Shown piece by piece: positions 1 to 64,000 of a DNA stretch of 64,000 nt. Under the pieces are notes generated by a model. That model saw nothing but the letters and a program-made list of their open reading frames with translations. It searched no databases and was not told the origin of the DNA. Position 1 is the stretch's first letter. The number at the start of each line of letters is the position of its first letter. Source of the DNA: Trachythela sp. YZ-2020 (lineage: Eukaryota > Cnidaria > Anthozoa > Malacalcyonacea > Clavulariidae); the NCBI GenBank assembly GCA_016169945.1, contig JADLSH010000114.1, forward strand, positions 2,454,001 to 2,518,000, written 5' to 3'. The translations under genes and the position numbers were made by a program.

Positions 1-168
1 GATAATTGACGCGAGTCAGAAATACAATTACAACCGAAGTTTTGTTACTGCCATGCCCCTTCACCTCCCCTCATTACTAGCTCCCAATCTCTTGACGCAC
101 CGTTGTCCACAGAGCTACCTGCGGAGAAGGCTAATTAATGCTAAGTTAATGCATACACTTATTCATTT

Positions 169-275
169 GCTAAATGTTTGCATTTCGCTGAAAATGATTT
201 GCCAATTTACCAAATGGCCTGTGCTAAATGTTTGCATTTCGCTGAAAATGATTTGCCAATTTACCAAATGGCCTG
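169..275. repeat. Two-copy tandem repeat, 54-bp period
   Basis: A 54-base unit beginning GCTAAATGTTTGCATTTCGC occurs twice back to back with no visible differences over most of its length. It lies in AT-rich DNA with no recognised gene. Confidence 0.85.
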
Positions 276-777
276 CTGTATATCAATGTCATTTGAACAT
301 CGAACGTTTATTTAGACAAAGTTTGCTCATAAAAGTATTAAAATCATGCCATTTCTATTCTCAACACTATATTTAGGTCAAATCGACATAGTGCATGATC
401 TTTATTTGATATGTTCATAGCCAACATCACCTCGCACCAAGTTTACTTTTGTTTACTTGACATTCAGTATTAAAATACTTTGGGAGGCTCCAGGGGCATC
501 CCCCTCCCTCCAGGAGCACCCCCTCCCTCGAGGGCACCCCCTCGGCCCCTCCCACAAGTTTGAAATCTATAGACAAGTTGAATGCATGTTTATATAAAAA
601 TATATTTTCAAAAATTTCAAACCTTACTGCTTACAATATTTACATTTTACTCTAAAACTAATGCTTAACTAACCCTAATATAAAAAGTTTTCAATATATA
701 CAGTCACTAAATCGCTGTCTCTTGATTACTGAATATAAATATAGATAAGTTTTTGCAATAGTCAAATTTCAAAACTT
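276..777. other. Intergenic, no gene seen
   Basis: AT-rich sequence with a short C-rich patch at 481-556 built from degenerate CCCCCTCCCTCCAGG-like units. Nothing coding is supported. Confidence 0.5.
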
Positions 778-1583
778 TTACTCTATAGCATTAACGTCAA
801 CAACTAACTTCTCGTTGTTGTTGTATGTTAGTTCCACTGCGCCGAGTAGCAGCAACGCGTCACTAGCCTCATTTAGTGAAGAGGAAAGTATCGGTGGAGA
901 TTCAGGCATGCTAGCGTTGTAGATCGCAAGGAACCGTTGAAGAATCTGTTCAAAAAATGTCACTGTTACACGTGATCCATCAGCACCAGACAACGAAACC
1001 TTAGCGCTTATCCGACGACGACATTTAGTGGTTTTCTGCCGACTCTTACAGTGTGGGCAACTGACTAATGGCGGAATGGGGTCGGACTCTTCTTCCAGTG
1101 GAAGGATTTTCTTACCGCATGTTATACATGCGAGGAATGCGGTCAGGAATTCAACTGCGTCAATCGTGGCTGCCTCCAGGGTGGTCAGGAACGATGAGGC
1201 AATGGATCTGTCGACGTCCACATCTACGAATTTCTCGGGGTCACTGGGAGCAACCACAGTCTCCTTTCTGGTCGACAAGCACTTGCCTTTCGTGTCTTCG
1301 TCGCGCTTTAAACGAAGGTTACCCAGCTTGTAGCATCCAACGTGTAGTTCTCGATTTCGCACAGTTGGCAACTTTCTTCTTTTGCTTTGAGAGTCTTGTG
1401 CTTCTCCGGTGAGAAGCAAACTGCTCGGACCATCTCATCCTTTGTCTGCAGTTTCATGTCGAAGTATTGGCAGTTATTCTGGCTTCGTTTTACCGGACTT
1501 ACGCTGTGCACGTAGCAATTTAATGGATTCATATTCAGTAATCGTGAAGAAGTTAGCAATTTCTGCGCACCATACAGTAACAA
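778..1583 (-). pseudogene. RPA1-like OB-fold / zinc-ribbon protein, frameshifted
   Basis: Two minus-strand frames read as one protein. The first (1583 to about 1320) has an OB-fold-like stretch (VHSVSPVKRS, YFDMKLQT, VRAVCFSP) of the kind I associate with RPA-like single-strand-DNA-binding proteins common in cnidarian genomes. The second (about 1335 to 778) carries a C-x2-C ... C-x2-C arrangement (CITCGKK and CPHCKSR) like the zinc ribbon in the C-terminal part of RPA70, followed by a second predicted beta-rich region. The frames overlap at 1308-1419 and switching near 1320-1335 joins them, so one small indel probably broke the gene. A TATA-like GGTATAAA lies at 1611-1618 just upstream. Family call is from motif memory. 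It could be host-derived or transposon-borne. Confidence 0.5.
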
Positions 1584-1597
1584 CTAACGACGACTGA

Positions 1598-2906
1598 CTG
1601 AACGACTGAATTTATACCTACACGTCACGTGATTGTTTCGCAAATACAACCAATCAGTTCACGTTTTAATAATATCGATTGCAAAGCGTTTCACCGTTTT
1701 CACACATGACTAATATTAAAGTGCTTAATTTCTCATGGGAACGCATCCGTCATTGACCATAAATAATACTAAATTTATGCCTTTGGGTTAAATCAGTGCT
1801 ATATATATACTATTTCAATACTATATATATATATATATATTATTATTATTATGTATGACTATTCTGAATTTTGCGCACGGCACGCATTAAAATCATAGAT
1901 AAAAATGGCACGATCGAAATTGATACTTTGTTCTACTTAAATTCGCGCAGAATTCGCGCAGACCATAGATCGAATACGACATTCCATACATAAATTGATA
2001 TTGTGTACGAAACTAAGTAGTAATAAGGATGCTTCGTCAAATTTGTTTAGTCTATATATATAAATATATATATATACGGTACGCATTAAAGATAAAAATG
2101 GTACTATATTTATAGGCTTGATATATATAGCCTTTGAGTTAATCGGTGCTATAGATACAACATCTATATATATATATGTATGACTATTCTCAATTTTGCG
2201 CACGGCACGCATGTATCAAAATAAGTTAGAATCATACATAAAAATTGCACTAGTACCAAGTTTATCGGTATTCGGTAGTGCGATCAGGGGGGAAATAGGG
2301 CACGGGTCATTATATATTCTAATATGTGCCCTATATAGGCTATATCGCTACAGTATAGTTCCATTTTGACAAATAAAGTGCAATATATGTTCCGACTAGA
2401 CCGTTGGGCTGGGGACGAGATTGGACTTGGTCATGTGAATCGCATTTCACTTCCAATGCCGAAATAGCCTTAAAAAGGCTTAAAATGTAACGAGTTTTCA
2501 CAGCTCATGCAGAGCGTATTTGCGCGACACGATGCTTATCCTATTTTAACAATTTTGTTGTTTCGCCGAAATGCTTTCCTTTAAATTATTCTGTCCTGTG
2601 TTAACAATTGTGAATGAATAGATGAACAAGTCGTTCTTTAGAGCGTTAAGTCGCTATGGACTAAACTATGTTTATGTGTGGTGCTATAATGATTTAATAA
2701 ATAACATCACCATAAGATAAATGTTATATGGTTGACATGAATATCAATCTTCCCATACAGACGTATCAAGCTTCCCATATAGGACCGAGTACATGATAGT
2801 TTACTGTGTAATGATAGTGTGGTTACAGCTGGTGTGACCATTGATGCCCTCGTAAACTAATAAACCAATTACACTAAAAATCGGGCAGGCAGGCCCTGGT
2901 ACGAGT
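1598..2906. other. AT-rich intergenic DNA with TA microsatellites
   Basis: Repeated (TA)n tracts near 1800-1850, 2053-2076 and 2163-2176, and two similar blocks (around 1850-1890 and 2180-2225) sharing TATGACTATTCTSAATTTTG and GCACGGCACGCAT, so an old duplication is likely. No gene is supported. Confidence 0.5.
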
Positions 2907-3050
2907 TTAACTGAAGCTTATTGATATGCGAAATCTTACTTCCGCCCAAACGAGCGATATTATTGGAACATACAGCCAATCAGAGTCCTCCAAATCTTTG
3001 TTTGTCCGAAAGATGGCGACAATTTCCGATTTTGCCGTCGGAACGATTTC

Positions 3051-3127
3051 CAACCTCTTCCCCAGGGCCATTTGCAGAGTAGGCGCCAAATGCGCCTCCT
3101 CTGCAAATGGCCCTGGGGACGAGGTTG
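3051..3127. mobile_element. 77-bp near-perfect palindromic MITE, 9-bp target duplication
   Basis: The element starts CAACCTCTTCCCCAGGGCC and ends with its near-exact reverse complement, with only five bases (CAAAT) in the middle. AACGATTTC flanks it on both sides (3042-3050 and 3128-3136), a 9-base target duplication. The end sequence CAACCTCKT(T/C)CCCAGG is shared with the 2.3-kb element at 33939-36240, which also has a 9-base duplication, so the two belong to one family. Nine-base duplications are typical of Mutator-like elements. Confidence 0.85.
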
Positions 3128-3513
3128 AACGATTTCGGCAATTTCCGAATTTGCTTGACCTCCTCGCAGGGTTTCCACTTTCATGGAAATTTCCATATTT
3201 TATGGCATTTTTGAAGTAAAATCAGGTCTTTTCCAATTCCATGAAAAATTCCATATCACATGGAAATTCTATGGAAATTTCAGTTTTCAGCAAATAATAC
3301 CAATTAAATATATTGAATACTGAGTGTTAAAAATCCAAAAGAATATCCTAAATATCACGTTTAATCCTATTTTCAAGGACAAATCACCTATAATATTAGA
3401 TGGAATCCTCTGATATGGAATTTTCAGATGTTGAAACATGTGTGGGATAATGTGGGGATGTCAGGGGAAATATAGGTTATTGTGGGGTAAATTGTGATAC
3501 TTAGGGATAGCAT

Positions 3514-6500
3514 TTGCGAATTTATGGAATTTTTGGTAAATTTATGGAAATTTTTGCTGTCAAATATGGAAATTACAACTTTGAAAGTGGAAGCACTGCC
3601 TCCTCGTGTAGTGTTCATTTTTGTAACCTGATTTTATCGATCGTCATTTTCTACTTTCGAAAGTTTAGTATCCTGATATTGTTGCCATTATACTTGGATA
3701 GTTATCCTGATTTGGTAAGTATATTAAACATGAATTCTGGTAGATTTAGCAGTATGAATTGCAGCAGCTTTTGTGAGTTGTATCATTTGTATGGAGCCAT
3801 GTTTCGCGTAACAGCAAAGAATAAACTTCTTCGGAGGGCAAGCAGACCTATTCGGAGAAGACGTCAACCTCTTCGGAGACCAAATCAGTCTCTTCGGAGA
3901 CCAAATCAGTCTCTTCGGAGACCAAATCAGTCTCTTCGGAGACCAAATCAGTCTCTTCGGAGACCAAATCAGTCTCTTCGGAGATCAAATCAGTCTCTTC
4001 GGAGATCTAATCAATCTCTTCGGAGATCAAATCAGTCTCTTCGGAGACCAAATCAGTCTCTTCGGAGATCAAAACAATCTCTTCGGAGATCAAATCAGTC
4101 TCTTCGGAGATCAAATCAGTCTCTTCGGAGATCAAAACAGTCTCTTCGGAGATCAAAACAGTCTCTTCGGAGATCAAATCAGTCTCTTCGGAGATCAAAT
4201 CAGTCTCTTCGGAGATCTAATCAGTCTCTTCGGAGATCAAAACAGTCTCTTCGGAGATCTAATCAGTCTCTTCGGAGATCAAAACAGTCTCTTCGGAGAT
4301 CAAAACAGTCTCTTCGGAGATCAAATCGGTCTCTTCGGAGATCAAAACAGTCTCTTCGGAGATCAAAACAGTCTCTTCGGAGATCAAAACAGTCTCTTCG
4401 GAGATCAAATCAGTCTCTTCGGAGATCTAATCAATCTCTTCGGAGATCAAAACAGTCTCTTCGGAGATCAAAACAGTCTCTTCGGAGATCAAAACAGTCT
4501 CTTCGGAGATCAAATCAGTCTCTTCGGAGATCAAAATATCAATCTCTTCTGAAACAATTCACAAAATCTGATGTAATTCACCAGCAAAAGAAGTACAACA
4601 TGGCACATGTAACACGTGTCCACAATAGCTATATTATGTGTATAAATTCAGATCAATGTGTGCATAGGTACAGGTCTTCTGTAAGGAAATTGACTAAACA
4701 ACCAAATGTTAAACGATGTAGAGACCGTGAACCTTCTAGGTTACCTTTAAAGAGGATTATATTAGCTTTGAGAAAGAGAAAAAATAGACCATTTTTGAAG
4801 CATTATTTTGTAAGAAATGTTCCTAAGTCATCTATTTTAAACAAGTTAGCTAGAAATTACAAGCAATATTGTTTTCAATTTGTGCATATGCAACATATCT
4901 TTCTCAACTCATTCAGGTATTTTAAACCATCTGTTCATTTAGTTCACAAAAATATTGAAACAACAAAATGCTCTTCATGTAATATTTTATACAATCAATG
5001 CATAGCTGGTAATTACAATTTTGCTAACCAACAATATCACATATCTCAAAAGAAACTATTGTTGTCAGGCGATATTGAATTAAATCCTGGTCCTGTTCAA
5101 AACAATAGTCTAACTAGGCTGCCATCAAATGTAGTGTTAGGGCAAAGGTTAAGATGCTTTCAGTTAAGACCATTTGATGTTGGTGGTGATGGTGACTGTT
5201 TCTTTCGAGCTGTGTCACATCAGTTATATGGTAACCCTGAACAACACTTAGAAGTTAGAGCAGCTGGTATTGCATATATGAGAGATAATCCTGAGAGATT
5301 CATTGAAAGTAACACTGAAAACTCTTGGTTAGAATACCTTAATAATATGTCTATGCGAGGGACATGGGGTGATGCTATGATTATACAAGCTGTAGCTGAC
5401 CAGCTTAAGTTAAAAATTATTATTGCCGAGACACATGAAGGGTTTCGTGAATATAGTATAATACAACCAGTGTTATCAACACAGCAACTAAGCAATGTAT
5501 ATTTGGGTCACATTGATGAGTATCATTATGTATCAACATTGCCATGTTCTTCAATGTCAGGTCTCTGTCATAATCAGTCAAATTCTCCACAACAATTAGA
5601 TACTAGTAAAAATGTTGAGATAAGTATTAATCAAACTATTAGTAACAGAAAAACAAATGTGACTGTGAATCCTGAACAGTCAACACAGAGGTCTCAGTCT
5701 AAGCAACTGAAAACACAGTACATGAGAGAATACATGAAAAGAAAACGAGATAGTGAGAGTTTCCAGCGCTCAACACCCAGTGCTGCATCTAAGCAAAAGA
5801 AAAGCCAGTACATCAATGAATATATGAAACAAAAACGGGATACTGAGAATTTCCAGCCCTCAACACCCAGTGCTGCATCTAAGCAAAAGAAAAGCCAGTA
5901 CATGAATGAATATATGAAACAAAAACGGGATAGTGAGAATTTCCAGCCCTCAACACCCAGTGCTGCGTCTAAGCAAAAGAAAAAACAGTACATGAATGAA
6001 TATATGAAAAAAAAACGGGATAGTGAGAGTTTCCAGCCCTGGACACAGAGTGCTGCATCTAAGCAAAAGAAAAAAATGTACATGAATGAATATATGAAAC
6101 GAAAACGGGATACTGAGAGTTTCCAGCCCTCAACAATGAGTGCTGCATCTAAGCAAAAGAAAAAACAGTATATGAATGAATTCATGAAACAAAAACGTTC
6201 TGAGAGTGAACCAGTGCAAAGTTTAATATCCAAATTTCATGATATCGTCTCACAAGGTCCTCTTTATATTTGCACTTGTTGTTACCAATTATGGTATAAG
6301 CATAGTGTCATCCCAGCTGCAACACTTAAAGAAAGTAATCCTGATGTTCAAAAGAAACTTTTAAATACAAAAAGTATTGACAATGTTGAATGGTTGTGTA
6401 AAACATGTAATAAGCACTTAAAAAACAATAAGGTGCCTCCTTGTGCTGCCATAAATGGGATGCAGTTCCCACAAAAGCCTTCATTTTTTTATTTAAATGA

Positions 6501-9500
6501 ATTAGAATGTAGATTGCTTGCTCCAAGACTTGCATTCCTAAAATTAATGCAGGCTCCTAGAGGTAGACAACTAAAGATCAATGGAAATATTGTTAATGTT
6601 CCAGCAGATGTTGCTAATACTGTTAGCATGTTGCCAAGGTTACCAGATGAGACCAGCACCATTAAAGTTAACCTTAAGAGAAGATTACAATACAAAAGTT
6701 CAGCTTGGTCACTCAATATCAGACCAAACAAAGTAGCAGAAGCTGCCAAATGGCTTGTAAATAATGGTAACCTTTATAAAGAGGAAGGTATAAGTTTCAA
6801 TGATACTTGGCTTGAAGGTAATTCAAATACTTTGGTATTTGATGATAGTGACAATGACCAAATTTCAGAGGGTTCACAAAATGTAGTGGACTGTAATGCA
6901 GAAAACTTGAACTGTGATACAGACAGTAAGACCCAGCAAACATTAACATGTGATGATGATGATCACTGGAGTGAAGATGAGGCAGAAACACCTGCCGGAG
7001 TCACTGACACTATGTTAACAGCCCCAGATTTTGTGACTGATAATGAACGCCAGCATATTCTAAATGTTGCACCTGGTGAGGGCAATAAGCCTATGAGCAT
7101 ATTTAGGGATAGATATTCAGAGGAATTAGCATATCCTGGTATATTTCTTGGACAGAAACGACCTGACAATACAAATAGACTAACTAATGTCCATTATAGT
7201 GAAATTTGCAAATCTGAATTAAGACGGTGTGACCGAAGGGCTGCAATGTGTGTAGAAAATATTTTCTTTAAAACTAAGAAATTGCAAATGAAGATTTTGC
7301 TAGGGCAATCACAAGTTGCATTAAGAAAATGTCAACAAAATAGTGGCACAGTTACTGCTGGACAACTAAAACAGCCAGGTGCAATAGATAACATGATTCA
7401 CCATGATCAAGGATTTAAATTTCTAAGAGCTGTGAGGGGTTCACCTCCATATTTTGAAAAAGCCAAAAAAGATATATTTGCAATGATAAGGCAGTTAGGC
7501 GCTGCTTCATTATTCTGTAGTTTCTCTTCTGCAGAAACAAAATGGATTCATCTACTCAGAATACTTGGTAAGCTTGTTGATAACAAAGAATACACTGACA
7601 ATGAACTTGAGAACCTCAATTGGGAAGAGAAAAGCAGATTAATTCAGAGTGATCCAGTGACATGTGCTAGACACTTTGACTATCAAGTACACAAGTTTCT
7701 GCAAAATTTTCTTTTAAGTAAAACTGCACCTCTAGGAAAAGTTGCCGACTGGTTTTATCGAGTTGAATATCAACAAAGGGGATCACCTCATATTCATATG
7801 TTAATATGGCTAGAAAATGCTCCTACATTTGGTGTAGATTTTGATTGTGATGTTGTTTCATTCATTGATAAAATAATAACATGTGAAAAGCCAACTGAGG
7901 ATCAAGAGTTACTTAGTACACTTGTAAACAGGCAGGTTCATCGTCATTCTCACACTTGTCGAAAGAAATCCAAAAGTGTATGTCGTTTTAATTACCCGCA
8001 ACCACCTATGCGATCAACCAAAATTCTATATCCATTAGATACTGATATGAATGATAATGAACTTGAACAACATAAAGATACTTGGAAGTTGATAAAGAAA
8101 AATCTCAATGATATGAAAGAGGGTGACGACATTACATTTGACCAATTGTTGGTTAATCTTAAACTGACAGAACAACATTATTTGTTAGCTGTTCGATCCA
8201 GCCTCAAGGCACCAACTATATTCTTAAAAAGAAAACCAAATGAATTAAGGATCAATAATTACAATGCTGCATGTCTTAGTGCATGGCGTGCAAATATGGA
8301 CATTCAGTTTGTACTTGATGTATATGCATGTGCAATGTACATTGTATCATATATATCCAAAGCCCAAAAAGGCATGAGTGAGCTATTGAGGACTGCTTGT
8401 GAAGAAGCAAGGAGGGGAAACTCCAGTATTAAGCAACAAGTGAGAGATATTGGAAATAAATTTTTAAACAATGTTGAAATAAGTGCGCAAGAAGCAGTCT
8501 ACATAGTACTGCAACTTCCAATGAGGAAATCTTCTCGTCAAGTAGTATTTATAAACACTTCGCCCCCTGAGAACAGAGTTCAGTTACTAAAACCAATGCG
8601 AGAAATCAACGATATGGAAGATGATTCTGATGAGGTCTATGCATCTGGTTTAATAAGGCGTTACACAAAACGACCAGCCAAACTTGAAAATTTGTCACTT
8701 GCTGATTGGGCTGCATGGTATGACTCTTGTGGTAAGCCATATATCAAACCATCCCGTGAACTAGACATTGATAACTATCCACTTGAGACAAATTTTGATG
8801 ATAATCATGATGATGATGATACTGAGCAACAAGAAAGTGAACAAAAGAATAAAAAAAGAACTAAAGCCAGAATTATCCGAAGTGTCTGTTTTAACAAGGA
8901 AGTTGATTCTGAGAAACATTACCGTGAACTGATCATGTTATTCACATCATGGAGAAATGAAACAACCGACTTAATAAAAAATTGTTGTTCTTACCAGGAG
9001 CACTATTTACAACTTAAAAATACAATAGATGAGCAAATGAAACAGTATGCTATTTGTAGTGATGACCTGAATGAGATCCAAGAGCAACTTAACAATATGG
9101 AAGATAATGATGATAACTATGACCTTATTGCCCCAGGAACACAAAATATTGAGCGTCAAGAAGAATCTGAGGGTACACAAGACCTTCATCCAGAATTGAA
9201 TGCAAACTATGACCTATCTGGTGATCTTGGAATACCTTCAACTGCATCAAATACTGAACGGCTAATATTACATGAAGAACAGGATGATGTTTACAGAGGA
9301 ATGGTACAAAAACTAAACAAAGAACAAAAAGAATTTTTCTATCATGTGTTACATCTTATAAAAACTTCTGAGAGTCCATTCTACTGTTTTCTCAGTGGAG
9401 GAGCTGGAGTTGGCAAGTCGCATCTAACTAAGTCTCTTTATCAAGCAGCATTGAAGTATTACAATACAAGAGCAGGTGATGATTTCCATCAAGTAAAAAT

Positions 9501-9594
9501 ATTAATGCTTGCGCCAACTGGCAAAGCAGCTTTCAATATTAAAGGTAACACAATTCATAATGCACTTGCAATATACCAGCATGTCAGTCCTTAA
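3514..9594 (+). CDS. Helentron protein, N-terminal part: 2A - OTU - Rep - start of helicase
   Basis: A 2026-residue frame. In order: an Arg-rich tandem repeat (about residues 113-343), a basic linker, a 2A-type motif (GDIELNPGP, residues 519-527), an OTU cysteine protease domain (about 550-675, with GDGDCFFRAV and a late HIDEYHYVS), six ~30-residue basic repeats (about 729-897), the Helitron N-terminal/Rep region with HUH (H1426-x-H1428 in SPHIHML) and the paired-tyrosine motif Y1609-x3-Y1613-x2-K1616, and the Walker A of a Pif1-like helicase (GGAGVGKS, about 1961-1968). It ends at a frameshift; the same protein continues in another frame. The true start is uncertain: ATGs near 3731 and 3799 also fit. 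The protein would nick and unwind DNA for rolling-circle transposition. Confidence 0.85.
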   Translation: MRIYGIFGKFMEIFAVKYGNYNFESGSTASSCSVHFCNLILSIVIFYFRKFSILILLPLYLDSYPDLVSILNMNSGRFSSMNCSSFCELYHLYGAMFRVTAKNKLLRRASRPIRRRRQPLRRPNQSLRRPNQSLRRPNQSLRRPNQSLRRPNQSLRRSNQSLRRSNQSLRRSNQSLRRPNQSLRRSKQSLRRSNQSLRRSNQSLRRSKQSLRRSKQSLRRSNQSLRRSNQSLRRSNQSLRRSKQSLRRSNQSLRRSKQSLRRSKQSLRRSNRSLRRSKQSLRRSKQSLRRSKQSLRRSNQSLRRSNQSLRRSKQSLRRSKQSLRRSKQSLRRSNQSLRRSKYQSLLKQFTKSDVIHQQKKYNMAHVTRVHNSYIMCINSDQCVHRYRSSVRKLTKQPNVKRCRDREPSRLPLKRIILALRKRKNRPFLKHYFVRNVPKSSILNKLARNYKQYCFQFVHMQHIFLNSFRYFKPSVHLVHKNIETTKCSSCNILYNQCIAGNYNFANQQYHISQKKLLLSGDIELNPGPVQNNSLTRLPSNVVLGQRLRCFQLRPFDVGGDGDCFFRAVSHQLYGNPEQHLEVRAAGIAYMRDNPERFIESNTENSWLEYLNNMSMRGTWGDAMIIQAVADQLKLKIIIAETHEGFREYSIIQPVLSTQQLSNVYLGHIDEYHYVSTLPCSSMSGLCHNQSNSPQQLDTSKNVEISINQTISNRKTNVTVNPEQSTQRSQSKQLKTQYMREYMKRKRDSESFQRSTPSAASKQKKSQYINEYMKQKRDTENFQPSTPSAASKQKKSQYMNEYMKQKRDSENFQPSTPSAASKQKKKQYMNEYMKKKRDSESFQPWTQSAASKQKKKMYMNEYMKRKRDTESFQPSTMSAASKQKKKQYMNEFMKQKRSESEPVQSLISKFHDIVSQGPLYICTCCYQLWYKHSVIPAATLKESNPDVQKKLLNTKSIDNVEWLCKTCNKHLKNNKVPPCAAINGMQFPQKPSFFYLNELECRLLAPRLAFLKLMQAPRGRQLKINGNIVNVPADVANTVSMLPRLPDETSTIKVNLKRRLQYKSSAWSLNIRPNKVAEAAKWLVNNGNLYKEEGISFNDTWLEGNSNTLVFDDSDNDQISEGSQNVVDCNAENLNCDTDSKTQQTLTCDDDDHWSEDEAETPAGVTDTMLTAPDFVTDNERQHILNVAPGEGNKPMSIFRDRYSEELAYPGIFLGQKRPDNTNRLTNVHYSEICKSELRRCDRRAAMCVENIFFKTKKLQMKILLGQSQVALRKCQQNSGTVTAGQLKQPGAIDNMIHHDQGFKFLRAVRGSPPYFEKAKKDIFAMIRQLGAASLFCSFSSAETKWIHLLRILGKLVDNKEYTDNELENLNWEEKSRLIQSDPVTCARHFDYQVHKFLQNFLLSKTAPLGKVADWFYRVEYQQRGSPHIHMLIWLENAPTFGVDFDCDVVSFIDKIITCEKPTEDQELLSTLVNRQVHRHSHTCRKKSKSVCRFNYPQPPMRSTKILYPLDTDMNDNELEQHKDTWKLIKKNLNDMKEGDDITFDQLLVNLKLTEQHYLLAVRSSLKAPTIFLKRKPNELRINNYNAACLSAWRANMDIQFVLDVYACAMYIVSYISKAQKGMSELLRTACEEARRGNSSIKQQVRDIGNKFLNNVEISAQEAVYIVLQLPMRKSSRQVVFINTSPPENRVQLLKPMREINDMEDDSDEVYASGLIRRYTKRPAKLENLSLADWAAWYDSCGKPYIKPSRELDIDNYPLETNFDDNHDDDDTEQQESEQKNKKRTKARIIRSVCFNKEVDSEKHYRELIMLFTSWRNETTDLIKNCCSYQEHYLQLKNTIDEQMKQYAICSDDLNEIQEQLNNMEDNDDNYDLIAPGTQNIERQEESEGTQDLHPELNANYDLSGDLGIPSTASNTERLILHEEQDDVYRGMVQKLNKEQKEFFYHVLHLIKTSESPFYCFLSGGAGVGKSHLTKSLYQAALKYYNTRAGDDFHQVKILMLAPTGKAAFNIKGNTIHNALAIYQHVSP
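3877..4545 (+). repeat. 21-bp coding minisatellite, about 32 copies
   Basis: The unit is AGATCAAATCAGTCTCTTCGG with variants (AAACAG, TCTAATCA, CCAAATCA). Because 21 is a multiple of three it stays in frame and encodes the seven-residue unit RRSNQSL/RRSKQSL. This gives a very basic N-terminal tail to the Helentron protein. The reverse frame is also open (ISEETDL units), a by-product of the repeat. Confidence 0.95.
5065..5094 (+). other. 2A-type ribosome-skipping motif
   Basis: The encoded SGDIELNPGP fits the 2A consensus D-(V/I)-E-x-N-P-G-P exactly, preceded by leucines and glycine as usual. 2A motifs stop peptide-bond formation between the last Gly and Pro, giving two proteins from one frame. 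Here it would separate the basic-repeat N-terminal protein (residues 1-526) from the OTU-Rep-helicase-endonuclease part. Activity is inferred from the motif only. Confidence 0.8.
5700..6200 (+). repeat. 90-bp in-frame tandem repeat, six copies
   Basis: Each copy encodes about 30 residues of the pattern QYMNEYMKQKRDSENFQPST followed by PSAASKQKK, with small changes between copies. It lies between the OTU domain and the Rep region, and is highly basic, suggesting a nucleic-acid-binding linker. Confidence 0.9.
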
Positions 9595-10685
9595 AGAACT
9601 ACAAACCACTTGACTCGAGCAGGCTAAACACTTTAAGATGTCAGCTTGGTGGTTTAAAACTAATATTTTTGGATGAGATCTCAATGGTCGGTAGTACAAT
9701 GTTTAATGTTCAAATAAATAATAGACTGAAAGATATCAAAGGAAGTAAAGACGACTTTGGCGGTGTAAGCATAGTTGCAATTGGTGATCTATTTCAACTA
9801 GAACCTGTAATGGATAGGTATATATTTAAGAATCTAGACAATTCAGAATATGCAGTTCTTGCTCCCAATAAATGGCAAGATTATTTTAATATGTTTGAAT
9901 TGCAAGAAATAATGAGACAGAGAGAGAGCAAAGTATTTGCTGAAATATTAAACAGACTTAGAGAAGGCAAGCATACCAAGGATGATATTTTGAAACTCAA
10001 AGAAAGATTAATAAAAGAAAATAGCCTCAATGACCCAATGGATGTGCCTCATTTGTTCATACAAAACAAGAAGGTAAATGAATTTAATGAAAGAGTTCAT
10101 AATGCAGCAACTGGGGAAAAGTTTTCCATTAAAGCAGTGGACAGTGTCATAGGAGCTAACTCTGCTCAGCTGAGAGATAAAATTTTGAGTCAAATACCAG
10201 ATGATCCAAGGAAAACAAAACAAATTGCTTCGAACCTTCAACTTTCAGTTGGGGAAAGAACTGAGATAGCATTAAATGTACGCACTGATGATGGTATGAC
10301 TAATGGTGCCAGTAATGTTGTTAAGAAGATACAATTAAATCAAAGAGATAAACCGTCTGGTATAATATGGGTACAGTTTGACCATTCAGATGTTGGTGAG
10401 AAAACCAGACATGAAAATAGAAATCTTTATGTTCAAGGTATTGAGTCAACATGGACTCCAATAAAACCAATTACTACTCAGTTTGCTGTTGGCAGGAACC
10501 AAACTGTACAAGTTGTGAGAAAACAGTTTCCGCTGAGACCTGCTGCGGCTAAGACAATTCATCGTTCACAAGGTGACACTGAACAAAAAATTGTTGTCAA
10601 TTTTAATACAAGAAGAGCCATACCTCATATACATTATGTTGGTTTGAGCAGAGTGACAAAAATTGAAGGCTTTATATATCACTGA
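9582..10685 (+). CDS. Helentron helicase, continuation after frameshift
   Basis: From about 9582 the helicase continues in a different frame, with no upstream ATG needed: the frame stays open through a family-typical segment (LDSSRLNTLRCQLGG) into the Walker B LDEISM at 9669-9686. Further Pif1/RecD-like helicase motifs follow, including GDLFQLEP (motif III region) and AAAKTIHRSQGDT with the C-terminal VGLSRVTKIEG. The frame ends at 10685 by a second shift, since the conserved C-terminal segment LYITDLCEQK continues in the next frame at 10672. Two single-base shifts within 1.1 kb imply this copy is no longer autonomous, unless they are assembly errors. Confidence 0.8.
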   Translation, partial: CQSLKNYKPLDSSRLNTLRCQLGGLKLIFLDEISMVGSTMFNVQINNRLKDIKGSKDDFGGVSIVAIGDLFQLEPVMDRYIFKNLDNSEYAVLAPNKWQDYFNMFELQEIMRQRESKVFAEILNRLREGKHTKDDILKLKERLIKENSLNDPMDVPHLFIQNKKVNEFNERVHNAATGEKFSIKAVDSVIGANSAQLRDKILSQIPDDPRKTKQIASNLQLSVGERTEIALNVRTDDGMTNGASNVVKKIQLNQRDKPSGIIWVQFDHSDVGEKTRHENRNLYVQGIESTWTPIKPITTQFAVGRNQTVQVVRKQFPLRPAAAKTIHRSQGDTEQKIVVNFNTRRAIPHIHYVGLSRVTKIEGFIYH

Positions 10686-11448
10686 TCTTTGTGAACAAAA
10701 AATGGCTGTTAATCCTCATGTTGCAGCTGAAATGGAATTGTTGAGGAATGAACGTGCACTGAAACTTAGTGTTACTCCTATTTATAGGACAGATCAAGTC
10801 TCTTTTAAATTATGCTACCTGAACGCTCGATCATTGCACAAACATATTGATGATGTTCGACATGATTTGAACTTTACAAACACTGATATCAATATCTTTT
10901 CTGAAACTCGATGTATGAGCTCGGATAGTGACAATATGTATGATATTGATGGTTACACCTTGTTCAGAAATGATGGTCACCCTTCAACTTCAAGACCTTT
11001 TGGTGGCATGGCTGTTTTTAGCCGAGTTGAGTTCTTACCTGGATATCCACGTTGTCATAATATTAATGGCATTGAGATAACTATTATGAAAGTAATGATT
11101 CTTCCACATGTTAGCATTATAGGTATATATCGATCACCCAGAATTCCAGTAGAGCAACTGTTTAGAGCATTGAATTATCTTTTAATGTTATGTACTTCTG
11201 AATTTAACATTTTCATAGGTGATTTTAATATCAATTGGTTGGATGAAGCCAATAGAAGGCCTCTATATAATCTTTTTATTAATGATAATAACTATAGACA
11301 ATTAGTATCCAGTATCACTACAGATAATCAGACGTTAATAGATCATATTTATACGAATTTACCAGAATCACAAGCTAAGTCACACATATTGGAAACATAT
11401 TTCTCTGATCATAAAGCAGTATGTGCATTGATTAATTGCTTTCATTAA
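10663..11448 (+). CDS. Helentron C-terminal APE-like endonuclease
   Basis: The first ~35 residues finish the helicase. An endonuclease/exonuclease/phosphatase-fold domain then shows its hallmark blocks in order: CYLNARSL, ETRCMSS (usual E-T-W), GIYRSP, IGDFNINW, LIDHIYTN and FSDHKAV. This domain is a Helentron hallmark and resembles the endonuclease of CR1-type LINEs. It is expected to be fused to the helicase; the start used here is only the first ATG after the shift. Confidence 0.85.
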   Translation: MKALYITDLCEQKMAVNPHVAAEMELLRNERALKLSVTPIYRTDQVSFKLCYLNARSLHKHIDDVRHDLNFTNTDINIFSETRCMSSDSDNMYDIDGYTLFRNDGHPSTSRPFGGMAVFSRVEFLPGYPRCHNINGIEITIMKVMILPHVSIIGIYRSPRIPVEQLFRALNYLLMLCTSEFNIFIGDFNINWLDEANRRPLYNLFINDNNYRQLVSSITTDNQTLIDHIYTNLPESQAKSHILETYFSDHKAVCALINCFH

Positions 11449-12767
11449 AGCAAAGTACTGTAATAGTAGTTGCATGAAGAGCAAATATTTGGCTTCAAAT
11501 AGAAATAAATACTTATAGTAACACTTGGAACCAGTCACAATAATGTACATCTATTTACAGTATATAACTATATAACCTGGGTTGTACTATTAAGAAATTA
11601 AGAACTTGGAGGGGGTTCTCCCCCCCTTCATCCACCTTATTAATGCCTGCCACTGAATGCCAATAACAAGAACACCAGGTAAGCCATTTTATATTTCCTC
11701 CCTCCCCTCCCTCTTACTATTTGTCTTATGTATTGTTGCATGTTCTAGCACTGTCATTTTGCCTTAAGTTCTAACATGAAGGTAATTTTTATTTATAGAT
11801 GAAAACAACAATCAGAATGTACTGGATAATGGCCGGATAATTTTGTCAGAACTACACTCTACTTGCAGAACAATCTGAAGTTAAACTCACTGGTACATGT
11901 ATATTTACAGAAGAAGATGTTAACAGCCACCATATGTCATATAATGGGATCTTATTACTGGCACACAATGTACAAAACTGAACCTATTATTCTGTATATT
12001 GGATTTTCTCCCACGGCACAATATTATTGTATGGATCTGGTATGCTGCATTATATGATTCTATTCAAGAACTATATACAGTACATGGATTATACTCCTGA
12101 TTTTCAACCTTGTCAACATTTGCTACTGATGAATGGTCTCCAATGTATGACCTATTTGCTAATATATTTACTTGGAATAAACAGTTCATTTGTGTTCCAT
12201 CAACCCTGACTATCACATTTCTAAAATGAAGTACTTCAGAAATGTTGATGTCAATCATGTCATGTATCAATGATATGGTTAAAAGGCTTTTAAAACTCTG
12301 CAAGTGTGTATTGGCAACATCTGGTATCTTGACAACATCTATGCTTCTACAATTTTCTCACATACTTATTATATTATGAGCTATCTATATGAGCCATACT
12401 ATATGTTATGAACTATCAAGAAGATTGTGAACCTAACATGTTTCAGCAACGACATCATAAAATTTAATAATATCTTTGTTATGTTATGGAATTAGTTTTT
12501 GCAAGTGGAATTTATATCAGCCATTTTGTTTTGTCATCTGGCATACTGTGTATCTAACTTCATTTAACAATTAACTTGAAAACCTTGGTCAACTGTGTAT
12601 AATATACATTTCTGATATTTATAAAAAAATATTCATTTAAACATCAATCTCTTATTCTTTACAAGTTACTGATTGAATGAAGTGTATGTTGTTTGTACAA
12701 AATATGTATAACTTATACACTTCACGGCCAAAGTAGAATTTGTAGAATATTACTCCTTGTCAACAGC
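11449..12767 (+). other. Helentron 3' non-coding region
   Basis: AT-rich DNA without supported genes. From about 12027 it is alignable with 13990-14850 in the second Helentron fragment (for example GTATGGATCTGRTATGCTG and the block around 12340-12480 matching 14290-14420). Confidence 0.7.
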
Positions 12768-12774
12768 ACCATGA

Positions 12775-13120
12775 CACAGAGTAGAGATCATACAGAAGTG
12801 GAACGGGCCGTCGTAAACACTTGGGAGACTTACGTTTTCGTGTACCCACCTGATTTCAGGCGGTCGGGGAAAAAATGATCAACTGCGCATGTTCGGCAAG
12901 TTCCCCCCATTCCAAGTTCCCGACATTCCTTAAGTTCCCAACATTTTCGGCTCTTTAAAGTTTCACAATCTTAAGGTCTTTCGCATTTTTACACACTTCT
13001 AAAAGGTAAACTGCAGTTAAAAGCGAACCGCCATCTGAATCATGCACTTTAACTGCGCATGCTCGGCAAGCGTCTGAAGTGGGTACACCCGTTACATCTC
13101 TGTATGATCTCTACTCTGTG
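12775..13120. mobile_element. 346-bp MITE inside the Helentron 3' end
   Basis: Terminal inverted repeats begin CACAGAGTAGAGATCATACA and end with its reverse complement. ACCATGA is present on both sides (12768-12774 and 13121-13127). The uninterrupted Helentron copy at 14851-14861 has a single ACCATGAGCAG, which proves the empty site. Superfamily unclear (7-base duplication, CACAG ends). Confidence 0.9.
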
Positions 13121-13137
13121 ACCATGAGCAGATACAT

Positions 13138-13152
13138 GTACGCTTAGCGTAC
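13138..13152 (+). terminator. Helentron 3' terminal hairpin, copy 1
   Basis: A perfect six-base stem GTACGC/GCGTAC with loop TTA, eight bases before the point where the two copies stop matching. Short 3' hairpins are the transposition end signal in Helitron-type elements. Confidence 0.8.
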
Positions 13153-13160
13153 CTATTTTT

Positions 13161-13988
13161 GTATCTGCGAATGCAGATATATTGCCATCGTGCTGTTAGC
13201 TGTTTGCTGTTAGCTTATAGCCATTCAGCGACAAGCTTATTTAAATTGATAACAAATCAGCAAGTGGCTTACAATGCAATGACGTAATGTTCTGCAAAGC
13301 CATTACATCATTCAATTTTGCCTGTTCGCAGGCTAGATCTTAAATTCAACATGGCGATTGACAAAATTTAAATGTCGTTAATTCATATAAAAACGTGGAG
13401 ATACGAAGATATAGATCTATGGATAGACTGGAAAGAAATCAAAGAATGCTTCAAAATTTAGTGGTTCTATTTCTGAAGGAAAACTAAACAGTCGAACTAT
13501 CGAAGATCAAGGTAAGAAATACTACAACATATTAATATAACATTGACGCGTAAATTGTAAAATATAGATCTTGTTTATGCACATAAGTTTTCAATACTAA
13601 AGTAAATTTGACTACCATGAATACTAGCTAATCTCACATTTTAAGTTCACATTTAGCAATTCCACATAATTTTATAGTGGTCACATTTCTTTAAATAAAA
13701 TATTGTGTACAAATATAGTCTTGTTTATAGTATATAATAGTTAAGACGGTAAAATATAAGACTGTACAATACTCCTTTTGGCATGACTTTTATTGCAGAC
13801 AGTCTCACAATCACATACTTATAATTTCATAACAGAAATTCATACTTCATATCCATAGGCAAATTCTCCTCTAAATTACTAAATCGCTTATATTTAATGT
13901 CTTTTCAAGCAATCATTTGCCTGTACTTTACCTTTACACATCACTCTCATATTTGTATTGTAGGGTGAACAAACACACGGAACACTGC
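13161..13988. other. DNA between two Helentron ends, no gene seen
   Basis: Contains a short direct repeat (GCTGTTAGCTGTTTGCTGTTAG near 13192) and splice-like context around 13510, but no supported coding frame. Confidence 0.4.
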
Positions 13989-13989
13989 A

Positions 13990-14890
13990 GCTTTGACTAG
14001 TCAATTCTAGCCAATGTATGGATCTGATATGCTGTGTTTATATATACTTTATACATTATATTCACAGACTATATACATGTGTTAAATTATACTCCTGATT
14101 TTCAACATAGTTAACATTTATTTGCTACTGATGAATAGACTTCAATAATATGACCTATTTGTTAACACATCCATGTGGAATAAATAGTTCATTTGTGTTC
14201 CTCCATCCCTGAATACCACATGTTGACGTCGTGTATCAATGTGTTTAAAAAGGCTGTTGAAACTCTGTGAGGATGTGTTAGCGACACCTGGTATTCTGAC
14301 AACATCCATGCATCTACAATTTTTTCACATACCTGATTGTAGTATATTATGGACTATCGAGAAGATTGTGAACCTAACATGTTTCAGCAATGACATCATA
14401 AAATTAAATTAAATCTTTGTTGTGTTAATATGGAAATAGTCTCTGCTAGTGAAATTTATATCAGCCATTTTATTTGTCATATGTACTAAACTGTCTGGCA
14501 TAGTGATACTGTCAATTGTGAACCCCATTTAACAATTAATATGAAAACAGTGTTCTACTGTGTATGATATATATTTTTGTGATATTTATAAAAATATATT
14601 CTTTTAACCCATTAGCTGGCAAGCCCAGATGCACCCTACTTTTATTAGTATTTTACTCTGTCTAATGCCAGACGATTTTACTTGTCAGTGGTAGGGTACT
14701 GCCAGTTAATGGGTTAAATATCAATCTCTTATTCTTTACAAGTTACTGGTTGAATGAAGTGTATGTTTTTGTACAAAATATGTGTAACTTATACAATTTA
14801 GGGCCAAATAGAATTGTAGATTATTATTCCTTCATGACAACAGTGGGATCACCATGAGCAGATACATGTACGCTTAGCGTACCTATTTTT
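13990..14890 (+). mobile_element. Second Helentron 3' fragment or non-autonomous relative
   Basis: Similar to 12027-12767 plus 13121-13160 of the large element, with the same hairpin (14868-14882) and the same CCTATTTTT terminus. It has no coding region. Its differences from copy 1 are scattered, so it is an older or separate family member rather than a recent duplicate. Left edge approximate. Confidence 0.75.
14608..14713. mobile_element. 106-bp MITE with TTAA target duplication
   Basis: Ends CCCATTAGCTGGCA and TGCCAGTTAATGGG form inverted repeats; TTAA flanks both sides (14604-14607, 14714-14717). The matching place in the other Helentron copy (around 12635-12640) has a single TTAA. TTAA duplication is typical of piggyBac-type elements. 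Related remnants with ATGCCAGACSATTTTACT and GTAGGGTACTG occur near 40060-40100. Confidence 0.85.
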
Positions 14891-15297
14891 AAAGGTTGTC
14901 TTTGTATTCCCAATAAATTTAGCCATATTTCTTTTAATTTAAGCTCGAATCCAGAGGAAATTTATGGAAGGATAATTCCAGATTTTTTACACTGTTGCTT
15001 CGACAAAGTGGCACTCAACAGGTCGTTCCCCAGCACTTTTTACCTAAAGGCACTTTTTCCATGTCAATTGCCATATTTATCAAAACAAATTTTCCTAAAT
15101 ATACTCGAAACAAGCAAATATGTTGTGGTTAAAAAACTCCAGTAAGACACTTGAACAGCACTTAAAAGTACTTTTTAAATCTTTTTTGTAACAGCGAAAA
15201 CCTTTGAAATGTGAAAGCTCGGTATTTCAAACAGCAACTGTTTTTATTTTTCCTGCCAAACAACCTCAATGTTTTGGTTTGTGAGAAGAACGTTTGA
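14891..15297. other. Intergenic, no gene seen
   Basis: AT-rich sequence between the Helentron end and the first minus-strand exon. Nothing supported. Confidence 0.4.
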
Positions 15298-15444
15298 TCA
15301 AACATGTGTTGTTTCGGGACGGTCAAGTGTGCAAACATTTTTGACTCTCAAGTCGCTAGAATTAAATCGATCGCCGAAATTTTCAGGCAAACAATGAATC
15401 ACAACGTGTTCCTTCTCCTGAAAATAATTTAATGCAGTACTCAC

Positions 15445-15660
15445 CTTTGTATTGTGAACTAATCCAAAATTTGTGTCTGACAACCTCGAATCGAACTCCT
15501 TCCCCCCTTCAGTGACTCTGTACGCGATGTTGAATATTTCAACCACACTCGCTCGTAGAAACCCAAGACAAAGTAGAAATATAAAACAAGCCTTACAGAT
15601 TTCATATAAATTAAACTTTAATCGAAGTGAAAATGATAAAACTTTTCTTTCAATTCCCAT
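15445..15660 (-). CDS. First coding exon, putative secreted or membrane protein
   Basis: An ATG at 15660 opens 72 codons ending exactly at a donor site (AAAG|GTGAGTACT, exon end 15445). A hydrophobic run (ACFIFLLCLGFL, about residues 24-35) suggests a signal peptide or anchor, although it starts rather far from the N-terminus. No family is recognised. The rest of the gene must lie to the left, and I could not find a convincing second exon. It is head-to-head with the exon at 15885. Confidence 0.5.
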
Positions 15661-15884
15661 GTGTGTTCGAAAAATACAATCGCCATGTTGAAAAATTCTG
15701 CCGTGTAACTAAACTACCATGATGCTTTGCAATTCCGCAATTGGCCCATTGTTGACAACCGACACGGGATGACACAATGGCGCCGAATTTGGACAAAGTT
15801 GAGGTTTTACCTTGTCGATGGTTAAACAGCTAGGATCTACTTGAAACCTAGTTAAAACTTTTTTTAAATGTGCTTGATACCATT
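15661..15884. promoter_or_regulatory. Divergent promoter region
   Basis: A 224-base gap between two head-to-head first exons. It is less AT-rich than its surroundings and holds YY1-like CGCCATGTTG and ATGGCGCC blocks, an ACTACCATGATGCTTTGCAA stretch similar to ZNF143-type sites, and no TATA box. This is the usual make-up of a bidirectional housekeeping promoter in animals. Function is inferred. Confidence 0.45.
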
Positions 15885-15986
15885 ATGTCTGAACTGGCTT
15901 ACATATTTGGAAGGATTTCAACGAGTATCGGTGATAAACAGCGGAGTAAAGTGGCGAATTTGGCCAAATACGTCCATTTGCAGGAG
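15885..15986 (+). CDS. First coding exon of unidentified protein
   Basis: ATG at 15885 (MSELAYIFGRISTS...) gives 34 codons ending at CAGGAG|GTAGGTAC, a good donor. The in-frame ATG at 15870 is less likely. The next exon is not recognised; a hAT-type MITE follows within the presumed intron. Confidence 0.45.
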
Positions 15987-16138
15987 GTAGGTACATTTCA
16001 AATTATTATTTCGGTCACAAAATATTTACTATTTAACACCAAAACAGTGGTAATATACTTAAATAAGTACCAATTATGTTTCTATCAAAATGATTTAGGA
16101 AAAAAGGTAATGTAGGTCCACTGCTGTTTACCTGAAGT

Positions 16139-16487
16139 CCAGGGTGCATTTTAAGTTAAGCTCACGCCGAAGATGCGCCAGCAGCATATTAGCTTCGCGC
16201 CGACATGGTCATGTTTTTAAATATCCATGAAATTTTTTTGACAAAACATGGTTCATTCTGTCGCTTCCTACACTCGTAGCGGCGCGTTTATACGACTTAC
16301 GTCTTACGATAAGCAAACTTACGAAATTCGAAGACGCCGTGACGCCAAATTACGCCATTTTATAGACTATCTAATTTTCAATGTACGCCAGAACGCTAAA
16401 AAATCCTTTATTGCACGCCGATACGCCACGATTTTTTGAAGTCCACGCCGAAGATCTTCGGCGTATCGCCCTTCAAATGCACCCTGG
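16139..16487. mobile_element. 349-bp hAT-type MITE
   Basis: Starts CCAGGGTGCATTT and ends AAATGCACCCTGG. The eight bases CCTGAAGT occur on both sides (16131-16138 and 16488-16495), the duplication length of hAT elements. The interior is rich in ACGCCG/CGGCGT and includes a palindrome CGCCGAAGATCTTCGGCG near the right end. Confidence 0.9.
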
Positions 16488-17039
16488 CCTGAAGTTGTAA
16501 GCCACAAATTGACGTTTGACCATGAGTATTGTATAGTCATTTTCTTGTGAAATATCAGTGCTAGGCATTTCACACTTACCAATGACTCCCCTAAAAGCAC
16601 TATCTCTGAACCATATAAGCACCTCAGAATAGCCAAACCTTTTATGGTTTGGTAGATAGCACCATGGCGAAAGCATCGTTTTTGGGTGTGGTCCGTTTCG
16701 GACGTTTCGTCCCGGATTGGGGTTCGGGCAGCTTTACCATGTTTACCATCATGGTCAATTTGCCCTAAAACAGTTGAGATTATCTGTCCTAAATGAAATG
16801 CATACAAACTCATATACAGGTCCTAGACTATTAACTTGAACGAGGTCAATGAGGCTTATTAAGATGCACATAAAAGAATATTTAAACTCACCTGAATTAT
16901 GAAAGTGGTGTATATTAATCTACCCGTGGAGGTTAATTAATTCATGTACGATGATAATTCCATCTCATTAGGCCCTTACAGATGATGTAATATATCCATA
17001 TTTTTTGTAAGTTTGTCACAACCATAACAAGTAAATATA

Positions 17040-17870
17040 CCATAATTAATCAACCAAATTTGGGTTTCATTTTCTGCCTCAACAGGCGAATGAATGTTAC
17101 TTTGTCCACAACTGGCCCTGCCACAATGGGCAGATCAATAATATTTTGTGCCTCAACGGGCTCAAACATGCTTTCTTACAAGATATGTCATATGTCGGTC
17201 TGTGATCGACACAGTTAATATATCGCCTGTGCAGGCAAAAACAACCCCATCTATGACGGTGACAAATAGTGATCTAGCTGTAGTCATAGAGCCCGTACCT
17301 GTGATCGTAGCACAAAATATCAATCTACCTGTTGTGGTAGAGCCCATTGAGGCACAAAATATTGATCTGCCCATTGTGGCAGAAAGAAACATTGATCTAC
17401 CCATTGGGCTATTCCATTTAATACCGTACCCCCCCCCCTATCGAGGACCCTGGAATTATTCAGGGGTAAGGGGCCATTTTGCTTTGGAATTCTTCATGGG
17501 TGTGACTATTTAGGCTTGGAATTCTTCAGGGATTGAGTAAAAAAATTGCATTCTTGAGGGGGTTGCAGTCAAATTCTTCAGGGATAATAGCTGTAAGACA
17601 GGAATTATTCAGGGGTAGGTGTTATAAATACAAAATTCCTCAGGTGGGCTGCTGAAAGTCGGGAATTCTTCAAGGTTATAGAAAAACCCCTGTCCTCGAT
17701 AATGGGGGGGGGGAGGTTACGGATTTTAAATGGAATAGCTCATTGTGATAGAGCCTTTTGAGGCACAGAATAGAACTGATCTGCCCATTGTGGTGGAGCG
17801 TGTTGACCCACAAAATATTACTGTGGCAGAGCCAGTTGTGGCACAAAGTATCATTGACCGCCTTTTGAGG
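17040..17870. repeat. Degenerate ~45-bp repeat array, partly inverted
   Basis: Units like GAGCCCGTTGAGGCACAAAA then TATTGATCTGCCCATTGTGG recur on the plus strand (17276-17400, 17745-17870) and in reverse orientation at 17085-17165. On the plus strand they read as EPxEAQNIDLPIV-type peptides. This may be a decayed coding repeat; no complete gene is visible. A MITE interrupts it. Confidence 0.65.
17407..17740. mobile_element. 334-bp MITE inside the repeat array
   Basis: Ends GGCTATTCCATTTAA and TTAAATGGAATAGCT are inverted repeats, each followed inward by a C-run and TATCGAGGAC. CATTG is present on both sides (17402-17406, 17741-17745) and rejoining restores the array unit CCCATTGTG. The interior has five short ATTCTTCAGGG-like repeats. 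Confidence 0.8.
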
Positions 17871-18005
17871 CAAAAAATGAAAATTTGGTTGATAAATCAC
17901 AGTTGTTTTGGAGAGATATACTATTATGTTGGTTTGCTGTATAATCATGTATTTTGACAATTCACTTAACAGTACAGATGAACACTAATGGAAGCTAAAT
18001 GCTAT

Positions 18006-19599
18006 TTATTGTGTGAGGCAACATTTCCTACGAAATTTGGCCCTAAGGCCATATTTTTTGGGGGACATATTTCCTGTTACCTGGTTGAGGAAATGCATGC
18101 AGATTTCCTCATGGGGAGTGCTGGCGTATGTATGGTATCTGCGCACGCGCTGAAAACAAATGAATAAGTGCAAAAATACAATACAAACGCACTTCTCAGG
18201 AACGAATTTGCTTATATTATAGAAACTCATCTTTTTCTTTCCATTTGAACATGTGTCAGTTGTCTGAGGAAAAGCAGCTAGTCTTAGAGTGAAATATGTA
18301 AATTGATAATTCATAAATAAGTCATATGCACGCGAAGACAATTTCAATAAAATAACGTTTAAATACGTACAATCGTATACGCGATAAAATATACAGTTTA
18401 TGTTCAGCTTTGGCGAAATAGAGAAAGTCAAACCAAAAGCAGGGGAAATTTCTACAGTAGGTGCATTTAGTGGAATCATATGTATCGCTTGATAGGATAA
18501 ACCATTCCTGATTGGCTAATATGAATTTTAAAACGAATTTTGGCGTAGGTAAATCCTTTCGTAAAACTCGTGTCTATAATTCACATCAGTACAGGCACAC
18601 TCTAACACGCGCGTATGAGGTTGGTTGTGGCTGCTTGTCGCTTATCCGGACAATAGGATTAGGTGAAATAGTGGTTTACGTCCACCCTAGTCGATGTTTC
18701 CTTATACACGTGTTGAATACATGAATTTTCTCCGTCTCTTTCTGATTGTAGAGCTCAAGCAAATATGCATGAGGAAAATTCGAAAACGCGATTACCAAAA
18801 CAAAAAAGACATATATAGCTCAAAAAATTGAAGAAACTTATAGAAGTTTTAGTCTCATTTCATGCTGTGATGCAGAACAACCATATGTCTTTTCGAATAA
18901 TCTTTGAATATAATTCTTCGGCTGAAAGATAAAGCGTGGATCTGTCTTAGACGTCAAAGACTGTATGTGTTCTATTCCTAGAATCGAAAACAAGACGAGA
19001 TTTTTCATACGATCATACACGTTTCAACGAGATATTGTTTCCCCGCTGTAACGTCCTTCCACTGTTGTCATAGACGTGGGAAGCAACTTCAGGTTGAAGG
19101 GCCACTTCGTTAAGGGCACATCATATATTATGAAAAGGCATTGTTTCCATGCATTGTTTAGCCGGCGAAAAGAGCACTTTAAAGAAAACTTGGGTGTGTG
19201 CCCGTAAGCCCCTCCCCCTGGTTTCTACGCCACTTACTGTTCTCCTCTATACTTGAGCGATCTATTTTCTGTTTCATTCTTATGTACAAAATGTTTAAGT
19301 CGCGTTACCTCGATCTTATGCTCAACTATTTTAATATTTTTGAGCTTATTTCAAGGGAAAATTGTCAAAACAACGTCTAGTGGTTCACACTAATAGCATG
19401 CATGATCTTTTTGGATAGGTCTAATTGATTAACAGGTTCTTATACCCATTGCCACACATGAGGCACGTGGATTAGCAATAACCTCAAATGGGTAACCAAC
19501 GTGAAATATTTAACTTCCTCTTGTTACTTGGTCCTTTCTACCTTAAAGAAATGAGAAAATCTAGCACCATTTCATGTCAAACAAGTTAGCAGAGCGCTT
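18006..19599. other. Intergenic, no gene supported
   Basis: AT-rich. No conserved protein motif or clear structural RNA seen on either strand. Confidence 0.4.
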
Positions 19600-20228
19600 A
19601 ATACTGCCAAAGATGGACTTTAACAGCGTTGTTTGTAATCCTCTCCCGGTGCAACTACAGAAGAAATTACAGCGCATCTAAAACGCAGCTGCTAGTTTTG
19701 TAACCAACAAATATTGTGGTTTAAATGGTGTGCTATATGGGCTAATGCGGTTTACGCATAAATCTATATGGGATCACTCCTGGCCGTAATACGTGAGGTT
19801 AGAACTTCACACTCATAGTCGACAACTTCGATCAGGTTGCGCACCATCATTAATTTAAAGATACCGTTGGAAACAGGAACGTTGGAGGATTGTTGTGCGA
19901 AGATCTTCAATGAACTGCCTGTATACCTACGCAATGACGATAATCATCAATCATTTTTAAAAACGATGAAAGCTTTGCTCATCGACCAGGCTCATCAAGG
20001 AATTTCATCTTCCTAATTAACTGTTATAATTTATTTTTTTAATTATTATTTGTTTATTTTCATTATTTTTAATAATAATTATTTGTAAATAATCCTTTAC
20101 ATGTACTACTTATATATTATATACAACTTTTTTTGACTATTTATATACGTAAACTAATATTAATTAAGGATGTAGAGCTACTATGTAGATATGCTTAATA
20201 AAATCGTTATTATTATTATTATTATTTC
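19600..20228 (+). mobile_element. 3' fragment of a CR1/L2-type LINE
   Basis: Broken plus-strand frames give the C-terminal tail of a non-LTR reverse transcriptase (NAAASFVTNKY, HTHSRQLRSGCAPS, FNELPVYLRNDDNHQSFLKT) with several shifts and stops. It ends in an AT-rich 3' tail with (TTA)n at 20209-20226, as CR1/L2-type elements do. Truncated at the 5' side. Confidence 0.75.
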
Positions 20229-20230
20229 AT

Positions 20231-20897
20231 ATTATTTCACATATGAAATACGTTGGCAAAATGGTTGGTTGCTATATATTGTCCCTATCTTTACTAATAT
20301 TAGGGAGTTAATTTAAGATAGCCAACTACGGACTATACAGATGGGAGCAGTGGTAACAAGGGCATGTGAATTATCTAAAATGCGAATTGGCTGGCAATGG
20401 GATAAACTTGTGTTATATAAAATTCTTCATGAAAACTTTAGTCAGTTAATCTAAAAGAGAAATAGACAAATTTCTCAAATTAGAACACTTGTGACAAAGA
20501 GTTTCCACTCAAGCTCCAGAAATGTGTTTTTTTTTCTGTATTAGATTGACTGGCTGATGTGTTTGTCTATCATGCTCGCAAGACTTTTACATTTACACTG
20601 CAGGATCGCTAACGCGGTTGATAATGAACCTGTTTATAAGTTTAGGTATACAGGTTATTAGTAATCCTTCAGGTAAGGATTTTAGTGGTTTATTGCTAAT
20701 GTTTAGCTTTTTAAGTAGTTCAATAATTTATATACTATTTTTAACCAACTATACGTCAACATTTTATGCCACATGGACGAATGGTTCGTTTGGGTTTTCT
20801 TCTTCTTATTCCATCAAATCCGATTTCGTAGGTGTATTCACGATTTCGTCTGTGTGGACAGATGTCTGCAGTTAAGAAAAAATACTTTGACGAACAC
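20231..20897. other. Downstream flank of the RTK gene
   Basis: No gene supported; the plus-strand frame at 20618-20875 has no family features. Confidence 0.4.
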
Positions 20898-25189
<4,292 letters not shown>

Positions 25190-26097
25190 CTATTGAAAAT
25201 TAACGAATGACGTTACATACATACAATTATATGTATAGGAAATTACACGGTTCGAGAAGTATTCATGAGAAATCGCACGCGTGTTTGGCGAATCAATATC
25301 GATCACTATAGATATTGTGCGTAAGCACGTAGCTACATGCAAGTGCTATTTCCTTTGCTTTTTCATTAATACTTCGAGAAAAAGCGTTATTTACTTTAAA
25401 TATCATTTTTATAACAAATAAATAGAAAGTCAACAAAAACCAAAAGTGTGTCTTTCAGGTCTAACCCAGAGGAGGAATGAGGGTCTTCCCGAAATGCGTT
25501 GCATCTCATTAATATTCACATTTGCGATTTTCAACAAAGTTAGGTGAAAAATTGTTGAAATATATTGCGATTTTTATCCCTAAAGATCCGATTTTTTGGA
25601 AGGTATGTTTTCATAATTGTTTTGTTTAGGTATCTAATTTAGTTATTTTTGACTTGTTTGATATAGATATTTCTTTTTAGTTATGTTAATTACGCATTGT
25701 ATTTATGCTTGTTCCGGGTCAGAGGACACGCCACAAAAGTGACATTGAAACAATGCTGGAGCTAGTTAGCTTTTTTAAACAGAAACGGGGAAAAAACGTG
25801 TCATCATATTCAGCAAGCTTTGTTCTTTATATTGGTACTTTAAAACCTTAAATAGCTCCACTAAATCGAGGAGTAATGGGGTATTTTTGCTGTATTCTAA
25901 CGCAGATGGCGGGAATAGACCGCGTTGTGATTATTATCGCGCGAGGGAATCTTGTGTATGATGCACTATTTTATATTGTATTTAGAAGCATACGCTTATA
26001 TGTTGCTATATATTTTGATTCTCCTGTGTAATACCTGCAATATATATTTAACTGTACTGACTGTATTTTTCTATTTTATTATAGAATTCGGGAAAAA

Positions 26098-29000
26098 ATG
26101 GAATCTGACGACAGCGATGTTTATAATATTATTGACATTGTTGATGAGGAAAATGATATTGGCAAGAGGGCATATATTTCTAAAGGAGATACGCCGGAAA
26201 AACCTGTGAACAAGTCACGAAGAGTTGCACGTACGGAGAATTCATCATCCAGTCGAGCAAAGGTAAAAATTATACAAAGGTTTCATTTATAGCACTTGCT
26301 GTATATATACAGATAAATATAAATACAATGTGTCAACTGTTGTTCAACTGAAAGCTATTTCGTATTTAATAATTGAATGTAGAATCGGTTTTATTTGTAG
26401 TTTCCTAGTAGAAAGATATCCAGAAAGAGGAAACTTACTCCTACAAAGAAGTCCCCAGTAAAATTTCATCAATGGACCTTTGAGGAAGACAATGCATTTG
26501 CTGAGTTCATAGTGATTGCCAAAACAGATCCAAAATATGGAAAAATGTCTGTTGGAGAGTGGCCAGCATTTGGTAAAAAGAACAGTTTCTGGGACGATGG
26601 TGCCAAACATATTAAATGTGGTACTTCTTCTAACATTCTCTTATCAAGTAAGTTAATGCTACTGTTAGAAGTCTAATTCATTAATATAAATATACAGGGA
26701 TTTCAGAATTAGTTCAATATCGACTGTTGTGATAATAAATTAGCAGGCGGTAATGTGGATTTTAAGTTGTTCTAAAATTTGACCGACAGGTCACAGTTGC
26801 CAGCGGTAAAGCTCATAGTAACCCAGCGGTAAAGCTCAAAGTAACCCAGCGGCTGCCGGCTTATTTTGAAAGCCCTTAGTATAAAAAGAGTAAGATCAAG
26901 GATGTTTTTTAAATATTATTCAATCATAGATATGATGTTACTTCATTCTTGTTTTCATGCCTTTTATATAGATTGCCGTCTGCGATCACGAGTAACTGTT
27001 GTGTACTGGAAAAAGTTTGCAACATTGGAACATGCTCAAATCCATTATGGTTTGACATTATCTGACAGTTTAGCTGAACTAGTGATTGATAAGAGGCCAC
27101 CACCACCCTCAGCACCCACATCACTACCACCCTTGGCACCACCACCACCCTCAGCACTTCCACCTCCCTCGGCACCACCACCACCATCGGCACCACCACC
27201 ATCCTTGGCACCACCACCACCCTCAGCACCACCACCACCCTCGGCACCACCACCACCACCCTCGGCACCCCTACCAACACCAAGAATACCGCCACCACCA
27301 CCGCCAAGTGTACCGCCCCCACCACAACCAAGAATATCACACCCACCACCGCCATGTATACCACCACCACCACCACCAAGAATACCACCACCACCAACAG
27401 GAACAACACCCCTTCAAACAATAACACCACCACCATCAACAACCATTACCTACGGTGGAAAATGTGTTCAAACTTGCGAGTCTATTGGAAAATGATGATT
27501 TAGAAACATTGTTGAACAAACTATTCCTACACCTTGCTTTGGAGCATAAAATAACATCTAATCCTGGCAAATTTTGTTCACTCTCTATTAAAGCAATGGA
27601 ACTGCTAAAAAAGAACAACAAAAGCAATCTATTTTATAAATTCGCCTTGGCATTATGCAATACCAAACCTGTAACTGGTGAACCCATCTTTCCAATGGAT
27701 AGGATGCCTTTTGGTCTGGTTGAGTATCAGATAGAGTTCTTTAGTTGCACTCATGTAAAACAGGTACGAAATGTTGTTATAAAATTATTTAATTTAAATA
27801 TAAAAATGTATGCTTTCATCCAGTCATGTCTATTCATTTTCCAAAAATCTCTTGTAATTTCTACCTACAGGTAAAGCCTTATGTACATGAGAAAATATTA
27901 AACATTCCCTTTTGTATATGTATTATTTACTTCCACCAAAAGTGATATTATTGATATACATATACAGTATAGGGAATGTCCAATAAGTATGTGTAGTCTG
28001 TTGTCTAGCTGTACTAGTCGAGAAAAATTGCAAAATATTGGTGGTGCAAACTGACATTAATATTATCTTCTAGATTTAAATGCCTGCTGATTTTCTCCAG
28101 TGGCACGAAAGTATGTGTGCGGAGTTCCCCACACGTTTCAACCGTCTGTTCAGAGGACCAATGTGGTCTTGATGAAGAGCATTATGGCTATCCAATAATG
28201 GTCAGTGTTTTGTATTGTTAATATTATAACTTTTATATATATTTATTATACAGTACCGATTGGCAGTACTTTTCTACTGCCGATTAAAATTGTCTGGCAT
28301 TGGGTGCATCTCAAGTGCATTGCCAGATATTGGGTTAACTCTATTAATAATAGAGTATTAATTATTAAAACAGTATACTGAATATTCCATTTTGCATTTC
28401 CATTTCAGGCAAAGGTCAATGTAGCCTGCATTTCAACCAGGACAGTTGCAACAAAAACTGCATCATCACAATTCAGCAATGAGCCTTTAATACAGGTAAT
28501 TATTAATCTGCTTGTTATCAATAATATTATTGATAAAATATAATCTACATACTGTACATCAAAATGCAGGAATACAGCTAGGTGCAGTACTGTACATTAA
28601 CAATGTGCTGAACAATTTGTTTTATGCATTTTTAGGAACAAGCACTAAAAGACATGAAAACTGCATATCCTTCAGGGCGTTTCTGGATCAAAGGTGATGG
28701 ATGTGATATTAAACCAGCTCTACAGCAATCGGTTAAAGGTGTCTGGAATGGAGATGCTGTTTTAGGAGATGGAAAGCTTCAGGAATTAAGAACTGATTAT
28801 GAAGAAAGATTAAAGACATTTAAGAAATTGGCATAACCACAGAAAGATATTGAGAAAGTGAAAGATGATATTGATCTGGAGACTGATAAGCAGGTTTTAG
28901 TGCAAGGTGTAATGAAGGCACAGAAAGCATATACAGACAAAAGTAAAACGCGAAACCCATCAAAAAAGGTACTTATGGAACTTTCATGGGAACGACTGGA

Positions 29001-32000
29001 ATATATAGTGAGCTATTACAGCAATGCCAATGGTTGCTTTCTTATGTAAAAACATAGAATGCCTCTGTTGGCCAAAGTTCTCAAGTGTTGCATGTACAAA
29101 AGAGCATGTCTGATAAAACATCTGAATGGGAGACGTATCTGAGAAATTTGTTTGTGAAAAGAAGACAACCTGCGGCAACCCATGTGTTCGTCTTTCTTAT
29201 ATCTGATGAACGTCGCAACAAGAAACCATACTGTCTTCCGATTCAATATCTCCCCTACCATTCGTTGAAATACCAGACTGTGCGAGAGCTGACAAATAAC
29301 ATAAGAAAGGAGATGGCTAATTTTGGAATGCTTTCTATTGGTGAGTAAAATATAATCATGCCAATTGAATATATATTTCTCGTTTGCCATCTGCAACGAC
29401 TATTGACCATAACATTTAGATCAAATGTTTGGCATAAATATTTAATACCCTTAAAGGGTTGGTCAAGTCCAAACATAAACATGCTATATATTTAAAAAAT
29501 ATGATGTTCACAGAGTGCATGTGATGAACGAACTTGACTGCCTCTTTAAAGAAGAGACCCCCTTGTAGGCCAAAACTTGATGTGTTAATAGATCTTATGC
29601 ATTATAAAGTTTTCTTGCAGTGAGTGACTATCACTGAGAGTCAGTGGTATTTTGCTATAAATAACATATAGTACTAGGAAAAATTAAGTGGGCCCGGTGG
29701 CAATTAATGTGACACATGCCTTAATCTTGTTTTCCACTGCGCAATTTTTCTTCACGGAACGCAAATTTGTGCAATGTGTTGGCAAAAACCTTGTTTGCAT
29801 CAAATTTTTTCATTCACCAATTACATTGCCAGAATTTGTTTTGCTTCGCATTGTTTGAACAAATTTATGTAGTCACCTTGTAAACAGTAGGATTTATAAG
29901 TCGTGTTTTCAGCAAATACCTTTACTGTCGTTGCAATGGAAGTGTTGCTAAAATGTTGCATGAATTCATTACCTAGAATTTAGCAATTCATTCGTTGAAA
30001 AATTGATCAACTTCCTGTGTGTGTGAATCGACCAATGGCGTCTCATTTCAGTGATTGATTGACCAATTGGGAACAAGTATGCTAGTAAACAGGAAGTTGA
30101 GCAATTTTTGAGCAAATGTATTGATCAACTTATGTAATGAATTGATGTAATATTTTAGAAACACTTCCATTGCAACGACAGTAACCCAACATTATTGTGA
30201 TACACACTCACAATTATGATTATTCTGAGATACACTAGTACTTATGATGTGACTTTAGCGATAATTTCAATTGAAGTTTACCAGGTTACACAGTCACTTA
30301 CTTTTCTTGTTCCAATTACATAACTAGGTTTTGTCACTGATGGGGAATTTAACAGCTTGAGAACTAAAGGAGAGACACGCCCACTACACCTGGTGCAACT
30401 GATACGAGATGCTCGTGAAAGTGTCAACAAAAAATCTGGAGGATCTTTATTGAAATTCCTTGTGAGGACAGGAGGTACTGTACTGTAATATCTATTTACT
30501 ATGCCCATATTATGTTATTCATATTTAGACATGCAGCGAGCCTTAAATTTGCATTTTGGGAATATGTATGAAACCTTATGTGCATCCATCGGCTTCCATT
30601 GGTGTGCACCCACTTGGGGGAAAGGACTAAAACAGCCTATATCCAAATGTGAATTGGTGTGTTTGTCGGAAATTTGAAGGTTGTCATTTGTCAGTTGTCA
30701 GAAACTTATAGAGGCTTATTATACCCCCCATTGGAAAAAAATGAATTTCTTAAGCAATACAAGCGTAATAAAACTATCCCTTTGATATCCTTTTAAGTTG
30801 ATGGAAATGGAATGCCTGTTACAGAAAAGGTCGACCTAGCAATACCTTCTAATGTTATCAACCTACTGCATAACTTGAGACATGATGGATTAAGTCTATT
30901 TGATGCTCTAAAGTGCGTAAGGATATCCTTAGTTCCAGAAGGATATGAACCTTATCCATTCAGAAATGGAGTGGAAGAAAGCCAGGACGATATGCTTAAA
31001 TCCATTGTTGCAACATTTATCAATTCAGAGCAACTGTCGCCAAGTATGTATCAGAGGGTGTAGATTTTTCAACCTATCTTTACATCCCAGAGATCGTTGA
31101 AGGAACTGGCGAGGCATTTCATGAAAGGGAAGATCACTGCCACATTCTAAAGCGCATTTGGAAACATACAAGGGAAGCAGGGCCACCTGGAACCAACTTA
31201 CAGGGCTTTGATGATGCGATGCGTCATCCAAAAACTGGATTGACATTTTCAGCCCTTATTGGTGAAAGAAAACAATCTGTGGTTGACGCTGAAAGAATGT
31301 TATCGTACCTTGTTGCCAAGTTTCTCTGTGAAAATGGTTATGAGAAGGAAAGAGAGTATGTTAACATTGTTGCAGGATGGCACGAGGCAGCAGATGGTAG
31401 AGGTCTTTCCGAGCTTGAGCGATGCAGAAAGAACTACGCTATGATCAACATGGTTTTGGATGACTGGATGCCGTGGCATAAGACAACACCTAATTTTGGT
31501 ATCATTGATATCAACAGGTATAATTATGATAGAAACATGATAGCTAGCTGCTTTCTTTTTATTTTAAACACACTGAGATGAAAATGTTTACTCATTTACT
31601 TCAATATATATGAAAATATGTAGAATTGTTTCAATATTTTGTTTATTTTCTAGACCAATCAAAGGAATTTGTGGGTTCTCAAGAGAGACTGTGATTGCTG
31701 TCACTACCAATATCGAAAGCATTGAGAATCTGATAGAATTGGATATCCAGCACATCCTAGAGCTGGCACTTCAGATGATGTAGAAGCATTTATCTCATTG
31801 TTGCACCGTTTCCTTGGCCATATCTTTACAGTGAATGATATGAAATCTTGATGGAGGAAAGTTGTGAGGTATAGTATACATACTGTACATGAAGGGAAAT
31901 ACACAAAGTATATATACATAAGACATATTTTCCTTTAGAGAGTATTGCAAACGAATTGACAAAGATTTGCCATTTTACTACTGGACAAGCAATGAGCACT

Positions 32001-32301
32001 TCAGAGATTTTGATGAAGAATTGCCAAGTTTTAATGAAGCTGATGAGATCCCAGAAGACATAAACCAAAAGATCATCCATTCCGTCTTCACAGGCTAGCT
32101 GTTAACAGACAAGAAGACTCCTCCATATTCACAGCAGGGCGTTGCTTTTTGCCAGCACGTAACCAAGTCACCGTCCGTCATCGCCTTCACAGACCTGTCG
32201 TGGAACCTCCAATATTGGAAGCCCCCATTGGAAGAATGGAAGAAGATCTGGTCGAAGAAGAAGATCTGCTTGAAGAAGATTGGCTGATGGATGCTTTCTA
32301 G
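26098..32301 (+). pseudogene. Multi-exon cnidarian-type repeated gene, degenerate
   Basis: Exons on the plus strand with GT..AG borders: 26098-26262, 26401-26647, 26972-27756 (Pro-rich), about 28074-28200, 28410-28496, 28635-29340, 30328-30475, 30796-31516, 31655-31858 and 31940-32301. Recognisable blocks are YPSGRFWIKGDGCDIKPALQ, FHEREDHCHILKRIWKHTRE, GLTFSALIGERKQSV, ELERCRKNYAMIN and AGTSDDVEAFISLLHRFLG. I recall this set from many unannotated, multicopy cnidarian proteins, possibly transposon-encoded; no enzymatic function is assigned. The copy is broken: stops after FKKLA (28836) and in NDMKS (31850), and shifts near 27440, 29015, 31035 and 32095. Confidence 0.6.
27092..27445 (+). repeat. 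Pro/Ser/Ala-rich coding minisatellite
   Basis: CCACCACCACCCTCAGCACC-type units encode PPPPSAPPP repeats in one frame (and His/Pro in another) within exon 3 of the pseudogene. The repeat is followed by the frameshift at about 27440, a likely slippage product. Confidence 0.85.
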
Positions 32302-33302
32302 ACCTCCCTTGGATCATGTGCAAGGCAAGGTTTAACTTACTTTATTGTATATATTCTAAGGGTTGTTTTTATGCCTTTCACCAGTACTAACAAGTAAAAT
32401 GGTCCAATGTTAGACAGAGTAAAATACTCTAAAGTAGAACACTCCTTGGTACATTTCCAGATAATGGATTGACCTTGAAAAACATTTTTTTACTAGGAGC
32501 AACTACTGTACACTGATACTTGGCTTGGCGAATGTGTTTTGGAATATGTACAGTATGCTGTGTGGTTGGTAAGGTACCATATTGATACAAATGTTGGTGT
32601 TGTGTAATGATGATCAATATAATTATGATGATGATAATGATATTTATTCAGGGTGCCCATGTCTCCGAAGAGTTTTTCAATGAGGCCCTGTATAAGATAT
32701 ACATTAACAATACAATATAAAAAGAATTAGTAAGAATTAGCGTAGCTACGAAAGGTAAAGCTATTTAAAATGTAATTTGAAAGTATCCTTTATAGCAGAT
32801 GGAAGAGTGTTAAAGTCATTAAGAGCTAAATAGCTAAAAAAATGTTTGCCCCAATTAGTTTTCGCTCTTGAGGTGAAAATCGTTATTCCTTCTCGTGTTA
32901 TACTGATGAATATCACTATTAATAACAAAGTTGAATTTATAATCAATTTGTTCATTATGGCTTTTTGTTGTTAGGACTGTACCTCAATCTGTGCTATCTT
33001 GTCTTGATGATAGTGTTTTGGAAAACTGTATGTAAGCTGTATGCTATGTGGTGTGTAAGTATGAAGGTACCATATTGTGGCAAATGTTATGAGTAAGTAT
33101 GGTGTTAGTGATTACATATAACGCTTGCAAGTATTTATGTATTGATTTGATGTTTTTGTGAATGCAGTACTGGCATGTATGTATATATAAAACCCAGGCT
33201 CTCGAAAATATTGTATGACCACACGCAACATATACAACATAAACACAATTTAATTTTCACTTACATAACTAACAATGCAATTTATCATGAACTAGATACT
33301 GG
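32302..33302. other. Downstream flank with decayed repeats
   Basis: Two partly similar blocks (32520-32610 and 33000-33110; both have GTATGCTRTGTGGTKKGTAAG and AAGGTACCATATTG) suggest an old duplication. Between them, 32640-32950 resembles a LINE/SINE 3' end on the minus strand (ATCGTTATTCCTTCTCGTG). No intact gene. Confidence 0.4.
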
Positions 33303-33524
33303 GGCCAGTTGTTCAAACATTTTATTAACGCTAACCCTGTGGCGGGTTTAATTTAATACTTTCAACCCTCTATTGTGTACTTCTGTACCATTGTTTGTTT
33401 CATAACTATAGAAATGAAACTACTTTTGATGTAGAAACGATTTCTGGAATAATTTATTTAACTTTATAAACAAGCTGTTGGGAACTTTCCCAGGTTACGC
33501 TAACAAGCTTTTGAACAACTGGCC
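33303..33524. mobile_element. 222-bp MITE
   Basis: GGCCAGTTGTTCAAA at the left and TTTGAACAACTGGCC at the right form inverted ends, continued inward by GTTAGCGT-like matches. It abuts the Ngaro element, so target duplication cannot be scored. Confidence 0.7.
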
Positions 33525-33527
33525 ACG

Positions 33528-33596
33528 ATTCCCAGCGGTCTCACTCACGTATATAAGGGAGAGACAAACATAGCTAGTGGTCTCATTCTGTTGAAG
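33528..33596 (+). repeat. Ngaro repeat A1
   Basis: 69 bases starting ATTCCCAGCGGTCTCACTCA, matching A2 at 39644-39712. Contains CACGTATATAAGGGAG, a probable core promoter. Confidence 0.9.
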
Positions 33597-33620
33597 ATAC
33601 CGCCGAACTACTTCTCTGAC

Positions 33621-33842
33621 ATGGCGGAGAACGTTCAGGTGCCAGACAATAATTTACAAGCAGCTCAAGCTATTTTGCTCGATGTCCAACAACCACAAAT
33701 GCCACAACCAGAACAGCCTCAATTGCCACAATCGATTGTTCTTGCTCAGCCTCAGCCAGACCAACCACCGCCTCAACCGAATGTCCGTCCTGCCGACGAA
33801 GCAACTTTAGAGATTTGTTTGGTTCGTATTTGTGTTATTTGA
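33621..33842 (+). CDS. Ngaro gag N-terminal exon (Pro/Gln-rich)
   Basis: ATG at 33621 in CTGACATGGCGGAG gives MAENVQVPDNNLQAAQA then PQP/QPQ-rich sequence to RPADEATLEICL. It probably splices to a gag exon at about 37991, whose acceptor-like TTTCTAAG is followed by GCCCTACAGAAGCG. The stretch between would be an intron, into which the 2.3-kb transposon and the minisatellite fall. Confidence 0.5.
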   Translation: MAENVQVPDNNLQAAQAILLDVQQPQMPQPEQPQLPQSIVLAQPQPDQPPPQPNVRPADEATLEICLVRICVI

Positions 33843-34734
33843 TTATAGCTTTACGCCGTTTTCGTTCTTATTTCGCCCTTATTTCGCCCTCGTTTGATGC
33901 ATGCTTCATGTGTTAATCTGCCCCTTGTAATATTGTGACAACCTCGTTCCCAGGCTCTTTACCTACGCTCACCCCCGCTGCGGAAAAGACCCTAGTTCAG
34001 ACTGGTCACGTGACACCTCAGAATCTGGGGTGTTTTTAATTAGCGCTTTGAAAACACTGAGGGAGGGGTAGTTGAGTAAACATGTCAATTTTACATTCAT
34101 GCATGAGTGAATAATGGCGTAATAAATACAAAAACATGGGCTCACCTGTCCAGATTAGCAATGGCTCAACTTAAGGAAACACCGAAAAAGATATACGGAA
34201 AATAAATTTCAAACTCCGAGTCCATGTGTCGACTTTGTTGTGGCATATGAGCCAAAATATACAAAAAACCAGTACAATAAAGCAAATGTCAAACTACTGG
34301 CTTTTGCTGAAGCGGTCTATGGTGAGAGAACTCCCTTCCTCGTCTTGTGTGCCGACCTTGTGAAAGACGACTGGATAATTCATGAAAATTCCAAAGCATG
34401 ATATGTGGGAACCAAAAAACTATGATGCAAACAAAGAGATGTATTGATATTTCGCCTTCAACGCGAATCACGGAGGAGAAAAGAGCAAGAACTAGTCTGG
34501 AAGGCGAAGTGCGATCAACCCGAAGCCTGTCATTTTCATCCAACAAAGGAACTATACAATCCGAGGTATGTTATATTTTTTATATGATTCATCATTTAGA
34601 TATTGTATACTATATGAGATATTGTATACTATAATTTATGTGTAGATTTCCAATTTCATTTCCGGTATACACTGAACTCTAAAGAGTAAAGTTTAAAAGC
34701 CAATAAAAGGTTCTAAATATCTCGTACATTACAG

Positions 34735-35132
34735 GTTGTCAACGATCCTGTTTCCAAAACCGCGTCGTATGATTCCGTCCCGTTTACGGATGTCCTAAAT
34801 ACCGTCAATGACGAACTGAGAAATGTGGCAGTTAGAGACACGAAGTCCGTTCTTCGTAAAAGAAATTTTAGAAGGAATGAGTTCGTTCTCTTTGGAGACT
34901 ATATCGTGGACGAGTATCCTGTATAGTATTCAGAATTCTATCTGAATTGTTGGAGTTCAACTACAACACGGAAAAGAAGATCGCTCCGTTATGTTTGATT
35001 TACAGCGTCATAATGTTCAAACGATGCCATGAGTTGAGTTTTTTGCAGCGCATTAATACAATTTTACTGGCCGACAGTGGCGCTAATACGGAGGTAAATT
35101 ATAATGATACAGTTTACTTAATTGTCATTTAA
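34735..35132 (+). CDS. Unrecognised protein inside the 2.3-kb transposon (partial)
   Basis: After an AG at 34735 the frame reads VVNDPVSKTASYDSVPF and RNEFVLFGDYIVDEYPV. A second frame (34947 on) reads LEFNYNTEKKIAPLCLIYSV and MFKRCHELSFLQRIN. The two segments look like parts of one protein separated by a small indel. I recall similar uncharacterised multicopy cnidarian proteins. Not a recognisable transposase. Confidence 0.4.
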
Positions 35133-35503
35133 AAAAAGAGGAAAAGCTTTATTTATGCATATCAGTTTTTGCTGAGTTGTTCCGTGCGCAATTTTATATT
35201 GTCCACAGCGATGCTAACACGGGGGTAAATTATAGTTTATTTTGAATATATCATGCTTACTCTTTGGCTTGTTACAAATTATGTCAATTTCGAGAACAAT
35301 AGAATAGACGTGAAAAAGCTTTTTACGCGTTTGCCAATGTTTACTTAGCTGTATCGGCATTTTATTTTGTACATATAATGTTCGAATCATGTTGCCATTG
35401 ACATTAATTGTAACATAAATGTTGGTCAATTTATTTTTCGCTATTGGTTTTCAGTGCATTAAACTGACAAGGTAGATTTTTTATTTGATTGAACTAGTTA
35501 AGC

Positions 35504-35698
35504 TGGTTACAGACGAGCAAGTTTTATGACAAGTTTTCATATGACAAGTTTTACTTGCTCGTTTGTATGGGTATTAAATTTTGCCAATTTTCTCTCAATG
35601 ACAAGTGGCGAAGTGCACTTTTGCCCATGCATACAGACGAGTAAATAAAACTTGTCGTATGAAAACTTGTCATAGAAAACTTGCTCGTCTGTAACCAG
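35504..35698. mobile_element. Foldback MITE inside the 2.3-kb transposon
   Basis: CTGGTTACAGACGAGCAAGT and, at the right, its reverse complement (ending CTGTAACCAG) form ~50-base inverted ends rich in TGACAAGTTTTCATA. Third layer of nesting: MITE in transposon in Ngaro. Confidence 0.8.
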
Positions 35699-36789
35699 GT
35701 TTAGGTCAGTCAGTGTCACTTCATTTGTACAAGAGAAATTTCAAACCGCAATCTATTCGGCGCTTCGCTCGTTTCAAAAGACAAAACAAATTTTAAATTA
35801 TTTAATATCAAACTTGTAATATGAGTTACAAATTGTTTTTACTCTAGTTTTGATTGTTATACTGTTCATATAAGGTTGCCCAAAGTTTATACTGTAGTTG
35901 CTTTGTATATTAATTTATTGTGCCAAAAAAACTGTTATGGACTATTGTTACTGTTACTGTTACTACAGCTTCTGTGCTATTTTATAAACTCAATTTAGAA
36001 CTCAATTTAGAGCCCTTTTGCAACTTTAAAAGCGATTTTTTGTTGATTTATAGCCTTTATTTGCAATTTTACCGCTCCTTTGAACACGCTTATTTCTACC
36101 GGAAATGACTTTTGCGCTTTACGCGTCTTAGCCTACCCTCCCACGGGACAAAGCTGTGGAAGGTGTCACGTGACCAGCCTGAACCAGGGTCTTTTCCGCA
36201 GCGGGGGTGAGCGTAGGTAAAGAGCCTGGGAACGAGGTTGATATTGTGATTGCTTGCTGTCGATGGCTCCTCGTAGCATTGTAAAAGCCGCGTTGCATTT
36301 TACCCTTGCCTCGTGTTTTCTCGCCTATTCATCTAAGTTTTACTTGCATGGCATAAATTTCTACACAATAACTTTGTTGTTCGCTCAGCGCATTGTTCTC
36401 ATCGTTCCACGGTCGAATGACTTAGTGTTACTCGTGGGCGAGTCTGTGCACTCTCGCCCTACCATATTTTGCGATGTTGGATGAACTGACCGTTTTATTC
36501 TGCTTGCAACGTGTTATCAGTGTGTTTTCCAGGCTTATTTATTTCCTGAACTTCTTCCGGAGCGTTTTTCTATACACGGCTCGCCGTCAAACGCTTTTCT
36601 ATTTCATGCCTTCCCGGATTAGTTCTATCGGTCTTTGTTATATTTTATCGTTTTGCGGCTTGTTTCGTCTACTCCTCAACCCGGTTCCCAGTGTTTGACT
36701 ATTCTATGGGCCTCCGTGCTGCCCCTTTATATTGTACTTATGACGAAATGTTCCTAGCCCTGTACAGATGTATAGCCTTTTATGGTTTT

Positions 36790-37430
36790 CGGGCGGTCGT
36801 TTTATTCTTATGAGAATTGTTTATCTAGCCCTGCTACAAACGTGTGACCTGTTATGGTTCTGCGGCTGTTGTTTCTACTTATGAAAATTGTTATAGAGCC
36901 CTGCTCAAACGTATACCTTTTATGGTTTTGTGGGCTGTTGTTTTATACTCATGAAAATTGTTTACAGCCCTGCTACAAACGTGTGACCTGTTATGGTTCT
37001 GCGGCTGTTGTTTCTACTTATGAAAATTGTTATATAGCCCTGCTCAAACGTATACCTTTTATGGTTTTGCGGGCTGTTGTTTTATACTCATGAAAATTGT
37101 TTACAGCCCTGCTACAAACGTGTGACCTGTTATGGTTCTGCGGCTGTTGTTTCTACTTATGAAAATTGTTATATAGCCCTGCTCAAACGTATACCTTTTT
37201 GGTTTTATGGTTTTGCGGGCTGTATTCATTCTAATTGCCCTGCTCTAAACGCCCCTTTGTGGTTTGCTAAAAACGTGTAACCTTTTGTGGTTTTGCGGGC
37301 TGTAGTTTTATACTTATGAAAATCGTTACCTAGCCCAGCTACAAACTTATAACCTTCTATGGTTTTGCGGGCTGTTGTTTTATAGTTGTAAAATTGTTAT
37401 TTAGCCCAGCTAAAGCGTGTAACCACTTTA
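36790..37430. repeat. 139-bp minisatellite in Ngaro internal region
   Basis: GTGTGACCTGTTATGGTTCT occurs at 36842, 36981 and 37120, giving an exact 139-base period. Each unit is two ~70-base half-units sharing AGCCCTGCTxCAAACGTxTxxCC. Degenerate copies continue to about 37430. Confidence 0.9.
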
Positions 37431-37990
37431 CTTTTGTTTTGCTGGTTGTTTCGTTTACACAATTGACAATTCCTCTCTATCCATGCGGGAACCGTTTTAA
37501 TTTACCGCTTTATGATTTTGGGCGGCCTTGTTTATGCCTATTACAGTGCCTTTTCGTTTAGGTATGTCCTCCACAATCTTCTGTTCCCGCAAGCTAGGTT
37601 TTTAACCTATTGTTCTACTGTGCACTTTATGGTCTAGCGGGTTCTTTGTTCTCTATCGGGTTTGTAGCGTATGTATGCCTTCTATGTATGTATGTGCATA
37701 TGTTTGTTACGTCGTCTCTTTGTTCTCAAACACACCATTCTCGTTCCTTAGTTATGTGGGTTTTGTTATTTGTTATCGTCCTTGCATTGCCGTATCTGTG
37801 TTAATTAATGCGACTATATTTACATCTATTGTTAAGCGTGTCGCTTCATTTGCGATGTATTGTTCGCTATCTGGTGAAATCCCAATCCTTTTGGGCTTGT
37901 TGGTTGACCTGCAGCTGGGACGCAACGCCTCATTGATATCTTTAACGCGACGTAACGCCTGCAGCACAATCATTTCTTTTCTATTTCTAA

Positions 37991-38454
37991 GGCCCTACAG
38001 AAGCGAATACAATTGTTAGAAGACTCTCAAGCTACTTCGGTTGACGCTCTTGTGCGAACAATTACTCACTGTGGTAGTCGTCGGGCTGAGGACTTCGACA
38101 AGTACATAGCTCTTCGCATGGCGGATGATCTTGTTTCCGTCGCCAAGACCTCAGGCCATGCCGTGGCAACCAACCACGAACTCATAGCGACCACGTTACG
38201 TGAAAAATTCCACGTTCCGGCCGAACAATTTAAGGCATACTTTTTGGCCCTTTTGGCAGATAAAGAATTTTCCCGTGTTATTGATACAATGGCCAAGTTC
38301 GACAAGTCGTTTGAACGCTCAATACCGTACCCATGCAGCTTACCCTCGTGCGTCTCGGTTTAGAAGAGAACATTTTTCCCGTGCATCTCGACCGACTCGC
38401 ATTATATGCTATCGCTGTGGAACACCAGGCCATAAGTCTCCACAGTATTTCTGA
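37991..38454 (+). pseudogene. Ngaro gag with damaged zinc knuckle
   Basis: Reads ALQKRIQLLEDSQATSV, then RRAEDFDKYIALRMADDLV and FYFLALLADKEFS-like sequence up to about 38330. The frame then shifts and ends RTRIICYRCGTPGHKSPQYF-like, a CCHC knuckle (C-x2-C-x4-H-x4-) whose last Cys is Tyr. One frameshift and the lost Cys mark a dead copy. Confidence 0.65.
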
Positions 38455-38835
38455 CGCCCTCCATCCCGTCCACCAGTACGACCTAATAGAGCTCAGCCAC
38501 CTCAACCTCGTTAGAACGTAATTTATGACAATATCATGTATTTTCCTATGCAATTAATTTGTTTGATTGTGATTTTCCTTAGTTATTTATTGTTTTCCAG
38601 AAATATTGCTCTCAATAAAATATTTTCATTGCATTGTGTCATTTAGTCGATCTTGTTTTCTTCTCTACCCTATTCTGGTTCTCCTTTTCCCTTCTTTAAT
38701 TTCTTTTCTTTACTCTTCCCATGCAGCATGTGGATGGCATTCTCAAAGGGGTTCTTATTCTCCTCTCGGATTACCGGGGCTGAGTTTGCCATCTCCTGGG
38801 TCTTATATTTTCCTTCCTTTTCTCTTTAGCTCTCC

Positions 38836-39190
38836 TTGCAAGTTTTTCCCAACTGGGAATCGACCCCACGTTTTGACCCGACTATAATTTCCTCCAACAC
38901 TGTACCCTGGATAAGATACGATAAGTCTTCTATCAATACGACCCAGAAGATTGGCAATTCACGTATTGAGAAGAATTTCTTTGAGTCCGATATCGAGGGT
39001 GCATCGTTCGCTGACGTGTCTTTATTAGCTTTTCGTGATCCACACCGTTTCGTTGCTGGTGAACTCCACATGCATAAAGCGCAATGGAATGATCTCCTGT
39101 ACGGTACTACAAATGAACGCTTTTTGGAAGTTTCCGATTGGATCAGCAATTAAGTCAGCGTTGGAAATTTTTTCACTCCTTTCAACGGTA
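38836..39190 (+). pseudogene. Ngaro pol N-terminal segment, truncated
   Basis: Encodes IEGASFADVSLLAFRDPHRF and, after a stop at 39151, VSVGNFFTPFNGSY. I associate a (G)VSVxxFFTPFKGxxKG block with the linker just before the reverse transcriptase in cnidarian Ngaro/DIRS elements. The RT and RNase H that should follow are absent. Confidence 0.55.
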
Positions 39191-39198
39191 GCTACACC

Positions 39199-39494
39199 TT
39201 GATGAAGCTCGTTTGAATGAAGGCGAAACCATCCATAGTTTTCGCTGCGACTCTGCTATCACGTTAGCGGCGACAGGATCTCAGTTAGCCGACATCACGT
39301 CTCATGTCGGTTGGAACAATAAAGGCACAGCCCTATATTATCTGAAGCTGGTTTTACGCACGGGGAGCCCGTCAGATCTTGTGTCTTCTAATGCATGTGC
39401 CTCGTCCAGTTCAACGGACCTATATACGGACCTTAATCATAAACGGACCTTTGTTCTCGCCTTTCCTAACTTAAGGCTTAGTTCTGCCTATTGA
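39199..39494 (+). pseudogene. Tyrosine recombinase C-terminal part (Ngaro)
   Basis: Reads LDEARLNEGETIHSFRCDSA, then GSQLADITSHVGW and ALYYLKL. The HSFR block is the H-x-x-R of tyrosine recombinases, with the downstream G-W and Tyr-containing helix. The upstream catalytic Arg and most of the domain are missing; sequence passes from the RT linker to this segment at about 39195, so a large internal deletion joined them. Confidence 0.7.
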
Positions 39495-39581
39495 GATTGA
39501 GCTGTTCCGACTGGGTTTTGAGAACGGGCGTTTTGGGGAGTTGCTCACCCCTATATGCTTGGATGACAGGCGCATTTTCTG

Positions 39582-39643
39582 GAGACTGTCGGTTGCCCAA
39601 TCTCAATTATAGGAGTGAGTGAGAACGCTGAGAATAAGTAACT
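39582..39643 (+). repeat. Ngaro repeat B1
   Basis: 62 bases GAGACTGTCGGTTGCCCAAT...AAGTAACT, identical to B2 at 39861-39922. Confidence 0.92.
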
Positions 39644-39712
39644 ATTCTCAGCGGTCTCGCTCACGTATATAAGGGAGAGACAAACATAGCTAGTGGTCTC
39701 ATTCTGTTGAAG
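39644..39712 (+). repeat. Ngaro repeat A2
   Basis: 69 bases matching A1; directly follows B1. Confidence 0.92.
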
Positions 39713-39860
39713 TATCGTGTAACTTCCTGTTGCTGGCAAGCGCTTCATGTGTGTATATCTCGCGCTCTCGTTCACTCCTAGTCTCTCAGCAATCTCAGCT
39801 CGTTTTGTTTTGTTTCCCCCCCATCCCGCCCATAATTATTTTCGACTTTGCTAACGAGTT

Positions 39861-39922
39861 GAGACTGTCGGTTGCCCAATCTCAATTATAGGAGTGAGTG
39901 AGAACGCTGAGAATAAGTAACT
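39861..39922 (+). repeat. Ngaro repeat B2 (right end)
   Basis: Identical to B1; marks the right terminus of the retroelement. Confidence 0.92.
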
Positions 39923-40735
39923 GTTCATACAACAGCATTAAATGCAAATCTAAAGCATAGTATTTTGAGTAATTGCCACCCACATATACAAATGACATGA
40001 CCTCAGCGTGTGCTTGGCAATTGTGCCATATGTTTGTACTTTACTCTCGATTGCCTAATAATAATGCCAGACCATTTTACTCATCAATAGTAGGGTACTG
40101 TTCAATTACCAATACATGTGCATAATAAATTATTATGTTTTGCAGTTTTTATACAGGTGTTAGTACCATTACATTAGAACTTGACAAGGGGTGGCTAAGG
40201 TGGTGTCATTTTTGTAGGTAATGCAGTAAATGCACATTTTCATATTTGTTTTAATCCACCTTACACTATCTATGTGTTTTGGTGGAATGGAAATGACCAG
40301 CATACAGTAAAAGCACCATTTTCATATGTATTGCCATATGCTTAATCCCATGCATATTGGTGGAATGAAAATGAAGCAACAGTTTTTTTAATATAGATGC
40401 AATTTGAATAAATCAATTTTTAATAGCCAATTGTCTGTGTGTAGTTATTGCATGTTGCCTTGGTTGCATATTGATTGTTTTGGTCTACAGGGTAAATCAA
40501 TCCCTCACAAGGGAATGTAACTAGTGCACAATCGCAAAGCAATCGTACTGTACATACAATAAAATATAGAGTAGCAGTAAGTAAATCCAGATAGACATTG
40601 GATGGTAGGAACCAACTTGCCAGATAATGATTGTTCTCTGTATTGTTCTAATCTCTTTGCTTGATACATGTATCTATAGTACCAGTAATCCAGACCAACT
40701 TGCCAGGTAACCAACTTGCCATGTAAGGATCATTC
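39923..40735. other. No gene seen; decayed MITE remnant
   Basis: Near 40050-40100 it resembles the interior of the TTAA MITE at 14608 (ATGCCAGACCATTTTACTCA, GTAGGGTACTG). Otherwise featureless. Confidence 0.4.
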
Positions 40736-41515
40736 CGATCTTTCATCTCTATGTGTCATCTTTGATAGAAATACTGAAAGAGAAACAGAGGAAAGCAGCA
40801 ACTTTTATCTGTATTAAGAAAGTTATAATAGGCATCACTACAATTTCATCCAATCCTTAAACCCAACCATCACAATTTTTGAAGCTGGCATATATATACA
40901 CCTTAAATTTAATTGCATCTCAGGCATATCAATAATGCTCAGAAGCCAGTGTATTAAACTTATATCTTTAGCTGTGTATTTTGTTAACAAGCTCATATGT
41001 AAAACTGTGGGTGGCAAAATGGGATAGTGGCAAATGAATACGAAACGCACTCGCCGATTAAAGGTCCAATAATATGTAGATTATCATCTTTCATCTTCGG
41101 ACATTCTATCTCCATCTCTCTTCATTTCTGAACATTCCCATCTGTTATCTCTATGTGTGTGTGTCATATTTGACAGAAATACTGAAAGAGAAACAGAGCA
41201 AAGCAGCAACTTTTATCTGTATTAAGAAAGTTATAATAATAATAGGTATGACCACAATTTCATCCAATCCTTAAACTCAACCATCAACAAGTCTGATTAT
41301 ATGAAAGTCCTTTCCGGCATACACCTTTAATTGCATCTCGGGAATATAAATGCTCAGAAGGCAGGGTATACAACTTGTATCTTTAACAATAACTGTGCAT
41401 TTTGACCACAAGCTCATGTAAACTAAACTAAAGCTACAAACTGTGTGTGGCTAAATGGGACAGTGACAAATGAACATGAAACGCACTCACCGGTTATAAA
41501 ATCCAATAATATATA
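40736..41515. repeat. Two-copy ~400-bp direct repeat
   Basis: 40736-41075 and 41137-41515 share GAAATACTGAAAGAGAAACA, CAACTTTTATCTGTATTAAG, CACAATTTCATCCAATCCTT and GAAACGCACTC, diverged by indels. Old duplication in non-coding DNA. Confidence 0.8.
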
Positions 41516-41671
41516 TATTAGGAACTCAAGCTTGATATGAGGTATTCTTGATCTATATACAAAGACATATTGTATGTTACTGTTTGATTATAAAATGTAA
41601 GCACATTTGAGTGATACATTGACACATGTCAATGGACTAAAAAACCCACCTTTCCAACAAGCACAAAATCA

Positions 41672-43105
41672 TCAATCAATATGGCTGTTATATGTATTTC
41701 CTGGATCATCTCTATCCCATGGTCCTCGTTTCACAATCGGCAAGGATGCACTGTACAATAGTTTTTTTTCTCTGTACGCATATGTCCTTTTCAAAGTATC
41801 TAGTGTAATTGAATGTACCTCATTTCGATGAAGAGCATGCTTGAGTTTAGGAATTTTGTTTAATCCACAATAGCCAATTATATGCCAGTTGTTATTGTGA
41901 AACACTAAAAATTTCTCGAACATTGTCTGGTTCATGTTCCACTTTGACTGTCAACTCTAGGTTTGATGATCTTCTCCACATGCACCTTGTGAGCGCCGCT
42001 TGGTATCTGTTCTCTTTCCAAGATCCAACAACAACAAACTTTTCAGAATACATAGATATAACATCTATTGTCCTCATCATCAGACATTTCATCATCCACA
42101 TTGTCACCAACGGTAGTATCTTCCACATCCAAAATTTCTGTCAATTGTCGAATTTCCTCAACTTCATTTACATTCACTGCCTCAGTTTCACCAACACTGG
42201 CACCACTAGACAGGTCTTCGTTCTGTACCACTCGGTGTGTATCAATATTTGCCAAACAAACAGGATTTAGTAGTTGTTTAAAACAATTGCATTCAGTTGG
42301 CTTGTTTAAAGGTACTGGTGGAAGTACATTATCCAGCTCATCATTTTGAATATCCAGGTCACCTGGAGGGACTGCTTGGGATGTTGGTGATGGTAAAATA
42401 TCAGACTCCCACAACATGACAATATTACATAGCCGGCCACATCCATCCCTGATTTCAATGGGGTCATGGAACTACACATGGAAGTAAGAAACACATTGAG
42501 TAGGAACATAACAACAAAGTCAAGGTAAAGGACTTAAATATCAGTCTAACAATGACGTGTTTAATATTAATATAAAAAACAAATACAAAATATATTTTAT
42601 GCCCTGAATTATATAAAATATATTTATATATTATAATCAATTTTCACTACATTTTTACTGATTAAATCCTTTCTTATTCAAAGATATTTATGTACTGTAA
42701 ACACATTGTATGTATTTCTTATCTGTTTTTAAAGTTTCTATTTTTTGGAAATATACAAAATGTATTTCAATCAAAATTATGTATATACAGTATTAAAAGC
42801 ATGCGTTTAAATCATCTCACCTTGAAAACGCAACTGATATGCACTTCTATCAATGCAGGGCTACTACAATGAGCGAGCATTTCTTCGATTTTTATGCCTT
42901 TAACAACTGATGGAATAAGGGCTGTTCGTCGAATGTCCAAACTATCCATAAAACTTATATGAACCTCGCAGCATTCTAGTTGAACGCACGGTAATCCATC
43001 TGTGATCATATTCACAGGGTTTTTCGACACACAATGAACATAAAGAAGTTCATGCCCATCTAATTCAGAAGCTTTCATCCCAGTAATACTGCGAAAACTC
43101 GCCAT
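41672..43105 (-). pseudogene. HIRAN-like protein gene, degenerate
   Basis: Minus-strand exon 1 (43105-42824, MASFRSITGMKASELDGHEL...SCVFK, donor GTGAGA), then from about 42472 (acceptor TGTGTAG) FHDPIEIRDGCGRLCNIV, an acidic linker, and VVVGSWKENRYQAAL / ELTVKVEHEPDNVRE / WHIIGYCGLNKIPKL / KRGPWDRDDPGNTYNS. The latter order resembles a HIRAN domain (a DNA-end/lesion-binding fold) as found in repeated cnidarian genes. Frames switch at about 42070 and 41935, so the copy is broken. It starts about 140 bases inside the putative right end at 43245. Confidence 0.5.
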
Positions 43106-43245
43106 TTTTTAATATTTTACTTTTAATCTCTGAGTTGTGAACGCAGCGAGCAACAATCGAACAATGACGGAGCAGGCCGAGAAATTGAGTATATATGATA
43201 AACCGCCCCGGCGCGCGTTGCATTTCGGGAAGACCCACATTCCTC

Positions 43246-44070
43246 CTCTGGGACTGACCTTTCTTGGATCGAAGCATTAAAGATTAGGGCAACAGGTGAC
43301 GAAAGTTCCATTGCAAAGTCCTTTAAGATCCATGTAGGTAAATTATCTGGCCCCGACGCCTTTCCACGCTTTAAGTTGGATAACTGTTTGTAAACTTCTT
43401 CAGGAGAGATCCAATATTTAATTGAAATTTCTTCCGCGGTTTCATTATTCACTACAGGGAGGGGAGAGGGGGGCAATGGTGGTAGGCTATTATTAGTGAT
43501 CAAGAACTTATTGTTAATTCTAGTAGCTAATTCTATGGAGTTGATTTCTGTATTTGCTTCAATCACACTTAGTACAGGTTTTTTTGAAGAAATGCCAGCG
43601 AGTTGTTTAATGGATTTCCACCACGAACCTACGTCATCACAATTCTTCACTTTTCTTTCAAAAAGGGAGCTTCGAAGACGGTTATTCAGTCTATTAACTA
43701 TATTTCTTAACTTCCTAAATGTTTCTGGATCTTTATCCATAGCTTGCTGCCTTTGCTGGATTAAGGATCTTAGCTCTGAAGTAATCCAAGGCTTATCATT
43801 GGGGTGTTGTTTATTTTTCCTTAATGGGAAGAAGAGGTCTATCGCATAATTCAGTAACGATTGGAATGCGTTGAGCTTTTCAGAACACGAGGGGAGGCTT
43901 CAAGGAATGTGAAATCAGTTGACGTTAACCACCTTCCAAACCCGTCCTTCTACCGGCCAGTTATTTCCAGAAAGTATGCGAATTTCATAGTGGGATCTAA
44001 GTTGTTGAATGGAACTACCGCCTTGGCACACGGTAGAAACTGCACGAATTCATTGGTGGGTTCTGATTGA
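43246..44070 (-). mobile_element. LINE fragment: linker and start of reverse transcriptase
   Basis: Minus strand encodes KPWITSELRSLIQ, AMDKDPETFRKLRNIVNRLN, KNCDDVGSWWKSIKQLAG, LKRGKASGPDNLPTWILK and FNASIQERS, the region leading into RT motifs of CR1/Jockey-type elements. Its 3' continuation is cut where the CCCAGAGGAGG sequence begins. Upstream (43750-44070) frames are broken. Confidence 0.8.
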
Positions 44071-44916
44071 TTTTTCGGCAACATTTTGAAAATGGGAAAA
44101 GGTTGCGGGGCATCGTGAGGCGCTTGCCTAAAGATGGTAATATTTGGGATTTTCTTTGATGAAAGTTGACAATTATATAAAACTATACGGCAGGCACTGG
44201 CCTAGGAAATGAAGATACATTTTGTGGCGGCAACATAAATTCAATGGTTATATTATTTATAGAAGTGCGAGTTCAGTTAAGAAACTGATTTATGCGTAAA
44301 ACATGCAAAACGTATGGTAGGCACTGGCCAGAATTAGAGTTAACTGTATGGCGCTTGCCACAAACGGTTCTGCCAAAAACCTATGACTTATTTAGTTGGA
44401 GTGTCAAAAGAGAATAAAAGTTATTCAGAACACATTATGTTTATGTTTTAAAAACTTACTAATAGATCATTGTCCCTATTTTTTATTGTAGATATTTAAT
44501 ATTTCTAGGGAATGGAACGCTTTGCCAATCAACATCAGGCCAAACGCTACAAATTTATTGCCGCAGCTCTTTCAATCTAAAGCAAAATCGACATCTCAAA
44601 GATATCTTAAAGAGATAGACAAGTTTATACGTTCAATCAACGCCACCTTTGTCAGTTGCTTTGGGTGTGACATATATGTCTAAGGTATGTTTAATAAAAT
44701 CGTATTGCAGTACAAACGGAATTACACGATCATAAAATAACAATTAGATAAAATATATACATAGAGTTATTATGATAAAATTATATCAGAAATGTCAATT
44801 AATCTACATCTAAAAGACCTATGTAAAGGCAGTTATGTCAAAGACAATGATAAATGTACTTTAATGTACCATAGAAGGAAATAACAATATATAAAAAAGA
44901 TCGCCTACATCTAAAA
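44071..44916. other. No gene seen between two LINE fragments
   Basis: AT-rich; includes GGTAGGCACTGGCC-type repeats (44190 and 44312) but no supported gene. Confidence 0.4.
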
Positions 44917-46323
44917 TTATGAATTGTACTTCATTGTAACAAAGTTGCGAAACAGTTCAGTAAATATAAGCGGTGCAGGAGGATTACCGTTTCGTAGGCT
45001 ATGGTTATGGACGGGTTCATACGATGTTTCTTTAACAATATTAACGAGCGGGTTGCAGGAGCTTGCCTTGTGACCTTTTAACTTCTGGACAAACAACTTG
45101 CAAGCATCACCTCTACGATCTATTAAGGTATCAAGCCCCGTAGCATCTAGCACATCCGCATATGACAAATCAGGGTAGACGATTTTGAGAGCACGACGTT
45201 GGATGGACTCAATTTCGTTCGACAGTGTGGATGACAAGGTAGCCCACGATGGTGACGCGTATTCCAAAAGAGAACGAACGAAGGAGCAAGATACTTTAAC
45301 CAAATCAGATTGCTTTAGACCAGCTTTCCGTAACTTGCGGAGGGAACATAATCGGGAATTTGCCTTTTTTATTATATTATCGACGTGTGAATTCCACGTA
45401 AGATCGTTGGACAAGTGAACACCAAGTAGTTTCAAAGTAGATACTAATTCGACAGGAACTCCTGAGATGTAAATAGGACTGAAACGAGTGTGGTTATATT
45501 TCAGAAAGGTAATGATCATTTCTTTGTATTTCTTGGGATTGAGCTCCATTCCTCTTTTTGAGGCAAACTGGGAAATTTCATTTACCACTATAGGTAATAA
45601 ACTCGGAGAACCCCGTGGAATGATTTCAAAAGCCGTCGAATCGTCAACAAGTTTAATACGACCATGCCAATTATTTAATAATTGGTTAACGAGAATTGCA
45701 AACAGAAGCGGTCCAAGTTTGGTGCCTTGGGGGAGGCCACCGTTAGTTTTCCTCCATGAGGAATAGCAATTATCAATTTTTACACACTGTTCGCGGTCGG
45801 TAAGGAAATCATAAATCCAACGAACGATAGAAGGGTGGACATCAAGACGTTTTAGCTCGTCGATTATAATGTTATGATCAACCAGGTCAAAATCTTTTCT
45901 AAAATCCGCGAAGAATATTCTAATAGAGCACCGACCTGACTCTAGAGCTGTAAGCACAGAGTGTAACAGGTAGACCAACGCATGGGTTGTAGATTTGTTG
46001 GGAAGGGAAAACTGCTTTGAGTCCATTTTGTCACCAACTTGGGACAACAGAGATTTAAGTGTGAACCCTTCTAAGACTTTGGGCACTTGGGATGTTAGTG
46101 AGATAGGCCTTAGATCGTCCTCAAAGGAAGATGGAGGCGACATTTTCGGAATTGGAGTAACGATAGCCCGTTTTAGTCGTTGTGGAAAAATTCCTTGCTG
46201 CATTGATGAGTTGTATATGTCAGTCAGAACATGATATATGATTATATATAGTTTTAGACTTTTAATAATACTTATTGACGTGTATCTAGCCAATTTTTTG
46301 ACATGCACGCTCGTTAGGGCCAT
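44917..46323 (-). CDS. LINE reverse transcriptase, 3' part (5'-truncated copy)
   Basis: A 468-residue frame with RT blocks: RLKRAIVTPIPK (motif 1), RPISLTSQVPKVLEGF (2), FRKDFDLVDH (A; usually F-R-K-A-F-D), GLPQGTKLGPLLFAI (B), KLVDDST (C; the usual aromatic-x-D-D has Leu), LNPKKYKEM (D) and TLKLLGVHLSNDLTW (E), followed by the thumb YASPSW and IQRRALKIVYP. It ends with the normal CR1-like tail. No endonuclease upstream, so it is 5'-truncated as is common. One long frame suggests a young insertion. The first ~20 residues are not conserved. Confidence 0.85.
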   Translation of the reverse strand: MALTSVHVKKLARYTSISIIKSLKLYIIIYHVLTDIYNSSMQQGIFPQRLKRAIVTPIPKMSPPSSFEDDLRPISLTSQVPKVLEGFTLKSLLSQVGDKMDSKQFSLPNKSTTHALVYLLHSVLTALESGRCSIRIFFADFRKDFDLVDHNIIIDELKRLDVHPSIVRWIYDFLTDREQCVKIDNCYSSWRKTNGGLPQGTKLGPLLFAILVNQLLNNWHGRIKLVDDSTAFEIIPRGSPSLLPIVVNEISQFASKRGMELNPKKYKEMIITFLKYNHTRFSPIYISGVPVELVSTLKLLGVHLSNDLTWNSHVDNIIKKANSRLCSLRKLRKAGLKQSDLVKVSCSFVRSLLEYASPSWATLSSTLSNEIESIQRRALKIVYPDLSYADVLDATGLDTLIDRRGDACKLFVQKLKGHKASSCNPLVNIVKETSYEPVHNHSLRNGNPPAPLIFTELFRNFVTMKYNS

Positions 46324-46329
46324 TTATAC

Positions 46330-46550
46330 ATGAGAAAAAAGTCGCAACTTTCATACATATGACGCGTCTTATATAAGACGCGAATGTCTTATGTAAGCCA
46401 CGAATACACTCGTATTAAATGGTCAAATTGTAAATAAGAACAGGGGTTAGGCTGTTCCACCATAGGTCGCGACTTATTACAATATGAACATTTATACGAG
46501 TGTGTCCGCGTCTTACATATATAAGACGCATCTTTTGTCAGTCGCGAGTT
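46330..46550. repeat. Foldback repeat with ATAAGACGCG palindromes
   Basis: GACGCGTCTTATATAAGACG and CACTCGTAT(T)AAATG at the left pair with CATTTATACGAGTG and CGTCTTACATATATAAGACG at the right. Probably a foldback MITE lying between the LINE and the Polinton. Confidence 0.6.
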
Positions 46551-46782
46551 AATCTCTCCCATATATATCTTAGACTACTCTCCCATATAAATGGCGCTAT
46601 TTTTCTCTTTAAAGCGAGTCGTTGTTGTGCGTTAGGCAATGTTGCGGCTGCTATTTGTTGAAGTGAGAACTTGCGACAAAATCCCGACATTTCGTCAGTA
46701 ACCATCCGCCGGGGGAAATATCCCGGTTAAAAATACCCCACAAATAACTACCGGCGATAAAACCCCGGTTAAAAATACCACG

Positions 46783-46852
46783 AGTACGTCCGCCGTCCGC
46801 CGTCCACCGTCCGCCGTCCGCAGTCCGTCGTCCGCCGTCCGCGTCCTCCTTT
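46783..46852. repeat. 7-bp tandem repeat (GCCGTCC)n
   Basis: About nine degenerate copies of GCCGTCC after AGTACGTCC. Short tandem arrays directly inside the ends also mark the nested Polinton at 57639, and Polintons begin with AG, so this is a candidate left end of the outer element. Weak evidence. Confidence 0.6.
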
Positions 46853-47413
46853 TATCTACACCCCCTCAGGGATGATGTTTCATACGATTTCACAGTTTTG
46901 CCGACAACAGGTTGAGAGCGCGGTGTGAAATAATTAAGACTCTATAATCTTGCGCTGGTAAATCGGAAACAGATCCGGTGAACAATCCACGTGCTAATAT
47001 ATCTGTTAGGTGTATTACAGTTGACAATGGTAAAATAATTTTGGCTAAAAAATTTAGCATTTTTTAAAATCTGTTTCCACGTCTTTCTCCATAATATATG
47101 GAACAAACTTCCGTATATGGAGTGTTTACGACAAAAAAAAAGAGAACGCGAAAGTAGTAGGGAAGGGCCGGTTCTACCCCATTTTTAAAAGTATACAAAG
47201 TATACAAAGTATACTATCCCAAGAGTGTCTATAAAATCCCAAGGCTCGCTAGCGCTCGCGAATTGGGAGCCAAATTTGCAACCCCTTTACAACACCTTCA
47301 CCACGCCATGAACACGAACCTTTAGAGCAAGACTCGCCAGCGCTCGCTTGTGGGTCACGAACACAAACCTTTACTGACACGCACACTTGCACGAAAGACA
47401 CACAATAAGATAG

Positions 47414-47429
47414 TTTAAAGGATCGTATA
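47414..47429 (+). promoter_or_regulatory. Shared promoter block, copy 1
   Basis: TTTAAAGGATCGTATA, 25 bases before the ATG at 47455. The same 16 bases occur exactly before two other genes of the element (49708-49723 and 50833-50848, minus strand). The downstream TATAAAAATTA reads as a TATA box. Confidence 0.8.
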
Positions 47430-47454
47430 AAAATTATATTAATAAAGAGGTAAC

Positions 47455-47841
47455 ATGTCATTCAAAGAATTAAGTGAAGTTAAATTTGAACTCAATGAAG
47501 TATTTACATGGGGAGTGAAGGAAGACAAGTTTAGCGGTTATGTTATTCCAACGATTATGCCTAAAGATGTTGAAGACAAAATCAAAAGTTTAGCATATGA
47601 ACATGGCACACAAACACAACTGTACAACGGGTTGTTGTACTTAAAAACAAAAATGTTATCAGCTAAGCAACAAAGTGAGCTGTTAAATAAAAAACAAATG
47701 AATATCACAATACATTTTAAAATTACAGGTGTATACACAAAAAGCGTTGAGGAAGGTCTTAGCAAATACCTTGTTTTTAAAGTGACTAAGCTAAGAAAAA
47801 TAGGTAAGCCAGAGTCTAATGATGAGTGTCCTGAAGACTAA
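47455..47841 (+). CDS. Polinton small soluble protein, unknown
   Basis: 128 residues, charged, no membrane segment, predicted mostly beta in the middle (QMNITIHFKITGVY, KYLVFKVTKLRK). It is the leftmost gene and has the shared 16-base promoter. It might be a single-strand-DNA-binding protein by size and composition, but no motif shows this. Convergent with the gene at 47902; a stem-loop lies between. Confidence 0.75.
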   Translation: MSFKELSEVKFELNEVFTWGVKEDKFSGYVIPTIMPKDVEDKIKSLAYEHGTQTQLYNGLLYLKTKMLSAKQQSELLNKKQMNITIHFKITGVYTKSVEEGLSKYLVFKVTKLRKIGKPESNDECPED

Positions 47842-47862
47842 GCTAACACAACATAGCATTAC

Positions 47863-47894
47863 AATTTCAAAGATCATTTAAGACCTTTGAAATT
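47863..47894. terminator. Stem-loop between convergent genes
   Basis: AATTTCAAAG and CTTTGAAATT form a perfect ten-base stem with a 12-base loop, placed 22 bases after the stop of 47455-47841 and 8 bases from the stop of 47902-48579. A near-identical hairpin lies at 48611-48640. Confidence 0.7.
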
Positions 47895-47901
47895 ATTTAG
47901 A

Positions 47902-48579
47902 TTACCAAGGTTTGCTTTGGTCTTCGCTATCGCCGTCTTCACCGTCACTTAACCCAGAACCATAACCAAAGTTACACCACTCATCGTCTGAAGCCTCTTT
48001 AAAAGAGTCCCACTCTATCACACCATGCTTATAAATACTATCATTACGAACAAGGTCGTCACACTTTTTTTTGTTATCTTTTTTGTTTACATTGTATGTC
48101 CCTTTTGTTTTTTCCCAATCGTATGCGAACTCAAATAGGCCAGTTAAGCCATGACTAAGCTGCCCACGCATTTTAATAGGAATGCAACTAATGAATGCTA
48201 GTAACTTCCTAATAGTATTTAACTTATTTTTAATTTTTAAAGTTTGCAACACCTCACGAACACTTGGGGTTGTAGCACCATACATTACATCTTGCCAGAA
48301 CCTAACCCAGTTATCTTGAATTATTTTACACTTACTACACATTGATCTATTGTGTAAAATTTTTTGGCCATTGTTTAACTTAGTTAGCCTCCCATCCTTA
48401 AACAAAGAGACTTGGAGCTTTGTTAGTTGATTTATTGACTTAAACACTTCGATATTATAGAACAGTCTCACATCTAAGTTAGGAAAGATGACCAGTATTT
48501 TTTTATCAGTACACTTGGAACATGTTTTACTACATTGGTTGATGCAGCTTTTAGTACACATAATTCTACCACAACTCAT
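47902..48579 (-). CDS. Polinton Cys-rich protein, unknown
   Basis: 225 residues. The N-terminus has many cysteines (CGRIMCTKSC, CSKTCSKC) and a later CSKC pair, suggesting zinc binding. The C-terminus is acidic (SDGEDGDSEDQ). No family recognised. TATAATAAAG lies 12-21 bases before the ATG. Could be a regulatory or DNA-binding protein. Confidence 0.75.
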   Translation of the reverse strand: MSCGRIMCTKSCINQCSKTCSKCTDKKILVIFPNLDVRLFYNIEVFKSINQLTKLQVSLFKDGRLTKLNNGQKILHNRSMCSKCKIIQDNWVRFWQDVMYGATTPSVREVLQTLKIKNKLNTIRKLLAFISCIPIKMRGQLSHGLTGLFEFAYDWEKTKGTYNVNKKDNKKKCDDLVRNDSIYKHGVIEWDSFKEASDDEWCNFGYGSGLSDGEDGDSEDQSKPW

Positions 48580-48610
48580 TATGACTACTTTATTATATAC
48601 AAGCCTTTAA

Positions 48611-48640
48611 AATTTCAAAGACCTTAAAGCCTTTGAAATT
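48611..48640. terminator. Stem-loop after gene 48658-49524
   Basis: AATTTCAAAG / CTTTGAAATT, same stem as at 47863, with a ten-base loop. It sits 18 bases after the stop of the 288-residue gene. Confidence 0.7.
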
Positions 48641-48657
48641 AAATGATTCTTACAACC

Positions 48658-49524
48658 TTACTCACTATCATACTCTAAATCACTTACCTCATCCTCACTT
48701 GCCTCATCCTTACTTAATTTAGAAGATGCTTCACTATTCTTTGAGTTACAACGACTAGTGGTTTGAAGGTTATAACACTTACTATCATCGGCATCACTTT
48801 TCTCCACCTTACTTACCTTAGGCTTCGAATTTTTATTTAACATTGGTTTACCATTATCTTGTAGTGAGTACACCACCCCTTTTATTTTGATGTCTTTTTC
48901 TATTTGGATGTGGTAAGACACTAAGCCTGGGTTAACACCCATACCCTTCCCCGCTCCAAACATGGATGTGAACTTATGCTGTTCACCAGTCTCTTTGTTT
49001 GTGAAGACATACCTATAGTGATTAGTGATGTCGATCTTTAGCTTCTCACTAAGTGTTTTTAGACTCATTCTTGAGAAGTACTTAAGACCAACCTTTTTAG
49101 CTAAGTCTTTAAAACCTTTAACGTTTGTTAATATAGGTTTTGTTTTACCAACCCAATACTTTTTATCTAACTCATCCACCTTTTGTTGTTCTGTATTTCT
49201 AAAGCCGTTAAGTTTATTTACACGACGATTAAATACAAGCTCATTGCTTTTTTCAAGACCACAAATTATACAATACACTGTTGCATTAATCTCGTTGTAC
49301 TGATGCTTACAGTTATTATAATCATTATGATTTACTTCGCTTTGAACCTCGCTTTGGTTATGGTTTTGGGCTTTGCTTTGGGCTTCGCCGTCATCATCAT
49401 TTATTTTTTCGAGGTGGTGACCGCACACATTACAATGAACGTCTACACACGCTATGTTACGACAGTTTACAACGAAGATATTGTTTAATTTTACACCGCA
49501 GATTAATGACTTATTGTCGTACAT
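48658..49524 (-). CDS. Polinton zinc-finger-like protein, unknown
   Basis: 288 residues. Cysteine pairs CNVCGHHLEK and, after an acidic/Gln-rich spacer, CKHQYNEINATVYCIICG suggest two zinc-binding sites. The middle (about 105-215) is a conserved-looking basic domain (KKYWVGKTKPILTNVKGFKD, YFSRMSLKTL). The tail is acidic. Function unknown; a DNA-binding or virion-assembly role is possible. The ATG is preceded by a TATATATTATAAATTG stretch. Confidence 0.75.
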   Translation of the reverse strand: MYDNKSLICGVKLNNIFVVNCRNIACVDVHCNVCGHHLEKINDDDGEAQSKAQNHNQSEVQSEVNHNDYNNCKHQYNEINATVYCIICGLEKSNELVFNRRVNKLNGFRNTEQQKVDELDKKYWVGKTKPILTNVKGFKDLAKKVGLKYFSRMSLKTLSEKLKIDITNHYRYVFTNKETGEQHKFTSMFGAGKGMGVNPGLVSYHIQIEKDIKIKGVVYSLQDNGKPMLNKNSKPKVSKVEKSDADDSKCYNLQTTSRCNSKNSEASSKLSKDEASEDEVSDLEYDSE

Positions 49525-49684
49525 TATGGGGAGTGGTGTTTTTTTTATGAATCAATTTATAATATATAATGCGAGCTAGCTCTTCTCGCGTTTTTCCTAT
49601 ATGCTTAGAGTGTAGTTCGAGTTTATGGTTTTTAATAATGATGTTTTGTGTATCACACTTATCACACTTATTAGTTACGTTCAT
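49511..49684 (-). CDS. 57-residue zinc-finger-like peptide
   Basis: A short frame from ATG 49684 to stop 49511, overlapping the start of the next gene by 14 bases. It has C-x2-C followed by a paired His (CDKCD...LHSKH), like a small C2H2-type finger, and basic residues. The support is its promoter: exact TTTAAAGGATCGTATA and CTAATAAAG just upstream, as for two other genes. Confidence 0.65.
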   Translation of the reverse strand: MNVTNKCDKCDTQNIIIKNHKLELHSKHIGKTREELARIIYYKLIHKKNTTPHNVRQ

Positions 49685-49707
49685 CGTCTCTTTATTAGTG
49701 TATTTTT

Positions 49708-49723
49708 TATACGATCCTTTAAA
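49708..49723 (-). promoter_or_regulatory. Shared promoter block, copy 2
   Basis: Exact minus-strand copy of TTTAAAGGATCGTATA, 23 bases before the ATG at 49684. It overlaps the stop of the upstream gene. Confidence 0.8.
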
Positions 49724-50129
49724 TAATTAATTTGTAAACACCCCATCCGCCAAGCAGTCCGGTGACTCCAATAGCAACGTTTTGATACTCTTTCATCTCA
49801 TCAGATGGACTGTAATAGTCTGATATGTGTGGGGGTCTTGTGAATGTTTTGTCTTGATAAGTAATTTTTCGAAGGTTGTCCAAAGCGGTGTTTATTGTGT
49901 TTATATCTGCGTTAGCATCAGATAGCTGTTGACGTAGTAACGCCATTTTGTTTTTCTTTTCCACTTGGTTTTCATACCACTTTTCCTTTGCAGCTGATAG
50001 GTCCTCCATTGCCTTGTTATGTCTTTCTATCTCTTTTTCATACCCATTTTTATCAAGGAACTTAAATAAGAATCCAGCACCCGCGAATGCTACTGCATTA
50101 AATAATCCTGATGCTACAACACTTGCCAT
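49719..50129 (-). CDS. Polinton membrane/coiled-coil protein
   Basis: 136 residues: N-terminal hydrophobic segment (VVASGLFNAVAFAGAGFLFKFL), a long charged helix (about 30-75), a loop with PPHISDYYSPS, and a C-terminal hydrophobic segment (VAIGVTGLLGGWGVYKLII). I recall this architecture, including the DYYxPS-like motif before the last segment, from many multicopy cnidarian proteins next to Polinton capsid genes. Probably a minor virion or membrane protein. Start supported by CATAAATAAATG. Confidence 0.8.
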   Translation of the reverse strand: MASVVASGLFNAVAFAGAGFLFKFLDKNGYEKEIERHNKAMEDLSAAKEKWYENQVEKKNKMALLRQQLSDANADINTINTALDNLRKITYQDKTFTRPPHISDYYSPSDEMKEYQNVAIGVTGLLGGWGVYKLII

Positions 50130-50145
50130 TTATTTATGGCTTTTA

Positions 50146-50379
50146 TCATGTTGCTCCCTTGAATGGATCATTTGGGATATACTTTTTTTCTTGAAGATAT
50201 TTTACACCAATAGTGCTTACTCCAAAAACTACAGAGAGTTTAGCCGCTCCACTTAGCGTTGCTGGAAGACCAAGTGAGTCCTTAGACATTTTTTTACCTA
50301 TAAACGAGATCGCCATCGCACCTGCGGTGATGAGAGCTGCGTCGAATAATTCGTTCAATGCATCCTTTTGTGTTTTCAT
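50146..50379 (-). CDS. Polinton small two-helix membrane protein
   Basis: 77 residues with two hydrophobic helices (AALITAGAMAISFIG and AKLSVVFGVSTIGVKYL) and a conserved-looking end YIPNDPFKG. It is of a type I recall as a companion of the coiled-coil membrane protein in cnidarian Polintons. It lies 16 bases from its neighbour. TATAATAAAAGG precedes the ATG. Confidence 0.8.
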   Translation of the reverse strand: MKTQKDALNELFDAALITAGAMAISFIGKKMSKDSLGLPATLSGAAKLSVVFGVSTIGVKYLQEKKYIPNDPFKGAT

Positions 50380-50401
50380 CCTTTTATTATAACAAAAAAA
50401 A

Positions 50402-50431
50402 ACTCCTTAGACACAACAAAGTCTAAGGAGT
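50402..50431. terminator. Perfect 11-bp stem-loop
   Basis: ACTCCTTAGAC / GTCTAAGGAGT with loop ACAACAAA, between the genes at 50146-50379 and 50469-50815. Its stem differs from the other two hairpins, so the position rather than the sequence is conserved. Confidence 0.7.
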
Positions 50432-50468
50432 CTTACACTTATTTTTTTAATGCTTACAATCAGAATTT

Positions 50469-50815
50469 TTAAAATGTACTCATCCATTTGTTTAACCAAG
50501 TTCCCTCAACTGGCTTAGGTTTTCCTAACAGTGGGTTTGTGATTTCTGTGACATGATCCTCCTCATAGTAATACAAATTACTTAAGGTCTCCTCTCCCTT
50601 AGAGTACATTTCACGTAACAAGACATCATGCTCATACCATGCTTTAAACAACACACCGTTATCCATCTTGTGATACACAGCAGCCCTACCATTATCTCGG
50701 TGAACGCTTCCGTTCTTGTACCATATTGAGTATTTTTTTTAACCATAACTGCAGGCTTATCGTCAGCTCTATGAAGCTCACCGTTATCATTACACCATTT
50801 TTTAATGTCATCCAT
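50469..50815 (-). pseudogene. MORN-variant-like repeat protein, one frameshift
   Basis: ATG 50815 opens WCNDNGELHRADDKPAV; after a run of eight A (T on the plus strand, about 50733-50740) the frame must shift to read IWYKNGSVHRDNGRAAVYH and on to a stop at 50469. The repeated (W)YxNGxxHRxxGxA pattern is the short variant MORN-like repeat common in large DNA viruses. CTAATAAATG and the shared promoter block precede the start. The homopolymer may be a sequencing error. Confidence 0.65.
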
Positions 50816-50832
50816 TTATTAGTGTGTTTTTG

Positions 50833-50848
50833 TATACGATCCTTTAAA
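50833..50848 (-). promoter_or_regulatory. Shared promoter block, copy 3
   Basis: Exact TTTAAAGGATCGTATA, 17 bases before the ATG at 50815; the base before it (50849) is the last base of the upstream gene's stop codon. Confidence 0.8.
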
Positions 50849-51178
50849 CTAACTTTTCGATTTAATCCTTTTACTTTGTCGATGGTCTTTATACTCGCTG
50901 TAAACAAAGTATGTTAATGCTAAGGCTAACACCCATAAATTTGAACCCAACCACTTAAGTCCACCGGCTGCTATTTTTATAATGCCTGCAATGATATTTC
51001 CAACCGCACCTATTATAGGACCAAACTTTGCGGCTATTTTTTAACAGCGTTTGCAAAGTTTTTAACAGCGTTTGCCCCCTTTTTTACAATATTTCTTCCA
51101 CCCCTAACGATAGTCGTTATTAAACCTGCGATGGATATTGACACCGCGGATAGTCCAACAAGATTTTTTTTCGCCCAT
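50849..51178 (-). pseudogene. Hydrophobic Polinton protein with two homopolymer shifts
   Basis: Not visible as one frame. From ATG 51178 the frame must shift at the A8 run (51163-51170) to read NLVGLSAVSISIAGLITTIV and GGRNIVKKGANAVKNFANAV, and again at the A6 run (51037-51042) to read IAAKFGPIIGAVGNII, AGGLKWLGSNLWVLALAL and a basic tail ending at 50849. The product would be about 110 residues with amphipathic and membrane helices. It may be a membrane-active minor virion protein by analogy; that role is a guess. Confidence 0.5.
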
Positions 51179-51180
51179 TT

Positions 51181-51702
51181 TTAAAATTTTTCAAACCTGG
51201 CTAAGTCGCTAGTCTTAGCTCCCTCTTTAACCATGTTTATTACGGCTTCACTCTCTGGTTTTAGGTCAAGTTTTAACCTAATAGCATCCATCTTTAACTC
51301 GGAGACTTCTGCAATAGACTTGCATAGTGTTGACCTAGCCTCATTACCATTAGCTTTTTCTTTTTCTGCCTCTTTATTCCAGTAATCTTTATTCTTTTTT
51401 AAAGCCTCGAGCTGTACCTCAGGCGTGCCTTTTGGGTGGAGAGCACCGCTTAGCTCTCTTATCTCATTTTCCGTTATCTCTTTGTTTACTTTTATTTCAT
51501 TAATTTTATCACTAATATCGGATTCTATCCTTTCACTTACATTGCTTTTGACGTCATCCACAGCATCTTGTGGGAGATCAACACCAGCACTTTTATCCAC
51601 AATAGAAGCTGGAGTTTTTTGATACTCTTTGTTGGCCTTTTTAAGCAGCTCCTTAAACTCGTTAACATACGCTAATTTTGTTTTGTCTGTGGAGTACTCC
51701 AT
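51181..51702 (-). CDS. Polinton charged helical protein
   Basis: 173 residues, rich in Lys/Glu, almost all helical, with no membrane segment or known motif (ISDKINEIKVNKEITENEI). It overlaps the end of 51672-52103 by 31 bases. An A8 run at the overlap makes it possible that both are one protein split by a frameshift, since its frame is open upstream of the ATG. Possibly a scaffold or tegument-like component; unproven. Confidence 0.65.
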   Translation of the reverse strand: MEYSTDKTKLAYVNEFKELLKKANKEYQKTPASIVDKSAGVDLPQDAVDDVKSNVSERIESDISDKINEIKVNKEITENEIRELSGALHPKGTPEVQLEALKKNKDYWNKEAEKEKANGNEARSTLCKSIAEVSELKMDAIRLKLDLKPESEAVINMVKEGAKTSDLARFEKF

Positions 51703-52103
51703 ATTACCATTTTTTTTAGGATTAGTATTTTTTTACCTTTGTATTTTGCACCATCAATCATATTAGTTTTTTCAGAGAAGGTGGTTTCTAACTTGTCGTA
51801 TAGTGTTGTTGAGCTTGGACCATCACCCTTGTTCACGGTGATACCAAGCCCTGTTTTTAGAAACTGTTTTTTATCATGTATAATATGTCGCCTCATTACA
51901 CCAACGTCCTGTCCTACGTTTGGTATATCACCGTCAGGTCTTGTAAATATAGGGTTTGATGTATCAATGACAATAATACTTTCATCTCCAGGTTTATCAC
52001 CCATAAAACTAGTCTCTTCCTCCTCATCAACTTTTGTTTGTTCTTCGCGACGTAAGTTTTTTAACCTTATTTCTATGCCGTCATCAACAGCTTCAGTTTC
52101 CAT
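51672..52103 (-). CDS. Polinton acidic protein, unknown
   Basis: 143 residues, acidic N-terminus (RREEQTKVDEEEE) then ESIIVIDTSNPIFTRPDGDI. No family recognised. It begins 6 bases after the integrase stop and is preceded by TTAATAAATAATC. The last ~12 residues after the A8 run may be out-of-frame reading. Confidence 0.65.
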   Translation of the reverse strand: METEAVDDGIEIRLKNLRREEQTKVDEEEETSFMGDKPGDESIIVIDTSNPIFTRPDGDIPNVGQDVGVMRRHIIHDKKQFLKTGLGITVNKGDGPSSTTLYDKLETTFSEKTNMIDGAKYKGKKILILKKMVIWSTPQTKQN

Positions 52104-52108
52104 TTTGA

Positions 52109-53668
52109 TTATTTATTAATAGCTTTTTCAGAGATCCATGAGTTGTGTTTGTTGTTATATCCAGACCACTTTACCAACACTTGGCCCTTCCTTTTCTTTA
52201 AAATTTTTTCTATCTCGTACGTGTGTGGATTGTTCACATGACTCATCTCCTCTTCATAAAACTTACCAATAATTGGTTCCGCTTCATTGTCCTTTATCTC
52301 ATACATGTTTGGGTCACCTCTAAAGACACCGCTAACCTTAAACTTTTCCTCTGTAAAGTTTGCCTCGTACCCCTTTTTGAAAATATTTTTATACTTACTT
52401 ATTCTAACGATGTCATCAACTTTAAACTTTGGTATCGGAAACTTACCTAACCCATAACCGTATAGTGTAATCCACACTTGGTTTTTATTTAACTCACTTA
52501 CATCAGCCGGCTTCATTAGTATGCTACTATGCTTGGTGTGGTTATAGTTGTACGTAAGTTTGTTTAACACGTTAATCCAGTTAAAGGTCTCTTCTTTATG
52601 AAAGTACTTCCACATAGATGTTTTTAATGTACGGTTAAATCTTTCAACTATGGCAGCCTTTCTGTCTGAGTTTGTAGAAAAGTAGTTCACATCATGCTCT
52701 TTTAACAAACTTTTAACACCAACGTTGTAGAACTCTTTACCTTCGTCAAACTGTGCGGTTTTTGGATACTGCTCAAACCTTTCCTTAAACTTATTTAGTA
52801 GCTCGCCCACAGCGGCAGTCATGTTTTTAGTATCCTTCCTATAAACTGGTATTGTGAAGGCGTAACGACTTAGAATTTCAACAGCTGTTAGTATCCAATA
52901 GTAACCTTTGTTTTTGTTTTTATACTTCCCCATGTCAACCAAGTCCATCTGTACTTGGTCGGCTAAGTCTTTAACGAACGTTCTTTGAAATTTGTGTTTA
53001 CTTATAACAGGTTTGTGTATTGTGTAGGTGTCTTGAGTTTTTAACCAGTCTTTTACAATCCTACGACTAACAGCTAACCCGGAGTCCTTCGCCTTTTGAT
53101 ACAACCTTTCTATAGACTGAAAGCCTGTGCTTGGGTCGTAGTAGAGCGTGAAACACCTCTCACCGCGCGTGTTAAAATTCATAGACGTGTCTATAATGTC
53201 GCAGTCAATGTAAATGTGAGACAATCCTTGGTTGATGTTAACAACGTTAGGCGAGTTCTCCCAAACAACAGTACCCCCAACGTTGTCATTTATAATTTGC
53301 TTCTTTGGAAAACCAAGCAGCGGAGCGAAATTGTCAAGGTCTAACATATGATTTTTAGACGTTATTTTACACGTGTTGTTGTATGCTATTTTCACTAGCG
53401 TTACATCGTACTCTTTCAGCTTGTCTTTAATCATGTCAAACGTCCAGTAACCCTCTCCGAACATGATCTTTTGACTTTTATTACCAACGCTAACCGCTGC
53501 ACCATACAATATGAAGTCGTTAACATCAGACACAACGTTTTTAAACTTCCAAAAGACCGCCGCGTTCTTTAAAACCATCGTTGACTTGGCGTGCTTGTTT
53601 GAGATGTTAGCGTCAAGATAGAGCTCCTTCTCATTATCCTTTATAAACACTGTTATCTTCTTCTTCAT
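52109..53668 (-). CDS. int: Polinton integrase with chromodomain, fused to an N-terminal structural-like domain
   Basis: 519 residues. From about 176 it is a retroviral-type integrase: N-terminal YYDPSTGFQSIERLY, catalytic core with D242 (VQMDLVDM), D308 (AQFDEGKEF) and E342 (AIVERFNRTLK), a 33-residue D-E spacing, and a C-terminal chromodomain (YEIEKIL...LVKWSGYNNKHNSW, about 484-519). Residues 1-175 are unusual. They carry AVFWKFKN, GYWTFDMIKDKL, YNNTCKI, LLGF, VNINQGLSHIYI and CDIID, which I recall from separately encoded Polinton proteins of penton/minor-capsid type. That part appears to stop abruptly at the integrase start. The integrase inserts the element, giving 6-bp duplications. Divergent from the next gene by 20 bases. 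Confidence 0.88.
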   Translation of the reverse strand: MKKKITVFIKDNEKELYLDANISNKHAKSTMVLKNAAVFWKFKNVVSDVNDFILYGAAVSVGNKSQKIMFGEGYWTFDMIKDKLKEYDVTLVKIAYNNTCKITSKNHMLDLDNFAPLLGFPKKQIINDNVGGTVVWENSPNVVNINQGLSHIYIDCDIIDTSMNFNTRGERCFTLYYDPSTGFQSIERLYQKAKDSGLAVSRRIVKDWLKTQDTYTIHKPVISKHKFQRTFVKDLADQVQMDLVDMGKYKNKNKGYYWILTAVEILSRYAFTIPVYRKDTKNMTAAVGELLNKFKERFEQYPKTAQFDEGKEFYNVGVKSLLKEHDVNYFSTNSDRKAAIVERFNRTLKTSMWKYFHKEETFNWINVLNKLTYNYNHTKHSSILMKPADVSELNKNQVWITLYGYGLGKFPIPKFKVDDIVRISKYKNIFKKGYEANFTEEKFKVSGVFRGDPNMYEIKDNEAEPIIGKFYEEEMSHVNNPHTYEIEKILKKRKGQVLVKWSGYNNKHNSWISEKAINK

Positions 53669-53686
53669 TTATTCTAGAGAATAAAT
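53667..53686. promoter_or_regulatory. Palindromic divergent promoter
   Basis: ATTTATTC-TAGA-GAATAAAT lies between the two start codons (53668 and 53689), so each gene has GAATAAAT immediately before or overlapping its ATG. It divides the element into its two transcription blocks. Confidence 0.7.
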
Positions 53687-53688
53687 AA

Positions 53689-55164
53689 ATGGCAGGCGAA
53701 GAAGATAAAATAATAATAGCCTTCTATGGTGAACAAAACCTCTCCAAGGTTAAGGAGGGTCCTGAGGAGACTAAGAAAATTTTTTTAGTAAAATATCCGT
53801 ACGCTGTCGTAGACAAGTTTAAGTTTGACATTGAGTTAAAAAAGAACAGTGACATAGACAAGTACGTAACATATTATAAAATTACTGACGACACCTCGTA
53901 CGACATCACCTCCGACACCTTTTTAAACAATAAGGCATGGACGAAAGACTTATATTGGCAAGAGCCATGGGGTGCTAATGGGACCGTTCAACCATTTGCC
54001 CGTAATGACACAACAATTAAGCCAAACGATCTTAAGATTTACGTTACAGACGACTTGTTTTTTGACATCACTCTTCCAGACTTTGACATCAAAGATAGTG
54101 GTACGAATAGTCTTTTAGATAACCCATACTTAGCGTCTTTGTACGCCGCATACATTACAACATACTCCTGTGGGATTAGTGAAGAGCATTTTAAGTACGA
54201 CACATCGACCTCAAAAATTATAACAAGCTTAGCGAGGTATCATTTATACTTTCATATGAGTAGGTTCATTAGACAACCAAACAAAATGACAAAGTATATA
54301 ACAAGCGACATAAGAAAAATTATTATGAATAACAAACCTGTTGTATTTGAATGGACAAAGGAGTTTCATTCAGGGAGAGAGCAGTTAGGTTATTGGCTAT
54401 CAAAACAACCAAGAGGTATGGTAAGAGGAGCGAAACCTGAGATGAGTAAGAAGGGTTATGGTCAGATTGGGATTACATATGAAAAAAGAGGTAGGCAAAC
54501 TATAAGATGGGTGGATGATTATAAGTTGTTTATCGCAGCTAAGTCTAACGGGTTAACAAAGACCGGTCAGTTACTTTTTCAACAAAGCGTAGAGAGTTAC
54601 GTTTACTGCGTATTAGGTGCGCAAGCGAAAACTAGATGGCCGATTGTTGGTAGAGGGGCTATGTCATTACAAACACAGGAGGCGTTTAAAAAAATAATTA
54701 GAGACACAAGCATTCAGGATGATAACACCATTGCTGTATCAAACATGAGGAAAGCTATAAAGGATACAAACGTTGTGTTAAACATGGCTATCACACCAGG
54801 AATTATACTCATACCATCAAACATGATCATACTTGACGAGATGATGGTTGGTTACAACAACATTCTAAAACTTGCTGTGAAGGGAATGAGGTTTGGTAAG
54901 AACGATAGAGTTAACTACGACGCGGGTGAGACAGACGTTGAGGACGACGAATCTGCACCAAAAAGCACGGTGAAACCTATTGTAAAACCTATTGTGAGAC
55001 CTATTGTAAAACCCACTGCGCTTCCTATGCGTAATCCTAGCGGAGTCACGCGCGCCATAGACCATACAACAATCTCAAACAGTCCAAGCATGTATGGGGA
55101 GGAACTAGCTCTTCTTGCTGTTACATTAATTGGTGGTGTGTTAGTCGCAAGGTTTGTAATTTAA
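53689..55164 (+). CDS. Polinton 491-residue protein, unknown
   Basis: First gene of the rightward block. Mixed alpha/beta body (TKDLYWQEPWGANGT; EFHSGREQLGYWLSKQPRG; RWPIVGRGAMSLQTQ; ITPGIILIPSNMIILDEMM), then an acidic stretch, a short VKPIVRPIVKP repeat and one C-terminal membrane segment (ELALLAVTLIGGVLVARFVI). No family recognised. Size, position before the capsid gene and a C-terminal anchor fit a structural protein of the virion-like particle, by inference only. Confidence 0.8.
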   Translation: MAGEEDKIIIAFYGEQNLSKVKEGPEETKKIFLVKYPYAVVDKFKFDIELKKNSDIDKYVTYYKITDDTSYDITSDTFLNNKAWTKDLYWQEPWGANGTVQPFARNDTTIKPNDLKIYVTDDLFFDITLPDFDIKDSGTNSLLDNPYLASLYAAYITTYSCGISEEHFKYDTSTSKIITSLARYHLYFHMSRFIRQPNKMTKYITSDIRKIIMNNKPVVFEWTKEFHSGREQLGYWLSKQPRGMVRGAKPEMSKKGYGQIGITYEKRGRQTIRWVDDYKLFIAAKSNGLTKTGQLLFQQSVESYVYCVLGAQAKTRWPIVGRGAMSLQTQEAFKKIIRDTSIQDDNTIAVSNMRKAIKDTNVVLNMAITPGIILIPSNMIILDEMMVGYNNILKLAVKGMRFGKNDRVNYDAGETDVEDDESAPKSTVKPIVKPIVRPIVKPTALPMRNPSGVTRAIDHTTISNSPSMYGEELALLAVTLIGGVLVARFVI

Positions 55165-55194
55165 AAAAAAAATACAACATTACTATAATAAAGA

Positions 55195-55413
55195 ATGAAC
55201 ACACAAAGTTTAAGTGAGAATAAGAAATTAATAAAAAGTTTGAGGGTTGAAAACACAGAGCTGAAGAAAGAAAATGTGGAGATTTCTAACGAGTTAGACA
55301 TGATCGACTACTGCAATATGGGTATGAGGAAACATATAAACACTAGCAACACGATAGCGTTTTTTGCAGGATTTGCGGCTTGCGTTGCAGCACTTTTAAA
55401 TCACCGCAAATAA
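55195..55413 (+). CDS. Polinton small coiled-coil membrane protein
   Basis: 72 residues: a heptad-like coiled coil (residues 4-37, LSENKKLIKSLRVENTELKK) and a C-terminal hydrophobic segment (TIAFFAGFAACVAALL). ATAATAAAGAATG at the start. Confidence 0.75.
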   Translation: MNTQSLSENKKLIKSLRVENTELKKENVEISNELDMIDYCNMGMRKHINTSNTIAFFAGFAACVAALLNHRK

Positions 55414-55487
55414 GAAGTTAGCCTTGCATATCTCTACACCAAAGAAAGAGTGGTAGGTGATTGGGCGTGTACAAATTTAACAAACTA

Positions 55488-55623
55488 AACTTGCTAAGAA
55501 CTGTTGACAACAAAATTTAACAGACTTGTAACAAAAACATAACAAAATTTTTTTACTATAGTTTTGCTATGAACTTGCTAAGAACTGTTGACAACAAAAT
55601 TTAACAGACTTGTAACAAAAACA
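55488..55623 (+). repeat. Direct repeat pair upstream of 55633
   Basis: AACTTGCTAAGAACTGTTGA with following CAACAAAATTTAACAGACTT (53 bases in all) occurs at 55488-55540 and 55571-55623, 83 bases apart. Within it AACTGTTGACAAC and TTAACAGACTTGTAACA show small inverted matches. It fills the 219-base gap before the next gene and may be regulatory or replicative. Confidence 0.85.
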
Positions 55624-55632
55624 CACTAATAA

Positions 55633-56001
55633 ATGAGTGACGAACAAATTACAATAGTAAAAAAAGAAAAAAACCCTGAAAGGGTAAAAGCTGGTAAAAG
55701 ACTCTCTGACTATAACAAATTAGTAAAGGAAAGGAGCCGCGTAGCAGATAACGAAGCCATCGAAGTTCAAAGCATAGCTGACAGCGACGACATAGCTGAC
55801 AGTGAAAGTGTGGCTAGTAGCGGGATTAGTATTATGTCAATACTAACAGGGGTTGGTATAATCTCAGGTGTGGTTTGTCTTTACTTCGCATACGAACAAG
55901 ACAAAATAGCTGAGGTGCAAACCAAAGACATCAAAGACACTAACACTAACAACATCCCTCAAGAGTCAAGTAAAAAAATACGAAGTTTTAACAACAACTA
56001 A
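55633..56001 (+). CDS. Polinton small single-span membrane protein
   Basis: 122 residues: basic N-terminus, acidic middle (AIEVQSIADSDDIADSES), one membrane helix (ISIMSILTGVGIISGVVCLYFAY, about 73-95) and a polar tail. CTAATAAATG at the start. 22 bases before the capsid gene. Role unknown. Confidence 0.75.
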   Translation: MSDEQITIVKKEKNPERVKAGKRLSDYNKLVKERSRVADNEAIEVQSIADSDDIADSESVASSGISIMSILTGVGIISGVVCLYFAYEQDKIAEVQTKDIKDTNTNNIPQESSKKIRSFNNN

Positions 56002-56023
56002 AACATACTAATAAAGAGTAACG

Positions 56024-57250
56024 ATGACTACTTACAAAATGGATCAACTACTACCAGAGTATGAAAGGATTAAGGACGCTCAAATTGTAGGTAAAAGAAC
56101 CTTCAATGAGGTTACATTTAACCCTAGTAAAGCAAACCCTGGAGAGGAAATTTACATCAACCTGCCAGGACTAGGAGCTAACATGTGTATTGTTCCAAAC
56201 TCGCTCTTCCTTACAGCGAAGTTTAAGAGCGATAACACAAAGTCGTGGTATTTAAACAATCTTGGTAAGCTTCTTGTAAACAGCCTAGAAATAACAATTG
56301 GTGGCAGCGTTGTGTATGATAACGTCAACGAAAGTGTTTACTCCGTCTATCAAGACTTGTGGCTTCCAAAAAAGCATCGAGAAAATATGATAAGCGAAGG
56401 CATTGCGAACGAAAACATCCGTAAGCTTATGTCTAAAGACGATAGCGGAGACAGTTCTGTGACTGCCGACGCGTTTATGTTAAAAATCTTTAACAGCAGG
56501 GTAAGAATTAAGTTGGGTAAAATTTTAAATGATCATGGAATGTACGCTCCGTTTGGAATGAACAGTAATATTAGGTACAGAATAAAATTACCAATCGCTA
56601 GCGACATCATGATAGCACAATCAGGTTCAAGTGTTAGCAGTTACACTTTAGAGGATATTAAACTAGAGTATGTTACAATAGAGGATCAAAGTATGTATAA
56701 CTCAGCCTTAAGTAGTTATCAGGTTGGAAGGTCATTAATTTACGAACACATTACAATGATGAAAAGAGACATTTGGGGTAAGGATACAACCCTTATCAAC
56801 GAAAACGTCAACCTTCCAAGACAAAGCATGAAGTATATCTTTATGTTATTTAAAAAGAAAGCAATCACAAACAGCGAAGAGTTTGTTTACCCAAACATAA
56901 AAAATGTTAAGGTAACGATAGAAGGCATACCAAACTCTGTATACAGTCAAGGTGTGGATAAGTCTAGACTCTTCGTAGAGGCTAAAAAGGTGTTTTTAAA
57001 CCGAAAAAATGATACTCTACCAGTTTCAGAGTTTTTTCCTGGCAACAAGTTCGCCTTATGCGTCGACCTTAGAACCTTTAACGACAACAACGTTTCAGGC
57101 AACGGAAGAAAAATTTTAAACACGCAGTCTGGAGTGCTGTTAGAAATAACAAAAGAGGCAACCTCAACAGACCTTGTTTGTTACATCTTCGTGGTGTCTG
57201 ATGGTTTTGTAAACATAGTAAACAAATCATTACAAAGTGTTGAGTACTAA
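56024..57250 (+). CDS. mcp: Double-jelly-roll major capsid protein
   Basis: 408 residues. Blocks NPGEEIYINLPGL, NNLGKLLVNSLEITIGGSVV and SVYQDLWLPKKHRENMISEG, then FGMNSNIRYRIKLP, LEYVTIEDQSMY, INENVNLPRQSMKYIFMLF and VTIEGIPNSVYSQG. I recall these from the capsid proteins of cnidarian Polintons, a double-jelly-roll family related to adintovirus and NCLDV capsids. The frame is complete. It would build the icosahedral shell. CTAATAAAGAG lies 16-6 bases before the ATG, and the ATPase gene follows 27 bases later. Confidence 0.85.
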   Translation: MTTYKMDQLLPEYERIKDAQIVGKRTFNEVTFNPSKANPGEEIYINLPGLGANMCIVPNSLFLTAKFKSDNTKSWYLNNLGKLLVNSLEITIGGSVVYDNVNESVYSVYQDLWLPKKHRENMISEGIANENIRKLMSKDDSGDSSVTADAFMLKIFNSRVRIKLGKILNDHGMYAPFGMNSNIRYRIKLPIASDIMIAQSGSSVSSYTLEDIKLEYVTIEDQSMYNSALSSYQVGRSLIYEHITMMKRDIWGKDTTLINENVNLPRQSMKYIFMLFKKKAITNSEEFVYPNIKNVKVTIEGIPNSVYSQGVDKSRLFVEAKKVFLNRKNDTLPVSEFFPGNKFALCVDLRTFNDNNVSGNGRKILNTQSGVLLEITKEATSTDLVCYIFVVSDGFVNIVNKSLQSVEY

Positions 57251-57277
57251 GTGTGATAGTTAATAATTTAAAAATAA

Positions 57278-57643
57278 ATGAGTTTGACGTTAGAAACACC
57301 ATTTAACATGATAATAATTGGAATGACTGGGTGTGGTAAGACCTACTACCTCCTTAAGATGCTAGAGAGTGAGTACAAGGATCACTTTGAGTATATCTTT
57401 TTAATTTGTCCAACCTACTTATACAACCAAACGTATCAAAATTGGAAGTATAAAAACGATGACAAGTTTTTTCCTATACCGTGTGAGCAAGACGATGTGG
57501 AGGCTTTTTTAAAGTACATCACTAAGATGTATAGTGGTACAAATAGTCTTATCATCCTAGATGACTGTGCTAGTAGTCAGTCAGTTAAAAATAGAACGAG
57601 TGAGATGGTAAGACTTGCCTTCTCCGCAAGACATTATAAGTAG
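57278..57643 (+). pseudogene. Packaging ATPase, N-terminal part, interrupted by a transposon
   Basis: 121 residues then a stop made by inserted DNA. Walker A GMTGCGKTYY near the N-terminus (MIIIGMTGCGKT) and Walker B SLIILDDCA identify an A32/FtsK-HerA-type genome-packaging ATPase of the Polinton/NCLDV group. The reading is normal up to ARHY; the last codon and the stop come from the left end of the element at 57639. The rest of the gene is found at 63844-64000. Confidence 0.88.
57633..57638. repeat. Target duplication ATTATA (left)
   Basis: Identical to 63842-63847. Six-base duplications are the Polinton hallmark. Confidence 0.93.
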
Positions 57644-57680
57644 ATGTGCCCCCCCCATCCAGCAGAATTTTCCCGCCATA

Positions 57681-57842
57681 TGACGTCAGCATTTTGAGGA
57701 TTTTTGCGTAGATACGCGTAGATACATGTAGATACATGTGGATATGCGTAGATACGCGTAGATACATGTAGATACACCCCATCCAGCAGAATTTTCCCGC
57801 CATATGACGTCAGCATTTTGAGGATCTCGCCATATGACGTCA
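57681..57842. promoter_or_regulatory. Three CRE-type palindromes TGACGTCA
   Basis: TGACGTCA at 57681-57688, 57805-57812 and 57835-57842, each in CATATGACGTCA. The surrounding block CCATCCAGCAGAATTTTCCC to GTCAGCATTTTGAGGA is itself duplicated (57656-57702, 57780-57824). TGACGTCA is the ATF/CREB consensus. The same sites occur in the right repeat. A TATA box follows at 58099, 50 bases before the ATG at 58151. Confidence 0.7.
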
Positions 57843-58045
57843 TTATGCGTAGATACGCGTAGATACTCAGGGGTCGGACGTCTACGAAGACATGTATATA
57901 CATGCGGATATGCGTAGATACGCGTAGATACATGTATATACATGTGGATATGCGTAGATACGCGTAGATACATGTAGATGCATACGGATATGCGTAGATA
58001 CGCGTAGATACATGTAGATGCATGCGTAGATACGCGTATCTACGC
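57703..58045. repeat. Subterminal 10-bp repeats (GTAGATACGC / GTAGATACAT / GTGGATATGC)
   Basis: Three related decamers alternate in two blocks (57706-57775 and 57846-58045). The 10-base period puts each unit on the same face of the helix. Mirror copy at 63434-63774. The reverse frames this creates (YLRVSTHI...) are not genes. Confidence 0.9.
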
Positions 58046-58098
58046 GTACGTTCAACGACGTGTATCCGGTTTTATTCAAGATGACGTAATGACATGCC

Positions 58099-58107
58099 TA
58101 TAAAAAA
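58099..58107 (+). promoter_or_regulatory. TATA box before gene 58151
   Basis: TATAAAAAA about 50 bases upstream of the ATG, downstream of the CRE-like sites. Confidence 0.65.
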
Positions 58108-58150
58108 ACGTCGCGCTTTTATTCAGTGATCATTACTAGCTAAGTTTGAA

Positions 58151-58630
58151 ATGAGTTTCTCACAAAATTTCGAGCAGTCGAACTGGGCTAACAGTGTTCA
58201 TGCAGACGAAGTTTCGTCCGTTGATTATAAAAAACTTTTCAGTTTGTTAGAGGCTATATATGCAGAGGCTGTTTTTGACGAAGTTTGTAAGCTAAGTAAG
58301 GAAAGATGCTGTGGTTGTGAGTACGATCACCCAAGTCAACGCCAGCATGACTGTCTTATGTTATCTGAACAGGAGAGATGGCAATCGTATGGCTTGGAGG
58401 CCATAGATCGAGTAATAAATAAACGTATGGTCTGGAGAGAATTTGTCGAAGCTATTAGAGTGATGAAACTACAGTACCATAAAGATGTTCGTGGGCATTT
58501 TGAAAGTCTAGAGAGAAGTCCTGATTCAACGTTTGTTTATTCATTGATGGACCTTCGTGAAAACACTGAGGATCGTGAGTTTGAGTCTATTTTGAGCTAT
58601 CTTTCGTATTGGAGAGAGGACAGACTTTGA
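58151..58630 (+). CDS. Cys/His-motif protein of nested element (intact copy)
   Basis: 159 residues. The central block CCGCEYDHPSQRQHDCLM holds a C-x2-C..H..H-x-C set that likely binds zinc. I recall the (C)xGCxxDHPSQxxHxCLM signature from many uncharacterised Polinton-linked proteins in cnidarians. The rest is helical. The gene lies wholly in the left inverted repeat, so the element carries two copies. The right copy has two frameshifts, making this the only complete one. Function unknown. Confidence 0.82.
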   Translation: MSFSQNFEQSNWANSVHADEVSSVDYKKLFSLLEAIYAEAVFDEVCKLSKERCCGCEYDHPSQRQHDCLMLSEQERWQSYGLEAIDRVINKRMVWREFVEAIRVMKLQYHKDVRGHFESLERSPDSTFVYSLMDLRENTEDREFESILSYLSYWREDRL

Positions 58631-59631
58631 AATAAATTATCTTGGAGCGACTTTGGGCGAGATCATTGACGTCAGGGAAGCGTACAAGACACAAAAAACG
58701 GCTCTTTTAAGAGCCACCAAATATACTAAAAGAACTAAACGAGTTTCGTGTTTACATATTTATAGTATGCACTGATCACATTTCGCTTAGCGTCAATACC
58801 CAACACATGGACAGATCAAATGACAAATCAGAAATGTATAGTGTACACTGAACACATTTTGCTGAATATCAATACTTTTCGTATGAAATTCTTCGATAAT
58901 CACTCATTTATCAAACCAATAGTCATTTTCCAGTGCCTAAGTTTTATTACTAGCTTTACTAGCTTAGCTGTGAGACACAAAGGATTTGAATAATTTTTGA
59001 CAGCTAATTGGAATATAAAATAATGATTTCCGACTTAGCAGCATGAGTCTAAGTAAAACATTTTGATCTACATGCACACATATTTTGTTAGTCAGAAACT
59101 AATCCTTAAAATATACACCTAGTTAGCACTGATAAGACCTTTTTATTATGACATTACAAAATCGTCTCTCTCTCTCCTTTTGCGATAAAAATGTGGACAG
59201 TTTGTGAGGCACTTATTGCTATAGCGATGTTTACTATAGATGCTTACTGCATGATGTTTACTTTGGCATGCTGTGTTCAATGAGGCGTGCGCGCATAAAT
59301 TTAGGTTGATCTATGCACACATATTTTGTTAGTCATTGACAATACTCTTGTTGAGGTGACGAAAGTTTTAGAGCTTCAGTGGGATAAATACGTGTTTGAA
59401 TATTGGAATCCATAGGGCGAAAAAGGGGGTAACGCGAACGCGAACACTGATTTTAAAAGTAAATTATTGTTGCTCGCTTTGTTTGGCTGGATGCATATAT
59501 TAACGCACAGATTAACGTTTGTAACAAATTTATTTCTTAAGTATAACAATTAATCACACAAATGCATATAATTCTTAAACATATTGTCTTGCTTTATTGC
59601 TCGTTAGCCATGGTTTCTCTAACAAAAGCTC
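58631..59631. other. Non-coding part of left inverted repeat
   Basis: No gene. Contains internal near-repeats, for example GCACACATATTTTGTTAGTC at about 59072 and 59313, each followed by diverged sequence. Confidence 0.6.
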
Positions 59632-59658
59632 CAACCGCATTAAACCGTTTGACTGTGT

Positions 59659-60225
59659 TTAATCATCGCTTTCTGCGTCATCTTCCTCATCAAAATCGTA
59701 ATCCTTTAAAAGCCTTCTTATAAGAAACTTTCTCTTATCAACAGCTGCTTCCAAAGCTTCTTCTGGATCAAAGTCATCGTTTTCGACAAGTGTTTCCTTT
59801 GTCTGCATTATTTTCTCATGGACTGGATCTCTCTTCAGTTGTCTCATCCACAGGAGACGTTGTATATAAATATTTTCAAGTTCCTTTTGGAGTTCAGGCA
59901 GAATATTGGTGTGAGCTTTGTCGGTAGCAGATTGCTCATCAAGACCGCTGTTTACAAGGCTCTCTTTCATTTCCTCAAAAGCTGTATTACTTCTTTCCTT
60001 TGCTTCTTCTATCATTGGTATCCAAGGATCCATTTCTTCTGCTTCTTCAGTTTCTGACTCATTATCAGACCCATGAGTTGAAGTTGTCGAAACATCGTCT
60101 TCGGAATCCATTATCTGACTTTCTGTTTCTGACATCTCTTGTTCGCGTAGTGGACAGTATTCCTTTTCGTGTCTGCGTAGATTATAACCACGGCTAAATT
60201 GTTTTCCGCAAAATTTGCAGCTCAT
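59659..60225 (-). CDS. C2H2 zinc-finger protein of nested element
   Basis: 188 residues. One classical N-terminal finger (CKFCGKQFSRGYNLRRHEKEYC; the last ligand is Cys, C2HC type), an acidic Ser-rich linker, and a helical domain with FDPEEALEAAVDKRKFLIRR near the acidic C-terminus. This combination is one I recall from cnidarian Polinton gene sets. Probably a DNA-binding regulator. It is divergent from the ATPase gene, with a minisatellite between them. Confidence 0.8.
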   Translation of the reverse strand: MSCKFCGKQFSRGYNLRRHEKEYCPLREQEMSETESQIMDSEDDVSTTSTHGSDNESETEEAEEMDPWIPMIEEAKERSNTAFEEMKESLVNSGLDEQSATDKAHTNILPELQKELENIYIQRLLWMRQLKRDPVHEKIMQTKETLVENDDFDPEEALEAAVDKRKFLIRRLLKDYDFDEEDDAESDD

Positions 60226-60289
60226 TCCGTTACCACTAACTGCCCAGAAATGACTTTCTTTTCAGCAGCATGGCACTTTTATGAGCAGA

Positions 60290-60535
60290 TGCAGGGACTA
60301 GCCCCTACAGAACCCCAGGGAACCCTACAGAACCCCGAGAGAACCCTACAGAACCCCGAGAGAACCCCTACAGAACCCCGAGAGAACCCCTACAGAACCC
60401 CGAGAGAACCCCTACAGAACCCCGAGAGAACCCCTACAGAACCCCGAGAGAACCCCTACAGAACCCCGAGAGAACCCCTACAGAACCCCGAGAGAACCCC
60501 TACAGAACCCCGAGGGAACCCCCAGGGAACCGCTA
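60290..60535. repeat. 22-bp minisatellite (AGAACCCCTACAGAACCCCG)n
   Basis: About ten copies of a 22-base unit, with shortened copies at both edges, located between the divergent C2H2 and ATPase starts. The open frame through it (PREPLQNPERTPTE units) is a by-product. Confidence 0.9.
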
Positions 60536-60626
60536 CAGAGTTCCCCCAGAACCCTTGCGACCCCTTAAAGCATTGATATATAGAACTGAATTTATATATA
60601 AACTTGATTCATTTGCGGGAGCAATC

Positions 60627-61898
60627 ATGCCAAGAAGATTTCCTCGGACCTGTCCGACATGCGGCCGACCTAATTTAAAGAACATCAGTACACATCTTTC
60701 ACAAGTTCACGGCTTACAATCCAAGGAGAGACAACAGGTTCTTCAGCAAGCCCAGGTGTCATCATGGCAATATCAATCTCCATATCCGGACCCCGAAAAG
60801 CCAGGAGAAAAACGTGTAAGCCGAAGTGCACACTCATTGCCAGCTAAGAAACCAAAAGCAGCACAAGCTAAAGCATCTTTGACTATCAAACCCTATCCGG
60901 ATTTCAACCTCCGCCATAAATTCTCACTTTTGGTTGTGGGTCCGAGTCAAAGTGGAAAAACATATTTTGTCCAACAAATTTTGGAAAACAATCGTGTCGT
61001 GTACGAAGAGGAAAAAAGTATTCGCATTTTTTGGTACTACAACCAGTGGCAAGAATGTTATGACGTCTTGAAAAAGTCTCTCGGAAAAAGCATCCGGTTT
61101 GAGAGAGGTGTGCCCGAACTGTCTGAGAACATGAGCGAGATTGATACGCGGTACAACAACATCATCATCCTGGACGATTTGATGGCTGAAGCGACAGACA
61201 GTCCTGTGGTATCTCGATTGTTTACCCAAGGCCGCCATCGAAACGCGAGCGTTATCTTATTGCTGCAAAACATGTTTCCAAAGGGGAAATATAATACGGA
61301 TATCAGCCGAAATGCCCAATATCTGGCTCTCTTCCGAAGTCCAAGCGATAGGAAACAAATTGGTATTGTTGGAGAACGTATGTTTGATAAGAACAGAATC
61401 CATTTTATGAACGCTTATTACAAAGAGACCGAAAAACCGTTTGGATACTTATTGGTGGATAACAAGCCTGACACACCAACCGATAAGCAAGTTCTTGGAG
61501 ACCTATTTGGCGACTGCCATGTTTATCCCTTCACCACCCAAACTAAAGTGACTACACCCACACCGGTTTCTGGCGTCGAAACCAAGCCTGGAAGAAAACA
61601 ACCTAAACATCATCGGTATATTACCTGGTCGGATGCAACTATCCCCGAGTGGCTAAAATACACCGACAAAGCCGATACCGTTCGTGTCATTCCCAAAGGA
61701 TATGCTATCATAGAGATGTATAAATCGTCGCGCAATAGTGTTGATCCTAGCCGTCCGGGTGTCTACAGCAACGGCGAACATTATTGGCCTGTCAAAATAA
61801 GGCACCAATCTACAGGCCATATAAAATGGGTGAATCTGCACGAAGACGAGGCTACGGTCCGAGCTTTTGTTAGAGAAACCATGGCTAACGAGCAATAA
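60627..61898 (+). CDS. P-loop ATPase with N-terminal zinc finger (nested element)
   Basis: Starting at MPRRFPRTCPTC (60627; an earlier in-frame ATG at 60555 is less likely, being in the minisatellite edge). Order: zinc-finger-like CPTCGRPNLKNISTHLSQVH, basic linker, Walker A VVGPSQSGKTYF, IFWYYNQWQECYDVL, Walker B NNIIILDDLM, LFTQGRHRNASVILLLQNMF, ISRNAQYLALFRSPSDRKQIG, FGYLLVDNKPDTPTDKQ, and a C-terminal domain of ~110 residues with ITWSDATIPEWLKY. The blocks match ATPases of a different Polinton lineage than the outer one, presumed to package DNA. The last 12 codons lie within the right inverted repeat. Confidence 0.85.
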   Translation: MPRRFPRTCPTCGRPNLKNISTHLSQVHGLQSKERQQVLQQAQVSSWQYQSPYPDPEKPGEKRVSRSAHSLPAKKPKAAQAKASLTIKPYPDFNLRHKFSLLVVGPSQSGKTYFVQQILENNRVVYEEEKSIRIFWYYNQWQECYDVLKKSLGKSIRFERGVPELSENMSEIDTRYNNIIILDDLMAEATDSPVVSRLFTQGRHRNASVILLLQNMFPKGKYNTDISRNAQYLALFRSPSDRKQIGIVGERMFDKNRIHFMNAYYKETEKPFGYLLVDNKPDTPTDKQVLGDLFGDCHVYPFTTQTKVTTPTPVSGVETKPGRKQPKHHRYITWSDATIPEWLKYTDKADTVRVIPKGYAIIEMYKSSRNSVDPSRPGVYSNGEHYWPVKIRHQSTGHIKWVNLHEDEATVRAFVRETMANEQ

Positions 61899-62870
61899 AG
61901 CAAGACAATATGTTTAAGAATTATATGCATTTGTGTGATTAATTGTTATACTTAAGAAATAATTTGTTACAAACGTTAATCTGTGCGTTAATATATGCAT
62001 CCAGCCAAACAAAGCGAGCAACAATAATTTACTTTTAAAATCAGTGTTCGCGTTCGCGTTACCCCCTTTTTCGCCCTATGGATTCCAATATTCAAACACG
62101 TATTTATCCCACTGAAGCTCTAAAACTTTCGTCACCTCAACAAGAGTATTGTCAATGACTAACAAAATATGTGTGCATAGATCAACCTAAATTTATGCGC
62201 GCACGCCTCATTGAACACAGCATGCCAAAGTAAACATCATGCAGTAAGCATCTATAGTAAACATCGCTATAGCAATAAGTGCCTCACAAACTGTCCACAT
62301 CTTTATCGCAAAAGGAGAGAGAGAGACGATTTTGTAATGTCATAATAAAAGGTCTTATCAGTGCTAACTAGGTGTATATTTTAAGGATTAGTTTCTGACT
62401 AACAAAATATGTGTGCATGTAGATCAAAATGTTTTACTTAGACTCATGCTGCTAAGTCAAATCATTATTTTATATTCCAATTAGCTGTCAAAATTATTCA
62501 AATCCTTTGTGTCTCACAGCTAAGCTAGTAAAGCTAGTAATAAAACTTAGGCCCTGGAAAATGACTATTGGTTTGATAAATGAGTGATTATCGAAGAATT
62601 TCATACGAAAGTATTGATATTCAGCAAAATGTGTTCAGTGTACACTATACATTTCTGATTTGTCATTTGATCTGTCCATGTGTTGGGTATTGACGCTAAG
62701 CGAAATGTGATCAGTGCATACTATCAATATGTAAACACGAAACTCGTTTAGTTCTTTTAGTATATTTGGTGGCTCTTAAAGAGCCGTTTTTGTGTCTTGT
62801 ACGCTTCCCTGACGTCAATGATCTCGCCCAAAGTCGCTCCAAGATAATTTATTTCAAAGTCTGTCCTCTC
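61899..62870. other. Non-coding part of right inverted repeat
   Basis: Mirror of 58631-59593; no gene. Confidence 0.6.
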
Positions 62871-63331
62871 TCAATACGAAAGATAGCTCAAAATAGACTC
62901 AAACTCACGATCCTCAGTGTTTTCACGAAGGTCCATCAATGAATAAACAAACGTTGAATCAGGACTTCTCTCTAGACTTTCAAAATGCCCACGAACATCT
63001 TTATGGTACTGTAGTTTCATCACTCTAATAGCTTCGACAAATTCTCTCCAGACCATACGTTTATTTATTACTCGATCTATGGCCTCCAAGCCATACGATT
63101 GCCATCTCTCCTGTTCAGATAACATAAGACAGTCATGCTGGCGTTGACTTGGGTGATCGTACTCACAACCACAGCATCTTTCCTTACTTAGCTTACAAAC
63201 TTCGTCAAAAACAGCCTCTGCATATATAGCCTCTAACAAACTGAAAAGTTTTTTATAATCAACGGACGAAACTTCGTCTGCATGAACACTGTTAGCCCAG
63301 TTCGACTGCTCGAAATTTTGTGAAACTCATT
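62852..63331 (-). pseudogene. Second copy of the Cys/His-motif gene, frameshifted
   Basis: Compared with 58151-58630, two bases are missing just after the ATG (GAGTTTC|ACAAAA) and one base near the end (TATTG|AGAGAGG), giving an early shift and a stop after YLSY. The core with DHPSQRQHDCLM is unchanged. An internal ATG at 63239 could still give a 122-residue product. Confidence 0.85.
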
Positions 63332-63841
63332 TCAAACTTAGCTAGTAATGATCACTGAATAAAAGCGCGACGTTTTTTTATAGGCATGTCATTACGTCAT
63401 CTTGAATAAAACCGGATACACGTCGTTGAACGTACGCGTAGATACGCGTATCTACGCATGCATCTACATGTATCTACGCGTATCTACGCATATCCGTATG
63501 CATCTACATGTATCTACGCGTATCTACGCATATCCACATGTATATACATGTATCTACGCGTATCTACGCATATCCGCATGTATATACATGTCTTCGTAGA
63601 CGTCCGACCCCTGAGTATCTACGCGTATCTACGCATAATGACGTCATATGGCGAGATCCTCAAAATGCTGACGTCATATGGCGGGAAAATTCTGCTGGAT
63701 GGGGTGTATCTACATGTATCTACGCGTATCTACGCATATCCACATGTATCTACATGTATCTACGCGTATCTACGCAAAAATCCTCAAAATGCTGACGTCA
63801 TATGGCGGGAAAATTCTGCTGGATGGGGGGGCACATCTACT

Positions 63842-63847
63842 ATTATA
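63842..63847. repeat. Target duplication ATTATA (right)
   Basis: Matches 57633-57638. Confidence 0.93.
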
Positions 63848-64000
63848 ACCTAAGCACAATTGTGATAACACAGCAGCTAACAAGTATAACAAAACCTTAT
63901 AGAGATAATACATCTAAAATGGTTACGTTCTACAACCCAACTAGAAAGGACATGAGTTATTTCTTAGAAGAGTCTCTCCACGTTACTAAGGACCAAGAGC
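63844..64000 (+). pseudogene. Packaging ATPase, continuation after the nested element (runs off window)
   Basis: Directly after the right end, the frame set by the target duplication is open to the window edge and encodes VITQQLTSITKP and FYNPTRKDM, blocks that follow the Walker B region in A32-type ATPases (the QQ before LT is the sensor-like motif). So the outer ATPase gene was complete before the insertion. The remainder lies outside. Confidence 0.85.

Follow-up and report, generated by a model that had tools for sequence, protein, structure and literature searches.

The closest described relatives of the elements reported here are the Polintons or Mavericks (polintoviruses), which like them have 5'-AGT ends, 6-bp duplications, inverted repeats and an A32/FtsK-like packaging ATPase. 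In the available part of PMC8097293, the published Maverick ends agree with the ends and 6-bp duplications of our family, and Maverick particles are described as not observed. Unlike Polintons, which measure 15-20 kb according to the available text of PMC4028283, the family elements measure 2.8-6.3 kb, and no gene for an integrase, a polymerase or a capsid protein was recognised in them. MITEs and other deletion-derivative transposons have ends in common with autonomous elements and are mobilised in trans, as our elements would be, whereas in our family purifying selection maintains two to three genes, including that of a packaging-type ATPase. Transpovirons are episomes of protist viruses and differ in gene content from our family, whose members are chromosomal transposons, while PICIs, the phage satellites that carry a small terminase subunit, are bacterial, in contrast to a family with an ATPase motor and no integrase. 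The likeness to transpovirons lies in a small linear element of ~7 kb, spread along with a virophage and copied by a giant virus (available text of PMC7031253), and that to PICIs, if our reading is right, in a small integrated element that redirects helper packaging through a packaging gene of its own (PMC6739421, in the part available).

The window, the whole stretch of 64,000 nucleotides of Trachythela sp. YZ-2020 that was analysed, contains an insert of 6,203 bp (57639-63841; Table 1) with AGTAG..CTACT ends, exactly AGTAGATGTG..CACATCTACT, and repeat arms of ~2.0 kb each. The AG..CT ends and the perfect 6-bp duplication ATTATA claimed in the initial annotation proved exact to the base. The insert sits in a Polinton of 17.6 kb with AGTAGTAG ends and a CGCGAA duplication of its own, whose right inverted repeat terminates at C147:2525003. 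Many relatives have open integrase frames of ~600-630 aa against 519 aa in the host, which makes it doubtful that the host Polinton was functional at the time of insertion. Two adjoining host ORFs of 1207 and 207 aa, putatively polymerase B by their motifs, matched no polymerase profile; the longer one matched no PDB chain, and a 408-aa host ORF had no relative among the viral contigs searched.

Table 1. Positions in the window of the insert, its duplication and genes, and the surrounding Polinton.
Feature	Position	Strand	Remarks
Host Polinton left inverted repeat	47153..47502	+	begins AGTAGTAGGG
Host Polinton integrase (rve + chromodomain)	52109..53668	-	rve 2e-8, Chromo 3.5e-6
Interrupted host packaging ATPase, left piece	57278..57640	+	open; Pox_A32 E 5.1e-12
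Left target-site duplication ATTATA	57633..57638	.	abuts left insert end
Left terminal inverted repeat of insert	57639..59637	+	begins AGTAGATGTG; 99.15% identity with right arm
Cys-rich ORF within left repeat, 159 aa	58151..58630	+	dN/dS median 0.19, 25 pairs
188-aa protein, N-terminal C2H2 finger	59659..60225	-	zf-C2H2; dN/dS median 0.35, 267 pairs
A32-type packaging ATPase, 423 aa, N-terminal finger and C-terminal extension	60627..61898	+	Pox_A32 1.9e-7
Right terminal inverted repeat of insert	61855..63841	-	terminates in CACATCTACT
Right target-site duplication ATTATA	63842..63847	.	abuts right insert end
Interrupted host ATPase frame, right piece	63842..64000	+	83 codons open, runs past window

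The frames flanking the insert are in one phase relative to the duplication. The initial annotation had called the interrupted ATPase frame open and family-like on both sides; both pieces are indeed open, and the left one is family-like by its Pox_A32 match; the first 52 codons of the right flank, taken alone, matched no Pfam family. The right flank aligned with the insert ATPase at a score of 35, below the shuffle maximum of 51; its position, its phase and a reading by eye suggest that it is the remainder of the host ATPase gene. The analysis upholds the picture of a self-contained element that carries genes but no integrase, has Polinton-type ends and interrupts a Polinton packaging gene.

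The insert does carry an ATPase of its own, clearly different from the interrupted one as had been proposed and a distant relative of it (score 63 against the left piece, where 200 shuffles gave at most 48). Its matches to Pfam and to the PHROG terminase large subunit (2.3e-7) place it among the A32/FtsK-like packaging ATPases. The ATPase alignment had no usable PDB relative, the best E being 0.07, the predicted structure models had a mean pLDDT of 36.3 and 28.7, too low for a fold search, and the viral contigs searched with the insert ATPase and with its alignment gave no relative. The 188-aa protein matches zf-C2H2 with an E of 0.00066 and 20.4 bits, under the Pfam cut-off of 25.2. The Cys-rich ORF of the terminal inverted repeat (TIR ORF), whose right-arm copy is shorter (84 aa from the ATG), had no match in the Pfam scan; its single 8-residue match among the viral contigs, in a phage contig, was taken for chance.

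Integrase, polymerase and capsid genes, absent from the insert by the earlier account, were recognised neither there nor in 23 elements of its family, in which we found the ATPase, the C2H2 protein and, in some, the TIR ORF, and nothing else. The insert and the ORF clusters of the 23 elements hold no rve integrase ORF; no ORF is as large as a protein-primed polymerase B, the leftover clusters reaching at most 164 aa; and as to major or minor capsid proteins and protease, no further conserved ORF was seen except repeats and antisense frames, a judgement from size and clustering, not structure. Leftover ORFs were Pfam-scanned in the window's insert and clustered in the remaining elements.

A genome search for other copies, as the initial annotation advised, yielded two more full ones with identical ends, at C392 (duplication CCTGTC) and C108 (CGCCGC). 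Since the same ends and unit recur at these sites, the insert is a mobile unit and not a product of chance. Truncation in place by internal deletion after insertion, the main objection foreseen, is ruled out by these full-length copies together with a diverse family elsewhere. Duplication-flanked family elements occur at 23 of the 29 loci examined, with perfect 6-bp duplications at 21 of 27 loci and at both of two further divergent ones; this sample is non-random, being made up of high-scoring DNA matches plus two divergent loci chosen from the ATPase candidates. The scans tolerated at most one mismatch (27 loci) or two (divergent loci), and those counted are perfect. Among the six loci without a duplication-flanked element, L010 and L028 are delimited by repeats and were retained among the 23 elements, the former having a perfect CGCGTA duplication when AGTAGTAG is taken as its right end, the latter an imperfect one; L016, L020, L022 and L030 were dropped. 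The family has inverted repeats, 6-bp duplications and AG..CT ends, with L018 and L025 departing from the AG start in that they end in ACTACG instead of AGTAG. Its multiple copies, each with its own duplication and none with a transposase gene, are those of a non-autonomous transposon.

The ATPase is open at 400 aa or more in 18 of the 27 loci, and the genome contains at least 99 ATPase loci (1914 candidates). The repeat arms evolve together: in 20 of 23 elements no foreign arm is closer than the element's own second arm, and in 16 the own arm is strictly closer. The type of N-terminal finger shows, by eye, no clean correspondence with repeat type. All three genes are under purifying selection, with median dN/dS for the ATPase of 0.29 over the whole gene and 0.18 over the core (88/105 pairs). 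Medians were taken from pairs with dS >0.05 only, with minimum ORF lengths of 400 aa for the ATPase (18/37), 150 aa for the C2H2 protein (25/26) and 115 aa for the TIR ORF (10/14); the ATPase set A1 comprises 15 of the 18 open ATPases. The low ATPase values mean selection on the gene and do not speak to its role.

On balance we slightly favour placing the insert in a family of non-autonomous Polinton satellites, integrated and probably copied by Polinton enzymes acting in trans, whose own ATPase would load their DNA into Polinton capsids. The elements probably ride on bigger transposons, since no gene was seen that would let them jump, replicate their DNA or form a shell; they are likely to be mobilised in trans, and a hijack of packaging is plausible. 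The family and the host Polinton have AGTAG-type ends (AGTAGTAG in the host) and 6-bp duplications in common, and Polinton integrases provided in trans may recognise the AGTAG ends. The Polinton protein-primed polymerase would then copy the satellite DNA and thereby keep a copy's two repeats similar to each other. In the boldest step, the A32-type ATPase and the C2H2 protein would load this DNA into the capsids of helpers assumed to be capsid-bearing, displacing the helper genome, and the N-terminal finger of the ATPase may be exchanged between family members. At least 83 places in the genome, which has 1343 integrase candidates, hold integrases related to that of the host, and 108 of 121 integrase match rows are free of stops, which makes helpers plausible; the ends of the family match those of the host Polinton over AGTAG, and no helper matching further was identified.

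A rather unlikely account is that these are ordinary derivatives of an autonomous Polinton that had this ATPase and lost most of its genes, the ATPase being a passenger that looks conserved through its selected source; the low dN/dS could be inherited from such a hidden element. Transposons often have non-autonomous derivatives (PMC6431247, in the part available), the source could sit among the remaining 1815 of the 1914 ATPase candidates, and some ATPase copies are broken (stops in 22 of 100 match rows; L003 has 6). Yet elements whose ATPases are 71 to 100% identical are all short where read and keep the same two core genes while their repeats differ, a passenger carried by chance would have gone missing from some lineages, and of the 99 listed ATPase loci two have an integrase of the list nearby. 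Less probable again is that the ATPase and the finger protein act in nuclear replication, excision or integration, the element moving by a Polinton integrase and never entering a particle. This would fit the extra finger domain and C-terminal extension outside the A32 core, and runs against Pfam and PHROG matches that are to packaging ATPases and the placement of the Polinton ATPase in a genome-packaging family in the available text of PMC4028283. The ACTACG ends of L018 and L025 might suggest an unrelated DDE transposase with coincidental 6-bp duplications, a very improbable mover given that AGTAG and 6-bp duplications are common to the host Polinton. An assembly chimera at the junctions, which were judged from the assembly, is most unlikely in view of the perfect duplication right at the repeat ends, the preserved frame phase and the copies at other sites with other duplications.

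Tentatively, and with a confidence somewhat short of even, these elements may be seen as diverse and abundant satellites in a eukaryotic genome that are parasites of Polinton virions: integrase, polymerase and capsid would be borrowed, whereas the packaging motor, with DNA-recognition fingers that can be swapped, would be their own. Such elements would be a eukaryotic counterpart of phage satellites and extend the virus-like transposons by a tier of satellites, and their spread would be indirect evidence that the host's Polintons make, or recently made, real particles. A packaging ATPase kept by selection in otherwise non-viral elements would be hard to explain without packaging, so the question of Polinton virions becomes testable from genomes and particle DNA.

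A preference for landing in Polintons, which the initial annotation had proposed to check, found no support. Among the listed loci, the two ATPases near an integrase (within 25 kb; 83 places) compare with 0.7 expected, and one of the two is the window insertion itself; these counts do not support a general targeting of Polintons. The fetched flanks of 26 other loci, in which 13 host-Polinton proteins were sought, gave no positive. The break in the host packaging gene is best read as one insertion among many, with no targeting strategy. L012 sits inside a decayed inverted-repeat element, for which a clean right end or duplication was not found, holding fragments related to the ATPase finger and C2H2 protein of the family, and L009 is flanked by a THAP ORF and a DDE_Tnp_4 ORF; other mobile elements, or sites next to them, therefore receive insertions of the family as well.

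The A32-type packaging ATPase frame of a 17.6-kb Polinton is broken by a 6,203-bp element, and the 6-base duplication (ATTATA) that the initial annotation had placed around this insert is indeed found on both flanks. As had also been stated, both flanking pieces of the host frame are open; they share one phase. The claim that both are family-like is borne out by Pfam for the left piece (E 5.1e-12), whereas the right piece, which is short, matches no Pfam family when scanned alone. The insert brings its own, different ATPase, which is, judged from the protein sequences, distantly related to the interrupted one: it scores 63 against the left piece (at most 48 in 200 shuffles) and 35 against the right piece (shuffles up to 51), and the left piece also matches the satellite ATPase of another locus, L034 (E 1.5e-4, with only this locus searched). 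Inverted repeats of ~2.0 kb, with 99.15% identity, bound the insert, and its C2H2 and ATPase genes are divergent, with a minisatellite-like stretch read directly between them (window ~60310-60550).

Features of the insert and of the Polinton that it interrupts (C147, contig holding the window at 2454001-2518000; L033, host Polinton region to the right of the window)
Feature	Location	Size	Remarks
Insert	window 57639-63841	6,203 bp	
TIR ORF of insert	within inverted repeat	159 aa	Cys-rich
C2H2 protein of insert		188 aa	match under Pfam cut-off
ATPase of insert		423 aa	Pox_A32 1.9e-7; PHROG terminase large subunit 2.3e-7
Host Polinton	window 47153 to C147:2525003	17.6 kb alone, 23.85 kb including insert	
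Host integrase	window 52109-53668	519 aa	
Neighbouring host ORFs	L033:2026-6190 (C147:2520026-2524190)	1207 aa and 207 aa	on one strand

The insert belongs to a mobile family. A DNA search of the genome (578 Mb, 396 contigs) yielded at least 233 matches from the best 39 of 1768 candidates, and the other copies with 6-bp duplications that the initial annotation had proposed to look for do exist: full-length copies occur on contigs C392 (CCTGTC) and C108 (CGCCGC), and 21 of the 27 scanned loci, the insert among them, hold a complete element with a perfect duplication. Two divergent loci chosen from the protein search (ATPases of 71-75% identity) are complete short elements, duplicating TACAAG and TGCAGT. 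Since complete copies with their own duplications lie elsewhere, the insert did not arise by internal deletion in place, an origin that the full copies and the divergent short elements rule out, and an assembly chimera is most unlikely. The ATPase protein search gave at least 100 rows in at least 99 loci (best 99 of 1914 candidates), 78 of 100 rows lacking an internal stop by a count by eye.

Preferential landing in Polintons was not borne out. Among the 99 ATPase loci and 83 integrase places listed, both lower bounds, two ATPase loci have an integrase place no more than 25 kb away, against 0.7 expected (the insert at 8.5 kb, the other at 23.7 kb), and 13 host Polinton proteins, sought in the flanks of 26 other loci (mostly 1.5-3.5 kb per side), were found at none. 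Insertion into a packaging gene looks incidental. The satellite at L012/L037 (~C155:4811986-4822676) is nested in a decayed, largely palindromic element holding fragments akin to the C2H2 protein and to the ATPase finger of this family.

Two elements delimited by their repeats (L010 and L028) bring the set to 23, spanning 2,839-6,321 bp. Among their ORFs of at least 60 aa, 66 of 180 match the three family genes; the other clusters reaching 90 aa are repeat-array ORFs, minisatellite, two ORFs antisense to the ATPase by coordinates and one single-element ORF. None of these clusters offered a candidate for an integrase, polymerase or capsid gene, in agreement with the gene content first described for the insert. 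The minisatellite-like units resemble AGAACCCCTACAGAACCCCG, and ORFs derived from them recur in 8 of the 23 elements. Median dN/dS (NG86) was 0.29 for the ATPase (18 sequences, 133 pairs), 0.35 for the C2H2 protein (25 sequences, 267 pairs) and 0.19 for the TIR ORF (10 sequences, 25 pairs), with no pair of any gene reaching 1, and 0.18 for the ATPase core (maximum 0.70; 88 of 105 pairs), values that are indications because the pairs are non-independent and recombination is present. The satellite ATPases carry several types of N-terminal finger (residues 1-83 of their alignment, A1) on a nearly constant core; between the window and L012 the finger is 37% identical and the core 96%. The finger thus appears to be exchanged between family members, as if by recombination.

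AGTAG ends and 6-bp duplications are common to the family and the host Polinton, and these ends match those published for Mavericks, (AGT)2//(ACT)2 (PMC8097293). Two elements, at L018 and L025, depart from the AGTAG..CTACT ends: theirs are ACTACG..CGTAGT, and the 6-bp duplications around them are perfect. Match rows place integrases at at least 83 sites in the genome, 108 of 121 rows being free of stops, so that helpers are plausible. We infer that the family is integrated, and probably also replicated, by Polinton enzymes acting in trans. The repeat arms of an element evolve together: over the first 60 bases, no other element matches an end better than its own opposite end does in 20 of 23 cases, and in 16 the opposite end is strictly the closest, as expected if one end were copied from the other during replication. 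The Polinton ATPase has been assigned to the family that packages the genomes of viruses whose capsids are of the double jelly-roll type (PMC4028283), and retention of a packaging-type ATPase suggests that it would load satellite DNA into Polinton capsids. Among the titles listed from the openly licensed literature, none dealt with packaging-ATPase satellites of Polintons, and the terms sought for miniature or non-autonomous forms of Polintons and Mavericks were absent from the papers searched; subscription papers or Repbase may name such elements.

The host Polinton has inverted repeats of ~350 bp (first bases AGTAGTAGGG) and a target duplication CGCGAA, and encodes an rve integrase with chromodomain besides its A32-type ATPase. 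Many relatives of this integrase have open frames of ~600-630 aa, longer than its 519 aa, and align to it as two segments separated by additional sequence at query residues ~170-186; an internal stretch may be missing from the host copy. From its motifs, we take the 1207-aa ORF to be polymerase B and, with the 207-aa ORF, to form two parts of it in different frames, an identity confirmed neither by profile or PDB searches with the former nor by profile searches with both. This apparent split may mean that the host Polinton has decayed in this part too. Several other ORFs are unplaced, and those of 408 and 491 aa have no Pfam match. The same region holds a collagen-like 90-aa ORF (L033:1175-1447; Collagen 1.9e-5, 24.7 bits, under the Pfam cut-off of 27.2).
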